Of a stretch of DNA of 43,675 nucleotides, positions 1 to 43,675 are shown piece by piece (position 1 is the first letter of the stretch; the number at the start of each line of letters is the position of its first letter). Made by a program: the position numbers and the translations under genes. Under the pieces are notes generated by a model. That model was given only the letters and a program-made list of their open reading frames with translations, did no database searches and was not told where the DNA came from. The stretch covers positions 1 to 43,675 of the forward strand of contig JAFLUD010000007.1 of NCBI GenBank assembly GCA_022508965.1. Direction: 5' to 3'. This DNA comes from Oscillospiraceae bacterium. GTDB taxonomy: Bacteria; Bacillota; Clostridia; Oscillospirales; Ruminococcaceae.

Positions 1-19
1 TCAGTCGCCCCGCCTTCTT

Positions 20-1042
20 TTATTCTTTTGTGACATAATCCAGCGCGATCCACCCAGCGCCGCTCTTGAGCTTGCCCCACTTGGAGGCTCCCGGACCGTC
101 GGATTCCTCAACGACGGTGTACACCTCGCCGCGCTTGACCGTGCCGGCTATCGTGTAATTGGTTCCGGGACCGCTGCGGTAGTTGAGCAGATCGGTATTC
201 ACGCGAACGGTATACGGCTTGAAAACCGCACGCACATCGTCCGCGTCCGCCCAGCCGTACACGGTGGATCCTCCGCCGCTCTCGGCTACAAGGTGGTACG
301 GGTGCGCGGCGTCGGCGGCGAAGTGCGTAATCCGCGCCTTGCCGGGCTTGCAGCTTGTCCCGCGTGTGGCGGCGCTGCCCGTGTAGTGCGTAGTTCCAAC
401 AAACTCGACGGTGTCGCCCACCGAAAACAGCGCGATCTCGGGGATCACGGGCGCGTCGAGGTACCCGCGCACCTTCCCGCGGAACCAGTCCATGTTCTTC
501 CCGAACTTCGAGAGCCAGTTCTCGGGATCGCCGTGTCCGCTCGCGTAACCGCGCGCCGCCGCCTCTTTGTGAGATACGACGTTCTCGAGCTTTATCGCGG
601 GGAACTCCTTCATCAGCTCCGCGCAATACTGCGCTGCGACGTCAAAAGTCCTCTCGAAGTACGTCGGATCGGTCAGACCGTCCTCGGCAATCTCAAACTG
701 GATATACGCCGGGTAATAATTGTAGCTGCCCTTCTTTCCGCTTCCGCAGCCCCAGCAGCAGATGTTGTACGGCAGTATCTGCACCGCCCGGACCTCGCCG
801 TTCTTGTCCAACCCGACCACCCCGTGAGGCGTCACGTCGTCGCTGTGAGGACCGCCGAAGTAGTTCTTGTACGGGTTTTCTCCGCAAAGCTCCGGGGAAT
901 TAACGTACCGCTTCAGGTTGGGATTGTTCGCGCCCGTGGAATGTACGACGATCCCGCACGGGCTTCCCGACGGCATTTGGCGGTTCGCTTTATAGCAAGC
1001 GGAGAATGTCGCGATCGCTTTATACACCGTCATTGTCGTCAC
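20..1042 (-). CDS. Endolysin: N-acetylmuramoyl-L-alanine amidase with two C-terminal wall-binding-like domains
   Basis: Predicted to cut the amide bond between MurNAc and the stem peptide to release phage progeny. Residues about 25-195 look like an amidase_2/PGRP-type fold: HSTGANN (His34), SHKEA (His158) and GHGDPENW (His170, Asp172) are the likely zinc and catalytic positions, and the GKNMDWFR ending is typical of clostridial phage amidases. Residues about 205-272 (VGDTVEF to GWADADDV) form an SH3-like module that resembles the C-terminus of the tail protein at 7460-8170. Residues 277-340 are a bacterial SH3 domain (LNYRSGPGTNY). The first codon is GTG, 3 nt after AAGG; an ATG three codons later is the alternative start. 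It overlaps the holin stop, the normal lysis-cassette order. This is the last late gene visible; the prophage continues to or past the left edge of the window. Confidence 0.93.
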   Translation of the reverse strand: MTTMTVYKAIATFSACYKANRQMPSGSPCGIVVHSTGANNPNLKRYVNSPELCGENPYKNYFGGPHSDDVTPHGVVGLDKNGEVRAVQILPYNICCWGCGSGKKGSYNYYPAYIQFEIAEDGLTDPTYFERTFDVAAQYCAELMKEFPAIKLENVVSHKEAAARGYASGHGDPENWLSKFGKNMDWFRGKVRGYLDAPVIPEIALFSVGDTVEFVGTTHYTGSAATRGTSCKPGKARITHFAADAAHPYHLVAESGGGSTVYGWADADDVRAVFKPYTVRVNTDLLNYRSGPGTNYTIAGTVKRGEVYTVVEESDGPGASKWGKLKSGAGWIALDYVTKE

Positions 1043-1238
1043 CGTCCTTGCGTGCCGCGTCGGTCAGCCCCTCGCCGACTATGTAACCTACAACAGCCGC
1101 GCCGCTGAGGATCGCGCCGCTGATCTTGTCGGCAGTCTCCTGCGAGCCGTTGTTAAGCACAATAAGACCCGCAACAAATCCCGCGACCGCCACCCAGAGC
1201 TTGCGGGACGTGAGTTTTCTTGCCCAGTCAATTTTCAT
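1020..1238 (-). CDS. Phage holin, small
   Basis: A 72-residue protein with a basic N-terminus (KIDWARKLTSRKLW), a hydrophobic segment at about residues 15-28, a second at about 42-56, and an acidic polar tail (DGDDNDGV). This is the size and layout of clostridial phage holins that permeabilise the membrane so that the endolysin reaches the wall. A strong ribosome site (AGGAGGG) sits 7 nt before the ATG. The stop overlaps the endolysin start by 23 nt, which suggests coupled translation. The function is inferred from size, topology and position between the XhlA-like gene and the endolysin; the exact holin family was not identified. Confidence 0.8.
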   Translation of the reverse strand: MKIDWARKLTSRKLWVAVAGFVAGLIVLNNGSQETADKISGAILSGAAVVGYIVGEGLTDAARKDGDDNDGV

Positions 1239-1256
1239 AAAGAATCCCTCCTATCA

Positions 1257-1472
1257 TCAGCATTTCTCCAGCTTGTCCAGACGCTTCTCGATGTTCTCGA
1301 TCTGTTCCTCGATCACGGGCATTCGCCGCGCGAAGTTGTTATGCTCGGCAACGCGCTTCTCGAGCTGCTCGATGCGGTACGCCGTCAGCTTGGAGCTTAC
1401 GACAATACCTCCCAAGCTGCCGAAAAGCGTTCCGACAAGCGAGATTACCGCCACAATTACCGTGTTGTCCAT
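1257..1472 (-). CDS. XhlA-like membrane-anchored coiled-coil protein (lysis-associated)
   Basis: A 71-residue protein with one N-terminal membrane segment (about residues 5-27, VIVAVISLVGTLFGSLGGIVV) followed by a charged heptad-like helix ending in ENIEKRLDKLEKC. This resembles haemolysin XhlA and related phage proteins next to holins in PBSX-like phages, which help lysis. The ribosome site GGGGAGGTG lies just before the ATG. The gene sits immediately before the holin. The assignment rests on topology and position; other small phage membrane proteins share this shape. Confidence 0.65.
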   Translation of the reverse strand: MDNTVIVAVISLVGTLFGSLGGIVVSSKLTAYRIEQLEKRVAEHNNFARRMPVIEEQIENIEKRLDKLEKC

Positions 1473-1529
1473 TGGCTCACCTCCCCTGCATACAGATTAC
1501 CACAGCCGAGACTGCATTTTTATGCAGTT

Positions 1530-1880
1530 TTACAGCTTTTCGGCTTTTTGCACTGTGAGTTCCGCCATACGGCTGTTGGCACTCGCGACATCGGATTTGA
1601 GGACAGCGATGGTCTCCTTGAGTTCCGCGACCTCGGTCTTAAGCTCCTCGACGGTTTCCGAAAGCTGTTTGCTCGGAAATACACGCTCGCCGGTCTCGCC
1701 GCTGTAGAATATCCCCGTGCCGGGGTCGTAGGTGTCGCCGATGTTGACAGAATCACGGTCTACAATGACGAGATAGTCCCACTCGGGGTGAGCTTCTTTG
1801 TTTCCCGTCATTAGTTCAGGTCTAACGGCAATAACATTGGTAACAATGCCATTTTGAATTACTGCTGCTATACTATTCAT
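1530..1880 (-). CDS. Tail fibre-associated small protein with C-terminal coiled coil
   Basis: A 116-residue protein. Residues 1-68 resemble a common small phage module (AVIQNGIVTNVI, then IGDTYDPGTGIF), often found after tail fibre genes and sometimes annotated as fibre assembly or XkdX-neighbour protein. Residues about 73-112 form a predicted coiled coil (VEELKTEVAELKETIAVL). It lies directly after the glycine-rich fibre gene, with the ribosome site AAAGGAAAC. A small hairpin (ACTGCAT/ATGCAGT, 1511-1528) follows its stop but lacks a T-run. A structural or fibre-assembly role is inferred from context only. Confidence 0.55.
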   Translation of the reverse strand: MNSIAAVIQNGIVTNVIAVRPELMTGNKEAHPEWDYLVIVDRDSVNIGDTYDPGTGIFYSGETGERVFPSKQLSETVEELKTEVAELKETIAVLKSDVASANSRMAELTVQKAEKL

Positions 1881-1913
1881 GTTGGTTTGTTTCCTTTCAT
1901 AGTTTGAAATTAA

Positions 1914-3041
1914 TCATTGCGGAACGATGAAAACGACAACCCCAAATCCTGGTTGACCATCACCAGCTTTATGCTCGATCCCGTTCGAGGTGCGATGACC
2001 ACCTCCGGATCCTCCACCGGCTCCATATCCGCCGCCCCCGCCTCCGCCGAAAACATTAGACGATGTTACTAATTTATATGTTCCTTTGGAACCACCTGCT
2101 CCAGATCTACCCTCGGTTCCATCTTCATTCATGTTTCCGCCAGCGCCGCCAAAATTTTGATTTGTGCGGTTTACCCAATTTCCGCCTTCGCCACCGGTTG
2201 TATAACCATTCATCGTTATTGCCCCTCCGCCTCCGCCAGCTCCGGTTCCTTTTGTTGGGGCTGTATGATTTCCGTAACTCTCAACGGAACCCGAATGTTT
2301 TCCGCCATTTCCGCCAGCACCTCCGATTGGACCAAAAGGAGTTATTATCACCTCTTCTTGAGATCCACAATTATAGGATGCTTCCCCAATAGTCACTATT
2401 GTGGCGGTTGTAGTTCTTACTGTTCCAACAACTATATTAATAGGTTGATTATTTATGGTATCGTCTAAAATGTGCTTTGCCACATATCCGCTTGCACCAC
2501 CAGCTATTGAATTTGAAGCAGATTTACCACCCGCGCTCGCCAACACTATTTGCGTGCCGGCGGGTGCAGTTATATATCCTTCAGAAGTAGCATCTACAAC
2601 TATGAAGTCCTTGCCCGAGGCTACAACAGGTATCGTATCCGATAACCATATTGCTATGGGCATACCGCTCGCAAAGGCATTCGTGACATCCGTCTGAAAA
2701 TACTCCACGCCGTCAACCACGCGAACCAAGAATACGCGGATATAGTATGTAAGCCCGTTTTCAAGCTCTCCGATTCTGACGGTCGTCGCCGCTCCTTCGG
2801 CAACCGCGATTTTCCCGTCTGTGGGGTTCTCCGGGTAGCCGCCTGTTTTCGCGACCGCCCAAACCTTATCAACATAATCCGTGTTGGAATATCCGAGCGT
2901 CAGCTCAATAAAGCCGTTTCCGCTGTTCGCGGATATGCTGTTCAGATGCGTCGGAAGATCGACCGTGCCCGTGCCGCCGCCGGAGCCGCCTCCATTGCCA
3001 TACGTTACGGGGGAATTTGTTCTTACAACTCCCGCTACCAT
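1914..3041 (-). CDS. Glycine-rich tail tip/adhesin-like fibre protein
   Basis: 375 residues. After a Gly/Ser linker (about residues 17-27), residues about 30-125 look like a fibronectin-III-like beta domain (GFIELTLGYSN to YYIRVFLVRV). Residues about 165-375 are dominated by glycine runs (GGAGGNGG, GGGGGYGAGGGSGGG), with a hydrophobic ending VVVFIVPQ. Such runs occur in phage receptor-binding proteins and adhesins built from polyglycine helices, for example T-even-like gp38 of S16; this is a comparison of style, not shown homology. It lies between the tail-collar fibre gene and the lysis cassette, where host-range proteins usually sit. Likely role: contact with the cell surface. Confidence 0.65.
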   Translation of the reverse strand: MVAGVVRTNSPVTYGNGGGSGGGTGTVDLPTHLNSISANSGNGFIELTLGYSNTDYVDKVWAVAKTGGYPENPTDGKIAVAEGAATTVRIGELENGLTYYIRVFLVRVVDGVEYFQTDVTNAFASGMPIAIWLSDTIPVVASGKDFIVVDATSEGYITAPAGTQIVLASAGGKSASNSIAGGASGYVAKHILDDTINNQPINIVVGTVRTTTATIVTIGEASYNCGSQEEVIITPFGPIGGAGGNGGKHSGSVESYGNHTAPTKGTGAGGGGGAITMNGYTTGGEGGNWVNRTNQNFGGAGGNMNEDGTEGRSGAGGSKGTYKLVTSSNVFGGGGGGGYGAGGGSGGGHRTSNGIEHKAGDGQPGFGVVVFIVPQ

Positions 3042-3869
3042 TTAATCGCCGCCTTTCTTGTAAACTATAACAACGCCCGTGATCTCTTCCTCGGGGATCG
3101 TCTCGGCATATACGACGACCTTTCCGTCCCCGGGATCTCCGCCCTGCGGGACTTTTGCCGCCGCAAGCGTATCGAAGCAGTCAAGCGAGAATATCACGTC
3201 CGCGATGCCTGCCTCAGTGAAGCCCTCGATCTCGATCTCGGCAAACTGAGTGCATTTGCCGCGGGGAGCCTCAAGCGCAGACCACGCCTCAACGGGGAGA
3301 GTGAAGGGGATAGGATCGTTTCCCCCAGCCGCCGCGAGAGCTTTCTCGGCTGCCGCCTGCGCTTCCTCTGCCGCCGCAAGAGCGTTATTCGCCGCATTCT
3401 GCGCGTCCTCGACCTGCTGAACCGTCGGTATCGCAGCCGGGTTTACCTCGACCGTTATATTCTCGGAGTTGTCGACCTTTGTGCTGAATCTGTACGTTAT
3501 TCCCGTAGAGCTCTTGCCACCGAAAGCGGGCATATAATCGGGATTTTGCGTCTCAATCGCAATACCGTAGAGGATCTCAACATTTCTCGAAGTCTGCGCG
3601 AACAGCCCTACTGCCCGCACATAGTACCCGTCTGTTAAATCCTTGTTGTCGATCGCTGCCGTGACCTCGACGATGTTCACGTCTGTCCGCGTGACCTTAG
3701 AGACCGCCGCGGTCTGCTTCGGAGCGTATATAGACGTGAGCTTCTCCAGATCCATTCCCGAATAGTTGTAGTCGGTGGTCTGGATTTTTGTGAACCTCGC
3801 CGTAAGCGACCCCGCGACCAATCCTGCGATAAGTTCCTTTCCCTTATCCGTGATTATGAGATTTTGCAT
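3042..3869 (-). CDS. Tail fibre protein with tail-collar (DUF3751-like) N-terminus
   Basis: 275 residues. The first 140 or so (MQNLIITDKGKELIAG, then FTKIQTTDYNYSG and LTDGYYVRAVGLFA) match the N-terminal module of phage tail-collar fibre proteins that attaches the fibre to the baseplate. An Ala/Glu-rich helical stretch follows at about residues 155-183 (ANNALAAAEEAQAAAEKAL), probably a trimeric coiled coil. The C-terminal 80 residues are a small unassigned beta-rich domain. The next fibre gene starts immediately after its stop. The ribosome site GGAATAGGA precedes the ATG. The short length (P2 gpH-type fibres are longer) suggests that the Gly-rich protein supplies the tip. Confidence 0.8.
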   Translation of the reverse strand: MQNLIITDKGKELIAGLVAGSLTARFTKIQTTDYNYSGMDLEKLTSIYAPKQTAAVSKVTRTDVNIVEVTAAIDNKDLTDGYYVRAVGLFAQTSRNVEILYGIAIETQNPDYMPAFGGKSSTGITYRFSTKVDNSENITVEVNPAAIPTVQQVEDAQNAANNALAAAEEAQAAAEKALAAAGGNDPIPFTLPVEAWSALEAPRGKCTQFAEIEIEGFTEAGIADVIFSLDCFDTLAAAKVPQGGDPGDGKVVVYAETIPEEEITGVVIVYKKGGD

Positions 3870-3871
3870 TC

Positions 3872-4501
3872 CTATTCCTGCCTTTCATCTTTTATAACGC
3901 GCGTGATGTGTGTTGTAACCGCGCCGCCGTTTCGCACAGTGCCGTTTAAGGTGTAGTTGGAATTGATCGTCGTTTCAATGAAAACATAAGACGAAACCAC
4001 GGTCCCCGCACCGACAAACACCGTGCCTTCCGCTGTTCTCTCCAGAACATTCCGGCTGACGGTGACCATATTTGCGGGGACAAGCTCGTCCAACATGAAC
4101 TGAAGCTCCTCAACCTGCCCGAACAGATTCAACGAGGTCTCAATTTCAAGCGTATAACGCTCATAATCTGTTTTCAGCGTGAAATTACTCTCACCGCACA
4201 GGCTTATGAGTTTGCTTATCAGCACCCTTTCCGTGTACGGGATCTCGGCGAACCACCGCGACAGGACACGGCTTCGGCGGCTTTCGAGCGTGTCGTCCGC
4301 GGAGGGGAATATCTTCAGCAGCTTTTCAAACCGCTTGATCCCGTATTCGTCCGCCGTCGAGATAAACTCGTTTTTGAGAGTTTGTTCCGCCGCGTCCCAT
4401 GATATTTTGAATTCGGGGTTTTCGGCGGTGAGCGCAGCGTTGATCTCCTTGTATTCCGCAAGAAAAGGCGGCAGATACTCAACTAAATTCCTGTCATTCA
4501 C
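3872..4501 (-). CDS. Baseplate/tail protein, YmfQ/DUF2313 family
   Basis: 209 residues. It begins NLVEYLPPFLAEYKEI and contains LLKIFPSADDTLESRRSRVLSRW and a TLEIETSLNL stretch, the pattern of DUF2313 (XkdT-neighbour YmfQ, equivalent to P2 gpI) baseplate proteins that link the baseplate J protein to the fibres. The order baseplate J, DUF2313, fibre is the usual order in contractile-tailed phages and PBSX-like particles. Its start overlaps the end of the baseplate J gene by 8 nt, indicating coupled expression. Confidence 0.82.
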   Translation of the reverse strand: MNDRNLVEYLPPFLAEYKEINAALTAENPEFKISWDAAEQTLKNEFISTADEYGIKRFEKLLKIFPSADDTLESRRSRVLSRWFAEIPYTERVLISKLISLCGESNFTLKTDYERYTLEIETSLNLFGQVEELQFMLDELVPANMVTVSRNVLERTAEGTVFVGAGTVVSSYVFIETTINSNYTLNGTVRNGGAVTTHITRVIKDERQE

Positions 4502-5696
4502 TGCTCACACCCCCGAAAACAGGGACCTCAAACTTGCCCAGCGTCAGATTTTCGGGATTCCCGTTTATGACAGTCCCGGAAATATCGACGATCCCGTCGA
4601 TTGCCAGCAGCCGTGTGTCGATCTGGCTCAATCGGACGGTCAAGGAGTCCGATTCCGCCCACTCTCGGCGCAGCTCCAGAAGATAATCGGAGATCACGCT
4701 GTTTATGGTTTCCTGCAAATTCATCCAGCCGTAGCCGCTTTTAAACTCGAGCTTCGTTTTGATCTCAATGGGAATCGCCGTCGCTGCCTTTACATTCACA
4801 ACATGACCTATCGGCGCGAGGCCGACGCCCTCTCCCGCGTTCCGCACAGGGTCTATTGCGGTCTGGACGCTGTCAACAAGCTCCTTTGACGGGATATCAA
4901 ATTCGGAATTTATGATGGTGAGCTTAACCGTGCCGCCGACGGTGAGCTTCTTTTCGATAGCTGCCGAATACAAGCCCTCTAGCCACTCGCGAACGGGCGA
5001 TTCGAGCGTCGGGCGAATTGCTTCATACCATTTTGTTACTTCATCGTTTGGGATAAAGTCCGCGGGTCTGAAATCTCCGTTCCATACACGGGTGACCTTA
5101 ACGCCGCCAACGCCCGCTATTGATTTCGTTTTCTCGATATAATCCCGAACGTTTCCGCCGAAGGCTTTTTGTTCAAAAGAATCAAAATACCGCTTTCGCA
5201 GCTCCTCGGTGTCCTCCTCGTCCTCGCCGGGGATAAGAATTTCCGTAAGCTCAGCCGTTGCCAAGCCGTTCACATAATCTATCGGGATCATCGTCCCGAG
5301 GTATTGGTTTCCGATTATGCCCGCGGTTTCGCACCGGACCATATAAACGCCGTCGGAGATCTTCTCGCCGACAACGAAATTCAAGTCCTCTACGGAAAAC
5401 CTCCTGCCCGTAACGTCAATGTCCGTCGGTGTGAATTCTCCCTTTAAAATGGCGTTCGTAGCCGCGTAGGGCGTGATTCCGCGCTCACGGCAGCGTAAGA
5501 TCAGGAATTCCCTCGACGCGGTATCGCCGTAGGCTTCTCTGATTATCCGCTCAAGCTCGATGTATAGGAATTGCAGCTCCAACGCCGTCGGAGAGAGTGT
5601 GTCGAAAATAACCGAGCCTTCGCGCTTGTCGAGCTTGTCCGAAACACTGGCCAACATTCGCTCCAGGATCGTGTTGTATGTATTGCTCTCAAACAT
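4494..5696 (-). CDS. Baseplate J-like wedge protein (XkdT type)
   Basis: 400 residues, typical for Baseplate_J/gp47 proteins. It shows the N-terminal YNTILERMLASVSDKLDKREGS pattern, a central VNGLATAELTEILIPGEDEED, and RKRYFDSFEQKAFGGN followed by GVGGVKVTRVW, all typical of this family. It forms the baseplate wedge of contractile tails and is made together with the DUF2634 (XkdS-like) protein, whose last base it abuts at 5696. It is part of the conserved XkdP-Q-R-S-T-like series here. Confidence 0.93.
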   Translation of the reverse strand: MFESNTYNTILERMLASVSDKLDKREGSVIFDTLSPTALELQFLYIELERIIREAYGDTASREFLILRCRERGITPYAATNAILKGEFTPTDIDVTGRRFSVEDLNFVVGEKISDGVYMVRCETAGIIGNQYLGTMIPIDYVNGLATAELTEILIPGEDEEDTEELRKRYFDSFEQKAFGGNVRDYIEKTKSIAGVGGVKVTRVWNGDFRPADFIPNDEVTKWYEAIRPTLESPVREWLEGLYSAAIEKKLTVGGTVKLTIINSEFDIPSKELVDSVQTAIDPVRNAGEGVGLAPIGHVVNVKAATAIPIEIKTKLEFKSGYGWMNLQETINSVISDYLLELRREWAESDSLTVRLSQIDTRLLAIDGIVDISGTVINGNPENLTLGKFEVPVFGGVSSE

Positions 5697-6094
5697 CAGA
5701 CATTAACCTCCCTTTCTGCGCGGACGTCACCGAAAACGGTGTGCGCGGTAAACGAAACGCCAACCGTTCCTTTTTTGCTCAGATCAAACTCGAAGTCGGA
5801 AACGCTCTCGATCCTGTCGTCCCAGGTCAGCGCCTCTGTAATGCGGCGCTCAAGCTCCGGGCAGACATAGGACGCGGGCTGCCCGAACAGATCCAGCAGC
5901 TCTATTCCGTAATTTGCGCTGTACATAACGTACTGATAGCGCTCGGTAAGCAGGATTTTGCAGATCGCCTGCTTTACCGCTTCCAACCCGTCCGCATAAC
6001 CTCGGACATTGCTGTTATTCAGCTTGAATGTGTAGGAGGGCTGCTCCTCGAGTTCAAAATCCTGCTGTAAAAATCCGCTTGTACCCGGAATCAT
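5696..6094 (-). CDS. Baseplate protein, XkdS/DUF2634 family (gp25-like)
   Basis: 132 residues. The sequence YTFKLNNSNVRGYADGLEAVKQAICKILLTERYQY and the later YGIELLDLFGQP are the hallmark of DUF2634/XkdS proteins, small lysozyme-fold gp25-like subunits of the baseplate wedge. It lies between the DUF2577 gene (4-nt overlap) and the baseplate J gene, which is the standard position. Length is normal for the family. Confidence 0.88.
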   Translation of the reverse strand: MIPGTSGFLQQDFELEEQPSYTFKLNNSNVRGYADGLEAVKQAICKILLTERYQYVMYSANYGIELLDLFGQPASYVCPELERRITEALTWDDRIESVSDFEFDLSKKGTVGVSFTAHTVFGDVRAEREVNV

Positions 6095-6492
6095 ACTCTA
6101 TCCACCACCAAATATTTCTGGCCGCCCTGCTGCCGCAGCAGAACGACGGTCTCGTCCTTTTTCAGCGCATTATGCACGGTAATTTCAATCGTCCCGACCG
6201 CGTGAACGTGTTGCGGCGAAACAGGCTCCGCCGTGATGTCGGGCGCCGTTCCTGCGTAGAAATAGTTCTGAATATTCCCGCCGGAGATCTTCGTTTTGTA
6301 GTCGGTTACGTTTCGCGTTAAAGTCAACTGCTGCTCGCCGAGCGTCAATTTCTGCTCTACCAGGATCTTCAGCGGTTTTTCGCTCAATACCTTCCCGAAG
6401 CATAATTCAACAGGCTTTGATGCCGCCATTGCGTCAAGCGCCGCGCTCTTTATCAATTTGAGAATTCCCGTCATATCAGGCAATTTCACCAC
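6091..6492 (-). CDS. Tail/baseplate protein, XkdR/DUF2577 family
   Basis: 133 residues. It contains GKVLSEKPLKILVEQKLTL, then LTRNVTDYKT and a C-terminal VHNALKKDETVVLLRQQGGQKYLVVDRV, typical of DUF2577 (XkdR-like) proteins next to the late-control D-like hub. Probably a small beta-barrel baseplate or spike component. It overlaps the 3' end of the upstream hub gene by 17 nt and the downstream XkdS-like gene by 4 nt. Confidence 0.82.
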   Translation of the reverse strand: MVKLPDMTGILKLIKSAALDAMAASKPVELCFGKVLSEKPLKILVEQKLTLGEQQLTLTRNVTDYKTKISGGNIQNYFYAGTAPDITAEPVSPQHVHAVGTIEITVHNALKKDETVVLLRQQGGQKYLVVDRV

Positions 6493-7453
6493 CCCTTAAG
6501 GTAAGATTCATCAAATGTTCGTCAATGGAGAACTTGTGCGTTACCTTTTCGACGAGCATAAAGTTTTTTACAGCGATATCGCCTAGATCGAGATTGACAG
6601 CCACCATGCTCCCGCCGCGGACCCGGGTATCCCCGAGCGCGTTGGTTATTTTGAGATTGCGCGACTTCTTGTCATACAGCTGCAAAAGCGCGTCTGCTTT
6701 CGCCTGTCCGTTCTCGCCCTTTTGCAATGTGTCGTAATACTGCAAAACTCCCCACTCGTTGATATGCGCGCTGTTTTGTGCGATATAGATATCGCGCTTT
6801 CCCGTCTCCTCGTTCTCGTAGGAGAGCTTGATCTTGTTGTAGGTCTCGGAATCTATCGAGGAGGAATAATCGAAATTCTCGCCCGTTTCCTCGTCGATCA
6901 CCAGATAGTTGTTGCCTATCCCGACGCCCATTGACGATATGTTTTTGAGCGTTAATTTTCCGCAGTCGTCAAACAGCACGAACATCTCCTTGCTGTTCAT
7001 CAGCGTTAAGTCCAGCGCGTTTTCGATGATATCGAAAAGCGATTCGTTATCTTCGACGCGCGACGGGATTATGTATTTCGTATCCTCGATCACGCCGAGG
7101 TTCAGACCGAAGTCCGCGGCGATCATCTTGATTACCTGCGACGCGGTCTTATTTTCGTAAACGTAGGTGTCCTTTGCCATAAGGTACCGCAGCTGATCGT
7201 AGGCGGTTACGGAAATTATTCCCTCCTTATCGCGCTTTTGTGTGAAAACAAAGCCGAAAAACATTGCTCTTCCGTCAACGCTGAATCGCACCGCCGAGCC
7301 TTCCGAGAAAAGCGGCGTTTTGTCCTGCAGAACTTTAAACGAGAGCTTCCCCGCCGTTCCGCGGCGTTCGGTCGTAAGCTCTATTCCGTCTTGAACCGCG
7401 GGAATATATGCCTTTCCCGTGACGGGATTGGAAACAAGAAGTTCTATTTCCAC
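6476..7453 (-). CDS. Baseplate hub protein, XkdQ-like (late control gene D type)
   Basis: 325 residues. Features include GIELTTERRGTAGKLSFKV, the beta-strand FSVDGRAMFFGFVF, ISVTAYDQLRYL followed by TASQVIKMIAADFGL, and a C-terminal VRGGSMVAVNLDLGDI. This is the XkdQ/gpD family, the baseplate hub beneath the tail tube, equivalent to T4 gp27. It sits between the XkdP-like and XkdR-like genes, as in PBSX. No catalytic site is apparent, so the older name hydrolase for some relatives is not supported here. Confidence 0.87.
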   Translation of the reverse strand: MEIELLVSNPVTGKAYIPAVQDGIELTTERRGTAGKLSFKVLQDKTPLFSEGSAVRFSVDGRAMFFGFVFTQKRDKEGIISVTAYDQLRYLMAKDTYVYENKTASQVIKMIAADFGLNLGVIEDTKYIIPSRVEDNESLFDIIENALDLTLMNSKEMFVLFDDCGKLTLKNISSMGVGIGNNYLVIDEETGENFDYSSSIDSETYNKIKLSYENEETGKRDIYIAQNSAHINEWGVLQYYDTLQKGENGQAKADALLQLYDKKSRNLKITNALGDTRVRGGSMVAVNLDLGDIAVKNFMLVEKVTHKFSIDEHLMNLTLRGGEIA

Positions 7454-7459
7454 GCTTGA

Positions 7460-8170
7460 TCACACACCTTTTACACTGTCCTTCGCCACCCACCCAAGCC
7501 AGCCGCCCTCGGGAGTTGTAACGTGATAGGGGCAGGAGCCTTTTAGGTTGATGAAATTTACTTTCCCGCGGTAGTTGGTCTTTGTCTGCCCGGGAGCGTC
7601 GCCATAGCTTGAACCGTGAAGCCGCCCGTTTACAATGACCTCCGAGCCTATCCCGATGGGCTTTGATTCCTGTGTAGTGGACGGCGCCCTTTGAGCGGTG
7701 GTCTGCGCTTTCGGCACGGTGTTCACGGCAGTAATTGTGACGGTTTTCGTCCCGTAGTCGCGGTATTGCTTGAGCTTGAGCTTCACCGTTAGGTCAAAAC
7801 CGTTTTCCGCGCTTTCGGAAACGCTGTAATCCTCAAGAGAAACCTTAATATTCGTTGAGAACAGCGGCTTTCCGCTAGGCGTAGTACGGCAGACAATAAA
7901 CTGAAACGGCTCCTTTTCGGATTTTAGTTTCTCGAAATGATCCAAGAAATACTTCGCGTCCTTGAAGCCTTCTTTATAAACGGCAAACGGATATTTCATC
8001 TGAGGGATCTCGCACTCAAACTCAATATCCGTTAATTTTGCCGTTTTTAGGAGGTTAATTTGCCCTTCGTTTATCAGTGTCAGCGTTTTGTTATTGTTGT
8101 TGATCTTGATTTGCAGCTTCGCGGGAGCTATCGGAAGCAGACATTTTCCCAGATAAAAATCATAAGCCAT
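7460..8170 (-). CDS. XkdP-like tail protein with an SH3-like C-terminus in place of LysM
   Basis: 236 residues. Residues 1-140 match the N-terminus of XkdP-type proteins (YLGKCLLPIAPAKLQIKINN, then FECEIPQMKYPF). XkdP usually ends in a LysM domain that binds peptidoglycan; this one ends instead in a module of about 63 residues (GSEVIVNGRLHGSSYG to GWLGWVAKDSV) that resembles residues 205-272 of the endolysin at 20-1042. A Thr/Gln-rich linker (about 158-170) joins the two parts. Its ATG overlaps the tape measure stop. Role: probably bridges hub and tail tube and may bind the cell wall at the tail tip. The domain similarity was judged by eye. Confidence 0.82.
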   Translation of the reverse strand: MAYDFYLGKCLLPIAPAKLQIKINNNNKTLTLINEGQINLLKTAKLTDIEFECEIPQMKYPFAVYKEGFKDAKYFLDHFEKLKSEKEPFQFIVCRTTPSGKPLFSTNIKVSLEDYSVSESAENGFDLTVKLKLKQYRDYGTKTVTITAVNTVPKAQTTAQRAPSTTQESKPIGIGSEVIVNGRLHGSSYGDAPGQTKTNYRGKVNFINLKGSCPYHVTTPEGGWLGWVAKDSVKGV

Positions 8171-10620
8171 CAGTGAACCCCCTGTGCTACACGCTCCGCA
8201 GCTTCAAGCAGACCGATCTCAAAATATTCGGTAACGCCGTCCAGATCCATTTCCGAAGAGATATTCTGCGTGTTGTTCCAGTCGATCTTGATCTCGGCGG
8301 TCGTAAAGCGGTTTATGACCTCCTGCTCCGCCAGATCGCGGAGATACTTCAGATCCTCCTCAGTGCGGGAGACCGCGTCGGAGATGTCGTCGGTGTTCGC
8401 GGCAATGCTCCCGTTATACGCAGCAATATCGCCGAGATAATCGGAATTCAGCACATTGTTGATCTCGTTGGCGTAGTCAAACTTATTCCCGAATTCCTCG
8501 CCGATATAATAGCCCGCGTCAAATGCCTCGTCATAGTTGATGTATTTGAGTGTCCATTGCTTTTTATCAACCTTAGGAACTACCTCTACGCCTGTCCCGT
8601 ATGTTTGCTGTACAGCTTCATTCATCTGCTTTCTGAAGCTCTCTATTTCGCTGCCCCAGTCCTTACCTAAAAGGCTGCCGATAGCTCTCACGGCTGTTTC
8701 GATCATTGACAAGATCGCGTCGAATACAGCCGTAAACAAACGAACTACCGAACCCAAAGGATCCGTCCAGACGTTTGCAAAGAAATTTACAAAATCCGCA
8801 ATAAAATTCCAGACAATACCGCCGTTTTCTATCGCGATATTACACAGCATTATCACCAGATTTCCTAACGCCGCGAGAATCGTCATAATAGCACCGCCCA
8901 GCATTCCGCCGAAGCTAAGCGTTAGCCCGTATGCGTCGTTTACGGAGTTTGTGTAAAGCGCAATTATTCCCACAAGCGCGGCAAATCCCGCAACCAACCA
9001 GAACACCGGGCAGGCGAGCATCGAGCCGTTGAGCAGCATCTGCGCGGCTTGCGCGGCGAGCTGTGCGCCCTTTACCGCAATCAAAGCTGCGCCATATATT
9101 CCGAGAGCCACAGCCGCCGCGCCGACGATAGGCCCGATAACACTCCAGTTATCGGCGACCCACGACGCCGCTGTCGCAATATCGCCCAAGACGGTAAGCG
9201 CTACGTCCGCCAGAATCGCCAAGAGATCAAGCACGATCTGGATTCCCTCCGTCACTCGGGTATCATTGGCAAGCTCGTTCATTTTATTGAGAACGGGCTG
9301 GAATGACATTAGCGCGTTATTTGTGAACGACGTCCATATCTGAGAGAACGTCTTCGGCATACTGTTGAATTTCGCGTTGGTGTCATTTGCCGCTGCGAAC
9401 ATCGCGTTTTTGACGATATCGGAAGTGATCATACCCTCCGACGCCAAATCCTTTAGTTTGCCCTTTGGTACGCCCATATAATCGGCTATCGCCTGGATAA
9501 TGGTGGGCGCTTGCTCGAGAATAGAGTTGAATTCCTCGCCGCGCAGAACACCCGAACCCATAGCCTGCGTGAGCTGGAGCATAGCTGCCTGAACGCCGCT
9601 TGCCTCAGTACCCGCAATGACGAACTGCTTGTTCACCTGCTCCATAAAGGCGACTATCTCCGCGGTGCTGTCGAACGCGCTGCCCGCGTTATTGCCGAGC
9701 TTTGCGATGGCGTCGGCAGTGGCAGCATACAAGCCGCGGGCGCGTTCGGCTGACGCAAAAATCATATTCTGCAGGTCTGCAGTAGACTGCAAGCCGTCGT
9801 TCATCAGATCCAGCCGCGCGGTCGTAGAAATCAAAGTATCCGATAGATCCATAGCCTTTCCCAAGCCTTTGACCCCTATATATGCGCCGCCTACCTTTTT
9901 TATCATACTAATCAGCTTGTCAGCCTCACCCTGCCCCTGCCGGATTGCGCTGTTGAATTCGCCCTGTTCGCCGATGTTGTCGCGGATATATCTTTCGGTA
10001 TTTCCGACGGTATTACACAGCTCCAGATATGCCCGGTTCGCTCTTTCAACGTCCATATTATCGACGGCGGCATTCATCTGATTTTGCAATTGCACCGCCG
10101 AATTCAACTGCTGCCGGAGCTGCTCGAGCTGATTGTTTGCTGTCGGAGAGACCACGCGCATGGGATTTGCCGAGATTCTCTGTATTCGCTGTTGGAGTGT
10201 GCTTATTCGCTGTTCCACAGCGATTATATCATTAGCCGCACCCTCCGGCAAAATGCGTCTGTATTGCGCGTGTTGAGTTAATCTGCCTTGAGTATTGGCA
10301 AGCTGATTCATAAGCTCATTCGCGCTGTTCAATTCCTGCTGATAACGCTCGACCCCCGTCGTATCAAACACCGGGATGTCGCTGTCCGACTGCCAATTGA
10401 AGGCGGCGCCCTGCCCCGTTTCGCAGAAACGCTCCATAGCAGCATTCGCATTGTTAATAGCGTTTTGAGCATTCTGGATAGCCGTCGCGTCAAACGCCCC
10501 GTCTATGGCTGTCTGAGCCTGCCGCATAATGTCAACCGTGGCGTTTACAGCGTTTATAACGCCCAAGATCGGGGCGGAAAACGCGTCAGTCAGCGAAATC
10601 CTATTTTCGAGAATCCCCAT
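8170..10620 (-). CDS. Tail tape measure protein
   Basis: 816 residues, by far the longest tail gene. Residues about 235-420 form the conserved tape-measure N-terminal domain (LQSTADLQNMIFASAERARG, GSGVLRGEEFNSILEQAP, LKDLASEGMITSDIVKNAMF). Residues about 60-230 are helical and rich in Gln/Asn. A very hydrophobic central block (about 485-585) contains likely membrane-interacting helices. It sets tail length and is ejected during infection. It starts 1 nt after the stop of the frameshifted tail chaperone, the usual order in tailed phages. Confidence 0.95.
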   Translation of the reverse strand: MGILENRISLTDAFSAPILGVINAVNATVDIMRQAQTAIDGAFDATAIQNAQNAINNANAAMERFCETGQGAAFNWQSDSDIPVFDTTGVERYQQELNSANELMNQLANTQGRLTQHAQYRRILPEGAANDIIAVEQRISTLQQRIQRISANPMRVVSPTANNQLEQLRQQLNSAVQLQNQMNAAVDNMDVERANRAYLELCNTVGNTERYIRDNIGEQGEFNSAIRQGQGEADKLISMIKKVGGAYIGVKGLGKAMDLSDTLISTTARLDLMNDGLQSTADLQNMIFASAERARGLYAATADAIAKLGNNAGSAFDSTAEIVAFMEQVNKQFVIAGTEASGVQAAMLQLTQAMGSGVLRGEEFNSILEQAPTIIQAIADYMGVPKGKLKDLASEGMITSDIVKNAMFAAANDTNAKFNSMPKTFSQIWTSFTNNALMSFQPVLNKMNELANDTRVTEGIQIVLDLLAILADVALTVLGDIATAASWVADNWSVIGPIVGAAAVALGIYGAALIAVKGAQLAAQAAQMLLNGSMLACPVFWLVAGFAALVGIIALYTNSVNDAYGLTLSFGGMLGGAIMTILAALGNLVIMLCNIAIENGGIVWNFIADFVNFFANVWTDPLGSVVRLFTAVFDAILSMIETAVRAIGSLLGKDWGSEIESFRKQMNEAVQQTYGTGVEVVPKVDKKQWTLKYINYDEAFDAGYYIGEEFGNKFDYANEINNVLNSDYLGDIAAYNGSIAANTDDISDAVSRTEEDLKYLRDLAEQEVINRFTTAEIKIDWNNTQNISSEMDLDGVTEYFEIGLLEAAERVAQGVH

Positions 10621-10621
10621 T

Positions 10622-11235
10622 TTACCGCCCCTTTCGTTTGATCTCTTCGGCCTGCTTTTTGTCCTTTTCGGCTTTTATATCTATCGCCGCGATGATGAAA
10701 GCCTTTTCTTTCTCGTCCAGATTCAGAAAATCGGACGGCATAATATGCAGTTTATGAAGGGCATAGTAGGCATAATTAGCCTCCCAATCCCCTTCATTTA
10801 TCAGTTTTTTGCTTCATCGATCTCGTCGCTAAGCGTCGCGTCCATTCCGTTGAAACGCTGAATAAACTGAACCAGCCTGTCGTACTCTCCGGGATTATCG
10901 ACCATAGCGTAAAGCAGCTTTTCGGGAGTGTTTACGCCGTAGGAATCCTGAAGCTCCTTGTCGTACAGATCGGGGAAAACCGTCGAAGCGACGATGACCT
11001 TTTCAAAATATTTCGCGGTTTTCAGCGTCGAAATGTATGTTTTAGGATTTTTAGGGTTCGGCTCGTTTACCAGACACTCGTCGCGGAGCCTGGAATTCTG
11101 TTCCGAACTCAGCCGCTTAAATTCCCACTCAAGAGGCTTTCCGCCCTCGTCGCAGAGAGAAGCCGTGGGCGCGTAATGCTCGTTTTTCTGCTGGGTTTTG
11201 TTGTCGCGCATAAAAAGCGCAAATTTGCTGCTCAT
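10622..11235 (-). CDS. Frameshifted long form of the tail assembly chaperone (G-T-like), about 204 aa
   Basis: The zero frame ends at TGA 10801-10803. Just before the stop is A AAA AAC (10810-10804), a classic X XXY YYZ slippery heptamer in the right phase. A -1 slip reads on for exactly 60 codons (LINEGDWEANYAYYALHKLH and onward, ending EEIKRKGR) to TAA at 10622-10624, which is 1 nt before the tape measure ATG. The extra part is helical and highly charged, as in lambda gpT and the PBSX XkdN-region chaperones. Without the slip, about 175 nt between chaperone and tape measure would be empty in an otherwise packed operon. Slipping efficiency cannot be judged from sequence alone. Confidence 0.8.
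10801..11235 (-). CDS. Tail assembly chaperone, short form (XkdN-like)
   Basis: 144 residues. LSSEQNSRLRDECLVNE, then VIVASTVFPDLYDKELQDSYG and LLYAMVDNPGEYDRLVQFIQRFNG are typical of XkdN-family chaperones, which hold tape measure and tube subunits during tail assembly. It sits between the tail tube gene and the tape measure, as expected. It ends DEAKN at a stop directly downstream of a slippery site; see the long form. Confidence 0.86.
   Translation of the reverse strand: MSSKFALFMRDNKTQQKNEHYAPTASLCDEGGKPLEWEFKRLSSEQNSRLRDECLVNEPNPKNPKTYISTLKTAKYFEKVIVASTVFPDLYDKELQDSYGVNTPEKLLYAMVDNPGEYDRLVQFIQRFNGMDATLSDEIDEAKN
10804..10810 (-). promoter_or_regulatory. Predicted -1 programmed ribosomal frameshift site A AAA AAC
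   Basis: On the minus strand the codons read GCA AAA AAC TGA. The heptamer A AAA AAC lets both tRNAs re-pair after a one-base slip, and the zero-frame stop follows at once. The -1 frame is open for 60 codons up to the tape measure start. I saw no obvious strong downstream stem-loop. Confidence 0.75.
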
Positions 11236-11255
11236 AATAGATATTTCCTTTCTTA

Positions 11256-11738
11256 TCAGTTAGTGAGAAAACCGTCAAGATACTCGAAGGTCTCGGGCAT
11301 CTTGAAGTCGTCGAAGGTGAAGTTTACCTCTTCGTCGAGATAATCCGCGTCGGCGTCGAATTTCGCCAGGATCCCGCCGTCGATATTGCAGTCCACGAGG
11401 ATCACCGTCTGTCTGCCGACCGCGGAGGTCTTATCCTCGTTGGTGATCTGCATATCAAAGTACATATCCTCGCCTGTGTCCTTGTAATGCAGCATCATTT
11501 CGCGGATCACCGACTGATTGTAGTGAAGAGTAGCCTTGCCCGAGCCGGACCAGCCCGCAGCCTTGTTTCCCTTGCCCGTTTTTCCGAGGATCGGGACGGT
11601 GGTCTTCTTTTTCTCGATCTTCGCTTCGACATTGATCGCCTGCATAAAATTATAGCGGCGTGTTCCGATAGTGACAAAGCACTCCGCCTGCGCACCCGCG
11701 ATCGTGTCCTTTGCCTTCATAACAGCGTTGTTACCCAT
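11256..11738 (-). CDS. Tail tube protein, XkdM/DUF2001 family
   Basis: 160 residues, typical length. It contains AQAECFVTIGTRRYNFMQAINVEAKIEKKKTTVPILGKTGKGNKAAGWSG-type sequence (quoted in parts: GTRRYNFMQ, VPILGKTGKGNKAAGW, KATLHYNQSVIREM), the signature of XkdM-like tube subunits that polymerise inside the contractile sheath. It lies directly after the sheath gene, the standard order in myoviruses. Confidence 0.92.
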   Translation of the reverse strand: MGNNAVMKAKDTIAGAQAECFVTIGTRRYNFMQAINVEAKIEKKKTTVPILGKTGKGNKAAGWSGSGKATLHYNQSVIREMMLHYKDTGEDMYFDMQITNEDKTSAVGRQTVILVDCNIDGGILAKFDADADYLDEEVNFTFDDFKMPETFEYLDGFLTN

Positions 11739-11759
11739 CTTTTTAATTCCTCCTTGTAA

Positions 11760-13076
11760 TTACGCGACCGTGACGGTCATATACAGCTTGGACATAGCGT
11801 TTACGACGCTGATCGAGCCGTTTACAACGACCGATTTCTTGGTATCGCCCTGATCTATTGTGATATCGGAATCCGAGAAATTCTCGATCGCGCGAAGTTC
11901 CTGCAGCTGCTCATGGAGCTTGACGATATCCGACCACAGCGATATGCGCCCCGCGTTGTCGTTAGGCACTACGCCGAGATATTTAGTCTTGAACAGCACA
12001 GCCATGTCGTTCGCTATCTGATCCATAACGCGCACGGTCTGATTATCCTTGAAGATATCGCCCTGTGTTTCGGAAGTCGTTACCATTGTATTGATATCGT
12101 CCAAAACGCGGATATCCGCACCTTCCTTGTGGAATATGAATGCGCCGGACTTGATCTTGTTCTTCAGATCTGTCTGACTGTACTGCGCGGCAATGGAAAA
12201 TTCGCCGTCGTACTTGCGGTTCTGAACCGAGCGATTGACCTCGCAGCCCGCTTCCGCGCCGGTTACCCAGTAAACCGCCGAAGCAGCGTTGAAAGTATCG
12301 TCGGTGTCGGCAACGTCATTCTCCACGCTGATTATTCCGTAATAGTCCGCCTTTGTGTACCGATGAAGAACAAGCTGGAACTTAATGCCCATCTCGTCGC
12401 GCAGACGTCGGCAAAACGCCGCGTAAAGCCCCTTGGTGCTGTCGTCGGTCACCGTCACTCCCATAGTGTTGTAGCCGTATGCCTCGATCTTGTCAAGGTA
12501 ATTCTGGTGCGCGGTGCCGTTCACCTCGCCGTTTGTTCCGCCATTAAGAGGAGCAGCCGCGGTCTCTGCAAGCTCCGCTTTGTCATTGAACGTAACGAAG
12601 TCGTTTGAAACCAGCTCCGACGCGTTTTTCACGGTCTGCTCGTCAACTATCACAGTATCGAGAAGAGTTGAAACGTCATACAGTGTCTCGTCGTCGATGT
12701 TCTTCCGAATAACGATCTTGAGAGCGTTTCCGCGTATTCCCGAATATTTCGCCGTAGCGAAATCGTTCTTTGCCTTTTCACCGCCGCTTGTCAGCTTAAA
12801 CGCGTGAAGGGTCTTTGCGTTCAAAAACAGATCACGCAGACCCTTTAATTTTGCGTGAGTGTACTCATACCCGAATATCTTCAGCGCATTCTTCTGAAAA
12901 TCGCTGCTTTCTACTGTGAAAACCTCGCCGTCAACTCCCCAATCGAGCAGAAGCGGCATTGTCGCTATTCCGCGGTTCGAGAGCGCCGCTGTTGCCGCAG
13001 CCGCCGAAACAAAGTTGATATATGTACCGGGCAGTTCCTTGTTCTGTACCGTAAAAGTACCGCCGCCAAGTGCCAT
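11760..13076 (-). CDS. Contractile tail sheath protein (XkdK-like)
   Basis: 438 residues. N-terminus GGGTFTVQNKELPGTYINFV and the motif RGIATMPLLLDWGVDGEV are typical of phage tail sheath proteins; the C-terminal part (FKDNQTVRVMDQIANDMAVL, SVVVNGSISVVNAMSKLYM) is the conserved core that holds the sheath together. Its presence with the tube and baseplate J genes shows that the prophage has a contractile tail. Length matches PBSX XkdK relatives. Confidence 0.95.
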   Translation of the reverse strand: MALGGGTFTVQNKELPGTYINFVSAAAATAALSNRGIATMPLLLDWGVDGEVFTVESSDFQKNALKIFGYEYTHAKLKGLRDLFLNAKTLHAFKLTSGGEKAKNDFATAKYSGIRGNALKIVIRKNIDDETLYDVSTLLDTVIVDEQTVKNASELVSNDFVTFNDKAELAETAAAPLNGGTNGEVNGTAHQNYLDKIEAYGYNTMGVTVTDDSTKGLYAAFCRRLRDEMGIKFQLVLHRYTKADYYGIISVENDVADTDDTFNAASAVYWVTGAEAGCEVNRSVQNRKYDGEFSIAAQYSQTDLKNKIKSGAFIFHKEGADIRVLDDINTMVTTSETQGDIFKDNQTVRVMDQIANDMAVLFKTKYLGVVPNDNAGRISLWSDIVKLHEQLQELRAIENFSDSDITIDQGDTKKSVVVNGSISVVNAMSKLYMTVTVA

Positions 13077-13078
13077 AA

Positions 13079-13279
13079 TTATTTCACCTTACCTTTCAAA
13101 TAGTCGTCAAGAATCTTCTTTACATCGCCTTCGGTATAGGACTTATCGTCCTTCAAAAGCGCGTTAAGCAAATCGCGGTGTTTTGAGAATTTCTCGGAGT
13201 TCACGATCTGCCGCTTGGTGTACGCCGTCTGCTTCTTTTCGGCAGGCTCGGCGATAACGGGCGCTTCGTTCTTGCTCAT
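13079..13279 (-). CDS. Small acidic/basic protein before the sheath gene, unknown
   Basis: 66 residues, highly charged (EKKQTAYTKRQIVNSEKFSKHRDLLNALLK), with no membrane segment and probably helical in its C-terminal half. It lies between the tail terminator-like gene and the sheath gene; small unnamed proteins are common at this place in PBSX-like operons. The stop lies 2 nt before the sheath ATG. No function can be given. Confidence 0.7.
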   Translation of the reverse strand: MSKNEAPVIAEPAEKKQTAYTKRQIVNSEKFSKHRDLLNALLKDDKSYTEGDVKKILDDYLKGKVK

Positions 13280-13283
13280 AAAA

Positions 13284-13715
13284 TCACTCCTTTGCCGTGA
13301 TATTCATTGAAATTTCGTTCAATTCGTCAGCTTTGTCAACGATCTTGTTCGTGAAAAAATCGTAACTGACGAAATAATTCAGCGCGCCGCCCTCAACCTC
13401 AAAGTGCATCTGTGTTCCGCGGAGAAGATCACCGCTCTCGGAAATGACTTCCAGGCAGGAATTAAGGCGCTCGCCGACACTGTAGCACTCCTCGTCCGGG
13501 TGCAGCGTATCTTTTGGGAGATACTGAATGTGGAACATAAAGTGATTGCGGTATCGGCTGTTCGGGAAAGCCTTCACGCTCGGATTTACGCAGGTAATAA
13601 AAAAGCAGGGCTCTTTTACTCCCTGCGTCACATATTCCTTGTATTTCGTGTAGCCCTCGCCAAATTCCAGGCCGAGAGCAATTGAAATCGCCGCGATCAG
13701 TTTTTCTATCATCAT
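13284..13715 (-). CDS. Tail terminator/tail completion-like protein (DUF6838-like)
   Basis: 143 residues. The pattern of an N-terminal helix (IEKLIAAISIALGLEFGEGY), then YVTQGVKEPCFFITCVNP, HFMFHIQYLP and a C-terminal beta-hairpin with the FVSYDFF segment, resembles the family found between the gp10-like and sheath genes of Firmicutes myoviruses. It probably caps the tail tube so that the head can join. It overlaps the upstream gene by 4 nt. The family name is from memory of the pattern; position is the stronger support. Confidence 0.65.
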   Translation of the reverse strand: MMIEKLIAAISIALGLEFGEGYTKYKEYVTQGVKEPCFFITCVNPSVKAFPNSRYRNHFMFHIQYLPKDTLHPDEECYSVGERLNSCLEVISESGDLLRGTQMHFEVEGGALNYFVSYDFFTNKIVDKADELNEISMNITAKE

Positions 13716-14140
13716 CCGCCCTCCAGAAACTTTTTGAGCTTTTCTTCGAGAACCCTGCCGGCAATTTGCCTCACCTCATCCTCGGATATTGTAAGCATCT
13801 TTTTTCCCTCAACAATACCGCCGTTTTTGGTTCTGTGGCCGTATTCCACATACGGCGCGTAGTAAACAGGGTTTTTTATCGTGATCGTGTAGGTGTTACC
13901 CGTTTTTACGACGTTTTCAACTGTCCAGCCTCGTTGAAGAGTTCCCCCGACCTTGCCGCTGCCGCGCGGATACTGTCCGACGGGAGTTCTGGGAAGTACC
14001 TTTGCCATAAGCCGCGCCGCCAGTTCCTCGGTGCATTCGGTCATAAACCGATTGATCTTTTCGGGAGTAAGGCGGCTCAGCTTCTGCTGAAGCTCAAGCA
14101 TTCCGCCAAAATCGAACCGCACGTTCCCCATTACGCCCAC
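13712..14140 (-). CDS. HK97 gp10-like / XkdI-like head-tail joining protein
   Basis: 142 residues. LELQQKLSRLTPEKINRFMTECTEELAARLMAKVLPRTPVGQYPRGSGKVGGTLQRGWTV is the characteristic N-terminal layout of HK97 gp10 and XkdI proteins (quoted as FMTECTEELAARLM and RTPVGQYP), followed by NPVYYAPYVEYGHRT, a near-diagnostic motif. It probably belongs to the connector/tail-completion set. It overlaps both neighbours slightly, as is normal for this operon. Confidence 0.86.
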   Translation of the reverse strand: MGVMGNVRFDFGGMLELQQKLSRLTPEKINRFMTECTEELAARLMAKVLPRTPVGQYPRGSGKVGGTLQRGWTVENVVKTGNTYTITIKNPVYYAPYVEYGHRTKNGGIVEGKKMLTISEDEVRQIAGRVLEEKLKKFLEGG

Positions 14141-14508
14141 CCCCGGAACATCTCAAGAATGATCTCCTGATGTGTAGCATAAACCGCGGGCTTGCCGCTT
14201 AACGAGTATTCCGAGGTATTGCCGTTCTGAGTAACGATAATCTTCGTTCCCTCGGTGATCCTGACCTCGGGCGCGATAAACAGCTTTATCGTCTGCAATA
14301 CAGCTGCCGCCGCATCGGTCTGAGCGGCGGCGACTGTTTTTTCAAACGAGATCCGGCAGGGGATTTTCTCGGCAACAACGGTCTCCTGCTTGCTTGTGAT
14401 CTGAGTTATAGGATCGGTTTTATTACCGAATTCCACCAGATCGCACAGCCCGTCGTATGTACTCTCGATACATCGCCGCGCCGTTACCAGCAAATTCTCC
14501 GATAACAC
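14131..14508 (-). CDS. Head closure/connector protein (XkdH-like)
   Basis: 125 residues, mostly beta structure: YDGLCDLVEFGNKTDPIT, then AEKIPCRISFEKT and VRITEGTKIIVTQNGNTSEY. The pattern of a small SH3-like barrel that locates a ligand-type TEGTKIIV strand is seen in stopper/head-closure proteins encoded after the gp6-like adaptor. Position between adaptor and gp10-like gene supports this. The exact family is uncertain. Confidence 0.65.
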   Translation of the reverse strand: MLSENLLVTARRCIESTYDGLCDLVEFGNKTDPITQITSKQETVVAEKIPCRISFEKTVAAAQTDAAAAVLQTIKLFIAPEVRITEGTKIIVTQNGNTSEYSLSGKPAVYATHQEIILEMFRGWA

Positions 14509-14879
14509 GATAATTCCCCCAGTCCGTATGTTGTCAAGCGGTTGATAAGCGCGTCAAGCCGCTGCTCTGCGGTAAGCGAGCCGTCGCCGAAGGTGGTGGA
14601 AGTGTCTCCGACTTGGATCTGCTTGACGGCAGCGGACAAGTCAAGACCAGCGATATCCTGCGGCGCAAAGGTCTTCTTCGACCGCAAAAACTCTCCCACA
14701 GCCATATCAACCGCGATCTCAAACAGCCCCTCGGGGATATCCGAGATGTTGCAGTCGTTTTTGATGAAATTCACAGCCTTGTTTACCGCAAAATCCAGGA
14801 TCGCCGCGTCGCCGTCCTTGAAGTCATACCCGAACGATCCCAGTCTCTTTTTCGCCGCTTCCAAGATACCCATTGCCAT
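14484..14879 (-). CDS. Head-tail adaptor (gp6/XkdG-region connector)
   Basis: 131 residues, mainly helical: AAILDFAVNKAVNFIKNDCNISDIPEGLFEIAVDMAVGEFLRSK is typical of the phage head-tail connector family (quoted: NKAVNFIKNDCN, LFEIAVDMAVGEFL), followed by AVKQIQVGDTSTTFG. It binds beneath the portal. It starts with ATG overlapping the capsid stop (TGATG); a second ATG two codons in fits the ribosome site AAGGG better. Confidence 0.8.
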   Translation of the reverse strand: MAMGILEAAKKRLGSFGYDFKDGDAAILDFAVNKAVNFIKNDCNISDIPEGLFEIAVDMAVGEFLRSKKTFAPQDIAGLDLSAAVKQIQVGDTSTTFGDGSLTAEQRLDALINRLTTYGLGELSCYRRICW

Positions 14880-16075
14880 CAGCCCTTAGAGATAATACGC
14901 GCGATAGCGATAGCCTTGTGAGAGATCGCAGTCTCGCCGTTGTTGATGATCTGCCAGTTCGCGCCGGCTGCGAGATCGCTGTTCTTTGCGGACGCGGTGA
15001 TTGTCGCGGGCTTCTCAAACGAGATTCCGTCAACGCCGACAATGTATCTGTCACGAACGTACAGCGTGTTCTCGCCGCCGTTGGTCTTTGCGTCGCGCGT
15101 CATCTCGTACGGCACGGAATCCCCGATGTTGTCGAGAATAATCGAGCCGGTGCCGAGAACGTAGCTGGTGTAGGTCGGAACGCCGTCGGCGGTTTTCTCG
15201 TAATAGCTCGAGGTGGACGGATTGCCCGTCGGATCGGGAACGACGCTGTAGTTGTCGCCGTTTTTGGTGTAATAGGTCTTGCCGCTTGTAACGGAAGTGT
15301 CGGAACTCTTAGCATACTTCGCGCCTGCCTCTCCTATCGGCATAGAATCGTCAATAAGAACGCGTCTGCCGTTCCAGGTGCCGATACTCAGATCCTGCTG
15401 AATACCGTTCTTATCGGTGTAGGTGAGGTATTTCAGCAAGCGAAGATTCTCAAGGTTCGTCGCAACCGAACTGTGCATAATGATCAGCTTAAAAATATCC
15501 TTGTTGTCGCCGCAAGCCTGCTGCATTGCGGTGTTGAGAGTGGAAGCTCCCGCAAATGCCTTTTCATCGGCATTGCCCGAAATATCGTAGGTGTGCTTCT
15601 CGATGAAATCCTTAGCTGCCTTGTCAGCCACGGTGTCGCCCGCGGTAGACATCGCGAAAATTCCGCCCAGAACGGACAGAAGGATATTCTGCTTCACCTG
15701 CTGCTTGTATGCTGCGATCTGCTTCGCGACGTTGTCCATAAAGTTAACGCCCGCGGTGATGTTCTTCGAGAACGAGCGCTCCGTCCAGCCGTCCATACGG
15801 GAGGCGGTAACAAAGCCCTGCTCGTAGGTGGAAGTGTTGGTGGACGCGATATTCGTCGCGCCGTCGTTGTTCTGGGAAGTCTCGCCCGAGATCAGCCCGA
15901 AATACGGGATCCTCGCGTACAGAGAACCCGACTGCGAACTCAGCGCCGCGCGTGCCTGCGCGTTGCTGCCTACCGCGCCCGACTCCGCGAGTGCGGTCTT
16001 GCGGGTGTTCGGAATGTTTTCAACATACTTTCCGAACGCCTGCGGATTAAAGCTCTTGCTGTCAAACTGTGCCAT
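14879..16075 (-). CDS. Major capsid protein, with an inserted surface-type domain
   Basis: 398 residues from the ATG at 16075, which lies 8 nt after AAAGGAG; a TTG two codons upstream is too close to that site. The order scaffold, capsid, adaptor supports the call, as do the conserved segments YEQGFVTASRMDGWTERSFS, ITAGVNFMDNVAKQIAAY, DIFKLIIMHSSVATNLENL and GTWNGRRVLIDDSMP. Residues about 254-298 interrupt the usual fold with a Thr/Tyr/Ser-rich unit (SGKTYYTKNGDNYSVV, PTGNPSTSSYYE) that looks like an added exposed domain. The family is the T4/SPP1-gp13-like HK97-fold group seen in Firmicutes phages. Confidence 0.92.
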   Translation of the reverse strand: MAQFDSKSFNPQAFGKYVENIPNTRKTALAESGAVGSNAQARAALSSQSGSLYARIPYFGLISGETSQNNDGATNIASTNTSTYEQGFVTASRMDGWTERSFSKNITAGVNFMDNVAKQIAAYKQQVKQNILLSVLGGIFAMSTAGDTVADKAAKDFIEKHTYDISGNADEKAFAGASTLNTAMQQACGDNKDIFKLIIMHSSVATNLENLRLLKYLTYTDKNGIQQDLSIGTWNGRRVLIDDSMPIGEAGAKYAKSSDTSVTSGKTYYTKNGDNYSVVPDPTGNPSTSSYYEKTADGVPTYTSYVLGTGSIILDNIGDSVPYEMTRDAKTNGGENTLYVRDRYIVGVDGISFEKPATITASAKNSDLAAGANWQIINNGETAISHKAIAIARIISKG

Positions 16076-16089
16076 AATCAAATCTCCTT

Positions 16090-16698
16090 TTATTCAAATT
16101 TAACACTGGGATTTTTCTCCGCGTAAGCTACCATCTGCGAGTAGGTCATCTGGGAAAAATCCGCGTCTGCCTTCGGCGTGCCGTCATTCGACGCGCCGGG
16201 ATTGAAGCCGGTGAAATTCTGCGGCCGGGGATCGTCCTTTTCCGCGAACAGATAGCCGTCCGATTTACGGACCTCCTCGAGCTGCTCCGAAAGCCCCGAG
16301 AGCTTGCCGTCCGAGCCGAGCTTGATATTCTCGAAGTTCAGCAAGGCTCTCACCGCTTTTCCGTTCTTTGCGCCGGCTGTTGCCAACGCCGAATCCACGG
16401 CATTATCGAGCTTCAGCTGCGCGATCTCCGCCTCGTGAGCCTTGTTTTGCTCGGCGTTCGCATTCTGCAATTCCTCGATCTGCTTTTTCAGAGCCTCGTT
16501 GTCACCGCTGAATTTCTTCAGCTCCGACAGCTGGTTGTCGCGCTCCTCGACAGCGGATCTCAAGGACTTGTTCTCCTCGTTGACCTCGTTGAACCGCGCC
16601 TTCGGGATATAGCCCTTAAGCTCCTCGGCGGACGCGCTCTCGCACTTCTCCGCGATCTCCTCGGATACGCCCAGCTTCAAAAAATCTTCCTTCTTCAT
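16090..16698 (-). CDS. Capsid scaffold protein (GP20/DUF4355-like)
   Basis: 202 residues. The N-terminus LKLGVSEEIAEKCESASAEELKGYIPKARFNEVNEENKSL (quoted as KARFNEVNEENKSL) and the long charged coiled coil (about 38-100, LEEL/QIEELQNANAEQNK style) are typical of phage minor structural GP20 scaffolds. The C-terminal 60 residues are Pro/Gly-rich and end in a helix thought to bind capsid protein. It precedes the capsid gene by 14 nt. The ribosome site GAAAGGAAG precedes the ATG. Confidence 0.88.
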   Translation of the reverse strand: MKKEDFLKLGVSEEIAEKCESASAEELKGYIPKARFNEVNEENKSLRSAVEERDNQLSELKKFSGDNEALKKQIEELQNANAEQNKAHEAEIAQLKLDNAVDSALATAGAKNGKAVRALLNFENIKLGSDGKLSGLSEQLEEVRKSDGYLFAEKDDPRPQNFTGFNPGASNDGTPKADADFSQMTYSQMVAYAEKNPSVKFE

Positions 16699-16794
16699 AG
16701 TGATCTTCCTTTCAAAACGTTTTTTCCCGCGGTTCAGTCCGCGAATATTGTCTTGTTATTTTACGCCTGCAATACCAAAAAGGCGAATTTTGGG

Positions 16795-16827
16795 TATAAA
16801 AAAGCGCCTTGATCTCTCAAAGCGCTT
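16795..16827 (-). terminator. Rho-independent terminator after the MuF/small-gene pair
   Basis: On the minus strand an 11-bp stem (AAGCGCTTTGA / TCAAGGCGCTT, one G-T-type mismatch at the middle) with a 4-nt loop is followed by TTTTAT. It stands between the 105-residue gene and the scaffold gene, in a 182-nt gap that is unusual for this packed operon. The gap also holds a second hairpin (CGCGG/CCGCG, 16731-16746). It may separate an acquired unit from the capsid genes, or be read through. Confidence 0.65.
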
Positions 16828-16880
16828 GATTATTTAATTATCGACATCACTAATTTTTTCGGGCTTTGCAGCAAATGTCA

Positions 16881-17198
16881 TTACCAATCAATCCAATCTA
16901 TCGGAAGCCCTTTTTCAAGACACTCTTTTAGGCGCTCGTTAACTTCTTCGTATGTCATTCCCTTATATTCGATAGTTTTTTTAACCTCATCAATATTTGA
17001 AACAACGTGATGACCTTGAATAAAATAAAAGCTGTTATCAAAACGAATAACGCACAATTTATCTTCCTCTGTAGCGCTTTCAAAAGCCGTGAATTTATAG
17101 ACCCCGTTTTCTTTCTCACAAAGCCTGTCTATTACTCGTAATGTTTCCACAGTATGCAGCAAAACAATTTCATTCCTTTCCAAGCAATATTTCCACAA
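16881..17198 (-). CDS. Small AT-rich gene after MuF; possible immunity-type partner
   Basis: 105 residues, acidic, with no membrane segment: FDNSFYFIQGHHVV, then VKKTIEYKGMTYEEVNERLKECLE and the ending LPIDWIDW. Family not recognised. The coding region is visibly richer in A+T than the capsid genes on either side and is closed by a terminator. It overlaps the MuF 3' end by 29 nt. Start uncertain: the ribosome-like GGAAAGGA lies inside the open frame, so initiation at the TTG near 17183 is also possible, giving about 100 residues. Position directly after a MuF protein with an extra C-terminal enzyme-like domain fits the immunity genes described for phage MuF polymorphic toxins; that role is inference. 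Confidence 0.7.
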   Translation of the reverse strand: MWKYCLERNEIVLLHTVETLRVIDRLCEKENGVYKFTAFESATEEDKLCVIRFDNSFYFIQGHHVVSNIDEVKKTIEYKGMTYEEVNERLKECLEKGLPIDWIDW

Positions 17199-18930
17199 CC
17201 TTTTTAGCGGTTTCGCGCGGATTCCCGTTCATATACTCGGCTACAGCCTCAGCAACAAACTCATCATCACTACATAATGCATAATAAGAGATGACCTCCC
17301 CCGCTTTTTTCATGTTTTCGACATTATCATCCGCAAACCAGAAATCCAAGCCAATATCATTTTCAATTTGCTTTCTAAGCGATGAAATCTTGCTCAATTT
17401 CCCGGGAGAATTATCGGTGAGCCAGTACTTAACGGCGTGCCCCAGCTCGTGCCTGATACCGTGCTCGGCAGCGGAAGTGCTCCACGCCCCTAAATCAAAG
17501 TTTTCTTTAGCTTCTTTTGCCAGACGCGACAAAGCGTTTTTAGTCGACACTTCTCTCATAATAACAACATGAAGATTTTTCTGATATGCCGCCGCCCAGT
17601 CTTTATCTCGCGATGTATCATGCATGATGCCGTCCAAATACCCCCCCTTGTGTAAGTCTCCGAAAACATCATACACTCTTGCAATCTCCCGGTTTACCAT
17701 GTTCGCGGCGTCAAGATTGAACTTGTCATACTGCAAATAATCAAAACCAAGAATATTTTTGGCATATTCTTTCGCTTCATCAATACTTTGCGCGTCTTTG
17801 AAGCGAGCCGAAAGCCACTCGCTTTCTTTCTTGATTATATCACTGTTCTCCCCGTCTGTCAAGTCCAAACCGTACTTTTTCAGCACCGACTTATCGCCCT
17901 TGACAAACGCCGCCTCCCATTCGTCGAAGGTCATATTTGCGGGAACGTAGTAGGTCTTGCCGTTCGTGTCCCGCGCAGCGCGTTCCCCTATCTGTCCGAA
18001 ATTCTCCTCGAAATACGGGATCGTAGTTGAACGGCACCACGGGTGGAACGGCGGCGCGGTAACTCCCGCCCGGTAATCCTTCATCGGGAAGTGCTTCTTG
18101 TCCATTTCGCGACAGATATCCGAGGTGTGCGCGTCAAGCGTCGCCAGGATCTCGTATTCCTCGACCCCGAGATTGTTGTAGCACTCGCCCTGCGCCGCGC
18201 TCGAAAAATACGCCGATTCGGTCATTACAAGCCGTCCCGCGTTGCTTTTCGAGGTGGAGAGCTTCTTCGCGATCGCGTTTATCGCCTTTTGCGGATCGCC
18301 GCCCGTGAGTAGGTTCTGTGTGAGCTGACGGTGAACCTCGCCGATCAGCTTCTGCTTGTTCTTCCAAATGCGTTCGGAGAAATTGTAGCCGTCCGCCGCC
18401 CACGGCTTCGCAAGCACCTTCTCGATCTGAGACTGATTCAGCCCCGCGATCTCAAAGCCCACGCCAAAGCCCTTTTGAAGCTCAAACGCGGTGTGATAAT
18501 AGCCGCTTTGATAGGTGTTGAACAGCAGCGTCGTAAAAGTGCCGTGCTGCGCCGCGAACAGCTCCTGAAGACTGTTTTCGGTGTGGATCTTCAGCGCCTC
18601 AAGCCTTGATATGTGAAATCTCGCGGAAGCGTTTTCAAGCTCCTTTACCCACCGCCCGTCGAGAGCGTTTTCGCGGGCGCGTTTTATGTATTCCTCAACC
18701 TCCCACTTGAATTCCTCCAGCTCGTCCTTCGAAAGCAGCTTCCGCGCCTCGGCAAGCGTGATGCTGTTGTTTTTGGCAAGCCGCGCGTACCAGTGCAAAA
18801 TGTCGCTCTCGATCAGCTTTTGCGCCCTTTTATACTGCTTCTCTATTTTCGGAAGAGATTTCAGGCTCATTTCGTTTTGAGCGGCTTCAAGCTGCGCAAA
18901 CCGCTGCTTCCAGTATTCCGCGTTTCTCAA
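17170..18930 (-). CDS. MuF-type minor head protein fused to a C-terminal HExxH metallopeptidase-like domain
   Basis: 586 residues. Residues about 1-310 are a typical SPP1 gp7/MuF head morphogenesis protein: a helical N-terminus, LVMTESAYFSSAAQ and the near-diagnostic CREMDKKHFPMKDY then APPFHPWCRSTTIPYF. MuF proteins sit inside the head near the portal and may be ejected with DNA. A linker (about 320-365) leads to an extra C-terminal domain with the zincin motif HELGH (494-498, in EHGIRHELGHAVKYW) and a later SDDEFVAEAVAEY, whose Glu near 561 could be the third zinc ligand. Known MuF proteins of temperate Firmicutes phages can carry C-terminal toxin domains. This 3' part (about 17170-17900) is more AT-rich than the 5' part, suggesting a swapped module. 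Confidence 0.88.
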   Translation of the reverse strand: MRNAEYWKQRFAQLEAAQNEMSLKSLPKIEKQYKRAQKLIESDILHWYARLAKNNSITLAEARKLLSKDELEEFKWEVEEYIKRARENALDGRWVKELENASARFHISRLEALKIHTENSLQELFAAQHGTFTTLLFNTYQSGYYHTAFELQKGFGVGFEIAGLNQSQIEKVLAKPWAADGYNFSERIWKNKQKLIGEVHRQLTQNLLTGGDPQKAINAIAKKLSTSKSNAGRLVMTESAYFSSAAQGECYNNLGVEEYEILATLDAHTSDICREMDKKHFPMKDYRAGVTAPPFHPWCRSTTIPYFEENFGQIGERAARDTNGKTYYVPANMTFDEWEAAFVKGDKSVLKKYGLDLTDGENSDIIKKESEWLSARFKDAQSIDEAKEYAKNILGFDYLQYDKFNLDAANMVNREIARVYDVFGDLHKGGYLDGIMHDTSRDKDWAAAYQKNLHVVIMREVSTKNALSRLAKEAKENFDLGAWSTSAAEHGIRHELGHAVKYWLTDNSPGKLSKISSLRKQIENDIGLDFWFADDNVENMKKAGEVISYYALCSDDEFVAEAVAEYMNGNPRETAKKVVEILLGKE

Positions 18931-20396
18931 TCAATATCACCGCCGCTGTCGTTGTCGAACATACCCCGAGCCTCGGATTCCTCCCGTTCCTTTTGCGCTG
19001 CCAGTCTTCGCAGCTCCTCTTCCTTGTCGTCGATCCACGGGTGCTGTCCGACGATCGTCTCATCGGAAAGCAGTCCGACGGACTTCGCACAGTTTTCGAT
19101 CGCCTCGCTCTCGTTTATGAGAATATCGCGGTTGAAAATTATGTTGACCTTCTCGCCCTCGAAATTGCCCCTGCCGCTGTTTGCGAGGTAGGCGTTCACG
19201 AAAAACAGCAGGTCCTCAAACATCGCCTGCAATTCCGTTTCCCAGTCGTTACAGTCGAGGTCGATATCGGAATACATCGACTGTATATTCATCTGGTTGG
19301 GATTCCCCGAGAGCCTGTCGTCCTTCGCGTCATAGCCCATACCGTTCTCGACGATAGCCTTCTTGAATATCTCGATTATCGACTTGTAATTATCGGAATT
19401 AACTTTGATCTCCAGCGTCTCAACGCCGCCCTTGGTCTCGCCGTCATAGCGGACCTTGACCGCGCCGTAGGTTGCAAGATTGCGCCGAAATTCCCCGAGA
19501 TTTGTGCCGTCGTAGTTTTTCAGCACAAGAATGGTGTTTCGCGCGTCCTCCTGCATAGCGTTCTCGAAGTCCGACAGCATGATATTCAGCCCGTCCTGGA
19601 GCGTCTTTACCTGCTTTAACAGCGGAGTTTCCGTCTCGGTGTATTTCAGCGCGACAAGCGGGATCTTCGCCCAGTTGAGCGAAACGTCCCCCGCCGTAAC
19701 ATACGCGTATTTATACAGACCGTTCTCGTCAAGATCCGGCTCGAGCCTGCCGCCGTCGGTGAGAATATACTTTTCCACACCCAGATCGCGGTATATCTCG
19801 ACCTTGTGAATAACAACGGGAGCCGCCCCCTCGTAGCCCTCCACGCAGTACAGCCGAAGCGCACAGTCAAGCTCCGTATGCTCGCTGTCCTTCCAGTAGG
19901 GCTTGATCTCATACGCGGGAAAATATCGAAAACATAGCTTTCCCTGCTCGTCAAAGCAAGGATAAAGCCACGCGACGCCGCCGTTCAGAGCGGCCTTTCC
20001 CGCGTTTTTGAGGGTACGCATAAAGCGCTTGTTGAATATCTCTTTCAGCGCCTCAACATACGCCTTGTTTTGGCTTTCCACCACAAACGGCTGACCGAGC
20101 AGATAATTCGCCTTCTGCTTCACGAGCTTTTTATACTGGTTATCCACAATGCGGTTATTCGGGAGATTGGTCACTTCCGTAAGCTCGCCGTTTTCGCCGA
20201 TGACCATACGCTTTCTGAAGAGAATATCGTGCTCTCCGCCATAATATAAATGCCCACCTATCTGCGCCATGCGCTCGGGGGAATTCCGCCAGCGTGACAG
20301 CTCCGTCTCAAAGAATTCAAGCTCGGACATCCGGCTTTCGGCGCCCGCGGTTATCGCGTTCCCGATCCGCGTCGTGATATCGTCAAATAAAAACAT
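18927..20396 (-). CDS. Portal protein (SPP1 gp6-like)
   Basis: 489 residues. Typical features: FETELSRWRNSPERMAQIGGHLYYGGEHDILFRKR near the N-terminus (quoted: IGGHLYYGGEHDIL), NRIVDNQYKKLVKQKANYLLGQP, LKNAGKAALNGGVAWLYP and later LGEFRRNLATYGAVKVRYD. This family forms the 12-subunit ring through which DNA enters and leaves the capsid. It overlaps the MuF ATG by 4 nt and follows the terminase large subunit by 12 nt, as in SPP1-like packaging operons. The C-terminus is Glu/Arg-rich and ends in acidic DNDSGGDID. Confidence 0.95.
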   Translation of the reverse strand: MFLFDDITTRIGNAITAGAESRMSELEFFETELSRWRNSPERMAQIGGHLYYGGEHDILFRKRMVIGENGELTEVTNLPNNRIVDNQYKKLVKQKANYLLGQPFVVESQNKAYVEALKEIFNKRFMRTLKNAGKAALNGGVAWLYPCFDEQGKLCFRYFPAYEIKPYWKDSEHTELDCALRLYCVEGYEGAAPVVIHKVEIYRDLGVEKYILTDGGRLEPDLDENGLYKYAYVTAGDVSLNWAKIPLVALKYTETETPLLKQVKTLQDGLNIMLSDFENAMQEDARNTILVLKNYDGTNLGEFRRNLATYGAVKVRYDGETKGGVETLEIKVNSDNYKSIIEIFKKAIVENGMGYDAKDDRLSGNPNQMNIQSMYSDIDLDCNDWETELQAMFEDLLFFVNAYLANSGRGNFEGEKVNIIFNRDILINESEAIENCAKSVGLLSDETIVGQHPWIDDKEEELRRLAAQKEREESEARGMFDNDSGGDID

Positions 20397-20408
20397 CTCA
20401 CACCCCTA

Positions 20409-21671
20409 TTAATCAAAAGAAAACGCATTCGAGCGGCTGAACTGTTCCATAAGATAACGCAGCGCGTCCATCAGATGGTTGAAATCGTCGATAGGTCTGT
20501 TGATCTTCTGTCCCGTCTTGGGATCGGTGTCCCAGGTGTAATTGGAGATCTCCGTGATCGTATTCACGCATTTCGGGTGAATAAAGATCTTGAAGTCCTG
20601 CAAAAAATCAATTCCGTTCATTATGCTGTCCTTGCCCTTGCGAGCGCTCTCGATACGCGAAAGCCCCAGCTCGCGCAGGCGGTCTATGCTCTTTGGCTCG
20701 GCGCTGTCGGCGACTATTTTTTCTTTGGAATACCCCGCGTCCCTGATATCCTCGGCGATCTTCTCGTTTGAAAGACCGCGCTTGTATATTTCGTCGAATA
20801 TCCAGACGGTTTTGTTCGGGCAGTCCACAAGCGCGCATAAAAAAGCCGTCGGATCGTTCACATAACCGAAGTCCAGACCGAACCCCGAACGCACCGACGG
20901 CAGCTTTCGCACCTCGTCAATATCGAACAGCTTTTCTTCCCAATTCTCATATATCAAACCCTCGACAATTCCCCAGTCGCCCAGACCCGCCACGCGGTAA
21001 CGCCTGGGGTTTGTGAGCTTCATATTCTCAAAAACCTGCAGATCGGCTTTGTCAAGCCATTCGTTACACAAATAGTTTGTGGTTATTGCGAGCGTGTCCT
21101 CACGCGGATCATCGAAAAAACGCTTTTTTAGCCAGTGATGTTCGTTCCATGGATTGAATGTGAGCGTAAACTGCTTGAACAGCCCCGTCTCTTCGGGAAT
21201 GGCGCCGCGGATAGATTCATTGAGCGTGTCAAAATCGGCTTCGCTGCCGATCTCGTAAGCCTCCTCAATCCAGCACCAGCAAAGGTACCCGCGCTCGACG
21301 GTGATAGAGGTTACTTTCAGAGGATCGTCCAGCCCGCGGAAGTAGATCTTCTGCCCCGTCGGAATATATGTCATTTCCAGCGGTGATTCCTTGATCTCCC
21401 AGAACTCCGAGACCCCCAGCCGTTTTATCGCCCATTTAAGCTCGGTGAAGCAGCTGTCCTTGAGCGTTCGGAACACCTTGCGGACAACCAGCAGATTCGC
21501 GTCGGGGTACTGCATAAGCCGCACGATCTGATTCAGCGCGGCAGTCTTGCTTTTCTTGGAAGCGCGGCTGCCCTTTACAACGCGATAACGTCCCTTGAAG
21601 TTCCAGAATTCCTTGTAGCCCTTTCCGACAATATCGGGGAGATAGATTCGTCGCTCATTCAAGGTCACCAT
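20409..21671 (-). CDS. Terminase large subunit (PBSX/SPP1-type)
   Basis: 420 residues. The ATPase part has a Walker A-like VVKGSRASKKSKTAAL (about residues 32-47) and a Walker B-like LCWCWIEEAYEI. The nuclease part has SGFGLDFGYVNDPTAF, IVADSAEPKSI and a closing DDFNHLMDALRY, which supply the usual acidic residues of the RNase H-like headful nuclease. It cuts and pumps phage DNA into the head. The start overlaps the small subunit gene by 17 nt; the ATG sits too near GGGAG, so a GTG or TTG a few codons later may be used. Confidence 0.96.
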   Translation of the reverse strand: MVTLNERRIYLPDIVGKGYKEFWNFKGRYRVVKGSRASKKSKTAALNQIVRLMQYPDANLLVVRKVFRTLKDSCFTELKWAIKRLGVSEFWEIKESPLEMTYIPTGQKIYFRGLDDPLKVTSITVERGYLCWCWIEEAYEIGSEADFDTLNESIRGAIPEETGLFKQFTLTFNPWNEHHWLKKRFFDDPREDTLAITTNYLCNEWLDKADLQVFENMKLTNPRRYRVAGLGDWGIVEGLIYENWEEKLFDIDEVRKLPSVRSGFGLDFGYVNDPTAFLCALVDCPNKTVWIFDEIYKRGLSNEKIAEDIRDAGYSKEKIVADSAEPKSIDRLRELGLSRIESARKGKDSIMNGIDFLQDFKIFIHPKCVNTITEISNYTWDTDPKTGQKINRPIDDFNHLMDALRYLMEQFSRSNAFSFD

Positions 21672-22086
21672 CTCCCGAGATCACCACGGGGACCGCGCCG
21701 GTTACGTTCACCTTATCGGTGAACAGCCCGTGACGTTTGCCGAGCAGCTCCGCCGCCTTCAGGCGCTCCTTTTCATCGGGAGCCTTAGTAACACGCCGCG
21801 CCTCGGAGCAGCCCTCACCGACGCCCTCAACAACAACGACCTCGGAAGAGCTTTCCCCGCGCATAACAGAGGTGAGATACTCAATAACCTCCTGCGCGTC
21901 GGCGGTCTTCTCGTTGTGGATCTGCTCCAGCTGCTCGTCAATATAATTTCTGACTTCAACATTTTTCAACATTCGCTGACCAACGCTGTAAGCCGTTTTC
22001 TCAGAATATCCCGCACGAATTGCCGCTTGTGTGGCATTCGGATCAATCAAATACTCGTCGCAGAAGCGTTTCTGCTTATCCGTCAT
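21655..22086 (-). CDS. Terminase small subunit
   Basis: 143 residues from the ATG at 22086, 9 nt after AAAGGAG; a TTG three codons upstream touches the ribosome site. MTDKQKRFCDEYLIDPNATQAAIRAGYS followed by YSVGQRMLKNVEVRNYIDEQL (quoted: FCDEYLIDPNATQAAIRAGY) is the classic helix-turn-helix N-terminus of Terminase_2 small subunits, which bind the pac site. The C-terminal half is polar and ends VVISGDGDLE. Small before large subunit is the usual order. Confidence 0.95.
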   Translation of the reverse strand: MTDKQKRFCDEYLIDPNATQAAIRAGYSEKTAYSVGQRMLKNVEVRNYIDEQLEQIHNEKTADAQEVIEYLTSVMRGESSSEVVVVEGVGEGCSEARRVTKAPDEKERLKAAELLGKRHGLFTDKVNVTGAVPVVISGDGDLE

Positions 22087-22112
22087 AAGCGGCAACTCCT
22101 TTCAAAACAAAA

Positions 22113-22134
22113 AGCCCCGACAGGTATCGGAGCT
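22113..22134. terminator. Bidirectional hairpin terminator between early and late blocks
   Basis: AGCCCCGA/TCGGAGCT forms an 8-bp stem with a 6-nt loop, flanked by T-runs on both strands (TTTTTTT after it on the plus strand, TTTTTGTTTT on the minus strand). It lies between the DUF1492 regulator and the terminase genes, so late transcription must start below it or pass through it. Confidence 0.75.
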
Positions 22135-22157
22135 TTTTTTATTATTTCATAATACCA

Positions 22158-22577
22158 TCATACCACACAATTACTGCAAAACACTGCAAAACTTTCGAGC
22201 GCGTCGCGTTCATATAAGTAAACGGTTCTCTGCGCGTAGTTAAGCCGCAAAGCGATTTTCAACGCCGTCCAGCCGTTTATGTACTTCATTTCCAATACCG
22301 TGCGATGCACCGCGTCCGGCAGCTTTGCGATGTTCTCCTTGATCTCGCGCTTCAAGTCAACAAGCCTGTCGATCTCGGAATTGATCTCACGCTCAAGGTC
22401 AACGATCTTCGCGGTAAGCTCGCCCACCTTGTCGCCCGGCGCGCTCCCGTGTATCCCGTCCGATCCTGCCGCCGAAACATACCGCGCGCGTTCCCGAAGC
22501 CGGTTTATCTGCGCGAGCTTCGCGTCGATCTGGGCATCCAGCGTCTTGTACTGCTTCAAATATTCCTTTGCGGTCAT
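22158..22577 (-). CDS. DUF1492 / ArpU-like late transcription regulator
   Basis: 139 residues from MTAKEYLKQY at 22577, 9 nt after AAGGGGGAA. A longer open frame exists, but its first codons lack a ribosome site. The N-terminal part is a long coiled coil (KTLDAQIDAKLAQINRLRER); the C-terminal part (VHRTVLEMKYINGWTALKIALRLNYAQRTVYLYERDAL, quoted: EMKYINGWTALKIALRL, YAQRTVYLYERDAL) is a sigma-like helix-turn-helix. Proteins of this kind control late genes in Gram-positive phages. It stands last in the early operon, directly before the terminator and the packaging genes, and overlaps the preceding gene by ATGA. Confidence 0.85.
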   Translation of the reverse strand: MTAKEYLKQYKTLDAQIDAKLAQINRLRERARYVSAAGSDGIHGSAPGDKVGELTAKIVDLEREINSEIDRLVDLKREIKENIAKLPDAVHRTVLEMKYINGWTALKIALRLNYAQRTVYLYERDALESFAVFCSNCVV

Positions 22578-22987
22578 GAGTGTTCCCCCTTTAAATTCCG
22601 TGGTGCGAAGCCATTTTCGCCCGTGAGCAGCTCGATGCACTCCAACGCGAACCGCAGCTTTTCTTCCGTGGAGTTCGCTTTATTTATCGCGATCCTGAGC
22701 TCGTCGGCGCGCATTATTGCCGATTGGTATTTTCGCTGCGCTTCCAGATTGTATGTAAGCTGCTCGCGCTCTTTGCGGTAGATCTCCCGCGCGTTTTCGA
22801 TGTCGTCCCGAAGCAATTCCGCGGGGAAATTTTCGTGTCGGTGACGCATTCCCAGCGCCGCGACGGTATCGAAGAACTTGTACTCCGGCGCGGGAAATTG
22901 ATTGTAATCCAGCACGCCGCTCCAAGCCTTGCGCTCCATTCCGCGGAGTTCCTCGTTGGACAAGGAATTGAAGTTTATTCTTTCCAT
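22574..22987 (-). CDS. Unknown helical protein next to the DUF1492 regulator
   Basis: 137 residues, charged and almost entirely helical (NSLSNEELRGMERKAW, LRDDIENAREIYRKEREQLTYN, ADELRIAINKANSTEEKLRFALE). No membrane segment or known motif. It ends in ATGA overlapping the regulator start, so the two are translationally coupled. The start lies 10 nt after the inverted element at 22997-23011 and has only a weak ribosome site. Proteins of similar size are common before DUF1492 genes in clostridial prophages; function unknown. Confidence 0.78.
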   Translation of the reverse strand: MERINFNSLSNEELRGMERKAWSGVLDYNQFPAPEYKFFDTVAALGMRHRHENFPAELLRDDIENAREIYRKEREQLTYNLEAQRKYQSAIMRADELRIAINKANSTEEKLRFALECIELLTGENGFAPRNLKGEHS

Positions 22988-22996
22988 AAAATGTCC

Positions 22997-23109
22997 GTGA
23001 CGGGTTGTGACAAGTTTGACCCCTTTTCCAATAACCTCTATATAAAAATTATTTTGAAATTCTTATAAGAGAAGTTATAAAGTGCCGTAAACCCGTCACA
23101 AGTCGTCAC
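22997..23109. repeat. Inverted pair of 15-bp elements around an AT-rich core: candidate replication origin or control region
   Basis: GTGACGGGTTGTGAC on the plus strand (22997-23011) and GTGACGACTTGTGAC on the minus strand (23109-23095) agree at 13 of 15 bases. Each contains two GTGAC units exactly 10 bp apart, so four binding-site-like units face each other across 83 nt. The core is very AT-rich (tataaaaattattttgaa, then cttataagagaagttataa). It fills the only sizeable gap in the replication block, directly after the D5 helicase gene. Candidates: origin with iteron-like sites and an unwinding region, or a controlled promoter; a minus-strand TTTACG-N18-TATAAG is visible inside. Confidence 0.6.
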
Positions 23110-23117
23110 ACTCCTTT

Positions 23118-24542
23118 CTACTGAAACAATTTTATTCCGATATAAAACCAACCGTCGCGGGTATGCTTCTTTTCAAAGCGCTTTGCCATTTCGATCCCGA
23201 ACTTGGTATTCGACATCTTATATTCGTTATTGGCATCGCACCACGCGGTATACGCCGAGTAGAGTTCCGTAGATTGCGCGTAAGCGCCTGACCTCTCCTC
23301 GCACCTATCCTCGATAAACGCGGAGATGACGTCCATCTCGCGGCGGTATTCCTTACACATATTCAGCACGGCACGCGGCATCTGCAGCCCCTCGCGCTGC
23401 CACAGCAAACAGCCCTCCACCATCCACCGCAGGATCCCCGAGTGTTCCGCGCGCAGCTTCGTTTTCAGCTCCTTGTCCTTCTTTTCCTCGGGAATCGAGA
23501 CGGTAAACGGGATCATGTGTATTCGCCGCCAGATACCCGTGTCGGTGCCGCGGATTATCGGCTTGTGGTTTGTCGCCATCCAGAGCTTGAACTCCGGCTT
23601 GAATTCGAACTCGTTACCGTAAAGCCTGCGCGCCGTCACGGTGTCCTCACCCGTAAGCTGCTTGAGCAAGCCCTCGTTTATGCGCATTCCCTCGTTCGGT
23701 TCGACCGAGGTCACGAAGCGTGCACCTTTAAGCCGTGCGATGTCGCTGTTTGCGGCGGAGTTCGCGGTGCGGATCATAATTGTTTCGGGCTGTATGTTCA
23801 TAGCATAATCGCCCATAATTTCACGGATAATGTCCAAAAACGTTGATTTTCCGTTATTTCCCACTCCAAACAGAAAAAACGCGCACTGTTCACTCGTTTT
23901 CCCCGTCATAGAGTATCCGACCGCCTTTTGCACATAGCGTATCAGGTCCTTGTCCCCCGCGAAGATCTCGTCGAGGAATTTCAGCCATAACGGACAGTTT
24001 TGCTCCGAGTATTCCACATCGGAGAGCTTTGAGATGAGCCACTTCGGATCGTGCGAAATGATCTCTCCCGTCTTGAGCTTGACGATGCCGCTCGCCGTAT
24101 TGAATGCCATGACGTGTCTGTCGAGCTGGCTCGGAAGCACGGGGAGCAGCTGCTGCGCCATTTCCACCAATGCCTTCTCGCCCTTCATCGAGCGCGTGTA
24201 TTTGATGTGCTTGGTGAACTGCTTTGCGGTCTCCTCGTCCTCGCTCTGGTAGAACGACAGCTCCTCCTGCATCTTTTCGATCGACAGCGCGGCGCGCCGA
24301 AACGCCTCTTTATTAAGATCGACCTGCCACTTTCTCCCGTCCCAGTACAGCCAGGCTTTGTCGGTGTGATTGTAGATCATGCTGTCGCCGAACATATCGC
24401 AAAAGCGCGCGGCGTTGCCCGTGTCGTCAAAGGAATACAGCCGCCCGATATGCTGTTCCTCGGGATCCTCGAAAACCTCGTCCATCAGCTGCTCCATTTC
24501 AGCACGCCGATTCTCCGGCAAGCTCGAAAATCCGTTCTTCAA
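23118..24542 (-). CDS. D5/P4-type phage replicative helicase (VapE/D5_N-like)
   Basis: 474 residues from the first possible start; a second ATG at 24497 (459 residues), one base after the primase stop, is equally likely. Residues about 225-234 hold Walker A (GVGNNGKST), followed by FLDIIREIMGDY, a Walker B-like region, LKQLTGEDTVTARRLYGNEFEF and IIRGTDTGIWRRIHMIPF, the signature order of D5/gp P4 superfamily 3 helicases. An N-terminal D5_N-like region precedes it (AWLYWDGRKWQVD). It probably unwinds phage DNA at the origin together with the CHC2 protein encoded just upstream. No primase-polymerase domain is seen in it. Confidence 0.93.
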   Translation of the reverse strand: MKNGFSSLPENRRAEMEQLMDEVFEDPEEQHIGRLYSFDDTGNAARFCDMFGDSMIYNHTDKAWLYWDGRKWQVDLNKEAFRRAALSIEKMQEELSFYQSEDEETAKQFTKHIKYTRSMKGEKALVEMAQQLLPVLPSQLDRHVMAFNTASGIVKLKTGEIISHDPKWLISKLSDVEYSEQNCPLWLKFLDEIFAGDKDLIRYVQKAVGYSMTGKTSEQCAFFLFGVGNNGKSTFLDIIREIMGDYAMNIQPETIMIRTANSAANSDIARLKGARFVTSVEPNEGMRINEGLLKQLTGEDTVTARRLYGNEFEFKPEFKLWMATNHKPIIRGTDTGIWRRIHMIPFTVSIPEEKKDKELKTKLRAEHSGILRWMVEGCLLWQREGLQMPRAVLNMCKEYRREMDVISAFIEDRCEERSGAYAQSTELYSAYTAWCDANNEYKMSNTKFGIEMAKRFEKKHTRDGWFYIGIKLFQ

Positions 24543-25110
24543 GCCGCAGCACCCCCTTCCCGTGTTCCAAAATAAAGTCGGATTTCTCCTCCGCCGTTCC
24601 CGTATTCAGAACGTCAAGCGCCCAGTCGACAAAATCCATGTGCGCAAGCGATCTCTCAAACCGCGGGTCGAATTCCTCGCCGACTGTTTTCGGCGCATAC
24701 TTTTTCCGCCATAAAATCAGCAGATGATAATAGTCCCGCAAGATCACAAAGCACCTTTTCACAAGCGCGTCGAACCTCTCCGAATTCTCGCGCTGCTTTT
24801 GGATCGCGCGCTGCCGCTCTCGCTCCTCTTTTGTAGGACGATAGTTCGCGTCGTCATAAGGAACTCCGAAATCAAACGCGAGCTTCTTCGCCGCTTCCAC
24901 AGGCGACAGCCCGAACAGCTCCGCCGTGAAGTCTATCACCGAATAATCCGCGCCACACCCGAAGCAGTGAAAACGCTCGTCCACCTTTGCGCTGGGCGTT
25001 TTTTCCTTGTGGAACGGGCAAAGGCACATTCCGCGCTTTATCTCGATACCGTAACTCTGCGCCGCCTGAAGCGTTGTTACGGACTGCTTTACCGCGTCAA
25101 ACAAACGCAT
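24499..25110 (-). CDS. CHC2 zinc-finger primase-like protein, without a visible TOPRIM domain
   Basis: 203 residues starting at MRLFDAVKQS (25110), with ribosome site GAAGGGAG 7 nt upstream; longer readings run into an upstream leader without support. The DnaG-type zinc finger is clear: GMCLCPFHKEKTPS (Cys31, His34) and FHCFGCGADYSVIDF (Cys49, Cys52). DnaG proteins are about 600 residues with a TOPRIM catalytic core; here only a helical tail of about 120 residues follows. Similar short proteins occur beside D5 helicases in clostridial prophages. Role: probably template recognition for priming; the catalytic step may need a host or unseen partner. Confidence 0.85.
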   Translation of the reverse strand: MRLFDAVKQSVTTLQAAQSYGIEIKRGMCLCPFHKEKTPSAKVDERFHCFGCGADYSVIDFTAELFGLSPVEAAKKLAFDFGVPYDDANYRPTKEERERQRAIQKQRENSERFDALVKRCFVILRDYYHLLILWRKKYAPKTVGEEFDPRFERSLAHMDFVDWALDVLNTGTAEEKSDFILEHGKGVLRLEERIFELAGESAC

Positions 25111-25157
25111 TTTATCACTCCCTTCGGGTACATTGTAGCACGGGTTGGACTGAAGTT

Positions 25158-25433
25158 TTATGTAATGTTGTTGCCGTCCATTATTGCGCCACAATTGGGG
25201 CAGTAGTTTGTTTTGATCTGAGAAGGCTTTTGACATTTTAAGCACACAAAACCAAAGCCACTTGTAAAACTTCCTATCCATTTGCTGTGCCTTACCTCCT
25301 GCACGTCGGCGGTAGGTGCGGTGCCAATATATTGGTCTACCGTAGCAGCAATAAACATCGGGCAATTCGGATCATTTAGGACGTTTTCATCTAAGTCTTT
25401 TGCAAGTTTGTCCGCGTCAATGTATCTAGCCAT
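25158..25433 (-). CDS. Small zinc-ribbon protein
   Basis: 91 residues from MARYIDADKL (25433), preceded by AAAGAGGTG; the open frame extends upstream without a ribosome site. The N-terminus YIDADKLAKDL is a common phage/host element (often in DUF-type proteins with hydrolase-like starts), and the C-terminus holds a zinc ribbon (CLKCQKPSQ, YCPNCGAIM). Its ATG lies 1 nt after the MazG-like stop. Function unknown; such proteins are frequent in early phage operons. Confidence 0.75.
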   Translation of the reverse strand: MARYIDADKLAKDLDENVLNDPNCPMFIAATVDQYIGTAPTADVQEVRHSKWIGSFTSGFGFVCLKCQKPSQIKTNYCPNCGAIMDGNNIT

Positions 25434-25434
25434 T

Positions 25435-25782
25435 CTAGCACCTCTTTCCGCCGTGCTTGTACGGGCGCGATTTGTTGTATTCGTGTTTTTCGCGCAGGAT
25501 CTTGTCAATGTCAATTCCCGCGAACGCGCAATAATCGAGGATGCGGAGTATACAATCCGCAAGCTCTACGGCTATTCCCTCGGGCTTTTCGCCGTTGTAA
25601 TAGGATTCCGTAGGCTCTTTGCCTTTGCGGTATTCCTCTAACGCTTCCGACAATTCGGAGTGGCACAGTGCGATAATTTCCGAGAAAGATTTCTCGTTCT
25701 TCCACCAACCGTGATCTACGGCGTTTTCGTGTACCTCGGCCGCAAATTCGTTGAGGTGCAGTTTTGTATCAAAAATAGTCAT
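25435..25782 (-). CDS. MazG-like nucleotide pyrophosphohydrolase
   Basis: 115 residues. GWWKNEKSFSEIIALCHSELSEALEEYRKGKEP (quoted: LCHSELSEALEEYR) carries the ExxE motif and IAVELADCILRILDYCA the second acidic ExxD motif of all-alpha NTP pyrophosphohydrolases. These enzymes hydrolyse NTPs or ppGpp-like alarmones and are common in phages, where they may delay starvation responses. It lies between the DUF669 and zinc-ribbon genes. Confidence 0.88.
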   Translation of the reverse strand: MTIFDTKLHLNEFAAEVHENAVDHGWWKNEKSFSEIIALCHSELSEALEEYRKGKEPTESYYNGEKPEGIAVELADCILRILDYCAFAGIDIDKILREKHEYNKSRPYKHGGKRC

Positions 25783-25799
25783 TCAAGTGTCCTCCTTGT

Positions 25800-26345
25800 T
25801 CAAAACGGATACTCATCATCGTCCTCAACGGGCGCGATGGGTATTGACCCCGCAAACGATGTCGCAGCAGGCGCGGCATAGCCCGCGGGGTTTGCGGGAG
25901 CCTTTGCGATGTGCTTTACCTCCGGGAAATCCGTGGGATAGTGACGGTCGACTTTCTCGTAATATTTATCGTTGTAATCATCGTGATACAGATGCACCTT
26001 CATCGGCTTTCCCGTAAGCGCGGCGAGAAATTCGGCGAGCGTCTCGTAATCCTGCCCGTCGGGCAAGCGCGCGGCGCTCGCTATCGCCATAAGCTGCCCG
26101 AAATTGAAGCCGTCAACGGCGAGATCGTCCGCGTTCGGGTCTTTCTTTTTCCAAACGTCGTCGAAGATCTTCCCGTTCTGGAAGCGCTGTTCGACATCGT
26201 TGCGGATAACGTACTTAAAGCCGATTTTTTGCGCTCCGCTCTGGAGAGTTCTGATCTCCGCGCCCTCGATAATCACCTCGTAATCGCCCTCGGGCTTAAG
26301 AATGAAACCCTCGCTTGCCTTGCTGTTGTTTGTTTTGAATGCCAT
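25800..26345 (-). CDS. DUF669 protein with an SSB-like acidic C-terminal tip
   Basis: 181 residues from MAFKTNNSKA (26345) with ribosome site AGGAGG upstream; earlier codons in frame are not supported. EGFILKPEGDYEVIIEGAEIRTLQSGAQKIGFKYVIRND (quoted: LKPEGDYEVIIEGAE, GAQKIGFKYVIRND) is the DUF669 pattern, an OB-like fold found in phage recombination clusters. The Pro/Ala-rich linker (about 148-168) and the final DDDEYPF mirror the disordered tail and acidic tip through which bacterial SSB binds partner proteins. With the helicase, nuclease and RecA-fold ATPase around it, a single-strand DNA-binding role is likely but inferred. Confidence 0.83.
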   Translation of the reverse strand: MAFKTNNSKASEGFILKPEGDYEVIIEGAEIRTLQSGAQKIGFKYVIRNDVEQRFQNGKIFDDVWKKKDPNADDLAVDGFNFGQLMAIASAARLPDGQDYETLAEFLAALTGKPMKVHLYHDDYNDKYYEKVDRHYPTDFPEVKHIAKAPANPAGYAAPAATSFAGSIPIAPVEDDDEYPF

Positions 26346-26350
26346 AAAAT

Positions 26351-26665
26351 TTAACCTCCTTGAATTAACTCGCGTGCCTCCTCGACGCTGTGAGCGACCC
26401 CCGCAATCGCGCCGTAAGACCACATTTTTTCCATAAACTTGACCTGTTCCGAGCGTAGACGCCCGCCCGGAGCCTTGACCTCGATAAACACCGCGCGCCC
26501 GTCCGATATCCGAAATCCGAACAGATCCGAAAACCCAACCGGAAGCCTGGTGTCGAAATGCCTTCCATCGTAAGTTATTCCCTTTCCGACGTTCGCGCGG
26601 AACAGTACTGCGATATCCGCTGTATTGTTGCGGATGTCGTTCTGAATGCTATGCTCCTTTGTCAT
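26351..26665 (-). CDS. VRR-NUC domain nuclease (Holliday-junction-type)
   Basis: 104 residues, the normal size of stand-alone phage VRR-NUC proteins. FSDLFGF followed by AVFIEVKAPGGRLRSEQVKFMEKM shows the catalytic D...ExK core and the trailing Q. It probably cuts branched DNA. Start unclear: the ATG (26665) overlaps the helicase end and has no ribosome site before it, while AAAGGAG inside the frame lies 6 nt before an ATT (26647) at the IQNDIR position where relatives usually begin. It overlaps the helicase gene by 17 nt. Confidence 0.88.
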   Translation of the reverse strand: MTKEHSIQNDIRNNTADIAVLFRANVGKGITYDGRHFDTRLPVGFSDLFGFRISDGRAVFIEVKAPGGRLRSEQVKFMEKMWSYGAIAGVAHSVEEARELIQGG

Positions 26666-27995
26666 TTAAGAATCCCATCTCCTTTGCCTTGTAATAAGCC
26701 CAGCCGCGCTTATATCCCTTGCGTTTCGCGTATTCTAAAAGATCATTGAAGCTGCGGCATTCTCGCGGGTCGTCAAACCGAAGTCTGAATCCCTCGATCT
26801 TCTTAAGCTCGGCGGTCTGCTGTTTGATCTCGCGCCGTTCCTTCTTCTCGAAAATATGCCCGCAATATGGGCAAACAAGCGGCTCTTTGTTATCCTTTGG
26901 ATTGAACGTCAGAAAACAATCGGGGCACATCTTCGCTTTTACCTCTTCGCCCTGTTCGCGGGACTTGCGCTGCTTTTTCTCCAGACTCCACTCGCGGTCG
27001 TCGTCGGGCAGCCCGAACCGCGCGTAGTTCCCGACGTGGTCGATGATGACCGCGCGCTTGCCCTCGCGGTAACGCATACAGCGCATCGACTGCTGAATAT
27101 ACAGCGTGAGGCTCTGTGTAGGTCGAAGCAATATCGCGCAGTCGCAGTCGGGAACGTCGAAGCCCTCGCTGATGAGGTCGACATTGCAGAGGATCTGAAC
27201 TTCCCCCGCGCGGAATTTCGCGATGATCTCGGCGCGCTGTTCTTTGGGAGTCTCCCCGTCGATATGCGCAGCGGGAATTCCCGCCGCCGAGAAGCTCTGT
27301 GCCATTGCCTCGCTGTGCTTTATGCTCGCGCAGTAGCAGATCGCTTTTTTGCCGTCGGCGAGCTTTCGGTAATACGCGATAACATCGCCGAAAACCGCCT
27401 TCCTTATCATCGCCTTTTCGATATCCGCGGCAACGTACTCGCCCATTTTAGTGTGAACTCCCGTAAGATCGGCAACGTCCGGCGCGTAGTAATCATACGG
27501 CGCCAGGAAGTTATTTTCGATCAGCCATTTCACGGAAACGCCGATGATCAGCTTGTCGTTCACGTCTCCCAAACCGTCGCCGCCCAACCTCTCGGGCGTT
27601 GCGGTAACTCCCACGCGCAGAACATCGGGGAAATGCTCGTAGATGCGCTTGTAGCTTTGCGCGGAGGAGTGGTGATTCTCGTCGGTCATTATCAGCGCGG
27701 GTTTCGGGAGCTTTTTTATTCGGCGGGTCGCGGTCTGCACCATCATCACGTCACAAAGCCGCATATCCACTCCCCAGCCGATGAACGTTCTGACGATCTG
27801 ATCGACCAGCTCCCGACGGTGGACCAGAAACAAAACGCGCTTACCGTTCCCGGTGGTTCTCCGCGCTATTTCGGCAAGTATGCAGGACTTCCCGCCGCCG
27901 CACGGAAGCACTATGCAGGGAGCCTTATACCCTTTGCGCCAATCCGCGCGGAGCTGTTCCACAAGATCATTCTGATACGGCCTCAGACTGTTCAT
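26649..27995 (-). CDS. DEAD/DEAH-type superfamily 2 helicase with C-terminal zinc ribbon
   Basis: 448 residues. RPYQNDLVEQLR (Q-like start), PCGGGKS (31-37, Walker A), TDENH (104-108, a DExH variant), VTATPERL (motif III), QSMRCMRYREGKR (301-314, motif VI) place it in SF2. A zinc ribbon follows (Cys357, 360, 375, 378: MCPDC, VCPYCGH). A C-terminal SAP-like or helical region ends the protein (LLEYAKRKGYKRGWAYYKAKEMGF), as in many phage RAD25/SSL2-like helicases. It probably acts in recombination-dependent replication with the neighbours; overlaps the upstream ATPase gene by 29 nt. Confidence 0.94.
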   Translation of the reverse strand: MNSLRPYQNDLVEQLRADWRKGYKAPCIVLPCGGGKSCILAEIARRTTGNGKRVLFLVHRRELVDQIVRTFIGWGVDMRLCDVMMVQTATRRIKKLPKPALIMTDENHHSSAQSYKRIYEHFPDVLRVGVTATPERLGGDGLGDVNDKLIIGVSVKWLIENNFLAPYDYYAPDVADLTGVHTKMGEYVAADIEKAMIRKAVFGDVIAYYRKLADGKKAICYCASIKHSEAMAQSFSAAGIPAAHIDGETPKEQRAEIIAKFRAGEVQILCNVDLISEGFDVPDCDCAILLRPTQSLTLYIQQSMRCMRYREGKRAVIIDHVGNYARFGLPDDDREWSLEKKQRKSREQGEEVKAKMCPDCFLTFNPKDNKEPLVCPYCGHIFEKKERREIKQQTAELKKIEGFRLRFDDPRECRSFNDLLEYAKRKGYKRGWAYYKAKEMGFLNDKGA

Positions 27996-28851
27996 TTTCT
28001 GTCACCTTGCTTGCTTCTTTCGCACACGCGCCGCACAGCACCCGCCCGAATTTCTCCGTGCCGCGCTCGGCGATCTCCTTTACAGAGAGCTTTGACGTGG
28101 GAGTGATCACCTTTCCGCAGTCGGCGCAGCGCACGGGTTCCTCGCCCTTATCCAGCCACGCGGCGAGCTGCCGTCCTAAATCGGGAGTGATAACGCCGCA
28201 AAAGCTGTCTAAAAACGTCGTGTCCTTTGAAGCACTGGCGATGTGCTCGCGGTTTATCTGAAGCACCACGTCAAACTCGTACTCGGCGTTCTCACGCTGC
28301 ACGGGAGCGAGCCCGATCTTTACGGGAACGGTCTTTCCGCGGTCGTTTATCTCCATAGCGTAAGCCATCTTCGTCCGCATTGTGATCACAACGTGACAGC
28401 GCGCGGAAAGTATCGTGTTTATCAGATTGTTCTGGACCTTTCCCGCCTCGTCCCACGCGGTATAATCGTTCTTTCCCTGGCGCTTGGCTATCTCGGACTT
28501 GATATCCAGCACGCCGCCCTCGTTGTCCCACGCGTGAGAAAAGCTGTCGATGATAACCACGCCGTCCTCGCCTACCGCCTGTGCTGCGGACTGAACATAA
28601 TCTATGTACCGATCGGGAGAATATGGCGGATAAAGCGGCGCGTACAGGAATTTCCCGATTTCAAAATCGGTGCGCTCGGCGTAGAATCTGCCGCGCTCGT
28701 GCTCGGTGTCGATGAGCGCGATCTTCTTCCAGTCGCCCGTGATCCCGTAAGCCAGCAGCAGCGCGGAGAGCGTTTTCCCCGCCCCGGACGGTCCGACAAG
28801 CGCTATGCGCGCCTTTGATCTCTTTCGTGTTACTTCCTCGAAAATTGCCAT
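27967..28851 (-). CDS. Sak4-like RecA-fold recombinase ATPase with zinc ribbon
   Basis: 294 residues from the ATG at 28851, 6 nt after GAGGTG; an upstream GTG is inside the ribosome site. Walker A GPSGAGKT (20-27) and Walker B VVIIDSFSHAW (98-108), then VITMRTKMAY, define an AAA_24/Sak4-type single-domain RecA-like ATPase used by phages for strand annealing or exchange. Residues about 240-275 form a zinc ribbon (RCADCGKV, LCGACA). Sak4 proteins usually work with an SSB; the DUF669 protein downstream is the obvious candidate. Confidence 0.87.
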   Translation of the reverse strand: MAIFEEVTRKRSKARIALVGPSGAGKTLSALLLAYGITGDWKKIALIDTEHERGRFYAERTDFEIGKFLYAPLYPPYSPDRYIDYVQSAAQAVGEDGVVIIDSFSHAWDNEGGVLDIKSEIAKRQGKNDYTAWDEAGKVQNNLINTILSARCHVVITMRTKMAYAMEINDRGKTVPVKIGLAPVQRENAEYEFDVVLQINREHIASASKDTTFLDSFCGVITPDLGRQLAAWLDKGEEPVRCADCGKVITPTSKLSVKEIAERGTEKFGRVLCGACAKEASKVTENEQSEAVSE

Positions 28852-28861
28852 AACGTTCACC

Positions 28862-29455
28862 TCATTTCACAATAAGCGACTGAGTGCGGATAAGCGAAGC
28901 TCCCGGAACATTCTCGCCGCTGTTTATCAGGTTCTTGACCTCGGTCTTGCGGATCTCGGGCTGGGAAAATTTCAGCAGCTCATCGTGATCGTTCTTCTGC
29001 GCCCACTCCACAAAAGACTTTTCGTCGTCGATCTTTACGCTCAGAGCGTTGTTCCTAATAGAGATCGCCGCCTGCGGTGTGCTGATCTTGTCCTTGCCCG
29101 CGCGCTGCATTTCGTCAAGCAGATAGCCCACCATTCGCTCGAGAGCGCGTTCCTTGACCTGCCGGCGGAATTTGAGCGCGCGTTCCTCTTTGTGAAGCGC
29201 CTCGGCTTCGGCTTTGAGGTTCTTTATGTAGACGGCAACGTTTCCCGCCTTTTCATCGAACGCTCCCGAGAGCGCGTTCAAAAGCTCGGCGGACACCGCC
29301 AACAGCTCCGCGCGGTATTCCTCAATGTTCGCGATAACATTTCCGTCCTCGTCTATGGGCTTGCCGTCGGCGTTGGTGTCCGGCTCCCACGCAAGCGCGG
29401 CTTCCAGGCTTTCAGCCGCGTCGTTCATCTCGTTTGTCAATTCGTATAATTTCAT
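28862..29455 (-). CDS. Siphovirus Gp157-like protein
   Basis: 197 residues. MKLYELTNEMNDAAESLEAAL and the long central helix YIKNLKAEAEALHKEERALKFRRQVKERALERMVGYL (quoted: NLKAEAEALHKEERAL) match Gp157 family proteins, often found beside recombination genes and reported in a streptococcal phage as linked to phage-resistance effects. The C-terminal VPGASLIRTQSLIVK is a conserved ending. The start overlaps the upstream gene by 4 nt. Mechanism unknown. Confidence 0.87.
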   Translation of the reverse strand: MKLYELTNEMNDAAESLEAALAWEPDTNADGKPIDEDGNVIANIEEYRAELLAVSAELLNALSGAFDEKAGNVAVYIKNLKAEAEALHKEERALKFRRQVKERALERMVGYLLDEMQRAGKDKISTPQAAISIRNNALSVKIDDEKSFVEWAQKNDHDELLKFSQPEIRKTEVKNLINSGENVPGASLIRTQSLIVK

Positions 29456-30399
29456 TGTGAATCCTCCAAAGATTTTTTAATGTTGTCCACCAATGCTTCG
29501 ACCTTCGCCGAGTATTTCCTGTGCTGCCGAACGTATATCACCAGCGTATCGAGAGATTTGTAGGCGTTCTCGAAATACGCCTTGAAAACTCCGTCCGTGT
29601 CGGTTTTTGCGGGCGCGGTCTTTGCAGCCTCGAGCTGCTTCTGAACCTCGGCGAGCTGACGCTCAAGCTCGGTCTTTTCCTTGTGAGCCTCGCGCTGCTG
29701 TGCGAGATTCTCGTCCTCGAGCTGCTCGATCTGCGCGTTGTATTCCTTGACCGCCTTTTCGTGCGCGTCGATGGAGATGTAATTGTCGGGAACTTTATCG
29801 ACATACTGCACCGCCGTTTCCACGGGACGGCTTTCAAGCTGCTTGATATCGGCTTCCAGTGTGGTAATGCGGTTTTGAAGCTCATTTTCCGCTCGCTCCA
29901 GCGCGGCGATCGTGTCGTCCTTTGCCGCGGTCTGCGCTTCGGCCGCCGATCTCTCCGCGACAGCTTTGTCCTTTTCGGTTTTGAGCTGCTTTATCCGGTT
30001 TTCCAGCTCGCGGACCGTCGTGTTCTCGAGGTCGGTGTTATCGGCGATCTCGGCGCGCTCCTCTTCCGAAAGAGTGGTGAGAAGATAAAGTTTTTTAATT
30101 CCCAACTGTGCATTTTGTAAACCCGGGTTTACAAAATCCTCGGGGAGTTTTTCCGCAACAGCGATATATTTGTGCACTTGCTGTCGGGTGATTCCCGTCT
30201 CCTGCTCGCAATAATCTCCGAAATCAGAGTATCCCAGCTCCTTGTACAGCTTGCTGTCGCGCATCTCCTTGAACCCCGTGCACATCTCATACAACGACTG
30301 CTGCGCGAGCTGCGCTGCCGTGATGATCCTGCGGTTGAGATCCACCGCCTTTATGTAACTGTCCGTTGCCGCCGCTGCGGGCGGTTGTTTGTTTGCCAT
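29452..30399 (-). CDS. DUF3102-like protein with helix-turn-helix-like N-terminus and long coiled coil
   Basis: 315 residues. Residues about 20-110 (CTGFKEMRDSKLYKELGYSDFGDYCEQETGITRQQVHKYIAV, quoted: LYKELGYSDFGDYC, TGITRQQVHKYIAVAEKL) match DUF3102-type proteins in mobile elements, with a KorB/ParB-like DNA-binding pattern. Residues about 125-265 are a nearly unbroken coiled coil (ENRIKQLKTEKDKAVAERSAA, LERQLAEVQKQLEAAK). The C-terminus is helical. Possibly binds DNA as a dimer; role in phage life not known. Ribosome site AGGGAGG. Confidence 0.8.
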   Translation of the reverse strand: MANKQPPAAAATDSYIKAVDLNRRIITAAQLAQQSLYEMCTGFKEMRDSKLYKELGYSDFGDYCEQETGITRQQVHKYIAVAEKLPEDFVNPGLQNAQLGIKKLYLLTTLSEEERAEIADNTDLENTTVRELENRIKQLKTEKDKAVAERSAAEAQTAAKDDTIAALERAENELQNRITTLEADIKQLESRPVETAVQYVDKVPDNYISIDAHEKAVKEYNAQIEQLEDENLAQQREAHKEKTELERQLAEVQKQLEAAKTAPAKTDTDGVFKAYFENAYKSLDTLVIYVRQHRKYSAKVEALVDNIKKSLEDSQ

Positions 30400-30417
30400 T
30401 TTTGCGTCCTCCCTTTA

Positions 30418-30618
30418 TTATGCGTATCTGCGTTTCGTCTTCCAAGCCAGCCGCTGTCCGCAGTTGGCACACCGCGTGATCGTCCACTCGCGAATACTTT
30501 CGATTTTCTCGGAAGCGTTGCACTCGACCTTTGCGCTGCAGGTCGGGCAGGTCCCGCGCTGAATGTATACCGGCGTGAGCGGCTGTACGGCATTTTCGGT
30601 GATTTCACTGCTGTTCAT
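30418..30618 (-). CDS. Small zinc-ribbon protein
   Basis: 66 residues. Two CxxC pairs, GTCPTCSAKVEC and RCANCGQRL, form a zinc ribbon; the rest is polar, ending KTKRRYA. It is preceded by TAGGAG 9 nt before the ATG and lies in the early operon between PcfJ-like and DUF3102 genes. No family recognised beyond the ribbon. Confidence 0.72.
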   Translation of the reverse strand: MNSSEITENAVQPLTPVYIQRGTCPTCSAKVECNASEKIESIREWTITRCANCGQRLAWKTKRRYA

Positions 30619-30621
30619 TAT

Positions 30622-32232
30622 TCACGCTCCTATCTTGATTGATTCTTTCTGCTTGATCGCAGACTTTTTGCGCTTCTCGCGCTTTTGCCGCTCGGCATCG
30701 AGGTGCAGTTGATACAGCTTTTCAAGCTCCTTGATCTCCTTCGGCTTCGGGGAGCCGCCGCTCTCTTCCCAATTATTCTTGTAGCCGCGGCATTGAACCA
30801 GCTTTAAGCTGTTGCTGACTTCGATTGTGTAAAACGGCTTATCCGGCGCCGATCTCTCGCGCAGGAACATGATAGTCGTCGCGCCGTTCATGTGCCGCTC
30901 GGCGTAGCCTCCGACACAATGCGAGAGGATCTTTCCCTCGGCGATGATCTCCGCGGCGCTCCGGGGTTGGATGATGATGTAATCTCCGTGTTGGAACTCG
31001 AGGCTTTTCCGCTCATTTTTGAGCTTTTCAAATTTCGCGGCAAGCTCTGCGTTCCGCTTTTCGAGCTGCTCCTGTCTTATAGCCGCCTCCGCGGATATTA
31101 CCCGATCATGCGCAGCGGCGAAGTGAGGAGGAAAAGCGACCACTCTATCGGTTACATCGTAACCAAGTTCTTCGATGCAAATTCTCAGATAGTCGCGATA
31201 ATCGTGCAGTTCAATTCCGTGCTTTATGATGTAATCCAAAATCTTAGTCTTGGGCTTGTCTGTCCATTCCGCCAGATTGCCAAGCAAAGTATATCGGTTA
31301 TCAGTCGCTTTTGCGTATGCAATACGGCGTTCCTCGGACATATTCGGGAATTCAACGACTGCGTGCTTGTATGATGTGTAACCCACCTTCCCCGCACGGA
31401 TATACCGAAGCGCCAAGCGCGTCACACCAAGCATTTTATGCACTTCGTTTTCCTTCCATTGGATATCGCCGGTGTCCTCGGACGGGTGATAGTAGTAGTT
31501 TTTGCGATAATAGCCGCTGTACCTGTTCACAGCGCATTTCACAATTTGCATAAGCCCGCATTTTGCGAGCCGCTCAACACCGGGATATTTCGCGTAGAAT
31601 CTAATGTAGTCAAACAGTGAAAGATCATCGTCGAATTTCATACGATCCGCGCCGCTGTACTTGAGAAACGTTTTACGAAGCGCAGCGGTATTTATGCTTG
31701 TATAGGCATACTGGTTTAGAAAAACCGGATCGGAGATTTTCGTTCTTACGGTCCACTCGGTTTTGTAATGCTTTTGGTACCAGCCCTTTTCTTTCGTCCA
31801 GTACCAATCCACACCGTACCGTGCGCTTCCGTCCGGGGTAACGACATATCGCTGAGTTTCCATCTGATCGATGATCGGAACAAGCTCGCCGTGACGGAAA
31901 AACATCTTCTGTGCAAAGCAGCGGATATACAAGTTGTTATCCTCGCCCGCCAGAAACACCATCACGTTGGCGACGCTCTCAACCGTACAGCCGGCATATC
32001 TGTAAACGCAGTCTATGTATGTGGATTTCCTGCCGCACACGGGGCAAACATCCTTTTCTTTGTGCTTCACGGCTTTGTCCAGTTCAAACTCTGCTTCACA
32101 ATGCGTACACCGCGCCTTGCCGCTGTGGTTATACAGGACAAAAGGTCTGAGCTGCTGTCTGAGCTTGGTTTGGAGCTTGTCCGACAGCTCGGGGAATTTC
32201 GGGAGAAATTCGAGTGCTTTTTCCTTCTTCAC
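30622..32232 (-). CDS. PcfJ-like protein
   Basis: 536 residues from GTG at 32232, 6 nt after GAGGAGGTG; upstream in-frame codons overlap the PcfK-like gene. A zinc ribbon near residue 45 (RCTHCEAEFELDKAVKHKEKDVCPVCGRKS, quoted: RCTHCEAEF, DVCPVCGRKS) is followed by a long helical middle and the conserved C-terminal core (GDYIIIQPRSAAEIIAEGKILSHCVGGYAERHMNG, quoted: EGKILSHCVGGYAERH; FLRERSAPDKPFYTIEVS; LVQCRGYKN). PcfJ is known from the conjugative plasmid pCF10 and many mobile elements; its biochemical role is unknown. It pairs with the PcfK-like gene just upstream. Confidence 0.9.
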   Translation of the reverse strand: MKKEKALEFLPKFPELSDKLQTKLRQQLRPFVLYNHSGKARCTHCEAEFELDKAVKHKEKDVCPVCGRKSTYIDCVYRYAGCTVESVANVMVFLAGEDNNLYIRCFAQKMFFRHGELVPIIDQMETQRYVVTPDGSARYGVDWYWTKEKGWYQKHYKTEWTVRTKISDPVFLNQYAYTSINTAALRKTFLKYSGADRMKFDDDLSLFDYIRFYAKYPGVERLAKCGLMQIVKCAVNRYSGYYRKNYYYHPSEDTGDIQWKENEVHKMLGVTRLALRYIRAGKVGYTSYKHAVVEFPNMSEERRIAYAKATDNRYTLLGNLAEWTDKPKTKILDYIIKHGIELHDYRDYLRICIEELGYDVTDRVVAFPPHFAAAHDRVISAEAAIRQEQLEKRNAELAAKFEKLKNERKSLEFQHGDYIIIQPRSAAEIIAEGKILSHCVGGYAERHMNGATTIMFLRERSAPDKPFYTIEVSNSLKLVQCRGYKNNWEESGGSPKPKEIKELEKLYQLHLDAERQKREKRKKSAIKQKESIKIGA

Positions 32233-32245
32233 AGGAAACACCTCC

Positions 32246-32647
32246 TCAGAAGTCCAGCAGCTCGTCAAGCGAGAGCTGCAAGCCCTGGGGCTTCTGTTCT
32301 TCCCTGGCTGTTTCCTGCGTGGTCTGTGCGTTACTAAAGCCGCCGTCGCCGAGATCGACCGTCATCACGAAGTGGACATCCGCTCCCGGGAAGTAGAACT
32401 TCACAGCGCGGCGATAAACCTCAAGATCGGAGATAGACGATCCGCAGCTTTTGACCGTGTGCTCGATGCAGTCCTTGACCGATTTGTCCGACTGAACAAC
32501 GGCCTGCGAAAACTCCTCGTTCTGACCGCAAAAGGTTTTCAAAGCGTCGAGCACTGCCGGGCTTACCGCTGCGCCCTTTTTGGATAAGTCCTTACACTTT
32601 TTGTGTTCCGCATCCAGCTTTTTTATAGCCTGTTCTGTTGTTTTCAT
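32246..32647 (-). CDS. PcfK-like protein
   Basis: 133 residues. SDKSVKDCIEHTVKSCGSSISDLEVYRRAVKFYFPGADVHF (quoted: SVKDCIEHTVKS, DLEVYRRAVKFYF) matches the conserved centre of the PcfK-like family; the C-terminus is Gln/Glu-rich. In plasmids and prophages pcfK usually lies next to pcfJ, as here (13-nt gap). It overlaps the upstream gene by ATGA. Function unknown; a role in element replication or transfer is guessed from context. Confidence 0.8.
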   Translation of the reverse strand: MKTTEQAIKKLDAEHKKCKDLSKKGAAVSPAVLDALKTFCGQNEEFSQAVVQSDKSVKDCIEHTVKSCGSSISDLEVYRRAVKFYFPGADVHFVMTVDLGDGGFSNAQTTQETAREEQKPQGLQLSLDELLDF

Positions 32648-33036
32648 ATTGACATTTCCTTTCCGATGTGGTATAATACCACTGTAAACATTTTTCTGTG
32701 CCGCCTATTCGCTTGCCGAGGGCGGCGTTTCTTTTTTTCCCGAATCTTATTTATAAGCGGAAAAAGATTCGGAATCGCGGATAGCCCAATTAGCCCCGAG
32801 CCTACCTGTTTGATTTCTTCGGGCGTGAAACCGTTAGTATGCAATATATTTAACAGCGTAGTGCCGTAATTTGAAGCGCGCACCCCGGATCTGTAAATTT
32901 TTTGAGCGCGGAAGGCTTCCACCACAGACGAAACAGCGGCGCCTAACGCCAACGTTATTTCGAGCTCATCACCACGCAACAAAGCCCGCATTTTACCGTT
33001 TTCGTCCCTGTCAACAATAATTATCGGTTTTGACAT
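32644..33036 (-). CDS. Unknown protein with basic C-terminal tail, opposed by an antisense RNA candidate
   Basis: 130 residues from MSKPIIIV (33036); the ATG three codons upstream lies too close to AAAGGAG. Central part VVEAFRAQKIYRSGVRASNYGTT and LIGLSAIPNLFPLINKIR, then a strongly basic stretch (REKKKRRPRQANRRHRK). No family recognised. The basic tail is encoded exactly opposite a predicted terminator and the tail end opposite a consensus promoter on the plus strand, so part of the 3' end may be shaped by that RNA signal. Confidence 0.72.
   Translation of the reverse strand: MSKPIIIVDRDENGKMRALLRGDELEITLALGAAVSSVVEAFRAQKIYRSGVRASNYGTTLLNILHTNGFTPEEIKQVGSGLIGLSAIPNLFPLINKIREKKKRRPRQANRRHRKMFTVVLYHIGKEMSI
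32649..32677 (+). promoter_or_regulatory. Full consensus sigma-A promoter, antisense to the early operon
   Basis: TTGACA (32649-32654), a 17-nt spacer and TATAAT (32672-32677) with TG one base before the -10. All twelve hexamer bases match consensus. The -10 lies in a perfect palindrome GTGGTATAATACCAC (32668-32682) that could also serve as an operator. Confidence 0.75.
32684..32738 (+). ncRNA. Predicted short antisense RNA (about 55 nt) with intrinsic terminator
   Basis: Transcription from the promoter above would start near 32684 and end after a GC hairpin (GCCGCC 32700-32705 / GGCGGC 32721-32726, with an inner TCG/CGA stem) followed by TTTCTTTTTTT (32728-32738). No start codon with a ribosome site lies inside, so it would be a non-coding RNA complementary to the 3' end of the 32644-33036 gene. 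It resembles the small antitoxin-type or antisense regulators of Gram-positive prophages in layout only. Confidence 0.6.
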
Positions 33037-33226
33037 TGTTATCATCTCCTTTCTCGTCTTTTTCGGAGACGCGGGTGTTCCAAGCGTCTATCGCATCCCT
33101 TCTATAACCGCACGAGCTTGATTTAGACAGGCACCTCATACATATCACACGATAGATAAGACCTATTTCATCAAGCTCCGCCCTTCCCCCGCAAAACGGG
33201 CAGGGCTTCAGCTTAATCTCCGTCAT
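33011..33226 (-). CDS. Small zinc-ribbon (Lar-like) protein
   Basis: 71 residues from MTEIKLKPCPFCGG (33226), preceded by AAGGAGG. The start KPCPFCGGRAEL and the end GYRRDAIDAWNTR match the small restriction-alleviation Lar-like family frequent in phages and prophages, with CPFC and CMRC pairs for zinc. Whether it protects DNA from host restriction is not shown. It overlaps both neighbours by a few codons. Confidence 0.8.
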   Translation of the reverse strand: MTEIKLKPCPFCGGRAELDEIGLIYRVICMRCLSKSSSCGYRRDAIDAWNTRVSEKDEKGDDNNVKTDNYC

Positions 33227-33419
33227 TATCGTCCTCCTTCCATTCAACCGGGAACGACAGCAGCATCATAAACACCCCGGCAATTCCCGCGATCGCGCCA
33301 ATGTCGAGAGCGTCGACTCTCACGGTGTCGCCCTGCAATTGCAGGATAACCGTCGTCCCGAGCGTTGTCAGCGCGCCGGCAGCGAAGAGGATCGCCGAGA
33401 TTATCTGTCTTGTTTTCAT
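33213..33419 (-). CDS. Small membrane protein with two predicted membrane helices
   Basis: 68 residues from MKTRQIISAI (33419), which overlaps the stop of the gene above (ATGA). Two hydrophobic helices (about 6-24, ISAILFAAGALTTLGTTVI; about 36-55, GAIAGIAGVFMMLLSF) joined by a short loop and a very acidic end (EWKEDDNDGD). Unknown function; candidates include early membrane-modifying or exclusion proteins. Confidence 0.68.
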   Translation of the reverse strand: MKTRQIISAILFAAGALTTLGTTVILQLQGDTVRVDALDIGAIAGIAGVFMMLLSFPVEWKEDDNDGD

Positions 33420-33919
33420 TCCTTCGCGGCTCCTTTCTGCACGATGTCGCAGTACCAAGCGTCTGCTTCCAGAGCGTCGGCGATATCATAGAAATCCGGG
33501 AACGTTTTCTGCGCGTTCAAATACGCGTCATAAGCATCGCACGCTGTAATCTCCGTGTTTCCGATCTCGGAGAATAAAAATTTATCGAACGGATTTTTCA
33601 TATACATCGTAACCGCCCACTTGTACTTCGCGCCGTTGTTTTTGTAGAATTTGCTGAGTTTGTGAAGCATCTCAAAGATTCCATCGGTTACCTTGCGGAA
33701 GTCTCCGACGCTTGGTGCGGCTGCCGCCTTGATCTCCGCACGGGTAATGTCGTAGCACTCGTCGATGAAGGTTTCCTCGGTGATAAGGAGAAGGTCGATT
33801 TTTCCCGTGATCCGATTGCTCCAATCCACTAGAATCCACGCGCTGTTCTTAAACTGCGGAAACTCCTTAGCGTGGTCGTACAGAACGCCGTAGCGCGTGT
33901 TTATCGTTGCATATTTCAT
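33416..33919 (-). CDS. Unknown early protein
   Basis: 167 residues with a good ribosome site (GGAGGAC) before the ATG. Mixed alpha/beta composition without membrane segments: AWILVDWSNRITGKIDLLLITEE, then YKWAVTMYMKNPFDKFLF and a C-terminal helix. No motif recognised. The gene lies near the start of the early operon, where phages often keep host-takeover genes. Confidence 0.75.
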   Translation of the reverse strand: MKYATINTRYGVLYDHAKEFPQFKNSAWILVDWSNRITGKIDLLLITEETFIDECYDITRAEIKAAAAPSVGDFRKVTDGIFEMLHKLSKFYKNNGAKYKWAVTMYMKNPFDKFLFSEIGNTEITACDAYDAYLNAQKTFPDFYDIADALEADAWYCDIVQKGAAKE

Positions 33920-33940
33920 TACTGCTTGTCCTCCTTGTTG

Positions 33941-34156
33941 TTATTGTCTTATTGTGCGATCGCAGTTATCGCACCGCGCGGATTTGTGGCCGTTCTCCGC
34001 TTTGTAGGCGGTAGCGTCCGAGCCGCATATCGGGCAGGTGAAAACCACCTGCTCCCCCGCCGGCACTCCGTCGAGCGCCTTTCCGACAGCAATGGCGAAC
34101 ATCGCGGGTCTGCGAAAACATTCGCTCTCTGGTCGGGTGAGCTTGGTTTTGTTCAT
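33941..34156 (-). CDS. Small zinc-ribbon protein
   Basis: 71 residues from MNKTKLTRPE (34156), 5 nt after GGAAAGGAGGG; the longer open frame upstream overlaps the next gene and has no ribosome site. The C-terminus has FTCPICGSD and ARCDNCDRT, a zinc ribbon. Unknown role; one of several such proteins in this operon. Confidence 0.75.
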   Translation of the reverse strand: MNKTKLTRPESECFRRPAMFAIAVGKALDGVPAGEQVVFTCPICGSDATAYKAENGHKSARCDNCDRTIRQ

Positions 34157-34205
34157 GTATGCCCTCCTTTCCGGGCTTGTCCGAGCTTTAAACTTCCTCG
34201 GCGGT

Positions 34206-34397
34206 CTACTTCTCGGACTGGGATTCCTTTTTCGCAAGTGTTTCGCGGATATGGTTTTTGATTGCAATCTCTCGCGCGACCTTCTCCATATATTTGCGGC
34301 GGCGATCAAGCTCCTCCTGAGAAACTCCCGCATACGCCGCGTCGCTGATATGTACAGTCGCGCCGTTTTTTGCTATGATGGTCTCTACGATTGCCAT
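34206..34397 (-). CDS. Short unknown early protein
   Basis: 63 residues, with ribosome site GGAGGTG before the ATG. A beta-like start (MAIVETIIAKNGATVHISD) is followed by a basic helix (QEELDRRRKYMEKVAREIAIK). Not recognised. It is the second gene of the early operon, after the Cro-like gene and an operator-like palindrome. Confidence 0.68.
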   Translation of the reverse strand: MAIVETIIAKNGATVHISDAAYAGVSQEELDRRRKYMEKVAREIAIKNHIRETLAKKESQSEK

Positions 34398-34483
34398 AGT
34401 ATCACCTCCGTTCTATTCTATGTTTGTGGGGATTGTACAGTTGCCTGTATTACTCCTCGGTGAACCTCATCCTTTTTGAGTTC

Positions 34484-34500
34484 GTATCTTTTTTAGATAC
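34484..34500. promoter_or_regulatory. Operator-like perfect palindrome after the Cro-like gene
   Basis: GTATCT-TTTTT-AGATAC is a 17-bp site with perfect 6-bp arms, placed right after the stop of the Cro-like gene. The same GTATCT arm occurs twice in the divergent switch region, so repressor or Cro probably binds here as well. No convincing promoter was found in the 103-nt gap. Confidence 0.6.
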
Positions 34501-34713
34501 TCAATCAGCAAAAAAAATCTCGTTTACCTGTTCCATAGTAAGATTGTACCGTTTCATAATCGTGCTGATCTCCGGCTGAGAAAATCCCTTTGTATGTTCT
34601 TTCTCGTTAATTTTACGGGAAAGAGTTACACGAGATATTCCCAAAGCCTCAGCAAGCACCGACTGATTCTCGCCATGCTCTTCGAGAACGGCGCGCAGTT
34701 TATTCTTGTTCAT
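34501..34713 (-). CDS. Cro-like helix-turn-helix regulator (first gene of the lytic operon)
   Basis: 70 residues from MNKNKLRAVL (34713) with ribosome site GAGGTGAGG; earlier in-frame codons fall in the promoter. EHGENQSVLAEALGISRVTLSRKIN (quoted: SVLAEALGISRVTLSRKI) is a clear helix-turn-helix, and FSQPEISTIMKRYNLTMEQV the typical C-terminal helix pair. It is transcribed away from the S24 repressor, the classic Cro position. Confidence 0.87.
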   Translation of the reverse strand: MNKNKLRAVLEEHGENQSVLAEALGISRVTLSRKINEKEHTKGFSQPEISTIMKRYNLTMEQVNEIFFAD

Positions 34714-34728
34714 CGCCTCACCTCCACA

Positions 34729-34745
34729 GTATCTTTTTAAGATAT
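34729..34745. promoter_or_regulatory. Operator-like near-palindrome at the lytic promoter
   Basis: GTATCTT-TTT-AAGATAT matches the 34484-34500 site in arm sequence and total length (17 bp), with one arm mismatch. It lies just downstream of the minus-strand -10, between promoter and the Cro-like ribosome site, where a bound repressor would block transcription. A third GTATCT arm (34787-34792) lies between the two -35 boxes with a poor partner. Confidence 0.6.
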
Positions 34746-34749
34746 TTAT

Positions 34750-34778
34750 ATGATAACACACATTTTTTTATTTGTCAA
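34750..34778 (-). promoter_or_regulatory. Lytic (early) promoter
   Basis: On the minus strand TTGACA (34778-34773), a 17-nt spacer and TATCAT (34755-34750). It would drive the Cro-like gene and the whole early operon. The perfect -35 and spacing make it the best minus-strand candidate in the switch region. Confidence 0.72.
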
Positions 34779-34818
34779 TAGGTTTTGTATCTTTTTTTTA
34801 TATTTTTTGTAAAAAATA

Positions 34819-34847
34819 TTGACAAAGTGATAAAAATATGATACAAT
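34819..34847 (+). promoter_or_regulatory. Repressor promoter
   Basis: TTGACA (34819-34824), 17-nt spacer, TACAAT (34842-34847), 25 nt before the repressor ATG, with ribosome site AAAGGGGTG. The two divergent -35 boxes are 40 nt apart, so both promoters can be controlled from shared operators. Confidence 0.78.
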
Positions 34848-34872
34848 ACATATTACAAAAGGGGTGATATAA

Positions 34873-35508
34873 ATGGATAAGATTGGGAATTATATCCGAC
34901 GTCTTCGTAACGAAAAGGGACTAACGCAGGAACAGTTAGGCGAAATGGTCGGCGTGCAAAAGGCGGCTGTTCAAAAATGGGAAAACGGTTCCGTTCAAAA
35001 CCTTAAACGTGCAACCATAAAGAAATTGGCTGAAATATTTGATGTTTCGCCGGCCTCATTCGTTAAAGACGACGACGCCCCCGAGCCTTCCAACATCCGC
35101 GCGGTGATCACGGACGGTATTTACAATGTTCCCGTGTTCGGGAGTGTATCCGCGGGCTTCGGAGCCTACGCAAGCGACTGTGTATTGGATTATATCCCTG
35201 TTATAATCAAGAACCCCTCGGACGTGGATAACACGATCGCGATCAAGGTTGACGGAGACAGTATGTCACCGAAAATCGAGAACGGCGATATAATCGTTGT
35301 TCGCCGCCAGACCTCCGTTGACAGCGGAGATATCGGCGTGGTGCTCCTCGACGGTGATGAGGGCCTGGTAAAGCGAATCGTTTACGGTCCGACGTGGATC
35401 GAGCTGCAGTCTATCAACGAGAAGTATTCCGTGCAGCGCTTCGACGGCGCCGAGGTGCAACGGCTGAGAGTTGTCGGGAAGGTTGTAGGTAGCTACAAGA
35501 CGTTTTAA
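34873..35508 (+). CDS. CI/LexA-type phage repressor (HTH + S24 peptidase)
   Basis: 211 residues. N-terminal helix-turn-helix (IRRLRNEKGLTQEQLGEMVG, VQKAAVQKWENGS) of the HTH_3 type; C-terminal S24 self-cleavage domain with GDSMSPKIENGDIIVV (Ser130) and GLVKRIVY (Lys167) as catalytic pair, and a likely cleavage site at Ala94-Gly95 (SVSAGFGAY). It keeps the prophage silent and probably falls apart on RecA activation after DNA damage, so the prophage is likely inducible. It stands divergent to the Cro-like gene. Confidence 0.95.
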   Translation: MDKIGNYIRRLRNEKGLTQEQLGEMVGVQKAAVQKWENGSVQNLKRATIKKLAEIFDVSPASFVKDDDAPEPSNIRAVITDGIYNVPVFGSVSAGFGAYASDCVLDYIPVIIKNPSDVDNTIAIKVDGDSMSPKIENGDIIVVRRQTSVDSGDIGVVLLDGDEGLVKRIVYGPTWIELQSINEKYSVQRFDGAEVQRLRVVGKVVGSYKTF

Positions 35509-35556
35509 TGTATAATGCTCTTTAATCAGAGCGGCATTTTGAAAGGTGGTATTATT

Positions 35557-36219
35557 ATGGGCAAGCATAAAGTCGGTGCAATAGTTTTTGGAATCCTTTT
35601 TGTAGGATTTATTGCAGGGTTAATAATAAATATAAATTCATTAAAGTTCCCTGCCGCTATTCCTGCAGGCATATTAACTTTATTATGTGGTTTTGGTATG
35701 ATTATAAATATCATTATGTTTGTAAAAACAAGAGACCCTGAACTTGAAGCCAAAGTTAAAAATAATGCAATGCAAAAATCAGTTTCTGGAAAATTGGTCG
35801 ACGGCTTGCCTATTCCCGCACAGGTGCAGGTCGTAACAAAACTATTTAACGAAAAGATAGAGCTGGAAGCCTTTACGGGGAATAAGCCCTCGGATCACCA
35901 GCGTTTCAACCTCGATATTGAAAAAGTCCAGAAAGTAACGATTCTGGACGAAAAGCAGATGCAGCAGATCGTAACACAGAGCGCTCCCGGAATGATCATC
36001 GGCGCGGCGGCGTTCGGTCTGCTTGGCGCGATGGTCGGCGGACGCGTAAAAACTAAAGATAAAGTAAAAATAAACCGCCTGCTGTTGATTGATTATATTT
36101 CCAATGAAGAAAACAAGCAAATTCTGATAAACGTCAGCGACAGCGGTCTGCAGGCGGACGCTTTCGCAAACAAGTTCCACAACATCAAGCCGCAGTCGAA
36201 TCAGCCAATTCAGCTTTAA
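35557..36219 (+). CDS. Membrane protein with C-terminal soluble domain, unknown
   Basis: 220 residues from MGKHKVGAIVF (35557), after GAAAGGTGG. Two membrane helices (about 6-27 and 33-56), a cytosolic region (about 60-140, including IPAQVQVVTKLFNEKIELEAF), a Gly/Ala-rich hydrophobic stretch (about 146-164, MIIGAAAFGLLGAMVGG) and a beta-like end. It follows the repressor and is likely expressed in the lysogen. Possible superinfection exclusion or envelope function; not recognised. The first half is AT-rich and the second half GC-richer, so it may be a hybrid. Confidence 0.72.
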   Translation: MGKHKVGAIVFGILFVGFIAGLIININSLKFPAAIPAGILTLLCGFGMIINIIMFVKTRDPELEAKVKNNAMQKSVSGKLVDGLPIPAQVQVVTKLFNEKIELEAFTGNKPSDHQRFNLDIEKVQKVTILDEKQMQQIVTQSAPGMIIGAAAFGLLGAMVGGRVKTKDKVKINRLLLIDYISNEENKQILINVSDSGLQADAFANKFHNIKPQSNQPIQL

Positions 36220-36239
36220 AGGAAAGGAAGTATTTAAAC

Positions 36240-36995
36240 TTGATAGTCAATGAGGTTATAACGTGTCCGTTTTGCGGTGAATTATTTCCTGTAAATTTTG
36301 AAATACAATATACAAATTTTAACATACCTCAAAACTTAGGAACAACAGGATATTATTATTTTAATATTGATATGCAAGGAGAACCGCAATTTTTCGGTGC
36401 CAACCCTTTTTATTATGTTAGAATCCATAGATGCCCTAAATGCAACGAAGAAACGATTAAACTTCTAAAATGTTCATTTGAAAATAATGAAATAAAAGAA
36501 ATAGACGATTCAAATCTTGTTACACAAATTCGACCTAAATCGATTCACCAACCGTTTCCTGATTATGTCCCGCAATCTATCCGTAACGATTATGAAGAGG
36601 CTTGCGCTATCGTTGAACTTAGCCCTAAAGCTTCAGCAACACTAGCCCGACGCTGCTTACAAGGAATGATTCGCGATTTTTGGAATGTTCCCGGAAACAC
36701 CAAAGGATTGTTAGCAAAAGAAATAGACGCACTTAAAGGTAAAATTCCTGAAACGCAATGGAATGCAATCGACGCATTAAGGAAAATAGGCAATATAGGC
36801 GCTCACATGGAAAAAGACACAAACATTATTGTAGATATTGACACGGGAGAAGCCGAAAAGCTGATTAAACTAATTGAGCTTCTGATAAAGCAATGGTACA
36901 TAGCGAGGCACGAAGAGGAGCAACTGCTTAGTGAAATCGTTGCAATTAAAGATGAAAAGGAAGCCGAAAGGAAACCGTCCAATAGCCCAACATAA
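36240..36995 (+). CDS. DUF4145-domain protein with zinc ribbon
   Basis: 251 residues from TTG, 9 nt after AAGGAAG. The N-terminus has CPFCGE and CPKCNE, a zinc ribbon split by a beta-rich insert; residues about 115-220 (DYEEACAIVELSPKASATLARRCLQGMIRDF, quoted: SPKASATLARRCLQGMIRDF; ALRKIGNIGAHMEKD) are a typical DUF4145 domain. This domain occurs in restriction and other defence proteins and in lysogeny modules. The gene is AT-rich. A role in defence of the lysogen is possible but not shown. Confidence 0.85.
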   Translation: MIVNEVITCPFCGELFPVNFEIQYTNFNIPQNLGTTGYYYFNIDMQGEPQFFGANPFYYVRIHRCPKCNEETIKLLKCSFENNEIKEIDDSNLVTQIRPKSIHQPFPDYVPQSIRNDYEEACAIVELSPKASATLARRCLQGMIRDFWNVPGNTKGLLAKEIDALKGKIPETQWNAIDALRKIGNIGAHMEKDTNIIVDIDTGEAEKLIKLIELLIKQWYIARHEEEQLLSEIVAIKDEKEAERKPSNSPT

Positions 36996-37005
36996 GAGGT
37001 GACCC

Positions 37006-37116
37006 ATGAAATACGCAATGTACCTCCGCAAATCGCGTGCCGATCTTGAGATCGAAGCTCACGTCAAGGGAGAAGCGCTCTTCCGATACAAGACTGCGCT
37101 GCTGGAGCTTGAGTAA
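37006..37116 (+). pseudogene. Remnant of a serine recombinase gene (36-codon N-terminus)
   Basis: An ATG with ribosome site GAGGTG opens a frame MKYAMYLRKSRADLEIEAH ending in TAA after 36 codons. It matches the first 36 residues of the intact recombinase at 38295 (MNQYAMYLRKSRADLDAEAH), including the catalytic serine region; 28 bases are identical (37010-37037 and 38302-38329), the rest diverged. The remaining 480 residues are missing. It looks like the stump of an older or related recombinase, left when AT-rich genes were inserted or exchanged. Confidence 0.85.
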
Positions 37117-37125
37117 AACATTTTA

Positions 37126-37154
37126 TTGCAAACACTTGCAAATCCATATACAAA
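37126..37154 (+). promoter_or_regulatory. Possible promoter for the AT-rich pair
   Basis: TTGCAA (37126-37131), 17-nt spacer, TACAAA (37149-37154). Each hexamer fits consensus at four of six bases. It lies in the 129-nt gap after the recombinase stump and could drive the 37246 gene. A hairpin (AGGGGTT/AACCCT, about 37180-37198) follows. Confidence 0.3.
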
Positions 37155-37245
37155 AGCGTTTTAAGCAAACAAGCAGAAATTCGAGGGGTTATAGCCAACC
37201 CTAACACAAATTATATGTAAACTTTTTTACAGAAAGGGTAAATCT

Positions 37246-37719
37246 ATGAGGAATAAAAAGAATAATGAGTTGACTATTTTAAAAAGGGATAAAAAGGAAA
37301 TAAAACAATACAAAAAACTAATTGCATTGCAACGAAGTAAAAAATATAATTCACTAGGAGATATGAAAAAGCAATTATTCAACATGATTTCTACATATTC
37401 TGATGAAGAATTAGATTTTTTGAAAGAATGGTGCAAAGACAAAATATCTAGAGCCGACAAAGCTACTACAGGATATATACCAGTTTGGACTGCTATTGTA
37501 ATTACTATGATAAATGTATTAAATGCTTTTTCTTTTTGGGCATTTATTCTTTTCTTATTAATTATAATTCTTGAAATAGTTACTTCTTTAAGCAATATGG
37601 GTATAGTAAGAATAAGTTATTTTACTATGCTGTTAGATTTAGTCGAAAAGGTAGAAGAAATACGTGGACATTCTTTTAACGACAGCCTTGCGGAAGAACT
37701 CAATATATCTAACCGCTGA
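37246..37719 (+). CDS. AT-rich membrane protein, unknown (cargo gene)
   Basis: 157 residues with ribosome site AAAGGG. A very basic N-terminal half (KKEIKQYKKLIALQRSKKY, then SDEELDFLKEWCKDK) is followed by two membrane helices (about 80-96, VWTAIVITMINVLNAF; about 98-118, FWAFILFLLIIILEIV) and a short C-terminal cytosolic helix. Strikingly AT-rich compared with the recombinase. No family recognised. With its neighbour it lies between a recombinase stump and the intact recombinase; helix-TM-TM proteins of this type are seen in phage exclusion and membrane-effector defence systems, but this is only a resemblance. Confidence 0.72.
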   Translation: MRNKKNNELTILKRDKKEIKQYKKLIALQRSKKYNSLGDMKKQLFNMISTYSDEELDFLKEWCKDKISRADKATTGYIPVWTAIVITMINVLNAFSFWAFILFLLIIILEIVTSLSNMGIVRISYFTMLLDLVEKVEEIRGHSFNDSLAEELNISNR

Positions 37720-37781
37720 ACCGCTGAGTTAGAAAGTAGTGGCAATTTTTTGTACAAAACACGTTATATGAGGAATGGAAA

Positions 37782-38270
37782 ATGGAAACAGAAGTTATAA
37801 TTAGCATTATTGGCGCAATTACAGGAAGCATCGGAATGATTACAGGTGTTGGTGCACTAATTCTTGGTATACTTAGTTTTCGCTCAAATTATCTTGATTC
37901 GATAAGTTCATATTTCACTCAAGCTAGAAGCGAAGCTATAGTTCAAGGAAAAAAAATTATATACAATTCTAATCCACAACAAATCGAGGAGATGTTGGAT
38001 GATTTCCCGAACAAAGTTCCCGATTCCATCATAGAAGTGATTAATTTCTACCACAATTGGGGAATGATGCTGAAACTTCACAAGATACCTAGACTACATT
38101 TTTATAATAAAAAGGGGAAAACAGCAAGTGGCGTAGCAGTTACAAAAACATATCTTAAGCTCAAACCTATAATTGACTGCTATCGTCTCAACAATCCTGA
38201 ATATGCGGAGTATTATATTTATCTGTACAATGAAATAGATAAACATACACCGCCATTAGCCCCCAATTAA
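37782..38270 (+). CDS. AT-rich membrane-anchored protein, unknown (cargo gene)
   Basis: 162 residues with GAGGAATGG-type ribosome site. One N-terminal hydrophobic segment (about 5-32, IISIIGAITGSIGMITGVGALIL) and a long helical cytosolic part (IEEMLDDFPNKVPDSIIEVINFYHNWGMMLKLH, quoted: IEEMLDDFPNKVPDSI; NPEYAEYYIYLYNEI). AT-rich. Not recognised; the layout of membrane anchor plus helical sensor is shared with some defence and exclusion proteins. It ends 24 nt before the recombinase ATG and may be co-transcribed with it. Confidence 0.72.
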   Translation: METEVIISIIGAITGSIGMITGVGALILGILSFRSNYLDSISSYFTQARSEAIVQGKKIIYNSNPQQIEEMLDDFPNKVPDSIIEVINFYHNWGMMLKLHKIPRLHFYNKKGKTASGVAVTKTYLKLKPIIDCYRLNNPEYAEYYIYLYNEIDKHTPPLAPN

Positions 38271-38294
38271 ATATATCAACCCAAAGGAGACATT

Positions 38295-39848
38295 ATGAAC
38301 CAATACGCAATGTACCTCCGCAAATCGCGCGCGGATCTGGACGCGGAAGCCCACGGCGAGGGCGAGACGCTGGCGCGGCACAAGAACGCGCTGCTGGAGC
38401 TTGCGCAGAAAATGAACATCACCGTTTCCGATATATACGAGGAGGTCGTTTCGGGAGACAGTATCGAGGGGCGGCCGCAAATAAAGAATCTCCTCGGGGA
38501 GATCGAGAAGCGCACTTATGCGGGCGTTCTGTGCATGGATATCGACCGTCTGGCGCGCGGAGACACAATAGATCAAGGCATAATCGCACGCGCGTTCCGG
38601 CTGTCGAACACCAAGATAATCACTCCGAAGAAGACATACGACCCGAACTCCGAGTTTGACGAGGAATATTTCGAGTTCGAGCTGTTTATGGCGCGGCGCG
38701 AATTTAAAATCATCGGACGGCGGATCCAGCGCGGACGCATTGCCTCGGCGAAGGAAGGGCGCTTTATCGGCTCAACGGCGCCGTACGGCTACAATAAAGT
38801 GAAGATTCCCAAAGACAAAGGATATACTCTCGAGCCTGACCCCGACGAGAGCAAGGTCGTGCAGCTGATATTTGAAATGTATCTCGCGGGCGACGGTAAA
38901 TATGTAATCGCCCGGAAGCTGGACGCGCTTGGTATCAAACCGCGGCGCAACGAACATTGGAGCGTCGCCACGGTGATCAACATACTGAAGAATCCCGTGT
39001 ATATCGGGAAAACGCGCTGGGGCTACCGAAAATACGTCAAGGAACTGTCGGACGGGAATCTCGTTCAACACCGCGTGAAAAACGACGAGTGCGTTTATGT
39101 TGACGGGCTGCATCCGCCGCTTATATCGGAGGCGGATTTTAACAAGGTTGAGGAACTGCTCAGCCGCAAAGTCACCCCGCCGAAAAAATCCGATCTGTCG
39201 CTCAAAAACCCACTTTCGGGATTGATCTACTGCGGAAAATGCGGCTCGGCAATGACACGGCTCGGCGAAAACAGCCGCTGCCGAAGCGCTACGCTCAAAT
39301 GCTCCAACCGCTACTGTGAAACGGTCGCGTCCAAGCTACATCTGGTGGAAAACGCCGTTATCGACGGGCTTGAAAACTGGCTTAATGAGTATAGAATTCG
39401 TGTTGAGGAAAATGCTCCGCTTGTAAACGAAAGCACGATGGATATCACCGCAAAAAAGATCTCCGACCTGAAGTCCGAAAAAGAAGTGATTGAAAAACAG
39501 CTCGAGAACACGTTCGACCTGCTGGAACAGGGAATCTATACTCCCGAGATCTTCCGGGAACGCAGCGAAATCCTCAAAGGAAAAATATCGGCTGCCGAGG
39601 ACAAGATCGCCCGGGTCGAACAAGAACTTAAAAGCTATCGGGACAGCTTCAACGCGCGAAACGAGTTTATCCCGCGCGTGGAGAACGTGATCCTGATCTA
39701 TCGAACCTCAAGCGACGCCGCGGAGAAAAACCGCCTGCTGAAATCGGTTATCAAGCGCGTGACTTACACAAAAACCGAGCGCAACACCCGCCGCAATCCC
39801 GACGAGGCTAACTTCACGATCTTTACGGAGCCTTTATTGCCAAAATAG
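38295..39848 (+). CDS. Large serine recombinase (phage integrase)
   Basis: 517 residues. The resolvase domain starts YAMYLRKSRAD with the catalytic Ser11, then GVLCMDIDRLARGD (residues 78-90) and GRRIQRGRIASAKEGRFIGS. The recombinase domain (about 165-290) is followed by a zinc ribbon (CGKCGSAM, Cys313/316, with later Cys336/341) and a long coiled coil (about 375-465). It cuts attP and attB with a 2-bp crossover to integrate the phage. It lies at the right prophage end, pointing outward to the truncated LysM/GH18 gene. The gene is GC-rich, unlike the two genes before it. Confidence 0.95.
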   Translation: MNQYAMYLRKSRADLDAEAHGEGETLARHKNALLELAQKMNITVSDIYEEVVSGDSIEGRPQIKNLLGEIEKRTYAGVLCMDIDRLARGDTIDQGIIARAFRLSNTKIITPKKTYDPNSEFDEEYFEFELFMARREFKIIGRRIQRGRIASAKEGRFIGSTAPYGYNKVKIPKDKGYTLEPDPDESKVVQLIFEMYLAGDGKYVIARKLDALGIKPRRNEHWSVATVINILKNPVYIGKTRWGYRKYVKELSDGNLVQHRVKNDECVYVDGLHPPLISEADFNKVEELLSRKVTPPKKSDLSLKNPLSGLIYCGKCGSAMTRLGENSRCRSATLKCSNRYCETVASKLHLVENAVIDGLENWLNEYRIRVEENAPLVNESTMDITAKKISDLKSEKEVIEKQLENTFDLLEQGIYTPEIFRERSEILKGKISAAEDKIARVEQELKSYRDSFNARNEFIPRVENVILIYRTSSDAAEKNRLLKSVIKRVTYTKTERNTRRNPDEANFTIFTEPLLPK

Positions 39849-39849
39849 C

Positions 39850-39885
39850 ATAATCATAATGTGCTGTATGTATAACCCCATTCGT
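39850..39885. other. Probable right prophage attachment junction (attR)
   Basis: The recombinase ends at 39848 and the LysM/GH18 gene, read inward from the host side, loses its family continuation within the last few codons (WGYTYS, then TL and stop at 39854). The crossover is therefore likely within about 39857-39875. The other half of the site and the missing C-terminus should lie at the left prophage end, outside the window. Confidence 0.6.
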
Positions 39886-40720
39886 ACGTCATGATGATAA
39901 CGTAGTCGGCGTATTTTCCCTGAACGGGGTAGTCGTGCGATTCGTAGAGGATACCCTGCTGATCGGCGCGGTATTTGGGCGCTACGGCGGTCACGAGAAT
40001 ATATCCCCTCAGATGCAGACGCTCGGAGAGTTCCCTCAAAAAGTCGTTGTAGATTTCGCGGTCGTCTGGGGAGATGTATTCCATATCCAGCAAAGCGCCG
40101 TAATACTTCTTGTCGTCCAGCTCAAAGAGGATCGATCCGATAAGGCGTTCGCGGGAATCGGGTTCCGCGAGAACCTGCGAGAGGACTTCTGTCGAGAAGG
40201 TCCCGTCGTAGATATTCGTCACCACCATAAGCGGCATAACGGCGCTTCTCGAGGAACGGTAGATAAGATCGTCGGCGGAGGGAGCTATCAGCTCCCCGAG
40301 CGGCGTCAGCGAGTAGGAAAACGGCGACAGAAACGTCAGAAACGGCAACGTACAATTGAGCGCGAACTCGGTTATGTTCGGGTAGGCGAAGCCGTTTACG
40401 ATCGCGGGGCGGCGCGGCGCGCGGTTTTCCTGAGGGATTATGATGATCTCACCTGGCATCAACGCTATCGGGTTTACGTTTGGATTCGCCTCGAGAAGCG
40501 TTTCCAGCGGCACCTCGAACTCCTGCGAGATGGAAAACAGCGTCTGTCCCTCGCTCACCTGATAGCGCATGGAATCGGACATTATTATCAGATTCTGTCC
40601 GACCGCCAGCAAATTCGGCGAGCGCAGCGCGTTGTCCGCGGCGATCCTGTTCACGGGGATCCCGAACCGCCGCGACAGCAGCGTCAGATTATCCCCGGGC
40701 TTTACGGTATAGATGAACAT
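39854..40720 (-). pseudogene. LysM/GH18 spore-cortex-type hydrolase (SleL/YaaH-like), truncated by the prophage
   Basis: 288 residues: two LysM domains (1-47, MFIYTVKPGDNLTLLSRRFG; 51-98, MRYQVSEGQTLFSISQEF), then a GH18 catalytic domain from about 105. GALLDMEYISPDDREIYN carries the catalytic DxE (212-214), and VTAVAPKYRAD and VIIMTYEWGYTYS are typical of SleL-like N-acetylglucosaminidases that act on spore cortex. The family is usually about 420-430 residues; here the protein stops at WGYTYSTL, right at the prophage edge, and lacks the last barrel strands. It is therefore probably an interrupted host gene. The ribosome site AAAGGAG is intact. Confidence 0.82.
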
Positions 40721-40737
40721 AGGTTACTCCTTTATCA

Positions 40738-40858
40738 AAGTGTAAAGTTGACAGTGTAAAGTTGACAGTAAAGGTGTCCGCTACGCGGACTTAATTTAAA
40801 TAGCGCCGAAGGCGCACCTTCACTGTACACTTTACACTTTACACTGTCAACTCTTTTC
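40738..40858. repeat. Palindromic intergenic repeat (MITE/REP-like), about 120 bp
   Basis: Tandem GTGTAAAGTTGACA-type units on the left are matched by inverted TGTACACTTTACACTTTACACTGTCAAC units on the right (quoted in part: ACACTTTACACTGTCAAC). Between them lie AAGGTG...CACCTT arms and two small hairpins, TCCGCTACGCGGA (40777-40789) and GCGCCGAAGGCGC (40803-40815). Elements of this look are scattered in many clostridial genomes. Its right arm supplies the last four codons and stop of the amidase-like gene at 40839 (TTG ACA GTG TAA). Confidence 0.75.
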
Positions 40859-41357
40859 TCGCGCCGATTATGTGGAATCCCACCGCGTCGGCGTAATTGT
40901 AGGTGGACAGCCTGCGGTTTCGGGAATCGACGGAATGGGCGCAGACAAAAATGTTTTCGGGAACGGCGGGACTGAAGATCTCGGAAATAATTACCGTGTG
41001 ATAGAACGCGCCCTCCCGGTTTACCAGCTGGATAATGTCGCCGCGGCGAAGCTCCGAAAAAGGCGCTTCCTCGGCATAGACCGCGACTCCCAGGTTCGTC
41101 AGCAGAAATTCCCTGAGAAAATTCACTCCCGTCCAGGCTGGGGCGCGGTTGTTGGAGTCAATGTAGAACCAGCCCGTTTCGGGCGTGTAATTCATCACCC
41201 CGCATCCCGCGTACAGGCACTGCGATATGAAATTCGTGCAGTCGCCGCCGATGTCCTCGAAATCGTAAAAACGCGGATTTCGCGCATACGCCCAGTCCAG
41301 CGCGTACCGCACCGCCGCGCGGCGGTCGTAGTTAGTTTCAACGAGCAAGATTATCAC
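40839..41357 (-). CDS. Amidase-like NlpC/P60-fold protein (putative amidase domain family)
   Basis: 172 residues. YDRRAAVRYALDWAYARNPRFYDFEDIGGDCTNFISQCLYAGCG (quoted: YDRRAAVRYALDWAY; GGDCTNFISQCLYAGC) is the signature of the putative amidase domain (amidase_6) with the nucleophile Cys40; AFYHTVIIS gives His120. GDIIQL precedes it as in the family. It may cleave peptide cross-links, but no signal peptide is visible. The final LTV and stop lie in a repeat element, so the natural C-terminus may be altered. Host gene. Confidence 0.83.
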   Translation of the reverse strand: MIILLVETNYDRRAAVRYALDWAYARNPRFYDFEDIGGDCTNFISQCLYAGCGVMNYTPETGWFYIDSNNRAPAWTGVNFLREFLLTNLGVAVYAEEAPFSELRRGDIIQLVNREGAFYHTVIISEIFSPAVPENIFVCAHSVDSRNRRLSTYNYADAVGFHIIGARKELTV

Positions 41358-41431
41358 CTCTTAGGGTATTGTATGCGGTCGGAGAAATTTTGTGCGCTGA
41401 CCCGTTCCACAAAAAAATTGCACAAACCCCC

Positions 41432-41460
41432 TTGAAAAATTATGAAGAATATGCTATAAT
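41432..41460 (+). promoter_or_regulatory. Promoter of the proS leader
   Basis: TTGAAA (41432-41437), 17-nt spacer, TATAAT (41455-41460), with TG one base before the -10. It lies 300 nt before proS and directly before the T-box leader. Confidence 0.8.
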
Positions 41461-41465
41461 CATTA

Positions 41466-41748
41466 AAGACAACACCGCGCAAAGGTCATGCGGTGTCGCA
41501 AAAATAATATTTTAAAGCGTTGATAAGAAACAGTACGCATCGGAAATTGTTCAGAGAGACGGCGTAGGCTGCGAGCCGTTCTTTTTCCCCTGCCGAACCC
41601 GTCTTTGAGCGCGCCCCGAAAGCATTGATCAAGGGGCGACGGTGTCTCCCGTTACGAGATTTTGAGATGCGGATTATCCGAATTTGGGTGGTAACGCGGG
41701 TTGTATTTACTCGTCCCTTGCTGTTTGCAGGGGGCGTTTTATTTTTTT
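41466..41748 (+). promoter_or_regulatory. T-box riboswitch controlling proS
   Basis: The leader starts with a small hairpin (ACACCGC/GCGGTGT, 41472-41496). Stem I features follow: AGTA near 41532, AGAGAG (41553-41558) and the distal GCTGCGAG (41568-41575). The 3' side GAACCCGTCTTTGAGC offers CCC (41598-41600), a proline codon followed by a purine, as the specifier. The T-box itself, TTGGGTGGTAACGCGGG (41684-41700), pairs with uncharged tRNA; it can otherwise give way to the terminator hairpin (41712-41736) with TTTTATTTTTTT. Uncharged tRNA-Pro would thus raise proS expression. Confidence 0.88.
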
Positions 41749-41766
41749 ACGAAAGGAATTACTGAA

Positions 41767-43488
41767 ATGAAACTGGACAAGTTAATCGGCGATAGATTCA
41801 AGGAGCGTCCCTCCGACTGTCAGATCGACTCCCATGCGCTTATGGTGCGCGGCGGCTACATCAAATACGTTGCCAACGGAATTTTCTCGAGCTATCCCCC
41901 GCTTAAGAGGATAACCCGAAAGATCGAGCAGATCATCCGCGAGGAAATGGACGCTATCGACGGGCAGGAGGTGCAGTTCCCTGTGGTAATGCCCGCGTCG
42001 CTCTGGAGCGAGAGCGGACGCTATGAATCCATAGGAAGCGAGCTGCTGCGCTTTACCGACAGAAACAAGCAGCCGATGGTGCTGGGTATGACCCACGAGG
42101 AAGCGGCGGTGCAATTGGTGCGCGAATACGCTAATTCCTACACTAAATACCCGTTTATGATCTACCAGATACAGACGAAGTTCCGCGACGAGGCGCGTCC
42201 GCGCGGCGGTCTTATCCGCGTGCGCGAGTTCACCATGAAGGACGCGTATTCCTTCCACACCTCTCAGGAGGACTTGGAGGAATACTACAAGCGCGCGCAT
42301 AAGGCGTATGAGAACGTGTACAGGCGCTGCGGCGCGCCGGGCGTTATCTCGGTAAAGTCCGACAGCGGCATGATGGGCGGCAGCGTTTCGCATGAGTTTA
42401 TGCTGCTGACTCCCGTGGGCGAGGATTCCATCGCTATCTGCAAGCACTGCGGCTTCACCTCCAACGTCGAGGCGGCGAAGTCCATTATCGAAAACGTTTG
42501 CGACGCGGAATCGGCGCCGCTTACCGAAGTTCACACCCCAGACTGCCACACCATCGAAGAGGTCTGCAATTTCCTGAATTCCCCTGCGGAGAAGTCGCTT
42601 AAGGCGGTTATTTACCAGAAAATACCCGACGATGAGTTTGTCGTGCTGTTTATCCGCGGCGATCTGGACGTGAACGAAACAAAGCTCACAAACTACCTCG
42701 GCTGCGATATCAGACCCGCGGTCATCGACGAGGAATGCGGCTTGGTTGCGGGATTTATCGGCCCCGTCGAGCTTAAGGTGAACGCGCCGCACGTCGTTCT
42801 GTTTGACGAGTCGCTCAAAAACACCAACAACCTCGTTTGCGGCGCTAATAAGGCGGATTTCCACCGCACGGGTCTGGACATCTCCCGCGACTGCGGCGAG
42901 GTGGAATTCCATGACTTCGCGAAGATAAAGGACGGCGGTATCTGCCCCGAATGCGGCGAACATTCCATAACCATTTCCCGCGGAATTGAGGTCGGGAACA
43001 TCTTCCAGCTTGGCACGAAGTATTCCAAGTCTATGGGAATGACCTACCTTGACGCCGACGGCAAGGAGCAGATCCCGATCATGGGCTGCTACGGCATAGG
43101 CGTGGGACGTCTTGCGGCTTCGGTCGCGGAGGCTTCTCACGACGAATACGGTCCTATCTGGCCGATGGCGATAGCCCCCTGGCAGGTGCATCTGTGCGCT
43201 GTCCGCGCCGACGACGAGCGCGTTAAAGCCGCCGCCGACAAGCTCTATGACGACCTGCAGTCCGCGGGCGTCGAGGTCATCTACGACGACAGGAACGTCC
43301 GCGCGGGCGTGATGTTCTCGGACGCCGACCTCATCGGAGTTCCGCTGCGCGTGGTCATCAGCCCCAGAAACCTCGACGAGGGGATATACGAGCTGTCATC
43401 GCGCGACAAAACGCTCTCCGAGAAGCTCGCCCCGGAAAACGCGGTCAGCCGCCTTAAAGAGCTGATCGCCGAAATGACGGCGAAGTAA
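41767..43488 (+). CDS. proS: Prolyl-tRNA synthetase, bacterial type
   Basis: 573 residues from MKLDKLIGDRF (41767), after GAAAGGAA; upstream in-frame codons belong to the T-box terminator. Class II synthetase motif 2 FRDEARPRGGLIRVREFTM and motif 3 GCYGIGVGRL are clear. The middle (about 225-380) is the INS editing domain that removes mischarged alanine, and the C-terminal anticodon-binding domain (WQVHLCAVRADDERVKAAAD) completes the bacterial-type enzyme. It charges tRNA-Pro in the cytoplasm. Expression is set by the T-box leader upstream. Host gene. Confidence 0.97.
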   Translation: MKLDKLIGDRFKERPSDCQIDSHALMVRGGYIKYVANGIFSSYPPLKRITRKIEQIIREEMDAIDGQEVQFPVVMPASLWSESGRYESIGSELLRFTDRNKQPMVLGMTHEEAAVQLVREYANSYTKYPFMIYQIQTKFRDEARPRGGLIRVREFTMKDAYSFHTSQEDLEEYYKRAHKAYENVYRRCGAPGVISVKSDSGMMGGSVSHEFMLLTPVGEDSIAICKHCGFTSNVEAAKSIIENVCDAESAPLTEVHTPDCHTIEEVCNFLNSPAEKSLKAVIYQKIPDDEFVVLFIRGDLDVNETKLTNYLGCDIRPAVIDEECGLVAGFIGPVELKVNAPHVVLFDESLKNTNNLVCGANKADFHRTGLDISRDCGEVEFHDFAKIKDGGICPECGEHSITISRGIEVGNIFQLGTKYSKSMGMTYLDADGKEQIPIMGCYGIGVGRLAASVAEASHDEYGPIWPMAIAPWQVHLCAVRADDERVKAAADKLYDDLQSAGVEVIYDDRNVRAGVMFSDADLIGVPLRVVISPRNLDEGIYELSSRDKTLSEKLAPENAVSRLKELIAEMTAK

Positions 43489-43505
43489 GGTATAACAGAG
43501 TTTTC

Positions 43506-43545
43506 AGCCATAGCACTTTTGATATCAAGGGTGCTATGGCTTTTT
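43506..43545 (+). terminator. Terminator of proS
   Basis: An 11-bp perfect stem (AGCCATAGCAC, 43506-43516 / GTGCTATGGCT, 43531-43541) with a 14-nt loop, followed by TTTTTGTTTT. It lies 17 nt after the proS stop. Nothing further is recognised from 43546 to the window end at 43675. Confidence 0.88.
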
Positions 43546-43675
43546 GTTTTGGGGAATGCTATGTTGCTGGTGGTTCTATGTCGCTTCCCATGTTCGGGGA
43601 ACTTTGCGTTGCTCTGATGGTGTTGTTGAGTGGTAACAGGATTTTGCCCCTGTTTGCGTAATGTAGACGCGGTGT

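Follow-up and report, generated by a model that had tools for sequence, protein, structure and literature searches.

The systems closest to the locus described here are the MuF toxins of temperate phages. In the main text of their survey, Jamet et al. (2017, PMC5576092) described 191 of these toxins, of which 20% have a metallopeptidase domain and 89.4% are followed by an ORF of fewer than 150 aa; on that account, a MuF toxin combining a metallopeptidase with a small ORF is an already known kind. Apk2, with IapK/Aph1 (PMC12226406), and Bxa (PMC11699363) are C-terminal enzymes of MuF proteins which, in the accessible text of these papers, are toxic to E. coli and are neutralised by adjacent immunity genes. 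Internal promoters have been described, again in the accessible text, in bacterial effector genes: in V. cholerae T6SS effector genes such as vasX-tsiV2, such a promoter drives the immunity gene behind it when the operon is otherwise silent (PMC3857813); Salmonella rhs has internal promoters that serve toxin and immunity (PMC7043789). The word “promoter” does not occur in the main text, as distinct from the supplements, of PMC5576092, and a search of the openly accessible literature turned up no description of a promoter inside a MuF toxin gene.

The window analysed here, a stretch of 43,675 nucleotides, is the entire contig C138 of an incomplete host genome (89.9% complete). From its gene content, the phage is a temperate myovirus: the minus strand encodes small and large terminase, portal, MuF, scaffold, major head, tail sheath, and tape measure proteins, and the plus strand encodes a CI-like repressor and an integrase (Table 1). 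Past the integrase, at 41701-43488 (+), lies a 595-aa ORF that matches phrog_35619, a PHROG family of unknown function, nearly end to end (E 9.4e-135).

Table 1. Features of the MuF locus and of the surrounding phage genes
Feature	Position	Strand	Basis or remark
Integrase	38295..39848	+	phrog_95, E 2.5e-110; marks temperate phage
CI-like repressor	34873..35508	+	phrog_4, E 7.9e-51; marks temperate phage
SPP1-type portal gene	18927..20396	-	directly 5' of MuF gene; PF05133, E 5.3e-78
MuF/SPP1-gp7 carrier part, residues 1 to ~345	17896..18930	-	PF04233, TIGR01641
Putative intragenic sigma-70-type promoter, TTGACA-17-TATAAT, TG extension, 12/12	17834..17862	-	inside the reading frame, carrier/toxin junction
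Predicted zincin metallopeptidase (toxin) domain, residues 362-586 and stop	17170..17847	-	alignments A1/A4, predicted fold, profile vs PDB
HELGH, residues 494-498	17437..17451	-	H, E, G, and H columns invariant in A4
Tyr550, Glu557, Glu561	17248..17283	-	invariant in A4
Candidate immunity gene, 93 aa from TTG 17162	16881..17162	-	small-protein family A5; L050 homologue
Intrinsic terminator 3' of candidate immunity gene	16802..16827	-	hairpin call
Scaffold protein gene, next in head operon	16090..16698	-	PF06810, E 2.2e-45

The carrier part and its zincin domain

The preliminary description had read the 586-codon ORF at 17170-18930(-) as a MuF head protein with a fused metallopeptidase-like domain. 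This ORF stands, and its N-terminal part is recognised as MuF/SPP1_gp7 by PF04233 (E 7.7e-12, 46.4 bits against a cut-off of 29.6) and by TIGR01641 (E 5.8e-22, 78.1 bits against a cut-off of 39.65); the gene lies directly 3' of the portal gene, as MuF toxin genes do. Among the phage matches listed for the protein, 32 of 40 end at residues 338-358. In 30 other MuF loci of the same order, the tail contains an HExxH anywhere in only 8 and none in 22, and the tail is shorter than 60 residues in 7 (one of which is cut by a contig end). The C-terminus thus varies while the MuF part is conserved, as had been expected if the domain is an effector, and the same C-terminus is far from universal among homologues; the distances between toxin domains are likewise unrelated to those between carriers (Mantel r 0.08, p 0.28, the p value being uncorrected for relatedness). 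The MuF head part carries an exchangeable C-terminal zincin.

Two other MuF loci have unusual structures. In L030 (G371:C2:19612-23469), the translation suggests a 744-aa MuF protein split at the cysteine motif by a HINT/intein-like insert. L029 (G007:C27:96790-99963) has two short ORFs whose similarity to the MuF part is confined to its final ~55 residues; a toxin-like tail and, behind it, a 130-aa ORF accompany one of them, and these are perhaps successive orphan toxin cassettes.

The HELGH motif and the downstream EFVAEAVAEY are present as first reported. The two histidines and the glutamate of HExxH, together with Tyr550, Glu557, and Glu561, are invariant in all 13 rows of alignment A4 (which omits L002, L043, L044, L045, L049, two duplicates, L038 and L041, and L055, in which the domain is broken), so that the HELGH/Tyr/Glu pattern is more than chance. 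HELGH presumably supplies two zinc-binding histidines and the catalytic glutamate, roles that we assign by likeness to zincins, and we take Tyr550 to be catalytic. The preliminary description had set Glu561 beside His494 and His498. The third zinc ligand, however, is probably Glu557, and Glu561 is the second conserved glutamate of the same helix; the Y-x6-E spacing between Tyr550 and Glu557 is that of M34 zincins, the family of the lethal-factor-type and PPEP zincins. The features expected of the lethal-factor/PPEP type were found in the residues (H494, E495, H498, Y550, and E557, all 13/13) and in the predicted fold, which is a zincin.

The fold prediction therefore agrees with the preliminary description, whereas the search of HMM libraries with residues 365-586 gave no curated family: no NCBIfam model matched, no Pfam model did better than E 0.03, and the single good match in PHROG was phrog_21401 (E 3.8e-10). 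The Pfam ATLF model (PF07737) is absent from the matches to the window domain listed up to E 10 and matches 3 of the 13 A4 members weakly (best E 0.022), which falls short of assignment by a curated model. When 50,697 phage records were searched with the domain alone, one match was convincing (L002, E 5e-11), and five others had E 2 or worse. A four-row profile of the domain found 6 viral loci and 9 genome-contig loci, some of them copies of one another, with matches in 7 of 391 genomes of the class (the window's own genome and weak hits included). One relative of the toxin domain is carried by a contig of Hydrogenoanaerobacterium saccharovorans An564 (L051), where the junction promoter scores 11 of 13, less than in the window, and no terminator was found. 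The domain of L051 is also present on contig C3 of G266 (L021), a genome from the same family as the host. In Acetivibrio straminisolvens JCM 21531 (L055), the domain is broken into two ORFs while the small downstream gene is intact; intact copies of this domain occur in the viral contigs L037 and L038.

The small downstream gene and its terminator

An overlapping, AT-rich gene of 105 residues had been described behind the MuF gene. The AT-rich ORF of 105 codons is there, reaching back to 17198 with a GC content of 0.36-0.39 (MuF part and scaffold gene, 0.53-0.59); the overlap, however, rests on the most upstream start. The gene most likely starts at TTG 17162, 7 nt past the MuF stop and preceded by GGAAAGGA, which would give 93 aa. 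This TTG aligns with the ATG that gives the homologue in L050 94 aa; the L050 frame has a further ATG three codons earlier.

The comparison with L050 delimits an exchanged block. L050 has a toxin domain 76% identical to that of the window, followed by the small-protein homologue of 94-97 aa, which is 59% identical. When 6.5 kb of DNA around the window gene was compared with L050, a single block was found, of 989 bp and 72.9% identity, whose ends are 17863 and the small-gene stop at 16881; on its upstream side, the head proteins have no significant blastp match. Between the window and L050, dN/dS is 0.067 for the toxin and 0.19 for the small-gene coding part, with dS near saturation, and both are under purifying selection.

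In all the zincin relatives counted, an ORF of 47-97 aa starts close to the toxin stop, from 32 nt upstream to 6 nt downstream of it. Twelve of the small proteins align as one family (A5, which has the omissions of A4 and also leaves out L040, the most divergent toxin domain), with 13-59% identity to that of the window. Distances between toxin domains correlate with those between small proteins (Mantel r 0.66, p 5e-5, 12 loci), also in the 9 loci with carriers (r 0.75, p 1e-4), and small-protein distances are unrelated to carrier distances (r 0.05, p 0.34); these p values are uncorrected for relatedness, and the carrier comparison covers those 9 of the 12 loci whose carrier part exceeds 200 aa, some carriers being too dissimilar for a good alignment. 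The gene behind the zincin thus belongs to a small-protein family that travels and diverges with the zincin.

Of 79 downstream ORFs, an HMM of this family matched 17, each of which follows a member of this zincin family, although these comprise the 12 members of the model and the duplicates L021, L004, L038, and L055, so that only L002 is new. The best other match (E 0.013) lies behind L028, another HELGH tail, and the model misses the small ORFs behind the distant zincins L040, L043, L044, and L049. Leave-one-out recovered 12/12 members, the rows having been aligned together beforehand. Against Pfam, the best match of the window small protein is PF13987 (17.4 bits, below the cut-off of 27), and no family matches more than one of the 12 members at E 0.1 (best E 8.4e-4).

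Since the toxin domain and the small gene are exchanged and diverge together, a toxin plus its immunity protein is favoured over head maturation, and the toxin and immunity reading of the preliminary description gains support. The length of the small protein and the presence of its homologues behind related toxin domains are as in MuF polymorphic toxins, which have a downstream ORF of fewer than 150 aa. In the larger MuF set described below, an ORF of 40-150 aa lies directly 3' of 95/100 long-tailed MuF genes, compared with 7/18 short ones. The downstream ORF of one MuF locus, L012, is cysteine-rich and, as it seems to us, resembles CPCC proteins.

The terminator that had been noticed inside the head operon is also present. 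By our own rules (within 200 nt for the zincin loci; a limit of -8 kcal/mol and 600 nt for the larger set), a hairpin with a T-tail follows the small gene in 12/17 zincin loci and was not found within that distance in the other 5. The contigs extend 600 nt downstream of 100 of the 106 long MuF genes; among these 100, a terminator was called in 60 on the sense strand and 19 on the antisense strand, with controls of 4/91 upstream of MuF and 2 in block-shuffled sequence; for the short genes, the figures are 2/18 sense and 5/18 antisense. Of the 57 cases in which a small ORF was called too, 37 have a hairpin that ends 19-62 nt past its stop.

A promoter motif at the carrier/toxin junction

A perfect consensus promoter sequence lies inside the reading frame at the start of the block exchanged with L050; it had been absent from the preliminary description. 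The score used here counts the 12 hexamer positions plus the TG, so that TG is enriched by selection in base counts. A 12/12 match with TG at the junction also occurs in L050, L052, L058, and L031, the last of which has a different toxin domain. The promoter lies inside the toxin domain in five relatives, and 12/12 matches lie inside the zincin rather than at the junction in L039 and L056 (with TG) and in L002 (without TG). In 6/17 zincin-family genes, the best score anywhere is at most 10.

Is this motif a property of MuF toxin genes in general? A set gathered regardless of toxin comprised 157 loci with 141 closed MuF ORFs, reduced to 125 by dereplication at 80%: 106 long genes (tail of at least 90 aa), 18 short ones, and one of neither class; neither the window nor the zincin loci L004, L021, and L036-L058 belong to this set. 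A sense site of 12 or 13 points is present in 28/106 long genes, compared with 0/106 in antisense and 0/18 in short genes. In a 60-codon junction window, 60/106 genes score at least 10 in sense and 3/106 in antisense, 36/106 score at least 11 in sense and none in antisense, and 46/106 score below 10; in equal windows outside the junction, scores of at least 10 were found in 8/102, 3/102, and 8/101. Terminators show no clear dependence on the junction score (13/17 at 12 or more, 10/16 at 11, 13/23 at 10, and 24/44 at 9 or less).

Synonymous-codon shuffles, which keep the peptide, lowered the mean junction score from the observed 9.73 to 8.80 (at most 9.01 in 300 shuffles) and the number of genes at 11 or more from 36 to a mean of 10.8 (at most 18). 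Since the shuffles still yield these 10.8 genes, the peptide accounts for part of the signal. For the 52 exact TATAAT words near the junction, a -35 word with at least four matches stands at a spacer of 16 in 14 and of 17 in 24, compared with 0-4 at each of the 19 other spacers. These TATAAT words are read in two frames, as Ile-Ile/Ile-Met and as Tyr-Asn, and one conserved peptide is therefore no explanation. The tails of L077, L074, L065, L069, L014, and L024 have a recurrent K-Y-N peptide ~26-45 codons past the MuF part, which encodes TATAAT in a frame other than that of the SGII-type junctions. With one gene per toxin family (37 families), 13.8 genes score at least 11 against 4.9 in shuffles; with one gene per linker cluster (46 clusters), 14.3 against 2.5; and in a very coarse grouping (12 groups, one with 95 members), 3/12 groups do so, antisense being 0 in all three.

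Nine annotated phage genes, which were our own choice from 950 records, were also scanned. The pneumococcal phage IPP15 has a junction score of 12; phiCDKH02, Javan74, and phiZJ20091101-4 reach 10 and have an exact TATAAT; in Javan326, a site of score 11 lies farther downstream; Javan253 and phiC2 score 10 and 9 without an exact TATAAT; the short MuF genes of Osiris and CD1801 score 9 and 10; and antisense scores in the nine are 8-10.

Behind the junction promoters, an in-frame start with a ribosome site was found in 6/36, compared with 48/315 background windows. This lack of enrichment lends weak support to expression of the immunity gene only. In the window, a truncated zincin could arise from a GTG at residue 419, which is in frame and has a 4-nt match to a ribosome site. 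A transcript from the internal promoter would be expected to begin near 17827 and to end near 16802, and its leader up to the small gene would be ~665 nt.

Another exchange is between L004 and L031, two contigs of one metagenome-assembled genome bin (G181). They are 91% identical up to 6 nt past the -10 box; from there to the end of the terminator hairpin, across toxin domain and small gene, no DNA similarity is left, and the 602 nt from the terminator T-tail onward are identical. Since the difference spans from the shared promoter to the T-tail, the exchanged unit corresponds to the expected transcript of the promoter. As each of the two contigs breaks off within the MuF part, they may be two prophages or two co-binned strain variants. 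With its HEKCH motif, the L031 toxin may be a further metallopeptidase.

Interpretation and comparison with known systems

The explanation that fits the locus best, and which we consider probable, is that a temperate phage carries a MuF polymorphic toxin whose immunity gene is kept on in the lysogen by the internal promoter. By analogy with SPP1 gp7 and published MuF work, a few copies of MuF-zincin would sit in the head near the portal and enter the next cell with the phage DNA; if Apk2 and Bxa are a guide to delivery, target, and toxicity, the zincin would then cut a bacterial cytosolic protein there, unless the 93-aa protein binds and blocks it. In the lysogen, the late operon would be off and the internal promoter active, so that the 3' part of the toxin gene and the small gene would be transcribed as far as the terminator. 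Because such transcripts would mostly have no usable toxin starts, the lysogen would make immunity protein and no toxin, and both would be made once the late operon is on. An immunity gene with its own transcription unit inside the head operon would thus keep lysogens immune.

With less confidence, the more so as the swapped loci L004 and L031 are contig ends from a single metagenome bin, we lean towards a more general proposal, which would reach beyond this zincin: that MuF toxin loci of phages of this bacterial class and its relatives are swappable cartridges, with a near-consensus sigma-70 promoter at the junction, a terminator behind the immunity gene, swaps at both marks, and a lysogen that transcribes the matching immunity gene even while its late operon is silent. 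If true, the embedded promoter and terminator would explain how a lysogen is immune, and the pair would be a DNA signature for toxin-immunity cassettes and their boundaries for which the toxin fold is not needed. Within the literature searched, this promoter-terminator frame is new, as is the zincin-immunity family, which would be a peptidase-immunity pair outside Pfam and NCBIfam; we rank the former above the latter in importance.

Other explanations have to be weighed. One that we think unlikely, though it deserves to be kept in mind, is that the zincin is an infection effector that cuts a host defence or regulatory protein at entry, the small protein mainly shielding head proteins and host during assembly, like a pro-domain. 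Jamet et al. suggest that MuF toxins of the peptidase type are perhaps moderately toxic and steer lysogeny or counter defence (PMC5576092), and among the polyvalent proteins of phages and plasmids no domain is said to be as frequent as the zincin-like peptidase (PMC5512222). However, an inhibitor needed for assembly only would require no promoter and terminator of its own, such as the junction and terminator counts above (36/106 and 60/100) point to. It is improbable that the locus is an internal toxin-antitoxin module in which the promoter gives a short free toxin and its antitoxin, for which Salmonella rhs is a precedent (PMC7043789, accessible text) and the GTG at residue 419 a candidate start, given that in-frame starts with a ribosome site are no more frequent behind junction promoters than in the background. 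Still less probable is that a conserved linker peptide, or AT-richness, yields the motif as a side effect: the cassette is AT-rich, many linkers are related (one linker-DNA cluster holds 46/106 genes), and shuffles that keep the peptide retain some sites, but most of the signal is lost in these shuffles and missing in antisense, the spacers peak at 16-17, two reading frames are used, and the signal persists with one gene per toxin family. Least probable of all is a protease of head maturation or MuF self-processing, a name borne by the PHROG MuF family phrog_595 (E 1.3e-95, residues 5-486) and, in one record, by the phiC2 homologue, since the 22/30 MuF loci of the order with no HExxH in the tail mean that the domain is no constant part of the head module, the domain and the small gene also occur on a carrier with no detectable similarity, and the operon has a scaffold protein.

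Among known zincins, those of the lethal-factor and PPEP type resemble the window domain in predicted fold, in profile similarity against PDB, and in the HExxH...Y-x6-E pattern. The window domain differs from them in its ~12% identity, the absence of a PF07737 match, its phage carrier, and its small partner gene.

Toxin plus immunity, the reading preferred here, places the locus beside the MuF toxins of Jamet et al. (PMC5576092), with which it shares a carrier behind the portal, a variable C-terminal toxin, a small downstream ORF, and a temperate phage; the window zincin, for its part, matches no Pfam or NCBIfam model above chance. Like Apk2 and Bxa (PMC12226406, PMC11699363), it would be a C-terminal enzyme of a MuF head protein, and by likeness to them a toxic one. 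However, those two are a ppApp synthetase and an ADP-ribosyltransferase, respectively, whereas that of the window is a predicted peptidase, and the promoters described in the accessible text of these papers are those of expression plasmids, whereas that of the window is intragenic. With vasX-tsiV2 and Salmonella rhs (PMC3857813, PMC7043789, accessible text), the window shares a promoter within the effector gene and an immunity gene downstream. Those are bacterial secretion-system genes whose promoters were shown with reporters, whereas the window has phage head genes and a promoter predicted from its sequence; and, in contrast to both, the window has a terminator behind the immunity gene and its promoter at the swap boundary.
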